A DNA stretch of 38,062 nucleotides from NCBI GenBank assembly GCA_019456225.1, contig VRUI01000049.1, positions 1 through 38,062 on the forward strand, written 5' to 3'. The DNA is from Planctomycetota bacterium (GTDB lineage: Bacteria; Planctomycetota; Phycisphaerae; Sedimentisphaerales; Anaerohalosphaeraceae). The number at the start of each line of letters is the position of its first letter. The stretch's first letter is position 1. The notes under the pieces were generated by a model. It had not been told where the DNA came from, did no database searches, and saw only the letters and a list, made by a program, of their open reading frames with translations. Below, in pieces: positions 1 through 38,062 of the stretch. A program made the translations under genes and the position numbers.

Positions 1-81
1 ATGGTTCCCGCTGCCGGGCCCATAGAGGACTTTCACCTCCAAGTAAGTGTGCCCTGCCGGGCACACAATAAAAAAAGCTGA
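1..81 (+). repeat. Edge sequence: short ORF tail with a perfect hairpin, repeat-like
   Basis: The first 81 bases stay open for 26 codons from the first base (contains IEDFHLQV and PCRAH) and stop at 79-81. Inside is a perfect 8-bp hairpin, GTGTGCCC-TGCC-GGGCACAC (47-66). The core CTGCCGGGC also occurs at 11-19, so the block carries repeated GC-rich words. There is no T-run after the hairpin on either strand, so it is not a standard terminator. It could be the tail of a gene running in from the left, or a dispersed intergenic repeat that happens to be open. I have an unverified impression of having seen this short peptide tail in unrelated genomes. Confidence 0.25.
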
Positions 82-117
82 CAACCATAAATGACTGCCA
101 GCTAAAGACTTATGTAT

Positions 118-191
118 CACGCCCGCCGCGATTCGAACACGGGACCTACGGATTAGAAATCCGTTGCTCTATCCAGCTGAGCTACGGGCGC
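118..191 (-). tRNA. tRNA-Arg (anticodon TCT)
   Basis: Read on the minus strand, this folds as a 74-nt tRNA. The acceptor stem GCGCCCG pairs with CGGGCGT (first pair G-T). The D-arm has AGCTCAGCTGGAT. The anticodon stem ACGGA/TCCGT encloses the loop TTTCTAA, giving anticodon TCT. The T-arm is CCGTG-TTCGAAT-CGCGG. The discriminator is G and the CCA end is not encoded. It decodes AGA (and AGG by wobble) as arginine. tRNA genes are common integration sites, but I see no integrase or attachment-site copy here. Confidence 0.95.
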
Positions 192-379
192 TTAAGAGTT
201 TGGAGATTATAACGACCTGCGTCACCATGTCAACTTCTTTTTAAAAAGAGACAATACCTGTATAAACCTGAAAATCACCGGAATTATTGACGAGAAACAT
301 CAATATACAAATTAACATCAATTATTCAACACAATACCACAAGTAAATACGGAAAATCACTCAACGGTAAAACTTTAAC

Positions 380-415
380 AAAAAAACGACAGGCAACCCG
401 AAAGCCGCCTGCCGT
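380..415 (-). terminator. Intrinsic terminator of the cheW-mcp operon
   Basis: On the minus strand, 44 bases past the chemoreceptor stop codon, ACGGCAGGC pairs with GCCTGTCGT (9 bp with one G-T) around a 12-nt loop. A run of seven T follows. This is a standard Rho-independent terminator and marks the end of the operon. Confidence 0.85.
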
Positions 416-458
416 TTCATTCTTTATGTAAGGTGGGCCATGCCCACGCTGATTCTAC

Positions 459-3194
459 TTAGCTGTTAAAGCCCTCAAAATCTCCCGCATTGCCAAGAGG
501 AATTGACTTTTCAGCAGTGTCTTGACTTGTCTGAGTCTTTGCAGGTCCACCGGCTATCTGATGGAATGCATGGTCAGAAGTCTTAAGCGTTTTTCCTGTT
601 GAGGTTGTATTGACAGTGTTTGAATCTCCGCCTACCAAAGCCGACAGCTCGGAAACAATACTATTCATCTGCTCTGCCTGAGCACTTAGCTCTTCTGAGG
701 CACTTGCAGACTCTTCTGCATTAGCCGCATTAGCCTGGGTAACCTTATCCATCTGATTAACCGCCGTGTTAACCTGGTCTATACCCTGTGACTGTTCCTG
801 GCTAGCCGCCGCGATTTCGCCTACGAGATCGGTAGTCTTGCCGATGCCTTCAACGATATCTTCAAGAACCTTGCTGACTTCTGTTGCGATCTCAACACCG
901 TTGTTTGCATTCTTGACAGATTCTTCGATCATGCCGGATGTATCCTTAGCAGCTTCTGCTGATCTCATTGCGAGGTTACGAACTTCTTCAGCAACGACAG
1001 CAAAACCTTTACCAGCTTCGCCTGCACGAGCAGCTTCGACTGCTGCATTAAGAGCAAGCAGATTAGTCTGGAAAGCGATCTCATCGATAACCTTGATGAT
1101 CTTAGCAGTTTCATCAGAACTCTTCTGAATATCCTGAATAGCGGTGTTCATGCGACCCATAGACTCATTACCGGTATCTGCGGCTTTACGAGCGTCAGAT
1201 GCAAGTGTATTAGCCTGCTGAGCATTGTCGGCATTCTGCTTGGTCATAGAAGCCATCTCTTCAAGCGAACTTGAAGTCTCTTCAAGACCTGCTGCCTGCT
1301 CGGTAGCACCTTCAGCAAGAGACTGTGAAGCACTGGAAACCTGACCGGCAGCAGAAGAGACCTGCTCTGAACCTTCGGTCAGACCGGCAATGATCTTGTT
1401 GATTGGCAATGTGATCGAACGTGTGATCAAAATCGCGATGGTTAAAGTTGCAAGTACAGCAACTATAAGGACTACAGTGATAATCCAGGTAATTGCATTT
1501 TTAGCGGCAAACGCCTCAGATTTATCGATCTCAGCAATAAGTGCCCATGTAGTATCGCCAACATCCACCGGTGTAAAAGCACTTAAAACAGGGTTGCCGT
1601 TATAATCGATGATGATCTTCGAGTCAGTTTTTCCGCTTAGAGCTTCTTTTGCCGCTTCCGTGTCAACTCCATTTTTAGCAACTGTTCCTGCGAAAGATGC
1701 TTTTACCGAATGGCCGGTAGGATCCAGGAACGAATCGCTTCTCATCAGCTTATCCTGACCGACAAGATACGTCTCACCAGTTTCACCCATACCTGCACGC
1801 TGCTGCATAATACCATTTATTGAATCGAGCGAAAGCTGCAAAGCAACTACAAGCTCAACTTCTCCGCCATGAATTACAGGCTGTGCTATAAACGCAGCAG
1901 GCTCATCGTTACTTGGAGCATAAGGTGCAAAGTCCGCAAGGCCAAATCGCCGGCTGCTTAACACTTCTCTGGTCAAAACTCCCAATCCGCTGCTGGCATA
2001 TTTGCCGTTAACGAGATTTGTCTGATAATCTGCTTCGCGGCAAGACGTATAGAAGCAATACCCGTCAGGGTTTATAAGGAACAGGTCATAGTAACCGTAC
2101 TGCTCGATATACTTGCTGTAATACTCATTGCCCTGTTCATCAACAGGACTAAACGCCTCAGCAACATCGATCTCAGCTAAGATAGCCCACTTAAGCCCTG
2201 CAATCTCAAGCGGAGCATAAGCACTTAATACGGGATTGCCGTTATAGTCTAAGATCACATCAGCGCCGCTTTTGCCGGAAAGCGCCAATCTGGATGCTTC
2301 CGTATCACAGCCGTTAGTTGCAACAGTACCGGCAAACGATGCCTTGACCGAATGCCCCTTCGGGTCAAGAAATGAATCCGAACGCATAAGCTTGTCAGAA
2401 CCGACAAGATAACATTCACCTGTCTTACCCATGCCGGTTCTTTCCTGCATGATCGCATTTATTTGCTTAAGTGAAACCTGAAATGCAGCTACTCCGGCAA
2501 ACTTGCCGTTACTATCACGCAAAGGTGTTCCAATGAATGATGCCGGCTCATTGGACGGGTCATACCATGCAAAATCTACCAGGGCAGTATCTGACTGAGA
2601 CTCCTTAAAAACTCTGGCCAATCCACTATCGCTCAAACTTCCTGTGACCAGGTTCTGACCAAAGTCAGACTCTAAGCAAGCGGTGTACACCACGTCGCCT
2701 TTGCTATCGATAAGAAAAACATCATAAAACCCGAAGATGTCCATGAAAGTTTTGAGTCCGTCATTTCGTTTCTCATAAACTTTCTTGTATTCTTCGCTGT
2801 TGGAACCCAATGCAAACGCATCAGAAAAATCAGTCACCCCACCCGTAAAACGTAGATTCTTCTGAACATCCTTCATTAGTTCGAGTCGCTCACCGAAATA
2901 ACCTTCGACCTGGTTCTTCTTAATGGCCCCAACAGCAGTAAGCTTTGAAAATGCTTCGCCGCGTAAAGTATTTACTGTTTCCATCAGTACACCCATGTCA
3001 CCCTTACGCTCTGCGAAGAAACCTTCGATTTGAGCCTTCTTAACATCTCTCATACCAACAAGAGTGTTATAGCTCTGCTCTTCAAGCGCACTGCTTGATT
3101 TGCTAAGAGCAAGGAAACCAATTATACAAGCCGGAATAACTCCGACAGCCAGAAATGCTAAAAGTAATTTTGCTGATAGTTTCATTTTTTTCAT
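459..3194 (-). CDS. Methyl-accepting chemotaxis protein with a tandemly duplicated sensor module
   Basis: Inner-membrane chemoreceptor of 911 residues; it senses a ligand and controls CheA through CheW. A transmembrane helix lies near residues 9-30 and a second near 567-590. A very short HAMP-like linker ([11 protein letters not shown]) follows. The signalling domain has the conserved hairpin tip [17 protein letters not shown] near residue 705. Between the membrane helices come two KKxQIExFFxER-type segments and then two copies of a module of about 210 residues. Each copy starts with a (F/Y)YD(V/L)FLI motif, contains [12 protein letters not shown] and ends with [10 protein letters not shown]. 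This fits a duplicated Cache-type sensor. There is no obvious C-terminal CheR-binding pentapeptide. The start follows AAAGGAAG at good spacing. It lies 52 bases downstream of cheW, evidently in one operon. The ligand cannot be predicted. Confidence 0.95.
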
Positions 3195-3246
3195 TTTTTC
3201 TTCCTTTAATTTAACTTCAATTATAGTTTCTTTTTCAACTAACTAA

Positions 3247-3756
3247 TTAATTCATTGCAAAGCCATCAAGATCCTCACCGCCAAGCACCTTATCGATATC
3301 GAGCAGGATCTTAACCGTATCACCGATCTTACCCATACCAAGAATGAAATCGGTATCGACATTCGAACCAAACTGCGGAGCAGCTTCGATGTCCCCGCCT
3401 GCGATATCAAGAACTTCCTGCACATGGTCAACAACAATTCCGGTCTGGAAATTGCGGTCGCCCTGACATATCTCAACAACGATGATACAAGTTTCCTCTG
3501 TTACATCTATGGTATCCATACCAAATTTAGACCGAAGATCGACAACAGGAATAACCTGACCCCGCAGATTGATCACTCCTTTCACATGGTCCGGCGTCTG
3601 CGGAACGGCTGTAATATCCATATAGCCGATGATCTCGCGAACCTTCAGAATCTCCAACCCATACTCCTCATGGGCCAAAGCGAAGGTAAGGTACTTACCC
3701 TCCTTGTTAGCGATTGCCTGATTAACTTCTTCCGTATGGCTTGCTGTTTCTTCCAT
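3247..3756 (-). CDS. cheW: Chemotaxis coupling protein CheW
   Basis: CheW is the soluble adaptor that links chemoreceptors to the kinase CheA. The 169-residue product shows the family pattern: an opening strand (YLTFALAHEEYGLEI), KVREIIGYMDITAVPQTPDHVKGVINLRG, then VIPVVDLRSKFGM and a closing DIDKVLGGEDL. The frame is open to 3786, but I place the start at 3756, where ATG follows AGGAGAC with an 8-base spacer; the extra ten residues upstream have no such site. It is the first gene of a two-gene operon with the downstream chemoreceptor. No other che genes are visible in the window, so CheA and the rest of the pathway must lie elsewhere. Confidence 0.95.
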   Translation of the reverse strand: MEETASHTEEVNQAIANKEGKYLTFALAHEEYGLEILKVREIIGYMDITAVPQTPDHVKGVINLRGQVIPVVDLRSKFGMDTIDVTEETCIIVVEICQGDRNFQTGIVVDHVQEVLDIAGGDIEAAPQFGSNVDTDFILGMGKIGDTVKILLDIDKVLGGEDLDGFAMN

Positions 3757-3786
3757 ACTACTGTCTCCTAAATAAATCAATTTCAA

Positions 3787-4655
3787 TTACATTTTTCCAT
3801 GTACGCTTTCCCCCCACCAATCCTTGTGGGTAAACAAGGTAATAGCTGCAGCAAAAACTAAAGCTATCCCTTACAATCAGATTTCGTAAATTAAACTTAA
3901 CAATATCAGATAATTCTGAAAAAAATAATACTCTGTTTACCACTGATAAATAAACAGCCGATATTACCCTTGCCTGCATACAAATAACGAACTTTTCACA
4001 ACTTTTCACATTAAACATTCCAGGGAAAAAAATATGATCAAAAACAGAATATTTCGACATGGCATAGATTATCGGGCAAAAAAAACATCAAATAGCAATA
4101 AAGCAAACAAGTGAAATTCCTTAAATTTCTATGGAATTAACCAGCTAACTAAAACAGTAAAAAACTCAAGACGCCGATCTCCGGACTTTCGATAAAGCAT
4201 ATTTATGGTTCAAATTCCAAAATATTTGAGTTCATCCGGTTAATGTATAGGTACTGGTGTGGGTATTTTAGATTCGCTGGTTGAGGTATTGCTCGTCCTG
4301 GTGAGAAAATAACAATGAGCATTTCCGGTGGCACGTACAGTTATCCACTCGAAAAGGTTGACCATAGGTTGTCCATTTCCGACCGATTTTCTGGTTGCGT
4401 TTTTTTAAATGTCCGGAATGTCCTTTGAGTCTTGGGTTTATCGCCTGATATCGTGGTTTTCTTGTTATTGTAGAGTTTAAGGGCCTATTGATGCTGTTTT
4501 GCAGGCTTTTGTGCTTGAATTCTGCTGTCAAGAGTAAAAAAAACATGCTTCATTCGGTTAATTCCCAGGTGATCGGGATTTGGTGACCATGACGGCAAGC
4601 AAAACTCTTGTTGCATCTTATAAGCAATTTGCTTAAGTTTTTTCATCAATAAACC
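3787..4655. other. Gene-free AT-rich interval upstream of cheW
   Basis: About 870 bases with no open frame that resembles a protein. The longest frames (minus, about 90-100 codons) have no start signal and no recognisable motif. On the minus strand GCCCGATAA (about 4070-4078) recalls a flagellar-sigma -10 element, but I see no matching -35. The cheW promoter must lie in this interval. Otherwise I see nothing in it. Confidence 0.5.
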
Positions 4656-4683
4656 TTGACGCATCTTCAAAAAACTATATAAT
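4656..4683 (+). promoter_or_regulatory. Sigma-70-type promoter of the ABC/Gld operon
   Basis: TTGACG (4656-4661) and TATAAT (4678-4683) are separated by 16 bases, about 70 bases before the first gene. The match to consensus is good, and the position suits transcription of the ABC ATPase, permease, GldG-like and DUF4340 genes. Confidence 0.65.
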
Positions 4684-4706
4684 TTCCTGACTAAACTTAG
4701 ATAAAT

Positions 4707-4734
4707 GATAGCCGATAGCCGGTTGCTAATGGCT
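4707..4734. repeat. 7-bp periodic array in the 5' leader of the ABC operon
   Basis: Units GATAGCC, GATAGCC, GGTTGCT, AATGGCT. Two units are identical, then the array degenerates while keeping the 7-base step. It ends just before the AGGAG ribosome-binding site at 4741. It is one of several heptamer arrays in this window. Confidence 0.5.
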
Positions 4735-4751
4735 TTACATAGGAGACCTGT

Positions 4752-5471
4752 ATGATTAGTGTTAAAGAGCTTAGACGAACTTTCGGCCGAATCGTCGCTG
4801 TTGACGGCATATCTTTTGATGTCGCCAAGGGCGAGGTGCTTGGACTTCTCGGCCCCAACGGCGCAGGCAAGAGCACCGCGATGAAAATGATCGCCTGCTT
4901 TCTAAAGCCCGACAGCGGCACCGCCTCTGTTTGCGGTTACGACATCGCCAAAGACCCCGTTTCCGTAAAAAAATCGCTCGGCTACCTCGCCGAGAACGCC
5001 CCCTGCTACAATGAGATGACTGTCGGCGGGCTTTTGAATTTCATCTGTGACGCAAGACAGATCCGCGGGGCAAAAAGAAAAGCCGCCCTCGACAGAGTCG
5101 TACCGATGTGCTCTATCGAATCGGTATATCACCAGACGGTAGAAACACTCTCGAAGGGGTATCGAAGACGCGTAGGCCTGGCAGGAGCCCTGATACACGA
5201 TCCCGATGTTCTGATACTTGACGAACCGACAGACGGACTCGACCCAAACCAGAAGCACGAAGTTCGCAAGCTCATCAACAAGATGGCCGCCGAAAAGTGC
5301 ATCATCATATCAACCCATATACTCGAAGAGGTCGAAGCGATCTGCTCAAGAACGATCATAATCGCACGCGGAAAAATACTTGTCGATTCGACACCGGAAA
5401 AGCTAAAACAAAAGTACAACGCCGGCCTAAACGAAGTTTTCAGAAAAATAACCACCACTAAAAAATTGTAG
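4752..5471 (+). CDS. ABC transporter ATP-binding protein (GldA/ABC-2 type)
   Basis: Cytoplasmic ATPase of an ABC-2 type exporter, 239 residues. Walker A is GPNGAGKST (about 34-42). The signature region is LSKGYRRRVGLAGALIHDP, with LSKGYRRR in place of LSGGQ, as is usual for ABC-2/GldA ATPases. Walker B plus D-loop is VLILDEPTDGLDPNQ, and the switch histidine lies in ISTHILEEVE. AGGAG sits 6 bases before the ATG. The next genes encode a membrane permease, a GldG-like protein and a DUF4340 protein, a set that recurs in Bacteroidetes, Planctomycetes and others. In Flavobacterium, GldA-GldF-GldG is needed for gliding; elsewhere the substrate is unknown. Confidence 0.93.
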   Translation: MISVKELRRTFGRIVAVDGISFDVAKGEVLGLLGPNGAGKSTAMKMIACFLKPDSGTASVCGYDIAKDPVSVKKSLGYLAENAPCYNEMTVGGLLNFICDARQIRGAKRKAALDRVVPMCSIESVYHQTVETLSKGYRRRVGLAGALIHDPDVLILDEPTDGLDPNQKHEVRKLINKMAAEKCIIISTHILEEVEAICSRTIIIARGKILVDSTPEKLKQKYNAGLNEVFRKITTTKKL

Positions 5472-5609
5472 TTTGCGATATGCAAACCTGGAATCTTTGT
5501 CTATTACAAATGAAATTAAACGCAAAATAGTCACTAAATATTAACGCCTGAGTTTAGCTCAATACTCGCCTGTTTGGTTCAGGCCAGGTCTGATAAGGAG
5601 TTTACACAA

Positions 5610-6341
5610 ATGAATGGTTTTATGGCAGTCTTTAAGAGAGAGTTTAAGGCATACTTCTCTACCCCCCTTGCATACGTATTTCTTGTCATCTTCCTCTTTG
5701 CAGCAGGGTATATGATGTTCAGTAGGGGTTTCTATCTGATGCGGCAAGCGGACATGAGGACTTTCTTTTCCAATCTTCCGCTTTTGTTTGCGATCATGGT
5801 ACCGGCGACAGCAATGCGTTTATGGGCCGAAGAGAGAAGAAGCGGATCCATCGAGCTTCTGCTGACTTTACCGATAACTGTTACCCAGGCGGTTTTGGGC
5901 AAGTTTTTCGCCGCATGGCTTTTTCTTGCCGTAGCCCTGCTGCTGACAATCCCCGTACCAATAACGGTATGCTATCTCGGCGACCCGGACATCGGCCTGA
6001 TAATCACCGGGTATATTGGAAGTTTGTTTATGGCCGGCGGATTTCTTGCTATCGGAAGTTTCTTTTCGGCCGTCACCAAAAACCAGGTCATCTCCCTGGT
6101 ACTTTCCGCTGTCGTTTGCGGAATGTTTATTATAGCCGACATGCCCACAACACAGGCATACCTTTCGGCATTCCTCCCGGCAGGACTGGTCAAAGCCATC
6201 AGCCAGTTAAGTTTCCAGGGCCACTTCGATTCGATACAGAGAGGCGTAATATCATTTAAGGACCTGGCATATTTCGTTCTTTTTATAGCCGGTTGGGTAT
6301 GGGCCAACATTATCATCCTTGACGAAAGGAAAGCAAGCTAA
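5610..6341 (+). CDS. ABC-2 type permease (GldF-like)
   Basis: Membrane subunit partnering the upstream ATPase; 243 residues with about six hydrophobic segments, among them YVFLVIFLFAAGYMMF, LPLLFAIMVPATAM and YFVLFIAGWVWANIIIL. The N-terminal FKREFKAYFSTPLAYVF and the cytoplasmic RLWAEERRSGSIELLLTLP are typical of the ABC-2 membrane family close to GldF. The frame is open from a TTG at 5574, but AAGGAG nine bases before the ATG at 5610 decides the start. The stop codon overlaps the next start (TAATG), which indicates translational coupling. Confidence 0.92.
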   Translation: MNGFMAVFKREFKAYFSTPLAYVFLVIFLFAAGYMMFSRGFYLMRQADMRTFFSNLPLLFAIMVPATAMRLWAEERRSGSIELLLTLPITVTQAVLGKFFAAWLFLAVALLLTIPVPITVCYLGDPDIGLIITGYIGSLFMAGGFLAIGSFFSAVTKNQVISLVLSAVVCGMFIIADMPTTQAYLSAFLPAGLVKAISQLSFQGHFDSIQRGVISFKDLAYFVLFIAGWVWANIIILDERKAS

Positions 6342-8353
6342 TGAGCTATATAAAACAAAAAATTATTCGTATTGCAGCGACGAACTCTTCGCTGCAAACA
6401 ATTCTCGCAGTTATGCTGATCCTGCTTATTACATTCAGTGCGATAACGATCACCCAGAACTTCGGCAGAGGAATCAAGGCAGACATAACCGACCAGAATA
6501 TCTACACACTTTCAGAAGGTACAAAGAACATACTTGGCAAACTTAACCAGCCGATAAAGGTACGCCTTTACTATGCCGAAACCGCCGCAAGAAAAGGTCC
6601 CGACCAGATTCGATTCTTCAATAACTATTTCACCTTCGTACGCGAACTGCTCGAAGAATACGAAGCAGCGGCAAACGGCATGATTGACCTTGAAGTCATC
6701 GACCCGAAAGCGTTTACAGAAGAAGAGGCACAGGCACTTCGCTACGGACTTAGGCGAATTCCCATCACCGAGGAAGATAATTTCTATTTCGGACTTGCCA
6801 TACAGACTCCCTTCGGCATCGAAAAAACAATACCATTCTTTACTCCGGACAGACAAAATTTCATAGAGTACGACATCAGCTACCTGATAGACACCGCGGT
6901 TACACGCCAGAAACGAAAAGTCGGAATATTAAGCTCACTGCCGGTCATGGGCGATGACGTTTCAGGGTATATGGCAATGATGATGCGTCAGCAAGGCCAG
7001 CAGCCAAGGCCTGCATGGGGAATCGTCACTCAAATAAAACAAGAGTACCAAGTCACAAAAGTAGAACCGGACCTCGACGAGATCAAAGACATTGACATCC
7101 TGCTCGTAATTCACCCCAAGAATCTTTCCGATAAAACACTCTTCGCAATCGACCAGTTCGTACTAAAGGGCGGCCCGGCGATCGTTTGTGTCGACCCATA
7201 CTGCCTCTCGGACATCCCCAGCCGCCAGCAGTTGCAAATGAGAGTACCCCCAATGCAGTCCTCCGACCTGGATATCCTGCTAAACAGCTGGGGGCTTGAC
7301 GTACCTGAAAACACCTTTGCCGGCGACAAGAAAATTACCCAGATAGCAAGATTCACCAGCGGCGGAAGGGCCACTGAAATCATCATCCTGCGTCTGTCGA
7401 AAAACAATGATAGCTTTTCTAATGAATCGGTTGCAGCTTCTGAACTTAACAGTGTAAGAATGCTCTACCCGGGTGTAATCAAAGAGATCGAACCTGCCGC
7501 ATCCTCTGCAGGATTAACCCGAAGGCCGATAGTCATGACAACAAAAACCGGCAACTCATGGACGATAAGCCACCCGTATGAACTCATGAATCCGGACACT
7601 ACCGCCATCATGAGCAAGCTGGTCGATGGCACTAAACCGGTCGCTGTCGGCTACCAGGTAACCGGAAAATTCCAGAGTGCTTTTCCAGATGGAGTAGATG
7701 TTCCCGATCCAATCAAAGAAAACGCCGATCCGAATGAAATATATGAAGAGAAAACCAAACATGTCGCCGGTCTTACAAAAGCCGACAAGGAATGCATCGT
7801 GATGGTATTTTCAGACGTCGACTTCATCGCCGACATGCTTGCTTATCAGCCATCCTTCTTCGGAGGAATGGCACCCACCGGAGACAACTCGGCACTACTG
7901 CTAAACTCAATAGGAGAACTTGCCGGATCAACAGACCTTATCTCTATTCGATCGCGCGGCAATTTCACCAGACCGTTTACCCGGGTTGATGAAATCGAAG
8001 CAGTCGCTAAAGAGGCCACTAAAGAGAAAATCGCTGCAATTAATACCGAAATCGCAAACTTCCAGAATGAGCTTGAAAATATTTTACAACAGGCCCAGCA
8101 AAACCGCCAGGAAGTAATGGGCAGTGCGATCCTGAAAAAGAAAAGAGAAGTTGAGGCAAAAATCCGTTTAAGCGAAAAAGAACGTAACGACATTCAGAAA
8201 TCAAGACGCCAGGAAATAGAAAAGCTCGGAAGCATACTAAAAAGCTTCTGTATGCTCCTGACACCGGCGATAATCCTGCTCATAGCAATAATCATAGGAA
8301 TTTCCAGAACCGTCAGAAAAAGGCACTACATAAGCCACGCAAGCGATTCTTAA
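6341..8353 (+). CDS. GldG-like ABC transporter auxiliary protein
   Basis: A 670-residue protein of the GldG/ABC-type auxiliary family. It has one hydrophobic segment near the N-terminus (about residues 20-40, TILAVMLILLITFSAITI), then a large exported domain. Near the start of that domain is the family pattern NIYTLSEGTKNIL with VRLYYAE. A charged coiled-coil-like stretch (about 550-630, rich in K, E, Q and R) leads to a second membrane helix (MLLTPAIILLIAIIIGI). The ATG overlaps the permease stop by one base. The protein is thought to work with GldA/GldF-type transporters at the outer face of the membrane; the substrate is unknown. Confidence 0.88.
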   Translation: MSYIKQKIIRIAATNSSLQTILAVMLILLITFSAITITQNFGRGIKADITDQNIYTLSEGTKNILGKLNQPIKVRLYYAETAARKGPDQIRFFNNYFTFVRELLEEYEAAANGMIDLEVIDPKAFTEEEAQALRYGLRRIPITEEDNFYFGLAIQTPFGIEKTIPFFTPDRQNFIEYDISYLIDTAVTRQKRKVGILSSLPVMGDDVSGYMAMMMRQQGQQPRPAWGIVTQIKQEYQVTKVEPDLDEIKDIDILLVIHPKNLSDKTLFAIDQFVLKGGPAIVCVDPYCLSDIPSRQQLQMRVPPMQSSDLDILLNSWGLDVPENTFAGDKKITQIARFTSGGRATEIIILRLSKNNDSFSNESVAASELNSVRMLYPGVIKEIEPAASSAGLTRRPIVMTTKTGNSWTISHPYELMNPDTTAIMSKLVDGTKPVAVGYQVTGKFQSAFPDGVDVPDPIKENADPNEIYEEKTKHVAGLTKADKECIVMVFSDVDFIADMLAYQPSFFGGMAPTGDNSALLLNSIGELAGSTDLISIRSRGNFTRPFTRVDEIEAVAKEATKEKIAAINTEIANFQNELENILQQAQQNRQEVMGSAILKKKREVEAKIRLSEKERNDIQKSRRQEIEKLGSILKSFCMLLTPAIILLIAIIIGISRTVRKRHYISHASDS

Positions 8354-8365
8354 CCTTAAAAGCGC

Positions 8366-8414
8366 GAGAGCGCCGCAAGTTGAGCGGAGCGAAATCCGCC
8401 AAAGGCGGGCTCTC
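8366..8414. repeat. GC-rich nested inverted repeat between GldG-like and DUF4340 genes
   Basis: GAGAGC (8366-8371) pairs with GCTCTC (8409-8414), and an inner CCGCC-AAA-GGCGG hairpin (8396-8408) is nested inside. No T-run follows, so it is more likely a REP-like element or an RNA-stabilising hairpin than a terminator. It sits inside an operon. Confidence 0.5.
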
Positions 8415-8500
8415 CGATCCGACATTACAATTGTCGATACATTGCCGGAAAAAACAAGACCTTAAGCTTTTGGCACTATTGAATAAAATTGGAGTACAAA

Positions 8501-9619
8501 ATGAATAATAAAAAACTAATCGTATTAGCAATAACCGCCCTTGTCACCACAGCCCTGGCAATCTGGCTTTCCACAGCCGGGCAATCACCAACCGCCGACC
8601 CAACTAAACCAAAGTACCTGCTGGGAAATATCAATCCGTCTCTTATAGACACTATCGTCATCGGAACCGGCGATGAGCCGCTCACAATCAAACGCGTCGC
8701 CAATAGATTCCTCGTAAAGAACAAAGACAATTACCCCGCAAAGGTCTCAGAAATAAACGACCTCATCAATAAATGTACAGATATAAAAATAACAGAGCTT
8801 TACACCGATAACCCCGACAATCACAAGGCACTTTCAGTACTTCCGGAAAACGCATCCTCCCAGGCCAAATTCCTCAAAACCGACGGCACACTGCTAACAG
8901 GTGTCATCGTCGGATCCGAAAAAAAAGGCGGCCAGGGAACTTACATAAGACAAGCCGGTAAAGACGAAGTCTTCGTAACGCTGGACAGCCCGACGATCAG
9001 CAGCGAAGCATTGGAATACATAGATCAGGAGATAACCTCGGCCATCACCAGAGAGAGCATCGAATCGGTCAAGGTCACCCAGTCAGGCGAGATATACACC
9101 CTGACCCTCAACGACCAGGGCACAGTGCTGCCCGACCGGATGCAGGAAGGCAAGATACTCAAAGTCGACGAAGTAAACAAAGTATTCGCCGCCCTTTCAA
9201 GCTTAAGATTCACAGACGTTAAGAAATACACCACATCCCTGGACTTCAACAAAAGCTACGTATGCCGGTTAACCGACCAAACCGTCTACAACGTGTTTCT
9301 GGTCGAAAAGGACGACAAGACATATCTAACATGCAACGCTCTCTACAAGGGACAAGTACCCAAAAAATCAGGAGAGTTTTCAACCCAGGAAGAATTAAAG
9401 GAAAAGGAAGCCAAATACCTCGCCAGAGAAAACGCGGTTAATTTCTTTAACAAACACAGCGGATGGGTCTACGAGGTTTCCTCAAATTCAGCAAAGAATC
9501 TCACAATGCCCCTGGACGACCTATTCGAGGAACCGGAAAAACCTGAGGTTCCTGAAGGGAAAGCACCGGGACAAGACCCAAACAATACAGAAATCCCAAT
9601 GCCTGACTTTACAATGTAA
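8501..9619 (+). CDS. DUF4340 domain protein
   Basis: A 373-residue protein with one N-terminal membrane anchor (KLIVLAITALVTTALAIWLS), then an exported domain of the DUF4340 type (VIGTGDEPLTIKR, VGSEKKGGQGTYIR, FVTLDS). The C-terminus is acidic and proline-rich (EEPEKPEVPEG). GGAG lies 6 bases before the ATG at 8501. DUF4340 proteins usually close GldA-F-G-like clusters, which is the case here. They are presumed to act with the GldG-like subunit at the outer face of the inner membrane; the biochemical role is unknown. Confidence 0.85.
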   Translation: MNNKKLIVLAITALVTTALAIWLSTAGQSPTADPTKPKYLLGNINPSLIDTIVIGTGDEPLTIKRVANRFLVKNKDNYPAKVSEINDLINKCTDIKITELYTDNPDNHKALSVLPENASSQAKFLKTDGTLLTGVIVGSEKKGGQGTYIRQAGKDEVFVTLDSPTISSEALEYIDQEITSAITRESIESVKVTQSGEIYTLTLNDQGTVLPDRMQEGKILKVDEVNKVFAALSSLRFTDVKKYTTSLDFNKSYVCRLTDQTVYNVFLVEKDDKTYLTCNALYKGQVPKKSGEFSTQEELKEKEAKYLARENAVNFFNKHSGWVYEVSSNSAKNLTMPLDDLFEEPEKPEVPEGKAPGQDPNNTEIPMPDFTM

Positions 9620-9624
9620 AAGCA

Positions 9625-9645
9625 AATCGCTAATCGCTAATTGCT
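9625..9645. repeat. Heptamer array between convergent genes
   Basis: AATCGCT, AATCGCT, AATTGCT: three units of exactly 7 bases in the 29-base gap between the convergent DUF4340 and ABC exporter genes. Confidence 0.6.
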
Positions 9646-9648
9646 ATT

Positions 9649-11367
9649 CTAAAATCTATTCATAGAGTAAAGCTTGTGATAATAGTCCTTGTTTTCAAGC
9701 AGTTCATCATGCGTTCCCTTCTCGACGACTCTACCCTGCTTTAGAACATAAATAAAGTCCGACCGCCGCACCGTAGAAAGCCTGTGCGCGATAACAATAG
9801 TCGTCCGGTTTCGGCTAAGCAGCTCCAGCGAATCCTGTATAAGAGCCTCAGATTCCGTATCGAGTGAGCTCGTCGCCTCGTCAAAAATAAAGATCGGCGG
9901 GTCCTTAAGGAATACCCTGGCAATAGAGATACGCTGCTTTTGCCCCCCGCTAAGCAGAACCCCCCTTTCCCCGACAACACTGTCAAAACCGTCAGGCAGC
10001 GACATAATAAAGTCGTAGATATTGGCTTTCCTGGCAGCCTCATGAAGCTCTTCTTCGCTAGCGGTAACCCTGCCGTACATAATATTATCGCGAATCGTCG
10101 AATCGAAGAGAAAAACATTTTGCTGAACAAGCCCGATATTCCTGCGAAGAAACCGTTTCCTGATATCCATTATGTCATGACCATCAACAGTTATCACGCC
10201 ATTGTTCGGCTCATAGAATCTCGGTATAAGCGAGGCGATAGTAGACTTACCCGCACCCGATTCGCCGACGATCGCAACCGTTTTGCTCGCCGGGATATCA
10301 ATGCAGACATCCTCAAGCACAAACTCCGTAGAGGAGGCGTATTTAAATGAAACATTCGATATGGAAATCGCCCCCTTAACCGGATCGAAGGTAACAGCGC
10401 CTTTACGGTCAACGATATCAGGCTCAATATCCATAACCTCGACAAAACGCTCAAACGAAGCCGCCCCCTGCTGAAACTGCTCGGCAAAACTGACAAGACG
10501 GTTAATAGGCTTCAGGATAAAATGAATATACAGGGTAAACGCAAGCAGATCGGCAACTTCAATATTATGCCCAAAATGGATCAGAAGAACACCGCCGGCG
10601 ATAACGATCAGAAAATAAGACTGCACAAGAAAATGCATACCGGAAAAAAACAGCGCCATAACCCCGTACATATTCTCCTTCGCCATCCTGAACGAGCAGT
10701 TCACCTCCTCGAATTTATCAAGCTCGGCCTCTTCGTTTGTATACGACTTAACCTCACGAATACCCTGAACGGAATTTTCTACAGAACTGTTAAGGTCAGC
10801 GATTTTTCGCCTTACCGCTCTAAACCCCTTCCTCATCTTACCGCCATAGAGTATCCCCCAGGCGATCATAAGAGGAACCGGGATAAGCGCGATAAACGCC
10901 AGCGGCGGGCTGATATGAAACATCATCACAAACGAACCGACGATCATCGAAGTCGATATCAGAAGATCCTCAGGAGCGTGATGAGCAACCTCGGCGATAA
11001 GGTTCAGGTCGTTGGAAATACGAGACATTAAATGCCCCGTCTTAACCGTGTCGAAGTAATTAAAACTCAGCTTTTGAATATGAGAGAAAAAGTCCGACCT
11101 CATATCAGTCTCGACACGAACACCCAGAATATGACCCCACTTTATCCTGACAAACTCAACGACACAGTGAACACATGCAATCAAAATCATCACGCCGATA
11201 GTAATATAGATCATCCGCAGATCATCGGCGGGAATATACTCCTTAAGCAGCAGACTCGTCAGCCACGGCAAAAGTATAACCAGCAAAGCACCCAACACAG
11301 ACATCGACATGTCCAGCCCCAAAAGCCGGCTGTGCGGCCAATAATATTGTATAAACCGTTTGATCAT
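9649..11367 (-). CDS. ABC transporter, fused permease/ATPase (MsbA-like exporter)
   Basis: Homodimer-type ABC exporter of 572 residues. The N-terminal half (about 1-310) carries six membrane helices, starting with LGLDMSMSVLGALLVILLPWL. The C-terminal ATPase domain has Walker A GESGAGKST (near 365), Q-loop QQNVFLF, signature LSGGQKQR, Walker B IFIFDEATSSLD and the switch histidine in IAHRLSTVRR. This architecture exports lipids, lipid-linked sugars, peptides or drugs. MsbA-type lipid A-core flipping is possible, but the substrate cannot be told from sequence. AGGTGG lies 7 bases before the ATG. The gene is transcribed away from the upstream DUF378 gene in the same direction. Confidence 0.93.
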   Translation of the reverse strand: MIKRFIQYYWPHSRLLGLDMSMSVLGALLVILLPWLTSLLLKEYIPADDLRMIYITIGVMILIACVHCVVEFVRIKWGHILGVRVETDMRSDFFSHIQKLSFNYFDTVKTGHLMSRISNDLNLIAEVAHHAPEDLLISTSMIVGSFVMMFHISPPLAFIALIPVPLMIAWGILYGGKMRKGFRAVRRKIADLNSSVENSVQGIREVKSYTNEEAELDKFEEVNCSFRMAKENMYGVMALFFSGMHFLVQSYFLIVIAGGVLLIHFGHNIEVADLLAFTLYIHFILKPINRLVSFAEQFQQGAASFERFVEVMDIEPDIVDRKGAVTFDPVKGAISISNVSFKYASSTEFVLEDVCIDIPASKTVAIVGESGAGKSTIASLIPRFYEPNNGVITVDGHDIMDIRKRFLRRNIGLVQQNVFLFDSTIRDNIMYGRVTASEEELHEAARKANIYDFIMSLPDGFDSVVGERGVLLSGGQKQRISIARVFLKDPPIFIFDEATSSLDTESEALIQDSLELLSRNRTTIVIAHRLSTVRRSDFIYVLKQGRVVEKGTHDELLENKDYYHKLYSMNRF

Positions 11368-11492
11368 TTACAAACCACCTAAACGTGAAAAAAAGCCCCG
11401 CCAAAGTTACGCCGTAAATGATTATAACAACTCGGCGCAAAAACTCAACGATTTTGTCAAAAACCTCATCCGAACTGCAAACCGTTTGCATA

Positions 11493-11738
11493 TTATGCCG
11501 GATGTGCCGAGCGGAAACGCAGATCCCACCTGTGAGCTATCGACCTGACCCCGAATATCTCATACAGAGCAGCAAGCCCAACAAGCGAATATACAATCCT
11601 GCTGTAGAGTGTCATAGGCCCCAGGATAAAACCGACCAGGTTAAAGTTGAAGAACCCGACCAAACCCCAGTTAAAAGCACCGATTGTCAGCAGCGACCAC
11701 ACAAGAACGTCTATTGATTTTAATAATTTAGACTTCAT
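11493..11738 (-). CDS. DUF378 small membrane protein
   Basis: An 81-residue protein with two hydrophobic helices. It matches the DUF378 pattern: an opening WSLLTIGAFNWGLVGFFNFNLV, then RIVYSLVGLAALYEIF. Function is unknown. A purine-rich GGGGAT site lies before the ATG. The gene is 125 bases upstream of the ABC exporter on the same strand, so they might be co-transcribed. Confidence 0.85.
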   Translation of the reverse strand: MKSKLLKSIDVLVWSLLTIGAFNWGLVGFFNFNLVGFILGPMTLYSRIVYSLVGLAALYEIFGVRSIAHRWDLRFRSAHPA

Positions 11739-12008
11739 TTCAAAATCCCCTATAAAAAAGTTACCATTGTCACAAAATCTTATACGAAACGGGGAAACAG
11801 AAAGTGCAAAAAGGGAGTGAAAAGTAGATATTCTTTGAAAAATGAATAAAGCTGTACCACATTTCCCATTTGCTTCAGCAAAACCAAAAGGTCAAATATC
11901 GCGTAAAATTATACTGATTGCAAAACCATAAGACTTGTAACGTCAAAGACTTAGGTGGTTTTCGGCCAATCCCCCCAAATTATTGCGTTTGTAAATATCC
12001 CACAAAGA

Positions 12009-13028
12009 CTATTTCATCAAAGGTGTTAGTACTATATTTCGGTAGTTTATCCCGGTGTGATCTCCCTGCAGGTAGATTGGACCTGGGCGCGATTCGTCTG
12101 ACCAGAGCGCACCACCGGTGCATCCCGGCAAAGGCTGGTTATCGATGACTGTTTTGCCGTTGAGTATCACGGTTATGTGCCTCTCCAGCAGCGTGATATC
12201 GAGTGTTTGCCACTTGCCTGCGGGTTTTTCGGCGCTTATGACGGGTGCGATTCTGCTGTATACCGCTGCCATGTTGTGCGAGTCGAGGCCTTTGCCGAAA
12301 GAGTCGGTCACCTGAACTTCATAGATACCGCGAAGGTATACGCCGCTGTTATTGCCCTTGCCGACTTTAACTTCCAGTTTGATGTTAAAATCCTCAAACT
12401 CGGCGACGGTTCTGAGGTTGCCATAGCGAATATGCCGACCCTCCGGCTGGACGGGATTGTTTGTAAGGACGCCATTTTTAACCGACCATCCGTTCTTGCG
12501 GTTCTTCGACCAGTCGATCAGCTTCCAGCCTTTGAGGTCTTTGCCATTGAAGAGCTTAACAGCTTTGCCTCGTTTGGCTTTTGAAAGATCGGGCTTTGCG
12601 CCAAGAGGTTTGATTCGCTTGCCTGTAAAGGTCTCTCGGCTGGCGCCTTTACCATTGCGTTTGGGAGCGATTCGCGTTAGTTTCATCGTATCGCCGGAAA
12701 CTGTAGCAGTGATTGTTTCTGTAAAGTTTTGTGTGCGAACTACTTTACCCGCTTTGTTTTTGCGTTCAACCTTCCGAACTCGGGTTACGTTTAAGGTTTC
12801 GCCGTCAAAGTACACACTGTCAAGCGGAACAACACTACCGCCGCCCCACAAGACCGCACCGTCAAAGTACCTGCCCTTATCCTCGATGCTGAGCCAGCCT
12901 GCTCCGCCGCCGGGAATGGTCAGTGCCCATCGGCCAATGAAGCGATCAGGAGTTTGTGCGACGGCAACCGATGCCGCAGAGACAAGTACGATTGCAATAA
13001 TTCCAATAAGTCCGGTATTTCTATTCAT
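12009..13028 (-). CDS. Secreted DUF1080 protein (3-keto-disaccharide hydrolase family)
   Basis: A 339-residue secreted protein. The signal peptide covers about residues 1-24 (GIIAIVLVSAASVAVAQ). Residues 25-140 form a beta-rich domain (FIGRWALTIPGG, FTETITATVSGD). Residues 150-338 are a DUF1080 domain: VKLFNGKDLKGWK, SGVYLRGIYEVQV, a run containing PAGKWQTLDI, and IYLQGDHTGINYRNI. The DUF1080 family includes 3-keto-glycoside hydrolases that act with Gfo/Idh/MocA-type oxidases, which fits the next gene upstream. AAAGGA precedes the ATG. It is the last gene of a catabolic cluster in which two other members are broken. Confidence 0.9.
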   Translation of the reverse strand: MNRNTGLIGIIAIVLVSAASVAVAQTPDRFIGRWALTIPGGGAGWLSIEDKGRYFDGAVLWGGGSVVPLDSVYFDGETLNVTRVRKVERKNKAGKVVRTQNFTETITATVSGDTMKLTRIAPKRNGKGASRETFTGKRIKPLGAKPDLSKAKRGKAVKLFNGKDLKGWKLIDWSKNRKNGWSVKNGVLTNNPVQPEGRHIRYGNLRTVAEFEDFNIKLEVKVGKGNNSGVYLRGIYEVQVTDSFGKGLDSHNMAAVYSRIAPVISAEKPAGKWQTLDITLLERHITVILNGKTVIDNQPLPGCTGGALWSDESRPGPIYLQGDHTGINYRNIVLTPLMK

Positions 13029-13103
13029 AAGTCATTTCCTTTCATCAATATTCCGCGGCCGCCGTGTCGCGTCGTAGCGAAGCGAAGACGGAAAGGCCTG
13101 TCA

Positions 13104-13153
13104 TCCCGGGCTTGACCCGGGACCCAGAATAAAATAGTATCCGCCGAAGGCGG
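13104..13153. repeat. Two REP-like hairpins
   Basis: TCCCGGG-CTTGA-CCCGGGA (13104-13122) is a perfect 7-bp stem in a context (GTCATCCCGGGCTTG...) that I recall as a dispersed repeat in many genomes. About 20 bases on is CCGCC-GAA-GGCGG (13141-13153). Neither is followed by a T-run. They lie between the DUF1080 and oxidoreductase genes, beside a heptamer array. Confidence 0.6.
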
Positions 13154-13161
13154 TTTCCTTC

Positions 13162-13189
13162 ATTATACATTAGACAATAGACATTAGAC
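13162..13189. repeat. Heptamer array ATTATAC/ATTAGAC
   Basis: Four contiguous 7-base units: ATTATAC, ATTAGAC, AATAGAC, ATTAGAC. The array ends five bases before the oxidoreductase stop codon (minus strand). The array at 17976-18003 has nearly the same units. Confidence 0.65.
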
Positions 13190-13193
13190 ATTT

Positions 13194-14546
13194 TCAAAGC
13201 GTCCATCCTTTGCGATAGGTTTTATGTAAGAATTCGTTGGCCCCTTGTAAATTACTAAACCGCTTTGCCTTGGCATCCCAAAGCAGTTTTTGGCGATCGA
13301 GCTTACTTCGTAATTCCATACGCAATGCCACATTGCCCATAAGCACCGTCTCAGTCAAAGGCCCGGCCCAGTCAAAATTTGAGCCTGCCGGTTTCCCGCC
13401 CTTACAGGCATTGAGCCATTCTTTATAGTGACCGGGAGATGAGACGATCGAAGCCGGCGGCGTTTTATATTGCTGCCGCAACGAATCCGGAAAGATCATG
13501 TTGTTAAAAATCTTTCCCTTATCCCCGACATATATAACGCCATTGGCTCCCAGCTGTGCACCATCCGGCAATTCTGCCGGACGCTCGGGTCTCAATCCGC
13601 CGTCATACCATGTAACCTTTACAGGCGGCATATCACCACGAGCAGGAAATTCGTAGGTAACAATTGATCCAGAGGGATAGGTCTCTCTATTGACCAGTGT
13701 CGACTCGGCCTGCACACTGGTGGGATAACCCAGCTTAAGAGCACGAAAGATCGGATCCAGTCGATGACATCCAATGTCGCCTAATGCTCCGGTTCCAAAG
13801 TCCCACCAGCCCCGCCAGGAAAATGGATGATATGCCCGGTTATAAGGCCGCGCAGGCGCCGGTCCCAACCAAAGATCCCAGTCCAGAGTGTCCGGCACTG
13901 GCGAAGTGTCTTTGGGCCGACCCACACCCTGAGGCCAATACACACCGAGCAACCCCCTGTTCGGACGATCGGTCCACGTATGTACATGCCGCACCGGGCC
14001 AATCGCTCCATCCCATATCATCTCCCGCAAACGTCGCGGGCCGTCATCGGCCTGCCCTTGATTGCCCATCTGAGTTGCAACCTTGTGTTTTCGTGCAGCC
14101 TCAGCGAGGACCTGGGCCTCATGGATCGTATGCGTTAAGGGCTTTTGCGTATACACATGCTTGCCCCGGCGAATCGCTTCCATAGAGATCACCGCATGGG
14201 TATGATCCGGTGTAGCTACCATAACCGCATCGATGTCCTTTTGCTTATCCAGCATTACGCGGAAGTCTTTGTATCGTTTCGCCCGGGGATAAGCCTTAAA
14301 GGTTCGCCCGGCTTTGCGGAAATCCACATCGCAAAGTGCCACGATATTCTCGCTGGACACATTTTTAATATCAACTCCGCCCTTGCCTCCAACACCGACA
14401 CCTGCAATATTAAGCTTTTCACTGGGCGAAATATATCCCGCCCCGCCAAGAACGTGTCTTGGGACAATAGTAAATGCCGCCGCCGCGGAGGTTGCAGCAA
14501 CAAACGAGCGGCGAGTAAGGTTGTTTGACCTTTTCTTTTCTAACAT
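13194..14546 (-). CDS. Gfo/Idh/MocA family oxidoreductase, Tat-exported
   Basis: A 450-residue NAD(P)-dependent sugar oxidoreductase. The N-terminus is a twin-arginine signal (NLTRRSFVAATSAAAAFTI). The Rossmann domain starts at LNIAGVGVGGKGG; VATPDHTHAVISMEAIRRGK and HVYTQKPLTHT are the family's substrate-side motifs, with Lys in QKP where EKP is usual. The C-terminal domain has YNRAYHPFSWRGWWDFGTGALGD-type Trp/His content and a GCHRLDP motif. Such enzymes oxidise sugars or glycosides to 3-keto products that DUF1080 proteins can then cleave. A GAGGAT site precedes the ATG. The gene looks intact although neighbours upstream are broken. The substrate is unknown. Confidence 0.92.
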   Translation of the reverse strand: MLEKKRSNNLTRRSFVAATSAAAAFTIVPRHVLGGAGYISPSEKLNIAGVGVGGKGGVDIKNVSSENIVALCDVDFRKAGRTFKAYPRAKRYKDFRVMLDKQKDIDAVMVATPDHTHAVISMEAIRRGKHVYTQKPLTHTIHEAQVLAEAARKHKVATQMGNQGQADDGPRRLREMIWDGAIGPVRHVHTWTDRPNRGLLGVYWPQGVGRPKDTSPVPDTLDWDLWLGPAPARPYNRAYHPFSWRGWWDFGTGALGDIGCHRLDPIFRALKLGYPTSVQAESTLVNRETYPSGSIVTYEFPARGDMPPVKVTWYDGGLRPERPAELPDGAQLGANGVIYVGDKGKIFNNMIFPDSLRQQYKTPPASIVSSPGHYKEWLNACKGGKPAGSNFDWAGPLTETVLMGNVALRMELRSKLDRQKLLWDAKAKRFSNLQGANEFLHKTYRKGWTL

Positions 14547-14638
14547 AATTTCATCCTCGAATAGAACCCTGCATAATATTCACTGTTTCATTTTTGCCCG
14601 TCGCCGTCAAAATTAAAGTGCCTAAACCTTATTTTTCA

Positions 14639-15112
14639 CTATGGAATACTCATCAGCATTTCAATCGGTTTCCATTGCTCGCCCTTTGGTGCCCCGTCCA
14701 GCCGTTTCTGGCAGGAATCGGTTATCGGCCACCACTTATCGCGTGTCGTAGCATCGTCTCCAATCCCGGCGAAATCCTTTTCGAGGTCGTCGCCGGCATA
14801 CTCCAGGTACGAAAACAGGTACTTCTTACCTGACAGTTCCACCATGAAAATGTTGTAGTTCTAAATGTTCGCCTTCTTGATCGCGACTAAAACTTCCGGC
14901 CATACATCTGCATGCAGCTGACGGTACAACTCCTCTTTTTCCGGAACCAGTTCGATAACGGACCCGAACCTCTTAACCGTAGCGCCGGCCTTCTGCTGAA
15001 CCGTAGGATTCGTTGTCCCGTACACAGCTTCAACCGAACCGCTCTCCGGCGATGTCGCACAACCACCGGCAAAAATAATAAAACCGATCAGTACAAAAAA
15101 ATTAGATTTCAT
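14639..15112 (-). pseudogene. L-rhamnose mutarotase-like lipoprotein, interrupted by an in-frame TAG
   Basis: Two open stretches (14861-15112 and 14639-14845) are in the same frame, separated only by a TAG (14861-14863) and five sense codons, NYNIF. Read through, they give about 157 residues: a lipoprotein signal (FIIFAGGCATS), then the mutarotase pattern ELYRQLHADVWPEVLVAIKKANI-stop-NYNIF. The downstream half continues with KYLFSYLEYAG, DKWWPITDSCQ and WKPIEMLMSIP. In RhaM-type proteins the segment A(G)I-x-NYSIF is continuous, so one codon has become amber. Rhamnose mutarotases interconvert sugar anomers. It lies between the oxidoreductase and PhoD-like genes. Readthrough is possible but unsupported; a recent nonsense mutation is the simpler reading. 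Confidence 0.8.
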
Positions 15113-15125
15113 AGTATTCTCCTAT

Positions 15126-17096
15126 TCACTTCGGCATTGAGCCTTTCAGGATAACCAGCTCGGCTTTGTTTTTGCCGGCTTTTAGCGTATGCTTGTCTTT
15201 TGAATAAACAGGTGCTTTGAAGGTTTTGCCTTTTGCGCGGTAACAATAGACTAGTTCGCCGGTTTTGTCATTAGTCAGTTCGACAACCGCGTTTTTGACC
15301 GGAAGTTTGACCTCTTTTAAATACCCCACCGGTTTGCGTCCGTCGTTATCCTTGACGTTAACGGTGATCGGCCAGCCGGTAAACTGGGCCGCATCGCCTT
15401 TGCTCAGATCGGCAAATCGCGGCCAGCATTCGAATGTCATATCACCTGTGGATTTATTAAAGCGGATCAATGCGTAACCGTCTCCGCGGTTTTCTCTTGT
15501 GATATCGGATTTAAGTTCGCTGTTGCTTTTCGGTTCGGGGTTTGCATAAGCGTGCATTGTTATCTTATTGCCAAGCCCGTCTTCGTAATCGCCAACCCAT
15601 GGAAGTTCGGATCTGATCGGTATTCCGCCGCCGGGCTTTTCGTCAAGAGGCCACCACCAGCGGCCGTAGATAGTGTTTACCAGTGCAGGGCAGGAAAAAA
15701 CAAAAGGTCCGTCACGGTGGCTTTCGATTCCATGCTTTACTACAAATGCCAGGTGCTGGTCACCGGCAAGATGCGTTGCACGAGCGCGACGGAACGCACG
15801 CAGTGCATTATTACGTCCGGTCTGCGGCCAGCCGTTACAGTCAAGATCGGCAAGCAGTCGGTTGCTGCAACTTCCATGTAAATGAACCGCCCCGCAAAAC
15901 GGTCCCTGAGAAAGCGCGACCTTCATGACGGCACCGTCCCAGTTGCGCACCCAGTGATCAAGGAATGCAAGCTGCCTGTCACCGAGAAGTTTTAAACCGG
16001 GCTTATCTACTGATTTACGATCATACGAAGGATCGTTTATGTGGTCCGGACGCGGGCCCATTTTCGGAATGTTACCGATCGGCTGGCTTTTGAATTTGCG
16101 GTCCTCGAGAATCGCGAAACTAATACCGCCAAGATTTAAATCCGTATAGTAAACAGTTATACCCTGCTTGACGGGCTTTGGATCGAACGGATCCGGCAGG
16201 TTCCAGCTCTGGCACCTCTGAACCATATTGACAAAAGAAGCCGGGTACATGTATCCACCGTCGGCTGCACCGCCTTTGCCTTGTGAGACAATTCCGCCTG
16301 CGCCCCATATGTTCGGATGGCCTACGTCATGGTCATCCGGAATGCAGATCGTCGGGCGATCCTTCATAACATCGGCATACATCACACCGAACTGAAGCCA
16401 GCCGTACGTGTGCTCATCATGCAGGTAGGACTGGTCTCCGGAGAAAAACAGAAGATCGGGATCATGCCTGCGAAGGTTTTCGACAAGTTCCCTGCGAGCA
16501 TAACGGACCTTGTCTTTCGGTGAGTTGCCCGTCATTGCGGCGACGACAACAGTATCCTTGTCGACAGGATCGCGGCGGATGAGTCCTTCAAACGTTGAAA
16601 GATCGCCAAGACGGACGCGGTACGGAACGTTTTTTGTGTTGTCCCAGTTTTCAATTCTAAAATGCAGCGACCAGCCGGGGTATTGCACGGCCTGTTTCTG
16701 AGCGATCTGCCATTTACCGTTTTTCTTAAATTCAAGCACGGCGGTTTTCGGCTCGTCCGGCATCAACGGAAAACACTGTCCAGTCAGTTTCAGCACCCCG
16801 TGGTCGTGGGTATACAGGGCAAATGCAAGTGCTTTGTTACGAGGCCGCGAAATAAACCATTGACGCATTTCTGATTCCCTTTTTCTCTCCTTCGGATTCG
16901 GCTGCCACCACTTGCCGGTAGCAACGTTGTCGGAATTTTTGGCCCACCTGGTATCCTGACCAAACGGGTGCGGCTCTTGATAGTCAATTGGCTCCTGAAG
17001 CTCAGTTAAATCGTGAAACTCAATCGGCTCGGCAAGGCATCCTGCCAGCAAAACCAAACAGAGACCCAGGGCGATGTAAAATCTTTTCATAAACAT
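15126..17096 (-). CDS. PhoD-like metallophosphatase, lipoprotein
   Basis: About 656 residues with a lipoprotein signal (IALGLCLVLLAGC). The metallophosphoesterase core shows VVAAMTGNSPKDK, DLLFFSGDQSYLHDEHT (GDQ metal ligands), CIPDDHDVGHPN and, later, THLAGDQHLAF. This matches the PhoD/alkaline phosphatase D group, which cleaves phosphodiesters or phosphomonoesters outside the cell. The C-terminus (about 560-656) is beta-rich. I prefer the ATG at 17096, preceded by AAAGGA at 9 bases. The frame is open to 17114, where an ATG overlaps the sulfatase stop (ATGA) and could also be used through coupling. The protein belongs to the catabolic cluster; its substrate is unknown. Confidence 0.87.
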   Translation of the reverse strand: MFMKRFYIALGLCLVLLAGCLAEPIEFHDLTELQEPIDYQEPHPFGQDTRWAKNSDNVATGKWWQPNPKERKRESEMRQWFISRPRNKALAFALYTHDHGVLKLTGQCFPLMPDEPKTAVLEFKKNGKWQIAQKQAVQYPGWSLHFRIENWDNTKNVPYRVRLGDLSTFEGLIRRDPVDKDTVVVAAMTGNSPKDKVRYARRELVENLRRHDPDLLFFSGDQSYLHDEHTYGWLQFGVMYADVMKDRPTICIPDDHDVGHPNIWGAGGIVSQGKGGAADGGYMYPASFVNMVQRCQSWNLPDPFDPKPVKQGITVYYTDLNLGGISFAILEDRKFKSQPIGNIPKMGPRPDHINDPSYDRKSVDKPGLKLLGDRQLAFLDHWVRNWDGAVMKVALSQGPFCGAVHLHGSCSNRLLADLDCNGWPQTGRNNALRAFRRARATHLAGDQHLAFVVKHGIESHRDGPFVFSCPALVNTIYGRWWWPLDEKPGGGIPIRSELPWVGDYEDGLGNKITMHAYANPEPKSNSELKSDITRENRGDGYALIRFNKSTGDMTFECWPRFADLSKGDAAQFTGWPITVNVKDNDGRKPVGYLKEVKLPVKNAVVELTNDKTGELVYCYRAKGKTFKAPVYSKDKHTLKAGKNKAELVILKGSMPK

Positions 17097-17110
17097 AATA
17101 ATCAATCCTT

Positions 17111-17789
17111 TCATTTTTTCTTTCTATTATTTCTCCTTGACTTTCCACCTTTGGAAGTTTCTTTCTTTGGCTTTCCTGCGATCTTTTCCTTTGCTGACCA
17201 CGGGATATTGCGGTCAAAGAGCGTACCGTATTTCTGGTAATTGTTGTAAGGTACAGCCTGCTTTTTCCATGCGGCTAACTCTTTATCGTAATTTCTTCGC
17301 ATTCTTTCAAGGTCTGATTTATATGCCAGATCTTTTGCCAGGTTTTTCAGTTCCAGCGGATCATTAGCCGTATCGAAGAGTTCCTCCGTCGGCGTCATCG
17401 ACTCCCCAACGTACCACCAGTATGTGTATTTCCAATTTTTCTCCAGGGCGGTCAGGCTGTGGGTAGGTATATTGCCCCATACATTCATAAATGCCATACT
17501 CTTACGAATATCTGCCGATGGGGTCTCAACAAGCCGCAGCAGGCTCTTGCCGTCCATGTTGGACGGAACTTCCACGCCGGCCAACTCAAGTATCGTAGGT
17601 GCAAAATCAATATTGCCGGTCAACGCCTCACAGCAAAGCTTCTTTCCGGAAGTCTTACTGCGCGGGTCATAGATCATCAAAGGCACACGCGATGACTCCT
17701 CCATGGCAAGGACCTTGGAAGCATAACCATGCGACCCGCAGATGTAGCGCCTTGAGAAAATGTCTTCGAGATTGTGTATTCTCGTTCAC
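17111..17789 (-). pseudogene. Sulfatase with a large internal deletion (5' tip and C-terminal third remain)
   Basis: The C-terminal part is clear in one frame: [69 protein letters not shown] and a Lys/Arg-rich tail. Just upstream in another frame is a fresh gene start: AGGGGAAG, six bases, then GTG (17787-17789) giving [15 protein letters not shown], a twin-arginine signal. The two pieces meet near 17735-17745 in different frames. The whole catalytic N-terminal domain, including the CxPSR formylglycine site, is missing; a full sulfatase of this kind has roughly 450-550 residues. The simplest reading is one internal deletion with a frame change. An assembly error is the main alternative. Confidence 0.85.
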
Positions 17790-17952
17790 GATTATCTTCC
17801 CCTTTTCATGTGCCCCAATCGCATCACCCTAAAAAATGGTTCTCATCCAAAAAAAGTCAGTTAACTCAAACTAATCAAAAACGGCCCGGAAAACGACATA
17901 AACCCTTACACTTAAAGAATTTGCATTTCATCTGTTTTTAAATGAAAATGTC

Positions 17953-18003
17953 TCGGCCGCAAGGCCGAATCCATCATTATACATTATACAATAGACATTA
18001 TTC
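17953..18003. repeat. TCGGCC hairpin plus heptamer array
   Basis: TCGGCC-GCAA-GGCCGA (17953-17968) is followed seven bases later by four 7-base units, ATTATAC, ATTATAC, AATAGAC, ATTATTC (17976-18003). The same pairing of hairpin and 7-bp array occurs at 29780-29829, and in the other order at 24278-24334. Confidence 0.65.
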
Positions 18004-18007
18004 ATTT

Positions 18008-18031
18008 CAAACTGGCCAACCGGTCAGTTTG
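18008..18031. repeat. Perfect hairpin just after the NMO gene
   Basis: CAAACTG pairs with CAGTTTG, and an inner CC-AACC-GG stem is separated by a single mismatch. It lies two bases from the minus-strand stop codon at 18034. It has no downstream T-run on the minus strand; on the plus strand ATTTT follows after a few bases. It may protect the 3' end of the mRNA or be a weak terminator. Confidence 0.5.
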
Positions 18032-18033
18032 AG

Positions 18034-19149
18034 CTATTTTAAAGTCCCTGCTGTTGCGTTGACCGATTCGTACTCTTCTTTGAGAGTCTCGACCAGTTCT
18101 TTTACGCTGACGATCTTGTCGACCCTGTAGACGTTCGCACCGGCGAATGCGAAACCTTCGTCCATGTTACCCAGTTTCGCCTGGCTAAGTGCATGGGCAA
18201 TGCAATATGGTACATGTTTGAAATCGCAGGTCCTAAGACACTTCCACGGACATTTGAACTTTTCCTTTTCGCCCTTTGCTATGCGGTCGAAAAGATCGCA
18301 GCGTATCGCCCTTCCAGGCAGCCCTACTGGACTGTCAATTAGAATGACATCTTCTTTCTTGCAGCTTATATACATATTCTTGAACACGTCAGAGGCGTCA
18401 CATTCTTCCGTCGCGACAAACCTGGTCCCCATCTGAACCCCCAGGGCCCCAAGTTGGAAAATCTTGTAAATATCTTCGCCGGTGTATATGCCTCCGGCTG
18501 CGATCACTGGAACTTTCTTATCAAACTTTTTCTCGAAAGGTTTTACGGCAGCGACTACATCGGGCACTAAATTTTCGATCGTAAAGTCAGGGTTCGTGAT
18601 GTCCTCTTTACGGAAACCGAGGTGTCCGCCGGCAAGAGGGCCTTCTACTACTACAGCGTCAGGAATGTGATTGAACTGCTTTGCCCAGGCCCTGAAGATC
18701 AGCTTTGCCGCTTTACCGGAAGAGACGATCGGGACAAATTTTGTTTTAAGCTCACCCAATTTGTCCAGCGGCAATGTATCAGGAAGCCTTATCGGAAGCC
18801 CGGCACCAAGAAAGAGTATATGGGCCTCTTCTTCGACTGCACACTGCACCAACTCGTCGAAATCCGAAAGGGCAACCATTATGTTAACCCCGATAAGACC
18901 GTCGGTTTTAGACTTGGCTTTCCGGATCTCTTTGCGTAAAGCTCTCTTGTTTGCTTCTTTGAAATTTGTTTTCAGATCCGGCTCGAACTGGCCGATCCCT
19001 GCGGTGGCGAGAACGCCTATTCCACCGGCATTTGCAACGGCGGACGCTAATCCGGAAAGCGATATGCCGACTCCCATGCCCCCCTGGACAATCGGCACTT
19101 CAGCCGTATAATTACCTATTTGTAATACCGGAATCGTTCCTGAACTCAT
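18034..19149 (-). CDS. Nitronate monooxygenase family flavoprotein
   Basis: A 371-residue FMN-dependent TIM-barrel protein of the nitronate monooxygenase/2-nitropropane dioxygenase group. Motifs are PIVQGGMGVGISLSGLASAV, GGIGVLATAGIG, VVVEGPLAGGHLG, VIAAGGIYTGEDI and GVQMGTRFVATEEC (flavin phosphate binding). A Cys-rich segment (CPWKCLRTCDFKHVPYC) near residue 300-320 is typical of one branch of the family and could bind a metal. Members oxidise alkyl nitronates or act as enoyl-ACP reductase relatives (FabK); I cannot tell which. AAAGGAAG lies 8 bases before the ATG. It appears to be a single-gene transcript. Confidence 0.88.
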   Translation of the reverse strand: MSSGTIPVLQIGNYTAEVPIVQGGMGVGISLSGLASAVANAGGIGVLATAGIGQFEPDLKTNFKEANKRALRKEIRKAKSKTDGLIGVNIMVALSDFDELVQCAVEEEAHILFLGAGLPIRLPDTLPLDKLGELKTKFVPIVSSGKAAKLIFRAWAKQFNHIPDAVVVEGPLAGGHLGFRKEDITNPDFTIENLVPDVVAAVKPFEKKFDKKVPVIAAGGIYTGEDIYKIFQLGALGVQMGTRFVATEECDASDVFKNMYISCKKEDVILIDSPVGLPGRAIRCDLFDRIAKGEKEKFKCPWKCLRTCDFKHVPYCIAHALSQAKLGNMDEGFAFAGANVYRVDKIVSVKELVETLKEEYESVNATAGTLK

Positions 19150-20248
19150 ATTTTAAAGCTTCCTTTCAGTCATATTTTATAATAACCCAAAGCCCTTTAA
19201 TCGGTACTCTGGATAAACCTGCATATTCATTGCCGAATTGTTTTAGTTCAAAAAAAACAACAACCAAAGCAACGAATCCACTGTTTCTCAGAGTTCCCAG
19301 ACAAAACAAAAGCCCTGAATCAACCCGCATTATAAAGCAAAATGGTCATTATTGGAACCACTTTTTAGCGGAAAGTCCTTATTTATATCATGCCGAACGA
19401 AAGAAAGATATTGAAATATTAAAAAAAAATAACTAACTCCCGGCTTATTCGATTTTTTAAAAAAAAACTTACCTCCAACCTGTCAGTAAACCCTTATAAA
19501 TGCCTTCTACGCAACAATCGACCTGCTTACAACACTTTCTGAGCCCACATACACTGCTTTACAGAAAAAGAAAACCGATCCTTTAATAAAATCCTGACGA
19601 AGTTCTGATAGCTAGAGTCGACATTAGGTTTATCCACCAGCTGATACGCCTGCACCTTTAAGGCCGCCCAGGGCTCTGACATGACGCCGTTCTAACGCTG
19701 ATGATACGTATAGACAATATCGTGATGCCGCACGCTAACGGCACAGCGAGCCATGGAGCGTAGCAACTGCCGGCAGTGAGGTCATTAAGGAACCTATAAC
19801 GATGGACAAGGGGGCTCGTCTTTTGATCATGACTGGTCACATATAACATGGGGCCTGTCAACAAGCCTTGAAGCAGGAGGGGGCAGTTTAACCCCTGCTT
19901 TGTACTACCAGACAACTATGGACAAGTCCGTCAACCCGGAAGATGAGTTATGGGTTGGCATAGGTATTGCGCCGGAACATCAGGGGAAACGATACGACCC
20001 TTCGGGAAACGATACGACCCTTCGGGTATTTCTGGCAAGATAGGCAATTTAGACGCATTTAACACAACTTTAAAAACTCTCATCCCAACACACGCAGGCA
20101 AGGCTTTTCCTTACGAAATTTCAAGATTACAGTGAAATAGGTCCACTATATCAATTACGTGAAGTAAGACAAAAAACCATCCTAAAAGACTCAAAACAGA
20201 GTACATCACACCAAAATAAACTCGCTCACACACGAATGCGGAAATATG
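19150..20248. other. Long gene-free interval with an unexplained GC-richer block
   Basis: No frame here resembles a protein. 19150-19600 is AT-rich and featureless. 19610-20060 is richer in G and C and full of short inverted repeats, for example the 12-base palindrome ACTGCCGGCAGT (19766-19777) and GGGG-CAGTTTAA-CCCC (about 19879-19894). That pattern suggests a structured RNA or a decayed mobile element such as a group II intron remnant, but I find no intron domain V, no reverse transcriptase, and no SRP, RNase P or tmRNA signature. Confidence 0.45.
19984..20026. repeat. 20-bp direct tandem duplication
   Basis: GGGAAACGATACGACCCTTC occurs twice back to back (19984-20003 and 20004-20023), followed by GGG, the start of a third copy. 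The copies are identical, so the duplication looks recent. Confidence 0.9.
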
Positions 20249-20280
20249 TTGACTGTAGCCCCCCTTGAAGCTACTATAAT
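20249..20280 (+). promoter_or_regulatory. Promoter with a 20-bp spacer filled by a dyad (MerR-like)
   Basis: TTGACT (20249-20254) and TATAAT (20275-20280) are 20 bases apart, too far for ordinary sigma-70 use. The spacer is itself an inverted repeat, GTAGC-N10-GCTAC, reaching exactly from one box to the other. MerR-family activators use promoters with 19-20 bp spacers and such operators. It lies 35 bases before the MBL-fold gene. No MerR-type gene is in the window. Confidence 0.45.
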
Positions 20281-20314
20281 ATTTTTGCAATTTTAAACTC
20301 TCCAGAAAGGTTTT

Positions 20315-21166
20315 ATGCCAAGCCACAGACTTGCTAAGATTATTATTGATGATATGGACATCATCGGCTATTCCGTTGCCGGTGAGGAAACCGTTGTCGC
20401 CATGCCGCAGCTTGACGTCTGTTTTGATATCGGAAAAGCCCCCGACCAGGTCATCCCGGTCAATAATCTCCTGCTTACTCATGGCCATATGGACCACGCC
20501 GCCGGCATCGGCTACTATCTGTCACATCGCAATTTCTGCGGTATGCCCCCCGCAAGAGTCTTCGCCCCGGCCAACCTCCTCGAACCGATTCGCCAGATAC
20601 TCGACGCATGGGGTAAACTCGACGGAAGCAGCGTTCCGGTAACGCTTGTCGGGATAAAACCCGGAGACGAACACCGCATCAAAGGCAATCTCTATGCAAG
20701 GGCATTTCCCGTCAATCACAATTATGGAGCGGTGGGATATTCGATCATCGAAAAACGCAAGAAGCTAAAGCCCGAATACACAAAACTAAAGGGCCCCCAG
20801 ATCGTTGAACTGAAAAAGCAAGGCATCAAAATCGATTACACCCTGGAATTTCCGATCGTCAGCTATATGGGTGACACCAGCTATATGGACTTCTCGAAGA
20901 TCGATTACATCGCCAAAAGCAAGATACTGATCATCGAATGCACGTTCTTTCTTGACGAGCACAGGGACAGGGCAGATGCGGGAAAACATATGCATATCGA
21001 CGAACTCGCAGGACTGATCGAGAGAATGCAAAACGAACATGTCATCGTCACACATCTGTCACAAAGGATCGGTATCGGACAGGCAAAAACAATTCTCAGA
21101 AAATCTCTTAGCGCAAAAGCCTATAAAAAAACCACCCTCTTAATGGACAGAAAGTGGTTTTTGTAA
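20315..21166 (+). CDS. Metallo-beta-lactamase fold hydrolase, RNase Z-like
   Basis: A 283-residue cytoplasmic MBL-fold protein. The metal motif HxHxDH is seen as THGHMDHAAG near residue 52. Further conserved elements are VNHNYGAVGYSI, the acidic ligand in VSYMGDTSYMDF, LIIECTF, and a final histidine in EHVIVTHLSQR. The layout is close to RNase Z/ElaC relatives, but it lacks the clear exosite arm, so a tRNA 3' processing role is only possible. AGAAAGG precedes the ATG at 20315. It is transcribed alone from a promoter with an unusual 20-bp spacer. Confidence 0.85.
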   Translation: MPSHRLAKIIIDDMDIIGYSVAGEETVVAMPQLDVCFDIGKAPDQVIPVNNLLLTHGHMDHAAGIGYYLSHRNFCGMPPARVFAPANLLEPIRQILDAWGKLDGSSVPVTLVGIKPGDEHRIKGNLYARAFPVNHNYGAVGYSIIEKRKKLKPEYTKLKGPQIVELKKQGIKIDYTLEFPIVSYMGDTSYMDFSKIDYIAKSKILIIECTFFLDEHRDRADAGKHMHIDELAGLIERMQNEHVIVTHLSQRIGIGQAKTILRKSLSAKAYKKTTLLMDRKWFL

Positions 21167-21181
21167 TCAAATATTTTATTG

Positions 21182-21215
21182 CAGTTTGCAGCCCCTAACC
21201 GGTTGGCTGCAACTG
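21182..21215. terminator. Hairpin between convergent genes, possible bidirectional terminator
   Basis: CAGTTTGCAGCC pairs with GGCTGCAACTG (one bulged T). The hairpin starts 16 bases after the MBL-fold stop codon and covers the last codons of the convergent 107-residue gene. T-runs after it are weak, so termination is only a suggestion. Confidence 0.4.
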
Positions 21216-21518
21216 GGTTTCTTCCTTGAATGAGTCTATTGACTGCGGTTCTGCGACCTTCCTGTAGCCCATAGCCTTTATAACATCAAGTACCTCTGTC
21301 CAGGTGGGGAACGGTTTTCTGTTTTCCTTTTTGTAACGGTCTATTGTCAAAAGAAAATCGAATTGCTCATCGGTCATCTCCCCTTCTTCGGCAGCTTTTC
21401 TTTCCGGTGAACGTCGAACCCCGGGCCCTCTGTGGCGATCCATGCCGACACGCCTTTCAACCACACTCTTCCTGCGCTCTACAAAACCTTTCTCCGTTTC
21501 AGTATCATCTTTACTCAT
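21195..21518 (-). CDS. Small hypothetical protein, charged, with RR repeats
   Basis: A 107-residue soluble protein I cannot assign to a named family. The N-terminal half is strongly basic and acidic with repeated Arg pairs (FVERRKSVVERRVGMDR, GPGVRRSPERK). The C-terminal half looks helical: MTDEQFDFLLTIDRYKKEN followed by FPTWTEVLDVIKAMGYRKV, which could be a small helix-turn-helix-like bundle. GAGG lies 10 bases before the ATG. It is 58 bases downstream of the next gene on the same strand, so the two may form an operon. Confidence 0.7.
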   Translation of the reverse strand: MSKDDTETEKGFVERRKSVVERRVGMDRHRGPGVRRSPERKAAEEGEMTDEQFDFLLTIDRYKKENRKPFPTWTEVLDVIKAMGYRKVAEPQSIDSFKEETQLQPTG

Positions 21519-21576
21519 AAGAAAAAAACCTCAATAATTATTATATTTGAAAACTAACATCGATAACAAAAATTGC

Positions 21577-21903
21577 TTAGAACTTGTCGTCGTCACCGTC
21601 ATAGAAATTGTCGGTGCCATCATAATCGTCATCACTAAAAGCTAAATCGTAAAAATCACCCATGGAACTCTGATTCGCAATTATCACATGCGCTTCGTCA
21701 AGGTAATCTTCAGGAACCATCACAGCTATTCCCTGAAATGAGACCTCTGCATCGGGACGTGTTTTAACCGCCGCTGGAATCTCGCTGTCGTTCAATAGCT
21801 CTTTGTACTGGTTGGCAAGGTCAATGTCCTCAGCAAAGGCAACTGTAACAAAACCCTTTAAAGCAGTACCGGAGTTATTTGTTTTCTTTTTTCGATTTGC
21901 CAT
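21577..21903 (-). CDS. Small DUF2007-like protein
   Basis: A 108-residue soluble protein. The middle (VTVAFAEDIDLANQYKELL, then AVMVPEDYLDEAHVII) has the pattern of DUF2007/putative signal-transducing proteins: a short ferredoxin-like fold that begins with a strand, a helix that tracks 'position in list', and an acidic second half. The last 25 residues are almost all D, Y, F and G (DDDYDGTDNFYDGDDDKF), an acidic tail. GGAGAAG lies 5 bases before the ATG. It probably heads a two-gene unit with the 107-residue protein. Function is unknown. Confidence 0.7.
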   Translation of the reverse strand: MANRKKKTNNSGTALKGFVTVAFAEDIDLANQYKELLNDSEIPAAVKTRPDAEVSFQGIAVMVPEDYLDEAHVIIANQSSMGDFYDLAFSDDDYDGTDNFYDGDDDKF

Positions 21904-22235
21904 GATGACTTCTCCAAAATCATGGTTTAAGATTTTCAGGTTATTAACTCAATAAGCAAATTCCACACAGAATCCACTAAAAACACTCATCGTCAAATGC
22001 AGAGGCAGCATTAATTTAAAAGATTAAAAAAGCTGATTTTGATTGAAATACGATGAATTATAGGGGTATTTTTTAAGAATTTTGCGGTTATAGGGCCCTA
22101 GAGTGTAAAATTTTGCAATTTTTTCAATTTTTTTATTGCAAATTGGGCTATAGAGTGCAGAATAATGCTCGAAAGGTGAATTTAACGGATTTTCACCTAA
22201 ATTTTTAATAGCCTTTTTACACGGAGGTGCCAAAA

Positions 22236-22448
22236 ATGGCCAAGAAAAAAGCAAAGAAGAAAGCAGCAAAAGGTAAAGAAGTACTCGTAGTAGCCAGCAA
22301 GGTGAAAGCCTATGTCAAGAGCAAAAAAATGATGACTTCGTCTGACGCAATCGGCGCTCTGAGCGATGTTGTTTACGCAACTCTTGATGCCGGTATCAAA
22401 AGGACCAAAGCCAACCGTCGCAGCACTCTCAAGCCTCAAGACCTTTAG
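22236..22448 (+). CDS. Bacterial histone-fold protein with a Lys-rich tail
   Basis: A 70-residue basic protein that I read as a bacterial histone. Residues 1-14 are MAKKKAKKKAAKGK, a Lys/Ala tail. Residues 15-70 fit a histone fold: helix 1 (VLVVASKVKAYVKSKK), loop, long helix 2 (SSDAIGALSDVVYATLDAGI, then KRTKAN), then RRSTLKPQDL. Arg62 and Asp69 are seven residues apart, like the R-D clamp of archaeal histones. The chain ends right after the clamp, so helix 3 is nearly absent, as in the Bdellovibrio HBb/Bd0055 type. The start is set by GGAGG eight bases before ATG 22236; a GTG at 22227 overlaps that site. A strong hairpin follows, so the gene seems to stand alone. It probably coats or compacts DNA, but this is unproven. 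Confidence 0.75.
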   Translation: MAKKKAKKKAAKGKEVLVVASKVKAYVKSKKMMTSSDAIGALSDVVYATLDAGIKRTKANRRSTLKPQDL

Positions 22449-22475
22449 AGACAAGCGATACGCTTAGGTTTAACA

Positions 22476-22528
22476 AATAAGCATTGAACGAGCCGTTTCG
22501 TATAACCGGGACGGCTCGTTTGCTTATT
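22476..22528 (+). terminator. Long hairpin terminator after the histone-like gene
   Basis: AACGAGCCGT (22487-22496) pairs perfectly with ACGGCTCGTT (22511-22520). The stem is extended by AATAAGCA (22476-22483) with TGCTTATT (22521-22528), giving 18 bp with a small asymmetric bulge. The T-tract is short, but the strength and position favour a terminator. Confidence 0.7.
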
Positions 22529-22855
22529 CACAAGAAAGCAGCTATTTCAAATCTGCTTAATACACATCTTTCTATCAGACAAATCCAGTCTTATAAAAGT
22601 TTACTCAAAGAGACAGCAGTAATGTTTCTTTTTAAAAAAATCTCAAATATAGGACGAAAAATCGTCATTATCAGCATAAATGAGAAGTTTTTATTAAGGT
22701 TTGGGCCTGGTAATGCCGAAATTTAAAATATAGGCGAAACGTATTGTGTAATATACCTCGCCACAATGAAAAAGAAGGTAGGGACGCCTGTGCTAGTAAC
22801 TAAATGTATGATACAGCTGGATCGGACGTCGGTTGTGTATCCGTTCCTCTTTGGG
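22529..22855. other. Gene-free interval before the glycogen genes
   Basis: About 330 bases, AT-rich, with no protein-like frame and no clear repeat. It should hold the promoter of the glycogen operon; TAATAT near 22750 may be a -10 but no convincing -35 is visible. Confidence 0.5.
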
Positions 22856-22863
22856 GGCTCAAC

Positions 22864-24243
22864 ATGAAGGTATTTATGCTTGGTTGGGAATTTCCGCCGT
22901 TTATAAGCGGAGGCTTAGGCACAGCTTGCTATGGGCTTACAAAAGCAATGAGCAAGTTGGGTGTGGAGGTGATTTTTGCATTACCGAAATCTATTGACGA
23001 GGCGTATTCTACGCATGTAAAGTTACTGTCGCCAAATTCACTTGCCTGGCGACCAAGAATGAACCTCGGTGTAGAAATCATTGAAGGGCAGGAAAGAACG
23101 GATGTGGTTTATGACCGCCTGAGAAATGTTCAGTTCCATGAGATAGAATCCATGCTTGAGCCCTATAACAGGCCTGAGCATTATATAGAACGATTTGAAG
23201 ATTACATTCGACAAAAACGCCTGTCACGCTCCAAAGACGGCGATATCCTTTCAGATTTTGATGATTTCGGTGATTATTCCAATGATTCAGATAGCGGAGA
23301 CTATTGCGGAAACATGTTCCAGGAGATCCACCGCTATGCAGGTTCGGCGGTACGTCTTGCCGTCCATGAAGATTTCGACGTCATCCATGCTCATGACTGG
23401 ATGACTTATCCGGCCGGTATTGCCATTGCCGCCGTTACTGGAAAACCGCTTGTTGTTCATGTTCATTCAACAGAATTCGATCGCAGCGGCGAACATGTCA
23501 ACCAGGTGATCTATGACATTGAACGAAAAGGTATGCACTCAGCCGACAAGGTTATAACTGTCAGCCACCTTACGCGGAATATTGTTATCTCACGTTACGG
23601 CGTGATCGGTGAGAAGTGCGAAGTAGTATATAATGGAGTTGAGCTTAACAGCAATGGTCCTCAGTCGATCAACCGAACCGGCATACGCAGTAATGAAAAG
23701 ATAGTCCTGTTCCTTGGCAGAATAACAATGCAGAAGGGACCGGAATATTTCCTTCAGGCTGCCAAACGGGTCCTTGGCGAGATGGATAACGTCAAATTCG
23801 TCATGGCCGGTTCCGGTGACATGATGAATAGTATCATCGAGATGGCTGCTGGCATGGGCATCGGCGACAAAGTTCTGTTTACCGGTTTTCTTCGCGGCAA
23901 GGATGTTCAGCGTGTCTATGAAATGGCTGATCTTTATGTGATGCCCTCAGTGTCTGAGCCTTTCGGTATCGCACCGCTGGAAGCATTAAACCATGATGTA
24001 CCGGTCCTAATAAGCAACCAGAGCGGTGTCGCCGAAGTTCTGACCCATGCTCTTAAGGTTGACTTCTGGGACGTTGATGAGATGGCAAACAAGATTCTTG
24101 CGGTTTTGAAGTACCCGCCGCTTCAGATGACACTACGTGAACACGGCAACTTCGAGGTCAGAAAACTCCGATGGGAAGATGCCGCCGAAAATTGTGCGAA
24201 AATTTATGGCGATGTGATGATGCGGACAATTCCCGCATATTAA
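22864..24243 (+). CDS. Glycogen synthase, glycosyltransferase family 4/5 type
   Basis: A 459-residue GT-B glycosyltransferase. The opening MKVFMLGWEFPPFISGGLGT with ACYGLTKAM is the glucan-synthase N-terminal pattern (GGLG binds the sugar nucleotide). The C-terminal half has VLFLGRITMQKGPEYFLQA and FVMAGSGDMM, then MPSVSEPFGIAPLEAL, the E-x7-E donor site, and SGVAEVL. It would extend alpha-1,4-glucan from ADP- or UDP-glucose in the cytoplasm. A frame is open from 22804, but ATG 22864 preceded by GGGGG is the start at which the family pattern begins. It lies in one direction with a GH57 amylase and a debranching enzyme, a trio also known in Bacteroidetes. Confidence 0.9.
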   Translation: MKVFMLGWEFPPFISGGLGTACYGLTKAMSKLGVEVIFALPKSIDEAYSTHVKLLSPNSLAWRPRMNLGVEIIEGQERTDVVYDRLRNVQFHEIESMLEPYNRPEHYIERFEDYIRQKRLSRSKDGDILSDFDDFGDYSNDSDSGDYCGNMFQEIHRYAGSAVRLAVHEDFDVIHAHDWMTYPAGIAIAAVTGKPLVVHVHSTEFDRSGEHVNQVIYDIERKGMHSADKVITVSHLTRNIVISRYGVIGEKCEVVYNGVELNSNGPQSINRTGIRSNEKIVLFLGRITMQKGPEYFLQAAKRVLGEMDNVKFVMAGSGDMMNSIIEMAAGMGIGDKVLFTGFLRGKDVQRVYEMADLYVMPSVSEPFGIAPLEALNHDVPVLISNQSGVAEVLTHALKVDFWDVDEMANKILAVLKYPPLQMTLREHGNFEVRKLRWEDAAENCAKIYGDVMMRTIPAY

Positions 24244-24277
24244 ATCATACTGACAAATAGGTCGGCTTGATTTGGTT

Positions 24278-24334
24278 TTTAGTCTTTAGTCTTTAGTCTT
24301 TAGTCTTTAGGGGTGGATTCGGCCTAAAGGTCGA
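24278..24334. repeat. Heptamer array TTTAGTC plus TCGGCC hairpin
   Basis: Four exact TTTAGTC units and a fifth partial unit (24278-24310), then TCGGCC-TAAA-GGTCGA (24319-24334, one G-T pair). It lies between the glycogen synthase and GH57 genes. It is the most regular 7-bp array in the window. Confidence 0.8.
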
Positions 24335-24373
24335 GGCTTTTTAATTTTTTCAGATTTGTAAGGATTTAATAAT

Positions 24374-25600
24374 ATGCCGTCAGTTTGTTTTTACTTCCAG
24401 GTTCATCAGCCCTTTCGTCTCAGGCACTACACGGTATTTGATAAGTCGGATTCTTACTTTGACAAGATCAAGAACCATCAGATATGCAGAAAAGTAGCCG
24501 ACAAGTGCTATCTTCCTGCCAACCGTCTGCTGCTCGATACAATTAAACGATTTGGCGGCGAATTTAAGGTATCTTACAGCATAACAGGTACCCTGATGGA
24601 GCAGTTCCATAAATACTGCCCTGAGGTCATGAGCACTTTCGACGCACTCGCCGAAACGGGATGCGTCGAATTCCTTGCCGAAACATATTATCACAGCCTG
24701 AGCTTTTTGTATTCCCGCAGCGAGTTTGTTGACCAGGTGTTTAAGCACGTCGATATGACGCAAAAGCTTTTCGGTCAGAAACCCAGAGTCTTCCGCAATA
24801 CCGAGCTTATCTATAATAACGACCTTGCCAATACCATCGAAGCGATGGGGCAGTTTGACGCGATAATTATCGAAGGTGCAGACAAGATCCTGTGGGGCCG
24901 CAGTCCCAACTTCCTTTATCAGCCTCCCAATTCCAAACACGTAAAACTCCTGCTCAAGAACTACCTGCTTAGCGACGATATCGCGTTCCGTTTTTCAAAC
25001 AGGAGCTGGAAGGAATACCCCCTCTTTGCCGACAAGTTTGCCCGCTGGATCAACAGGATCAACGGTAATGGTAATGTTGTCAACCTGTTTATGGACTATG
25101 AGACGTTCGGCGAGCACCAGTGGGAAGATACGGGGATATTTGATTTTATAAGAGAACTGCCTGGGCAGATCTTGCAAAACCCGGACAATAACTTCCTGAC
25201 ACCGAGTGAGGTTATTGACAGATATGACGCGGTAGATACCGTTGACGTGCCGCATACGATCAGCTGGGCCGATGCGGAAAGAGACCTTACCGCATGGCTT
25301 GGAAACGCAATGCAGTCCAACGCGCTCCATGCCGTTTACAGGATCGAAGGGATGATCAAGGAAGCTCGCGACGAACGCCTGATAAAGGACTGGCGAAAAC
25401 TACAGACATCCGACCACTTCTACTACATGTGCACCAAGTACTTTACTGACGGTGACGTGCATAAGTATTTCAGTCCCTATGACTCACCGTATGATTCATA
25501 CATCAATTACATGAATGTTCTTAGCAGTCTTGAAAAACGGTGTTCCGCATTGGAATCGGACGATGAGCTAGAGGTTGCCGATACAGCAGTTGCTGTTTAA
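24374..25600 (+). CDS. Glycoside hydrolase family 57 (alpha-amylase/glucanotransferase)
   Basis: A 408-residue GH57 enzyme. The N-terminal CFYFQVHQPFRLRHY has the family HQP motif. The catalytic Glu lies in VFRNTELIYNND (near residue 141) and the catalytic Asp in FMDYETFGEHQW (near residue 241); both match the GH57 pattern. Trp- and Asp-rich segments (ISWADAERDLTAWLGNAMQ) follow. GH57 enzymes cleave or transfer alpha-1,4-glucan, so this would trim or remodel intracellular glycogen. No signal peptide is seen. It sits between the glycogen synthase and the debranching enzyme, on the same strand. Confidence 0.92.
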   Translation: MPSVCFYFQVHQPFRLRHYTVFDKSDSYFDKIKNHQICRKVADKCYLPANRLLLDTIKRFGGEFKVSYSITGTLMEQFHKYCPEVMSTFDALAETGCVEFLAETYYHSLSFLYSRSEFVDQVFKHVDMTQKLFGQKPRVFRNTELIYNNDLANTIEAMGQFDAIIIEGADKILWGRSPNFLYQPPNSKHVKLLLKNYLLSDDIAFRFSNRSWKEYPLFADKFARWINRINGNGNVVNLFMDYETFGEHQWEDTGIFDFIRELPGQILQNPDNNFLTPSEVIDRYDAVDTVDVPHTISWADAERDLTAWLGNAMQSNALHAVYRIEGMIKEARDERLIKDWRKLQTSDHFYYMCTKYFTDGDVHKYFSPYDSPYDSYINYMNVLSSLEKRCSALESDDELEVADTAVAV

Positions 25601-25677
25601 GCGTAAAGCTTAAGGCAAAGAAAAGCCGGCAGGATGCTGGCGATACAAGAAAAAGGAATTTCAATCCAGGTGTTACT

Positions 25678-27714
25678 TTGCTGAAAACGGGACCTATCAC
25701 AGGAAATCATAAAAGTGCGATCTCCCTTAAGGGAGTCGAAGTTGAAAGTTTACTCACTAAAGAATGGCTGCTGACCAACAAAAGGGGCGGATTTTCCAGT
25801 TCTACTGCAGCCGGTGTCAATACTCGCAGATACCATGGTCTTTTGACGGGATCTTTGAATCCTCCGGAAAATCGCATCGCATCGCTTTCCTGCTGCCACG
25901 AGACGATCACTTGCAGCGGCAGTGAATTTGAGCTTTCGAGCTTTGAATTTGAAGGCGGATTCGGATGCAGAGGCCACGAGCACCTTACAGGTTTTTCCAA
26001 AGACAGCGGAATTCATTACAACTACGATCTGAGTTGGATCGATATCACAAAATCAGTTTATCTCCTTGCCGACCGCGATGCGGTAATACTGGAATATAAA
26101 TTCTCGAATGTTTACGACAAATTCGATTTCGCGATCCGGCCCTTTACGGCAATGAGAAGCTTTCACGGTTTGCAAAAATCAAACGCCCTTCTTTCGTCGG
26201 AGTGGAGAACCGACGGACTCGCCGTTATCGCCGAAGACCTTCGACATGGCGAGCTTTTTCTGCGAAGCTCTCAGATGTGGTTCGAGAAAGACGCCCAATG
26301 GTGGTACAATTTCGCATATCGTATTGATAAACGCCGCGGTCAGGATTTTGTCGAAGACTTGTGGTCGCCGGGTATTTTCAAGACTCATATTGATAATGAC
26401 TGCAAAATCTACCTTTGCGCAAGCCTTGGCGAGTATGAAAAATCACATGATATTCTTGACTTTGATCCGCGGGTCACCGTTCATAAACTTCGCCGGGCAA
26501 AAAAACATAAGAACCCCGAAGCCAAACATGACCAGGTATTACAATCCCTGACTGATGCGGCCGAGCAGTTCGTTATCCAAAGAAATGTCGACGGCAAAAA
26601 GTTTTCTACGATACTTGCCGGATACCCGTGGTTTATGGATTGGGGGCGTGACGTCTTTATCGCCCTGCCGGGTCTGCTGCTGAGTACCGGAAAGCACGAC
26701 CAGGCCGCTAGCGTGCTGACCGCTTTTGCCGAGGCAGTAAGCGAAGGGATGATCCCTAACCGTTTCGACGATTATAACGGCAGTGCTCACTACAACAGCA
26801 TTGACGCTTCTCTGTGGTTTATTAACGCCGCGTTTGAGTATTTCCAGGAAACCGGAGATAAGGAACTCTTTGACAGAAAACTGATCCCGGCGATTCGATA
26901 TATCGTCGAGAGTTATCAGAAGATGACTCGTTTCGGTATTCATGCCGATGAAGACGGGCTTATTTCCGGCGGTGATGAAGATACGCAGCTTACGTGGATG
27001 GATGCGAAATTCGATGGCATTTCCTTTACACCAAGATACGGTAAAGCTGTTGAGATCAACGCTCTGTGGTACAGCGCCCTTTGCAGCCTCGCCGAGTATT
27101 ACCGCGAAAACGACGACAAAGCAGCCGCGACCTGGATGGATGCCGAACATTACGGCAACCGTGCGCAGATCGTCGCCGATTCTTTTTGCAAGGTGTTCTG
27201 GAACGAGGAAAAGGGTTATCTGAACGATTGTGTTTTGCCGGACGGCACAGCCGATTGCAGTTTGCGGCCAAACCAGATATATGCGGTCGCCCTTCCGTTT
27301 TCGCCTTTGTCCAGGAAGCAGCAGGAGATGGTTGTCGAGGTTGTTCAGGACCACCTGCTGACCGATTACGGTTTGCGGACGCTAAGCCCGATAGATACTC
27401 GTTATCGCGGCAGGTATGTGGGCCATCAGGGACTACGTGACAGCGCCTATCACCAGGGAACCGTCTGGCCGCATCTGATCGGACCTTTTATCGAGGCTTA
27501 TCTGTGGGTCAATGGACTGGAAAAAAAGACCCTGCAAAAAGCCGGCGAATTTCTTGCACCGCTTATCAAACATATTAACGAAGACGGATGCCTGGGCAGT
27601 ATAGCGGAAATATTTGACGGTGATTCGCCGCAACAGCCAAGAGGATGTTTCGCGCAGGCCTGGGCAGTTGCAGAAGTGCTTAGAAGCTACAAGATGATCA
27701 ATTTAAAGTCGTAG
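25678..27714 (+). CDS. Amylo-alpha-1,6-glucosidase (glycogen debranching enzyme, GH133-like)
   Basis: A 678-residue cytoplasmic debranching enzyme. An N-terminal beta domain (about 15-250) begins with the segment GGFSSSTAAGVNTRRYHGLL. The C-terminal (alpha/alpha)6 domain (about 290-675) contains YPWFMDWGRDVFIALPGLL, DASLWFINA, TWMDAKFDG, GKAVEINALWYSAL (catalytic Glu region, near residue 454), and HQGTVWPHLIGPFIEA. It hydrolyses alpha-1,6 branch points. The start is a TTG preceded by AGGTG; a TTG is acceptable because no better ATG occurs before the conserved N-terminal motif. It closes the glycogen cluster and ends 38 bases from the convergent trpA. Confidence 0.92.
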   Translation: MLKTGPITGNHKSAISLKGVEVESLLTKEWLLTNKRGGFSSSTAAGVNTRRYHGLLTGSLNPPENRIASLSCCHETITCSGSEFELSSFEFEGGFGCRGHEHLTGFSKDSGIHYNYDLSWIDITKSVYLLADRDAVILEYKFSNVYDKFDFAIRPFTAMRSFHGLQKSNALLSSEWRTDGLAVIAEDLRHGELFLRSSQMWFEKDAQWWYNFAYRIDKRRGQDFVEDLWSPGIFKTHIDNDCKIYLCASLGEYEKSHDILDFDPRVTVHKLRRAKKHKNPEAKHDQVLQSLTDAAEQFVIQRNVDGKKFSTILAGYPWFMDWGRDVFIALPGLLLSTGKHDQAASVLTAFAEAVSEGMIPNRFDDYNGSAHYNSIDASLWFINAAFEYFQETGDKELFDRKLIPAIRYIVESYQKMTRFGIHADEDGLISGGDEDTQLTWMDAKFDGISFTPRYGKAVEINALWYSALCSLAEYYRENDDKAAATWMDAEHYGNRAQIVADSFCKVFWNEEKGYLNDCVLPDGTADCSLRPNQIYAVALPFSPLSRKQQEMVVEVVQDHLLTDYGLRTLSPIDTRYRGRYVGHQGLRDSAYHQGTVWPHLIGPFIEAYLWVNGLEKKTLQKAGEFLAPLIKHINEDGCLGSIAEIFDGDSPQQPRGCFAQAWAVAEVLRSYKMINLKS

Positions 27715-27752
27715 TTGCATTCGGCGGGCAACGGACAGCGAGCGGCGATCAA

Positions 27753-28541
27753 TTACAGGGCGGATTTCACTTCTTTTATAAAGTCTGAGATCTCCTTTGT
27801 CATCGCTGCTATGTCACCGAGGTTGTTTTCGATCATCTTTACAATTTTGCTGCCTATGATCACTCCGTCGGCGCCGGCGTCGGCGACTTGTTTGGCCTGG
27901 TCGGCCGAGGAGATTCCGAAACCTACACACACCGGCGTATCCGTGATAGCCTTTAGCCTTGCGATAAGCGGTTTTACCATGTCTGACAATGCGCTTCTCG
28001 CTCCGGTAACTCCCAGCGTCGAGACTGTGTAGATGAAACCGGTGGATTTTTCGGCGATGATCTTTGCACGGTCGTCTCGTGTGTTGGGGGTTACCATGAA
28101 CACTGTTTCCAGTTCGGCTTTTTCGGCGGCTGGGATCACTTCGTCGGCGTCGTCTATGCTGAGGTCGGCGATTAGAATGCTCGATCCGCCGGCGGCTTTG
28201 AAGTCCGCGAAGAATTTTTCGGTACCATACTGGAATACGAGGTTGTAATAAATGAGCAGCCCGACGGGGACCGGTTTGTAGTCGGTCACCAGTTTGATGA
28301 ATTCGAGTCCGCGGTCTACTGTCATGCCGGACTTTATCGCGCGGATGTCGGCGGCCTGGATGGTTGGACCGTCTGCGATGGGGTCGGAAAATGCTATGCC
28401 CAGTTCCAGTACGTCTGCGCCCGCGTCGATAGCCGATTTCACTAAGCCCAGGCTCGTGTCAAAATCAGGGTCGCCTATTACGAAAAACGGGATCAGAACT
28501 GCTCTGTCCAGACTTGCAAAAGTTTCTTTATATGTAGCCAT
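27753..28541 (-). CDS. trpA: Tryptophan synthase alpha chain
   Basis: TrpA cleaves indole-glycerol phosphate to indole and glyceraldehyde 3-phosphate, and works in an alpha2-beta2 complex with TrpB. The 262-residue protein shows LIPFFVIGDPDFDTS, VLELGIAFSDPIADGPTIQ with catalytic Glu46 and Asp57 (Glu49 and Asp60 in E. coli), and ISSADQAKQVADAGADGVIIGS near the C-terminus. The ATG at 28541 follows AAGGA, so the longer frame (from 28568) is not used. It follows trpB by 36 bases, an interval filled by a heptamer array, and is the last gene of the operon. Confidence 0.95.
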   Translation of the reverse strand: MATYKETFASLDRAVLIPFFVIGDPDFDTSLGLVKSAIDAGADVLELGIAFSDPIADGPTIQAADIRAIKSGMTVDRGLEFIKLVTDYKPVPVGLLIYYNLVFQYGTEKFFADFKAAGGSSILIADLSIDDADEVIPAAEKAELETVFMVTPNTRDDRAKIIAEKSTGFIYTVSTLGVTGARSALSDMVKPLIARLKAITDTPVCVGFGISSADQAKQVADAGADGVIIGSKIVKMIENNLGDIAAMTKEISDFIKEVKSAL

Positions 28542-28551
28542 TCGAATCCTT

Positions 28552-28579
28552 AAATCATAAATTATCAATCATAAATGTC
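28552..28579. repeat. Heptamer array between trpB and trpA
   Basis: AAATCAT, AAATTAT, CAATCAT, AAATGTC: four degenerate 7-base units. The array touches the trpB stop codon (28578-28580) and ends about ten bases before the trpA start, so it fills the intercistronic gap. Confidence 0.5.
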
Positions 28580-29750
28580 AAACCGGTGAATGCTCTTCTA
28601 CTATTCCTACGTCTTTGTCGCCTCTGCCGGACAGGTTGGCGATGATGGTGGTATCGGCGGAGAATTTGCCCTTCTGCTGCACCAGCCATGTCAAAGCGTG
28701 GGTACTTTCCAGTGCCGGGATTATGCCCTCTAGTTTTGTAAAGAGGTGGAATGTGTCGAGGACGTCTTTGTCTTCTACGGAAACGTACTCGGCGCGACCG
28801 GCGTCTTTTAGCATGCAATGCTCCGGGCCGACGGCGGGATAGTCGAGGCCTGCCGAGATAGATTCGGTCTCGTGGACCTGCCCCTCTTTGTCCTGCAGGA
28901 GGTAGCTCTTTGCTCCGTGGAAAATTCCGATAGTACCGGCAACGAGTGTCGCAGCGTGTTCGCCTGTGTCCAGGCCGTGGCCGGCTGGTTCTACGCCGAT
29001 CAGCTTTACGTCTTTGTCATCGATGAACCCGGAGAATATTCCCATCGCGTTACTGCCGCCGCCGACGCAGGCAACTACCATGTCCGGCAGCGAGCCGGTT
29101 TCCTTTAGTACCTGCTCGTGTGCTTCCTTTCCTATCGGCGACTGGAAGTGCTTTACGATCGTCGGGAACGGGTGCGGTCCGCAGACTGTTCCGAATATGT
29201 AGAATGTGTCTTCCACGTGGCTGGTCCAGTACCGCAGAGCGTCGTTGATGGCGTCTTTTAGCGTGCCTGAACCGGCTGTGATCGGCACGACCTCGGCGCC
29301 GCAAAGCTTCATCTTGTGGACGTTTACGCTTTGCCTTTCGACGTCGACGGCACCCATGAATATCTTTGTTTCAAGCCCGAACAAAGCACCGGCCATAGCC
29401 GTCGCCAGACCGTGCTGACCTGCGCCGGTCTCTGCGATGATCTTCTTTTTGCCCATGTATTTAGCGAGCAAACCCTGGCCGAGTGTGTTGTTTGTCTTGT
29501 GTGCTCCGCCGTGGAGGAGGTCCTCGCGTTTTATGTAGACGCGAAAACCAACGTACTCGCTGAACCTTGACGCATAGTACAACGGGGTTGGGCGGCCGGC
29601 GTAGTTTTTGTATAGATTGTCGAGGTCGGCGACGAATTTTGGATCGTCTTTGTAATGCAAAAATGCCGCTTCGATGTCTTCCAAGGCCGGTATAAGCACC
29701 TCCGGCACATAGAAACCGCCGAACTGCCCGAATCTTCCTTTTTCTATCAT
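28578..29750 (-). CDS. trpB: Tryptophan synthase beta chain
   Basis: PLP-dependent subunit that joins indole and serine to make tryptophan; 390 residues. The PLP Schiff-base lysine is Lys85 in [26 protein letters not shown] carries the catalytic Glu. The phosphate-binding loop is [29 protein letters not shown] and the C-terminal LESTHALTW complete the TrpB1 pattern. The start is the ATG at 29750 (GGAG ten bases upstream); a TTG at 29759 lies too close to that site. It is co-transcribed with trpF upstream and trpA downstream. Confidence 0.96.
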
Positions 29751-29779
29751 TCTAATCAAACTCCAAAAATAAAGTAGCC

Positions 29780-29829
29780 TCGGCCTTAAGGCCGATTCCT
29801 CAATTCTTAATTCGTAATTCGTAATTTGG
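29780..29829. repeat. TCGGCC hairpin plus heptamer array between trpF and trpB
   Basis: TCGGCC-TTAA-GGCCGA (29780-29795) is followed by AATTCTT, AATTCGT, AATTCGT, AATTTGG (29802-29829), 7 bases each. The gap is 92 bases in an otherwise tight operon, so the element appears to have been inserted. Confidence 0.7.
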
Positions 29830-29842
29830 CATTGTCAATACC

Positions 29843-30466
29843 CTAGCCTCTTACGTGTTTTATGTTGTCGAAAAGTTTTTGCATTTTTTCGTGATCTTTC
29901 TTGCCGGGACTCGACTCGATTCCGCTGCAAATATCTATTCCGTAAGCGCCTACTTCGACGGCTTCTACGGCGTTTTCCGGGGTGATGCCCCCTGCCAGGA
30001 AAACTCGTGTCTGAAGCCTTCTGATCAGGTTCCAGTCGAATTTTTGTCCCGTTCCGCCATACTCCTCGGGATGGAAGGCGTCGAGAAGTACCGCATCTGT
30101 ATAAAAAGTATTTGCCTTTTCGATGTCGGCGGCGTCTTTGATACGAATAGCCTTCATAACCTTCGAACTTATCCATCGAAGTGCGTCACAATACTCCGGT
30201 GTTTCGTCACCGTGGATCTGTACCCAGTTAAGGAAGCACAGTTTCGCGACTTCCCTGACATGCTCGCCGGCGGCGTTTACAAATATCCCGGCAGTGTCGA
30301 CAAAAGTCGGCAGCTTATTGATGATCTGACGGGCCTGTTCGCCGGTAACATACCTCTTGCTCTGGGGATAGAAATTAAACCCGAGCAGATCGGCACCCAT
30401 CTCAATAGCCGCCAAAGCGTCTTCAACATTGGTAATTCCGCAAATTTTAACTTTTACTGCAATCAA
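29843..30466 (-). CDS. trpF: Phosphoribosylanthranilate isomerase
   Basis: TrpF performs the Amadori rearrangement of phosphoribosylanthranilate to CdRP. The 207-residue TIM barrel has KVKICGITNVEDA with the catalytic Cys9, LLGFNFYPQSKRYV, VQIHGDETPEYC, VLLDAFHPEEYGGTG (catalytic Asp) and FLAGGITPENAVEAV. The start is TTG (30464-30466) with GAGG six bases upstream; no ATG occurs before the catalytic motif. The gene lies between trpD and trpB. No separate or fused TrpC domain is present, although trpC usually sits beside trpF. Confidence 0.93.
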   Translation of the reverse strand: MIAVKVKICGITNVEDALAAIEMGADLLGFNFYPQSKRYVTGEQARQIINKLPTFVDTAGIFVNAAGEHVREVAKLCFLNWVQIHGDETPEYCDALRWISSKVMKAIRIKDAADIEKANTFYTDAVLLDAFHPEEYGGTGQKFDWNLIRRLQTRVFLAGGITPENAVEAVEVGAYGIDICSGIESSPGKKDHEKMQKLFDNIKHVRG

Positions 30467-30475
30467 TTTTTACCT

Positions 30476-30496
30476 CGTAAGTCGTAAGTCGTAAAT
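30476..30496. repeat. Heptamer array CGTAAGT between trpD and trpF
   Basis: CGTAAGT, CGTAAGT, CGTAAAT: three 7-base units filling most of the 34-base gap, directly next to the trpF ribosome-binding site. Confidence 0.6.
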
Positions 30497-30500
30497 CGGA

Positions 30501-31514
30501 TTATTCATTTGTTATTTTTATTAACATTTGTAATGCTTTATTGGCTTTTCCGCAGGTAATCGATTCTTCTGATTTTTTTATTGCTGTTTCGAAGTTATCG
30601 GCAATACCTGCTGCTATTATAGCTGCGGCGGCGTTTAATACCACAATATCTTTTTTCGGACCGGTCTCTTTCCCTTCTAGTATATCCCGGACGATTTGGG
30701 CATTTGTCTGGGCGTCCGCTCCTTTCAAATCGTCAAAACTTGCAGGCTTCATCGAAAAATCTTGCGGTTTAATTTCCATCGGAGTAATTTCGCCGCCCTT
30801 TAAGTGCAGAATCTTCGTCGGCGAGATCGTGCTGATCTCGTCAAGTCCGTCACTGTGGACGACCATAGCATGCTTTATGCCAAGGCGTTTTAGTATCTCG
30901 GCGATCTTGTCCATTAGCGTGACGTCTGCGACACCCATGACCTGTGCGGTCGCTCTTGCCGGGTTTGCCAGCGGCCCCAGAATATTAAACGCCGTCCTGA
31001 ACCCGAGCTCCTTACGGACGGGCTGAACATACTTCATCGCCGGGTGGTACATCGGGGCGAACATAAAACCGATATTGGCTTCTTTGATGCAGCGGGCAAC
31101 TACCTCCGGGCCGGGGGCGATGTTAACTCCGAGAGCCTCTAAAACGTCTGCCGAACCGCAATTACTGGTTATCCCGCGATTTCCGTGCTTGGCGACAAAA
31201 ACACCGGCGCCAGCAGCGACAAAAGCGGCAGCGGTGGAAATATTGAAAGTCTTAAACTTTGCACCGCCCGTTCCGCAGGTGTCTACGAGATTGTCAATCC
31301 CGGTTTCGACCTTAACGGCATGGTTTCTAAGCGATCCGGCAAGACCTGCGAGTTCTTCGATGGTTTCACCCTTAATTCGCAAGGCGGTAAGGAAAGCTGC
31401 TACCTGGGCCGGGGGTACATCGCCGGCGAAAACAGTATCCAGTAATTCGCCAGCCTCTTCGAATGTGAGATCGTTCTGTGCCAATAGTTTTTCAATGTAT
31501 TGTTTTATTGCCAT
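30501..31514 (-). CDS. trpD: Anthranilate phosphoribosyltransferase
   Basis: TrpD transfers phosphoribose from PRPP to anthranilate. The 337-residue protein shows the N-terminal helical domain (LTFEEAGELLDTVFAG) and the PRPP loop LVDTCGTGGAKFKTFNIST. KHGNRGITSNCGSADVLEALG, the anthranilate-side MFAPMYHPAMKYVQPVRKEL, and HSDGLDEIS complete the pattern. AAAGGA precedes the ATG by 7 bases. It is a stand-alone trpD, not fused to trpG as in enterics. It follows trpG by 52 bases. Confidence 0.96.
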   Translation of the reverse strand: MAIKQYIEKLLAQNDLTFEEAGELLDTVFAGDVPPAQVAAFLTALRIKGETIEELAGLAGSLRNHAVKVETGIDNLVDTCGTGGAKFKTFNISTAAAFVAAGAGVFVAKHGNRGITSNCGSADVLEALGVNIAPGPEVVARCIKEANIGFMFAPMYHPAMKYVQPVRKELGFRTAFNILGPLANPARATAQVMGVADVTLMDKIAEILKRLGIKHAMVVHSDGLDEISTISPTKILHLKGGEITPMEIKPQDFSMKPASFDDLKGADAQTNAQIVRDILEGKETGPKKDIVVLNAAAAIIAAGIADNFETAIKKSEESITCGKANKALQMLIKITNE

Positions 31515-31544
31515 TGTGTTGTCCTTTGTTATTGCGTCTTATCG

Positions 31545-31560
31545 GGGAGCTCGCGCTCCC
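31545..31560. repeat. Hairpin in the trpG-trpD gap
   Basis: GGGAGC-TCGC-GCTCCC. The flanking TATCGGGGAGCT recurs at 37971-37982 near the right edge, so this may be a dispersed repeat. It leaves the operon transcript intact as far as can be judged. Confidence 0.5.
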
Positions 31561-31566
31561 GCGCTT

Positions 31567-32154
31567 TTATTTTTTTGCTGCTATTTTTATTATGTTTTCC
31601 ATTATTTTTCCGCCGGTCGGGGTTAGAATGCTTTCCGGGTGGAACTGTACTCCGTAGATCGGCAGGTTTTTGTGCTGAATTCCCATTACAACGCCTTCAT
31701 AGTTAGCGGTCTCTTCCAGGCATTCCGGCAGAGTCATCGCACAGAGGCTATGATACCTGCCTGCATGGAGGGGATTTTCCAGCCCCTCAAAAACTCCCTT
31801 TGACGTGTGGGTAATCTTGGAGCTTTTGCCATGCATCACATCCGGAGCATGCCCGATCTTACCGCCGAAATACTGAACAATCGACTGGTGCCCGAGGCAG
31901 ACGCCGAAGATCGGCAGCTTGTCCCTGAAGTGATCCAAAGCGGCAAGGGTGACACCGGCTTTGTCGGGAGTGCCGGGACCTGGAGACAGCAGCAGCAGAT
32001 CGGGGGCAAACTCGGCGGCGACTCTTATGATGTCTTCCAGAGGTGTATCTGCCCGATAGACCTTTGTAGGACAATCGCGTTTGCCGAACTCGTCAACGAG
32101 ATTATAAGTAAACGAATCAAAATTATCTATGAACAATACTTTTATTTTTTCCAT
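31567..32154 (-). CDS. trpG: Anthranilate synthase component II (glutamine amidotransferase)
   Basis: TrpG releases ammonia from glutamine for TrpE. The 195-residue class-I amidotransferase has FIDNFDSFTYNLVDEF, LLLSPGPGTP, and the nucleophile Cys86 in FGVCLGHQSI, with His172 and Glu174 in GVQFHPESIL. TrpG and PabA cannot be distinguished by these motifs alone, but the place between trpE and trpD settles the assignment. The ribosome-binding site is weak (GAAGAG). The gene follows trpE by 82 bases, which contain a REP-like hairpin. Confidence 0.95.
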   Translation of the reverse strand: MEKIKVLFIDNFDSFTYNLVDEFGKRDCPTKVYRADTPLEDIIRVAAEFAPDLLLLSPGPGTPDKAGVTLAALDHFRDKLPIFGVCLGHQSIVQYFGGKIGHAPDVMHGKSSKITHTSKGVFEGLENPLHAGRYHSLCAMTLPECLEETANYEGVVMGIQHKNLPIYGVQFHPESILTPTGGKIMENIIKIAAKK

Positions 32155-32196
32155 TTTATTTCACTCTTCTTTCGAGCATCGTGGTTTTTAGATTTT

Positions 32197-32217
32197 GGGC
32201 ACCCACAAGGGGTGCCC
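32197..32217. repeat. REP-like hairpin between trpE and trpG
   Basis: GGGCACCC-ACAAG-GGGTGCCC, a perfect 8-bp stem followed by CCTACATTCGGG. I recall similar 'GTAGGGGCACCCCTTGTGGG' words as dispersed repeats in other genomes (from memory, unverified). It has no T-run and should not end transcription. Confidence 0.6.
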
Positions 32218-32236
32218 CTACATTCGGGTTTTTATT

Positions 32237-33844
32237 TTATTGGCCTCTTATCGCTTTGAGGCATGAACCTGCTTTGTGCTGGGTTTCGTCGAATTCGCTT
32301 TTCGGGATGCTGTCGTGGACAATGCCGGCGCCTGCACGGATATACGCGGTATTGTCCTTGATCTGCAGGCTTCTGATGGTTATGCAGCTGTCAAACTGCC
32401 CGTCGACTGTCAGGTACATGACCGCTCCGCCGTAGTATCCCCTCTTATTTTTTTCCAGCCGCCGCAGTATCTTCATCGCCTCGATCTTGGGAGCACCGGT
32501 AAGCGTGCCCATATTCATCGTAGCAAGATAAGCACTCAGCGCGTCAAGGTCGCCTCTAAGCCGGCCTTTTACATTACTGACAAGATGCATAACGGATTCG
32601 TACTTTTCGGTGATAAGCATCTCGCTGACAACTCGCGATCCGGGCCTGGCAACACGGGCAATATCATTGCGGGCCAGGTCGACAAGCATCATGTGCTCGG
32701 CGAGCTCTTTACGGTCAAGCTTTAGTTCTGCTTCGTAGCGAACATCGGTATCCGGGTCGATCTTACCGTTTATCCTGCCTCGCGGTTTTGTACCGGCGAT
32801 AGGCCGTATCTCTACTTCCTGCCGGCCGGTACCGCTGACACGAAGATTAAGCTCGGGACTGGCTCCAAGCAAAACCGTATTCTGCGTATTCAGATAGAAC
32901 ATATACGGCGACGGGTTGAGCGCCCGCAAACGCCTGTAAACATCGAGCGGCTCGTCGGGGCAAGGTTCGGTGATCGTCCTGCTTAGAACGCCCTGGAAAA
33001 TATCACCCTCTATTATATGCTCCTTAGCCACCGCCACCATCTGTTCGTAAGCGGCTTGCTGGGTATCGGTAGAAGCTGCGGGCAATGCACCCTCAAATTT
33101 TCTGGCTTCAGGAGCATCGAGCGCCAATGCCTGGAAATACCGCTCAAGTGCCTTCTCGGCATCTGCGATAATCTCCTGACGGTCGCCGTCTGTAATTAGT
33201 ACGTTTACAACGATATGCCCGCTCCCGGTGCTGTGGTCCATAATGAAAATATTGTCGGCGAAATATAATTCGTAATCGGGATTCTTCAGGACATCGCTTT
33301 CGTTAGCCGGAAGCTTTTCGAACTGGTCGATAAAATCATAACTAAGCGCACCAAGCAAACCGCATGTAACGCGGAAGGGCTTGCTGGCAAGCTTAAATGC
33401 AAACGCGACGGCACGAATAACGTCCATCTGGTTGGTGCTTTTCAGACGGGCCTCTTCATCGAGCCTGGCCTGGCTTTCCTTAATAGTTCCCGATATACTC
33501 TCGTCGGCAAATTCAACCGAACTGCAAAAATCAAACCGCGACTTATCAGCCGACAGAAAACCGATCATCCGGCGGCCCGTCTCGCTGAGTGCCTTGATAG
33601 TAAAATCAGTTCCGGTGCCGGTAAGATACAGAGCAGGATTGGCGGTACCAAAGGTAAGCTCGCCCTGACCCTGGCCCTCCTGGTCGAGATGGTCCTTCGA
33701 CTCAAACAGGCAGGAATTTTCCGCACGCCCATAATCCGACAGTTTCGCGAAGAACTCGACGGGACAATCGATATCGATATCCCGAACGATCGGGATGATA
33801 TCTCCCGCGTTGGCCTCAAGTATCTGCTCACGATAATCACTCAT
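32237..33844 (-). CDS. trpE: Anthranilate synthase component I
   Basis: TrpE converts chorismate and ammonia to anthranilate. The 535-residue protein has the feedback tryptophan-binding motif in NSCLFESKD (residues 47-49 FES, LLES in others), IFQGVLSRTITEP, IRPIAGTKPRGRI, LVDLARNDIARVA, the catalytic-domain motif MNMGTLTGAPKIEAM, and RAGAGIVHDSIPKSEFDET at the C-terminus. MNMGT-x-SGAPK-like wording is that of enteric TrpE rather than the MPAGTLSGAPK form I would expect in many other bacteria. GAGGA precedes the ATG. Its expression is controlled by an attenuator upstream. Confidence 0.96.
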   Translation of the reverse strand: MSDYREQILEANAGDIIPIVRDIDIDCPVEFFAKLSDYGRAENSCLFESKDHLDQEGQGQGELTFGTANPALYLTGTGTDFTIKALSETGRRMIGFLSADKSRFDFCSSVEFADESISGTIKESQARLDEEARLKSTNQMDVIRAVAFAFKLASKPFRVTCGLLGALSYDFIDQFEKLPANESDVLKNPDYELYFADNIFIMDHSTGSGHIVVNVLITDGDRQEIIADAEKALERYFQALALDAPEARKFEGALPAASTDTQQAAYEQMVAVAKEHIIEGDIFQGVLSRTITEPCPDEPLDVYRRLRALNPSPYMFYLNTQNTVLLGASPELNLRVSGTGRQEVEIRPIAGTKPRGRINGKIDPDTDVRYEAELKLDRKELAEHMMLVDLARNDIARVARPGSRVVSEMLITEKYESVMHLVSNVKGRLRGDLDALSAYLATMNMGTLTGAPKIEAMKILRRLEKNKRGYYGGAVMYLTVDGQFDSCITIRSLQIKDNTAYIRAGAGIVHDSIPKSEFDETQHKAGSCLKAIRGQ

Positions 33845-33900
33845 ATTTTTTTCCTCTAAATTGTTAAACCGTAATCATAATTCCTATTCGCGAAAAATGC

Positions 33901-33939
33901 AAAAAAAAACGCGACCTATTTGTAACAGGACGCGTTTTT
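33901..33939 (-). terminator. Attenuator terminator upstream of trpE
   Basis: On the minus strand, AAAAACGCGTCC pairs with GGTCGCGTTTTT around an 11-base loop (one T-T mismatch). A run of nine T follows. It lies between the trp leader peptide and trpE, so transcription would stop here unless the leader ribosome stalls. I cannot resolve the alternative antiterminator pairing by eye. One candidate uses GAATTCTT with AAGATTC, next to the stem. Confidence 0.85.
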
Positions 33940-33975
33940 AGAATCTTAAATTAAATATGTATGCAAGAATTCCGC

Positions 33976-34041
33976 TTACCCGTCGTTTGCCTCGACCGGC
34001 CAACCCCACCAATTGGTATTTTTGCGGTTATTCTTTAACAT
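33976..34041 (-). CDS. trpL: trp leader peptide with WWGW
   Basis: A 21-codon frame encodes MLKNNRKNTN followed by WWGWPVEANDG, with three Trp codons in four positions, then TAA. It is placed between a strong promoter and a terminator just before trpE, the layout of a ribosome-mediated attenuator. When charged tRNA-Trp is scarce, the ribosome would stall at the Trp codons and prevent the terminator from forming. The ATG is only 8 bases after the -10 box and has no Shine-Dalgarno, so the transcript likely starts at or next to the ATG. I recognised it from codons, not homology. Confidence 0.9.
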   Translation of the reverse strand: MLKNNRKNTNWWGWPVEANDG

Positions 34042-34049
34042 AGAACTGC

Positions 34050-34078
34050 ATTAAAGCACATTAAACCCATTTTGTCAA
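34050..34078 (-). promoter_or_regulatory. trp operon promoter
   Basis: Minus strand TTGACA (34073-34078) and TTTAAT (34050-34055) are separated by 17 bases, an almost consensus sigma-70 promoter. Transcription should start near 34041-34043, that is at the first base of trpL. I see no TrpR-type palindrome overlapping it. Confidence 0.85.
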
Positions 34079-34115
34079 GGAAAAAAGCCGAAATTAGCAA
34101 AATTTAACTTTTCAC

Positions 34116-34144
34116 TTGCAACTCAGTTGCAAAAAGCGTATAAT
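34116..34144 (+). promoter_or_regulatory. Promoter with a Fur/Zur-type operator over the -35 box
   Basis: TTGCAACTCAGTTGCAA (34116-34132) is a perfect palindrome with 8-base arms and a central C. Its first half, TTGCAA (34116-34121), is also the -35 box, 17 bases before TATAAT (34139-34144). A repressor bound here would block RNA polymerase. Fur-family proteins bind such palindromes and the operon encodes one, so autoregulation by metal is likely. This is inference. Confidence 0.75.
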
Positions 34145-34202
34145 TCTGCTTAAATGAACAGCATGGGCACAGCCCATCCTACCGACTTTTATGAGGTATT
34201 TG

Positions 34203-35015
34203 ATGTCAACAGTAGAGAAAATTCGTCATATCGGGGCAGAACTCAAGGGGCATGCTCCTTTTACAACCGTCGGTGCCCTGCTCGGCATCGCTTTTATGCT
34301 CATCTTTCATAAGATCGGCAGCCCGGAACCGAAGACCTTGTTTATGATTTTCCACCCGACTCATGTGCTCCTCAGCGCAATGGTAACAGCCTCGCTTTTT
34401 CGCATCCATGAGAATAAAAAGAACATTCTGCTTATAATTGCCATAGGTTACTTCGGTTCGATCGGCGTTGCGACTCTCAGCGACTGCGTCCTTCCGTATA
34501 TCGGCGAAAGACTGTTTGGGCTGGACATACCAGCGCATGCGGCTCTTCATGCAGAACCCGAATCGGATGAACATGATGAGCATGCAGGCCACGGTCATGA
34601 AGAACACGCCAACCATGATGAACACGCCGGGCACGGCCTTCACCTTGGGTTTATCGAACACTGGTATATAGTAAATCCGGCTGCGGCATTGGGGATCCTG
34701 ATCGCTTTTCTATTGCCAAGAACAAAATCACCGCATGCACTGCATGTTCTGGTAAGCACGTGGGCAACTTCGGCGCATATGATGATGGAGTCTGCCGATG
34801 CATTTACCGGATTTGAAATCATGGGCGCATTCGTTGTGCTCTTTATCGCCGTCTGGCTGCCGTGCTGTATCAGCGATATAATCTTCCCGCTGCTGTTCGT
34901 AAAAAGCGATCTGGAACTGACAAGCTCGTGCGTTTGTACGGACCATGAGCACCACAGCCACAAACATACGCACCAGCATACCGACAAATGCGACAGCGAG
35001 GACGAATCTAAATGA
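34203..35015 (+). CDS. His-rich membrane protein in a Fur/Zur-type operon
   Basis: A 270-residue integral membrane protein with about six hydrophobic segments (FTTVGALLGIAFMLIF, THVLLSAMVTASLF, ILLIIAIGYFGSIGVATL, NPAAALGILIAFLL, EIMGAFVVLFIAVWLPCC, DIIFPLLFV). A loop near residues 110-140 is packed with His, Asp and Glu (DEHDEHAGHGHEEHANHDEHA), and the tail has CVCTDHEHHSHKHTHQHTDKC. These stretches look like metal-binding sites. I do not recognise a named family. The start ATG 34203 has GAGG six bases upstream; an earlier in-frame ATG (34191) lies inside that site's region. It overlaps the next gene (ATGA), which encodes a Fur-type regulator, so a role in zinc or another divalent metal is likely, either transport, storage or sensing. 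Confidence 0.8.
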   Translation: MSTVEKIRHIGAELKGHAPFTTVGALLGIAFMLIFHKIGSPEPKTLFMIFHPTHVLLSAMVTASLFRIHENKKNILLIIAIGYFGSIGVATLSDCVLPYIGERLFGLDIPAHAALHAEPESDEHDEHAGHGHEEHANHDEHAGHGLHLGFIEHWYIVNPAAALGILIAFLLPRTKSPHALHVLVSTWATSAHMMMESADAFTGFEIMGAFVVLFIAVWLPCCISDIIFPLLFVKSDLELTSSCVCTDHEHHSHKHTHQHTDKCDSEDESK

Positions 35016-35437
35016 CATCGCCAGGTAAGAAAAGAAACTCGGAAATACTAAAGAATGCAAACCTCCGACAGACGCATCCCAGGCTCGCTGTACTGGACGC
35101 GCTGATGGAGGCTGATATCCCGATAACACGACAGCAGATCGCCGAACATCTTTCGGATTCTGCGCCCGACAAGGTTACGATCTATCGCGTTCTGGAATGT
35201 TTGATAAAAAAAGGGATCGTGCATAAGGCGTTTATGAAAGAGCGAACGGCCTTTTTCGAGATGGCACACAACTGCTCGAAAACACAGTGCCACCCGCATT
35301 TCACCTGTACAAGCTGCCGGAAAACTGTCTGCATAAAAAATGCAAAAATGCCGCTAGCCGAAATAAACGAACAAGGATTTGCGATCAAGCACCAAAAGGT
35401 CGAGTTGGAAGGCCTGTGCCCGGAGTGTAATTCATAA
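35012..35437 (+). CDS. Fur-family transcriptional regulator, probably Zur
   Basis: A 141-residue metal-dependent repressor. The winged-helix domain runs about residues 20-80: RQTHPRLAVLDALMEAD, ITRQQIAEHL, and the recognition region DKVTIYRVLECLIKKGIVH, the Fur signature. The dimerisation/metal domain has HPHFTCTSCRKTVC and the closing CPEC, the structural Zn(Cys)4 site. Fur, Zur, Mur and Nur cannot be separated surely from sequence; the His-rich partner and the operator favour Zur. Its ATG overlaps the upstream stop (ATGA), so the two are co-translated and co-regulated. Confidence 0.9.
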   Translation: MTSPGKKRNSEILKNANLRQTHPRLAVLDALMEADIPITRQQIAEHLSDSAPDKVTIYRVLECLIKKGIVHKAFMKERTAFFEMAHNCSKTQCHPHFTCTSCRKTVCIKNAKMPLAEINEQGFAIKHQKVELEGLCPECNS

Positions 35438-35463
35438 CTCGATACGGAAGCAGTATCCTTAAA

Positions 35464-35548
35464 TTGGTTATTGGTTATTCCTTGTTCGTTATTGAATATT
35501 CAAGCCGCAAAAACGAATAACCAATATCCAACAAGGAACATCGAATAA
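35464..35548. repeat. Pair of inverted 7-bp arrays flanking a short spacer
   Basis: Left array: TTGGTTA, TTGGTTA, TTCCTTG, TTCGTTA, TTGAATA, TTCAAGC (35464-35505). Right array: CGAATAA, CCAATAT, CCAACAA, GGAACAT, CGAATAA (35514-35548), which on the other strand reads TTATTCG, ATGTTCC, TTGTTGG, and so on. Both step by 7 bases and are in opposite orientation, so the pair could fold into one long imperfect hairpin. It lies between the convergent zur-type and protease genes. Confidence 0.65.
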
Positions 35549-35566
35549 TGAAGGGTAAAGCGTAAA

Positions 35567-37915
35567 TCACTTAACTGCTTGAAGGGCTGTTACCATTGCT
35601 GCCGAGTAACTTGTTCCGTTGTAGAGTTGGGTTTTGCCTCTTTCACCACCTGCCAGGATCAAGGTTCCCGGTGCAGTCGTATCGACCGTCTTTTTGCCAT
35701 AGTTTGTAAAGGGAAGCCATTGCTTTTTTGCTTTGTCATAATACGTCCCCGGTTTGCCGGCGGCATCGGATGCGGCAACGGCGATTATGTTTTTGCCCGG
35801 AAGTGATGCCGGAAAGACCGGGCTGCGGTCAATGTCGACATTGTCGTTACCGGCGGCACACACAATAATCACGCCCTTTTTTTCAAGTTCTTTCCAGAGA
35901 GGTATCCGGCTAAGCTCGGCAAGTTGAGCAGCGGTTACATACGTTCCAAAACTGCAATTGATAACCTTCGCGCCGCAGTCGGCGACATACTTGATCGCGT
36001 CTATCACCTTGGACAGGTCACCCTCTAAAGGCTGCTGATATCTGCTAGAAGAATCGCCGGCCGACAAAACTACTGCGGTGACGATCTTAATCTGCGGCGC
36101 GATCCCTATGACATCGTGGTCGGCGCCGGAGACCCTTGCCGCCATCACAGAAGCCAGCGCCGTGCCATGGTTGAACTGATACGGGTTGCGGCAAAGCCGG
36201 TTGCTTGCGTCGGAGAAATTCCAGCCTCTTACGTCGTCTGCAAATCCATTGCCGTCGTCGTCGATACCGTTACCTGGGATTTCACGCGGGTTTATCCAGG
36301 CGGCTTTGGATATTCGCCTGTCCTTCCAATCTACCGGACCGTCGACAAGGCCTATCAGGACGGCTGGCTTATGAATTCTCTTCAGGTACCCGGGCGCAAT
36401 GCCGAGATCGTTACCAGCGGCGAAACGGTTACGCAACGCCCATTGCACCTCTGAAAGCCGTGTTGGGGGCAGGGACATGGAATACATTTTGATGTTTGGA
36501 GCGACGATGTATTTTCTTTGGTCCTGAAACTCGGCGAGACGGCCGGCGGCGATCTTGATGTAATTGTCACTGCCCTTTGGGAAAACCAGGTATCCGTCGA
36601 CAGCCGAATTGCCGCCGCGTTCATTTGCGCGATGCAGCGACAACTGCGAAGGGGAAAGCGTATTGCGGGTAAGCTGCTTGTATCTGTGGACTATTCGATC
36701 GCTTACGTTGACGCCGATATGATCATAATCGAACTCAGTGCCTTGCAATTTTTGCCATGGTACCGGCGTATTATTATCTGCAGCGGTTGCATTGTACCGC
36801 CGGCTCGCCGTCATTACTATCAGCTCATCTGTAGTCCACTGACCGGGTTTCAGCAGCTTGGCAAGGCCGGTAATATTTGCGTACTCTTCGGGCGGGGCCG
36901 CTTCGACTCCTATTGCCTTGACTCCGGCGGTTAGTTTTAGGAAACCGGCATTGTCGATGGATTTCGAGGTGACTCCGCTAAGCCTTAACGGGCTGAATGT
37001 TGCTATCGCTTTTACGATGGTCTCGCCGTATGGCGGTTCGATCGGAAAACGGAAGCCCATCTCTATTGAAGGAATCGTAAGGGCTTTTTCGGCGCGGACG
37101 AAAGCACTCTTTTGCCATTTGTTCGGAAGCAGCAAAGACATCTGCCCGGCACTGTCGACTGTGATCAGCGTGACGTAACAATCTCTCTCGGCGGAGACGG
37201 TGAACTTTATGTACTCCCCCTGAAAATAGACCTGTCGGCTGGAGGCGGTTTTTATGCTGACTGCAAAATCCGGAGTTGGGTTTACCGCATCCAGAAGGTC
37301 GTTGCCGGTGAACTGTGTGCCAGGTGCGCCGTTTTCTCCCTCGGATTCGCTGCCCTTGCCAAGCGAAAGCAAAACGACGAGCTCAGCGACCTTGTCCGGC
37401 CATTGTTTTATCGAAGTAAATTCGACTCGCTTTCGTCTCTGGACGTTTCCATTGACGCAATCGACGAGCCTTGCACTTAACGCATAACTGCCGCCGAGTT
37501 TTGAGATCGTACCGATGACCACATAGTCTACTCTCGACAGCTTACCGAACCTGGCCGAACCTTGCGGGCTATTGACAAGCAGCGACTCCTGGAAACCCTT
37601 CTCTTCGAGCAGTTCCTTTAAATGCTGCCTCTCAAAAACTTCATACTCCCGAGAATCGATCTCGGTGACGAAAGCATCGCAGATAATTGCACCGGTATCG
37701 GTGCCCATGTTGAAACTTTCGCCCAGTACCTTAAAGGGCAAGACGGCGATTGCCGGCTTATCAGGCTTATCTTTTTTGCCAGGAGTGACGGGAAGAACCT
37801 TTGGCCCGGGCAGTTCGATTATCTCGAGATCGTCATCAATAACAGCGTCTGTATCAATGACCGCAGCAGATACCAAACCTGCAACAAGGATAAGAGCTAT
37901 AACCGATGTTTTCAT
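35567..37915 (-). CDS. Secreted multidomain subtilisin-like serine peptidase
   Basis: About 782 residues with a signal peptide (TSVIALILVAGLVSA). Residues 45-170 look CsgG-like (KPAIAVLPFKVLGES, DYVVIGTISKLGGSYALSARL). Residues about 205-300 fit DUF4384 (VYFQGEYIKFTVSAERDCYV, LLLPNKWQKSA). The C-terminal peptidase S8 domain has Asp near 524 in GLVDGPVDWKDRR, His near 583 in FNHGTALASVMAAR, and Ser near 768 in YNGTSYSAAMVTA. Calcium-loop-like NGIDDDGNGFADDV lies between Asp and His. The Asp motif (DGPVD) is unlike the usual DTG. The start at 37915 follows AGGAGTAAAACA; the longer frame from 37939 lacks a site. It may act at the outer membrane or periplasm; substrates unknown. Confidence 0.85.
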   Translation of the reverse strand: MKTSVIALILVAGLVSAAVIDTDAVIDDDLEIIELPGPKVLPVTPGKKDKPDKPAIAVLPFKVLGESFNMGTDTGAIICDAFVTEIDSREYEVFERQHLKELLEEKGFQESLLVNSPQGSARFGKLSRVDYVVIGTISKLGGSYALSARLVDCVNGNVQRRKRVEFTSIKQWPDKVAELVVLLSLGKGSESEGENGAPGTQFTGNDLLDAVNPTPDFAVSIKTASSRQVYFQGEYIKFTVSAERDCYVTLITVDSAGQMSLLLPNKWQKSAFVRAEKALTIPSIEMGFRFPIEPPYGETIVKAIATFSPLRLSGVTSKSIDNAGFLKLTAGVKAIGVEAAPPEEYANITGLAKLLKPGQWTTDELIVMTASRRYNATAADNNTPVPWQKLQGTEFDYDHIGVNVSDRIVHRYKQLTRNTLSPSQLSLHRANERGGNSAVDGYLVFPKGSDNYIKIAAGRLAEFQDQRKYIVAPNIKMYSMSLPPTRLSEVQWALRNRFAAGNDLGIAPGYLKRIHKPAVLIGLVDGPVDWKDRRISKAAWINPREIPGNGIDDDGNGFADDVRGWNFSDASNRLCRNPYQFNHGTALASVMAARVSGADHDVIGIAPQIKIVTAVVLSAGDSSSRYQQPLEGDLSKVIDAIKYVADCGAKVINCSFGTYVTAAQLAELSRIPLWKELEKKGVIIVCAAGNDNVDIDRSPVFPASLPGKNIIAVAASDAAGKPGTYYDKAKKQWLPFTNYGKKTVDTTAPGTLILAGGERGKTQLYNGTSYSAAMVTALQAVK

Positions 37916-37939
37916 TGTTTTACTCCTGGCTTCATGCAC

Positions 37940-38062
37940 CTTACTAAGATGTTATGTCTTACTTGATTGCTATCGGGGAGCTTGCGGGCGTGTTGCTCAA
38001 TAGCATTTGTCCGCAGCTCTTTTGAATAATATTTTGAATTGCCGTTTATTTGGCAATCGCTC
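37940..38062. other. Right-edge leader with a dispersed repeat word
   Basis: This stretch upstream of the peptidase gene holds TATCGGGGAGCTTGCGGGCG (37971-37990), which shares its first 12 bases with the hairpin flank at 31540-31551. No gene is evident before the window ends. Confidence 0.4.

Follow-up and report, generated by a model that had tools for sequence, protein, structure and literature searches.

In the 38,062-nucleotide stretch of planctomycete DNA analysed here (the window), comparison of leader sequences indicates that the trpEGDFBA operon is very probably controlled by tryptophan supply through a ribosome-mediated transcription attenuator. The anatomy of the leader, its conservation, the covariation of three helices and a switch in silico were obtained by computation; from these we infer ribosome stalling, a leaderless start, termination and the dependence on tryptophan. 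The mechanism is of a known kind, namely ordinary, classical ribosome-mediated attenuation. The relevant features of the window are as follows.

34050..34078, minus strand: promoter, TTGACA, 17-nt spacer and TTTAAT, read from the letters, with a counterpart (at least 9/12) in 76 of 77 loci scanned
34078-34073, minus strand: -35 element TTGACA, read from the sequence
34055-34050, minus strand: -10 element TTTAAT, read from the sequence
33976..34041, minus strand: leader peptide ORF, 21 codons plus TAA, MLKNNRKNTNWWGWPVEANDG; its ATG, at 34041, lies 8 nt past the -10 element
34000..34011, minus strand: putative regulatory Trp codons W11, W12, (G13) and W14; clustered Trp codons in relatives
33978-33976, minus strand: leader stop codon TAA
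33993..33999, minus strand: region 1, CCGGUCG, directly 3' of the Trp codons, predicted partner of region 2 (minimum free energy fold; 1:2 covariation in relatives)
33965..33985, minus strand: region 2, CGACGGG UAA GCGGAAUUCUU, around the leader stop, predicted partner of region 1 or region 3
33924..33939, minus strand: region 3, 5' arm of the terminator and predicted antiterminator partner
33901..33939, minus strand: region 3:4, predicted intrinsic terminator hairpin plus nine-T run, 15 pairs of which 6 are GC, -16.9 kcal/mol
33939-33905, minus strand: the hairpin itself, leading into the nine T at 33909-33901
32237..33844, minus strand: trpE, anthranilate synthase component I (profile NF010079, 492 bits, cut-off 471)
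27753..32154, minus strand: trpG, trpD, trpF, trpB and trpA, the remainder of the operon (profile search)

These elements agree with the initial annotation, which had read from the letters a TTGACA-17-TTTAAT promoter, a 21-codon frame with W-W-G-W (the Trp codons 11, 12 and 14) and a stop, and a hairpin with nine T before trpE (ATG at 33844), all on the trpE strand and in the right order. Neither the promoter nor the terminator hairpin of the window was reported by a generic promoter/terminator scan; the promoter escaped it because the scan rule accepts a -10 element only with A as its second base. Folding of the stretch 33895-34053 of the window gave an energy z score of -3.8.

The operon runs in the order trpE-G-D-F-B-A; trpC is missing from it and was found on another contig, where the upstream region shows, by eye, no Trp-rich leader, so that a second attenuator at trpC was rejected. 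Upstream of the leader, an ORF at 34191-35015 runs divergent to trpE, so the terminator acts on the trp leader and cannot be that of an upstream gene. Between trpE and this ORF, a sequence of 25-30 nt (34156-34185, minus strand) with at least 24 other copies in the genome holds a small hairpin, ATGGGCTGTGCCCAT, and represents a dispersed intergenic repeat. Further along, a 790-residue ORF (35567-37939, minus strand) carries a subtilisin/mycosin-like protease domain at its C-terminus. The best solved relatives of the TrpE protein are 1i7q and 1i1q, which we take to be the Serratia and Salmonella proteins. The 318 bits scored by TrpE (32237-33844) with 1i7q, presumably an enteric-type TrpE, are as high as its scores with nearly all listed Planctomycetota outside the order (up to 370, mostly below 300, from programs that differ from the one used for 1i7q); this likeness may point to transfer or to an ancient paralogue.

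The logic of the attenuator is displayed more clearly by relatives than by the window. Relatives were obtained by a TrpE search of named genomes, from which the best 80 of 270 loci were taken; 79 of the 80 are named as planctomycetes (Phycisphaerae, Sedimentisphaerales, Anaerohalosphaeraceae and others) and the last as an uncultured bacterium, in agreement with the Planctomycetota-like host proposed from the letters. Together with the window and locus L112 they make up 82 upstream regions, and 81 after removal of L036 with its 24 nt of upstream sequence. Of the 81 loci with enough upstream sequence, 79 combine a short frame bearing clustered Trp codons with a terminator downstream, and an intrinsic terminator stands between leader ORF and trpE in 79/79 loci analysed. 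The other two loci, L074 and L082, have kept the ORF with YWRRP or YWRRRW replacing the tandem Trp, and their terminators are present; the change from Trp to Arg codons is possibly a decay of attenuation.

Starts were assigned as the in-frame ATG nearest to 11 codons before the first Trp; at L042 this rule picked the second ATG, and the alignment takes the first in its place. With L059, whose leader start is masked by N, omitted from the start and alignment counts, and with L074 and L082 kept out of the alignments, 78 leaders remain. They contain 208 Trp codons, 2-4 per leader (3/21 codons in the window), where an assumed frequency of 1.2% would give about 18; they range from 15 to 28 residues in length and most commonly take the form M(K/R)QINRKNTxNWWWP(E/A/V)G. 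In three relatives, in-frame insertions of 21-24 nt before the Trp codons keep the frame (L064:1309-1471, L088:1271-1437, L060:1287-1448), which would be in line with translation of the leader ORF.

The promoter is tied closely to the leader start. Its counterpart before the leader ATG, found as listed above, compares with 2-9 of 70-78 at six shifted positions; the spacer measures 17 nt in 74 loci, and the distance from the -10 element to the ATG is 6-10 nt in 71/76. All 78 leaders start with ATG, the start having been chosen among in-frame ATGs; taken without that choice, the first ATG past the independently located best -10 element is in frame with the Trp codons, with no intervening stop, in 71/77. 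A 5-base Shine-Dalgarno match precedes 0/78 leaders versus 31/78 trpE starts, and a 4-base match 1/78 versus 56/78. Because the ATG lies so near the -10 element and a Shine-Dalgarno sequence is consistently absent, the leader peptide of the window and its relatives is probably translated leaderlessly. Two single-contig genomes of family f4 (L161, L162) instead carry AAGGA or AAGGG ahead of the leader ATG, so that leaderless translation need not hold throughout the order. A genome-wide habit of leaderless starts was considered and rejected, the strict promoter-to-ATG pattern occurring at 8 places in the window genome versus 2 for a reversed-pattern control; clustered Trp codons follow none of the 7 other matches, one of which opens a 230-residue ORF. 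The initial annotation had the leader anatomy right and missed both this probable leaderless start and the TrpR layer of relatives described below.

Among relatives, region 1 reads CCUGnnGGA directly after the Trp codons, region 2 reads UCCGRCAGGC around or past the leader stop, and the terminator is formed by region 3, GCAGCCUGUCGGA, and region 4, CAGGCUGC, with a T run. Two alignments were used: A1, with the 78 leaders, and A2, with 49 of the 77 relatives' leaders in A1 and the window left out. In A1, helix 1:2 is paired in 81.1% of cells versus at most 51.2% in slid registers, helix 2:3 in 90.5% versus at most 49.3%, and helix 3:4 in 95.9% versus at most 48.2%, values favoured over the slid registers by the definition of the structures from one sequence; two-sided changes affect 8/9, 8/10 and 6/8 pairs, respectively, in rows that share ancestry and are, hence, not independent. 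A shuffle control of the two-sided-change counts is weak for 2:3 (46/500) and 3:4 (83/500). RNAalifold applied to A2 picked 1:2 and 3:4 unaided. The three mutually exclusive helices all carry compensatory changes among relatives, which, along with the conserved Trp codons and terminator, is what the initial annotation had suggested looking for in an alignment of related trpE upstream regions.

The window leader scores 80 bits (E 1.2e-15) with a covariance model built from the 49 relatives. With the model that includes the window (R1), the next best site in the genome reaches E 0.17, and the other matches of R1 there were rejected. Of 22 further upstream regions of the order, 21 are matched by the A2 model over its full length and on the trpE strand, and L163 is missed; 13 of the 21 have E values below 1e-6 and four more below 1e-3, and the remaining four (L160, L162, L279 and L280; E 0.005-0.03) do not surpass three partial hits on the other strand (E 0.001-0.02).

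Switching was assessed by folding with the ribosome position masked. In the window, the predicted mean pairing of region 3 with upstream sequence is 0.87 with a stalled ribosome, 0.65 with none and 0.16 with a ribosome at the stop codon; the medians of the 78 leaders are 1.00, 0.67 and 0.62, and pairing exceeds 0.5 in 78/78, 60/78 and 46/78, respectively. The window would, thus modelled, behave as a switch, and the at-stop state is not cleanly separate in every relative. The antiterminator duplex between the region 3 arm and an upstream segment has a mean z of -3.2 over 79 loci, with at most 5 of 100 shuffles as good in 63/79; the window's own 2:3 duplex alone scores z 0.2, with 60/100 shuffles as good. 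Folding of the leader into alternatives, which the initial annotation had proposed, separated the states of the window under masking; for the isolated 2:3 pairing of the window the support is comparative in nature.

The proposed course of events would be as follows. RNA polymerase would start at the leader ATG or a few bases before it, and a ribosome would begin the 21-residue peptide at or near the RNA 5' end without a Shine-Dalgarno sequence. With tryptophan scarce, the ribosome would stall on W11, W12 or W14 and cover region 1; region 2 would then pair with region 3, no terminator would form, and transcription would read through into trpE. With tryptophan plentiful, the ribosome would reach the stop codon and cover region 2, region 3 would pair with region 4, and transcription would end at the T run.

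A ribosome could also stall in another way, on a specific peptide that senses free tryptophan, as in TnaC, rather than on scarce charged tRNA-Trp. The recurrence of a WWWP core among relatives speaks for such nascent-peptide sensing; however, the Pro codon is explained by the pairing of region 1 (CCUG with CAGG), a DNA palindrome (see below) accounts for the x-R-N at the N-terminus in one subclade, and the other residues vary in a peptide whose length is not fixed. Moreover, the controlled genes are biosynthetic, so that induction by excess tryptophan would have the wrong sign. We regard this explanation as highly improbable and retain stalling for want of charged tRNA-Trp.

A further 97 genomes, contributing 99 regions upstream of trpE (62 plus 37), were examined for the spread of the leader; G270 and G311, both without a leader, are counted twice among the regions, and L146 and L152 among 64 regions and three of 40 that were too short are omitted. 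Seven genomes of the order carry another type of TrpE; a multi-Trp leader passes the strict rule in 6/7 of them, and in the remaining one (L160) a terminator follows an ORF with NWRYW. The attenuator, as recognised from these leaders, appears to accompany two distinct TrpE types in the order. Beyond the order, the strict leader rule is passed by 15 of 92 regions, against 1/99 on the reverse strand and a shuffle mean of 1.7/62, the latter for the 62-region sample only. The most convincing of these cases are in families f32, f64 and f17/f77/f59: in f32 a leader was found in 5/9 sampled (MNTRTNNFxWQWWT...SGWCAA and kin, with a hairpin before trpE), in f64 one leader passes the strict rule and a second region encodes a similar peptide, and in f17, f77 and f59 there are single or paired leaders with a hairpin by eye. 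The matches at L145, L159 and L232 look incidental, and no leader was found in the sampled members of f34, f52, f19 and f42.

A phylum-wide search with the model, under stricter filters and at E 0.01, gave matches in 12 of 294 genomes; four of these belong to the window's own family, in which it missed G001 and G016, and the distant matches in G082, G090, G151, G208 and G339 lie away from the listed trpE and that in G268 at trpE. For this reason an ORF search was used for leaders in distant families, on samples drawn among the trpE matches listed. On these comparisons, the trait is conserved in the order and patchy beyond it, in several distant families.

The controls also bear on the reading of the ORF as incidental and of the hairpin as a constitutive terminator or processing element that keeps basal trp expression low. 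Chance yields short ORFs and hairpins; against this, comparable ORFs are seldom seen in the controls (reverse strand 1/62 in the 62-region sample, with the shuffle mean given above), and the Trp codons, the promoter spacing, the absence of a Shine-Dalgarno sequence and the three exclusive helices are conserved together. Such a coincidence is, in our judgement, very unlikely. Least probable of all is a protein- or tRNA-sensing TRAP or T-box leader in place of a translated one: both control trp leaders in other phyla, yet an Rfam search of the whole window at gathering thresholds, with the T-box presumably among the families searched, matched only a tRNA and no family on the leader, and the 197-nt leader contains only 5 (G/U)AG triplets, far below the 9-11 spaced (G/U)AG repeats that TRAP needs, for which a TRAP-type leader was rejected. 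Ribosome-mediated attenuation is, accordingly, the reading kept in what follows.

In some relatives the leader may be combined with a repressor. Around the leader ATG of one subclade stands the palindrome GTTTCT-ATG-nnn-AGAAAC, exact in 8 loci (L015, L021, L037, L041, L049, L055, L067 and L075, 6 nt before the ATG) and with one mismatch in 4 more; it accounts for the x-R-N N-terminus of these leaders. GTTTCT-N6-AGAAAC also lies over the leader start or promoter in L161 and L163. The Trp repressor family PF01371 is present in 25 of 59 genomes searched. After removal of seven of the 59 (G017 and G020, no TrpE match; G019, G022, G023 and G031, partial or weak TrpE; G007, 4 nt upstream), 52 genomes with usable upstream sequence remained, in which the palindrome with at most two mismatches occurs in 23/23 genomes with TrpR versus 4/29 without (Fisher 5e-11, overstated because the genomes are related), and with at most one mismatch in 18/23 versus 3/29. 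Two of the two-mismatch sites, in G032 (with TrpR) and G052 (without), lie away from the promoter; the other three TrpR-less carriers, 68, 82 and 91% complete, have the palindrome at the promoter. G043 has a further palindrome 25 nt ahead of the TrpR-like domain itself. Given this co-occurrence, the palindrome is a candidate TrpR operator.

With the NCBI TrpR model, three of the proteins reach 50-65 bits, below its cut-off of 67, and with the YerC model 23-38; they are, hence, named TrpR-like only. The two genomes with Arg codons in place of the tandem Trp (loci L074 and L082; genomes G016 and G032) carry a TrpR-like gene. In the window genome, 95.8% complete, neither PF01371 nor TIGR01321 found a TrpR, and its one exact palindrome lies on another contig (C71) and is no more than the control. 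We lean, by a little, towards an old planctomycete module in which the 18-bp site of one subclade would serve as promoter end, TrpR operator and leaderless start at once, the window being repressor-less with the attenuator as its sole recognised trp control.

Compared with known systems, the window leader resembles the E. coli trpL-trpE attenuator, which we take to be the Rfam family Trp_leader (RF00513), in its leader ORF with tandem Trp codons, its alternative helices and its intrinsic terminator before trpE. Unlike that system, it has no Rfam match and no Shine-Dalgarno sequence, its region 1 lies just past the Trp codons, its conserved sequences differ, and no TrpR was found in the genome. 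It would, by analogy, work like Trp_leader, as a matter of resemblance rather than membership in the sequence family.

A closer parallel in some respects is rnTrpL/peTrpL of Sinorhizobium meliloti, for which excerpts of PMC7298713 describe a leader RNA that starts at the leader ATG, tandem Trp codons and a trpE(G) operon free of transcription repression. The window leader shares the tandem Trp codons and would probably share the start at the ATG, and no TrpR was found in its genome; the S. meliloti leader, however, has an alphaproteobacterial sequence, and its RNA and peptide act in trans. Classical trp attenuators outside the Proteobacteria are likewise reported, in passages of PMC1262725, for Corynebacterium and Streptomyces; they hold two or three UGG codons, and their terminators are GC-rich. 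Their conserved triples are of the gGCC-rGCy-GGCC type, whereas those of planctomycetes are of the CCUG-CAGG-CCUG-CAGG type. In the Chlamydiae, members of the same superphylum, TrpR and a proposed Trp-rich leader, said to want robust support, are treated in parts of PMC3937554 and PMC6504234. Chlamydiae and some planctomycete relatives, thus, both combine TrpR or a TrpR-like protein with a Trp-rich leader, yet the chlamydial leader sits between trpR and trpB and is proposed and unproven, whereas the planctomycete leader precedes trpE and is found order-wide with covariation.

Planctomycetes are unmentioned in the main text of PMC2965389, and the passages of PMC4833913 (2016) consulted count leader genes in Planctomycetes generally and describe no trp attenuator there. 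The literature searched, outside which lie key surveys such as Merino et al. 2008, yielded no earlier description of a trp attenuator in Planctomycetota. It agrees, so far as it goes, with the suggestion of the initial annotation that this mode is undescribed in the phylum.

The analysis extends ribosome-mediated attenuation to the Planctomycetota with comparative support instead of a single prediction. As the attenuator is conserved across relatives, a textbook form of control best known from other phyla appears to be long-established here, and interest is raised by its order-wide conservation, by a leader peptide whose start is probably leaderless and by the TrpR layer of sister lineages. 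For an RNA that is unmatched by Rfam, covariance models are now at hand. Finally, the order holds natural variation in the presence of a TrpR-like gene or none, in two TrpE types, in stop-codon positions and, in a few genomes, in the erosion of Trp to Arg codons, so that the evolution of layered trp control, and that of leader peptides with a probably leaderless start, can be tested directly.
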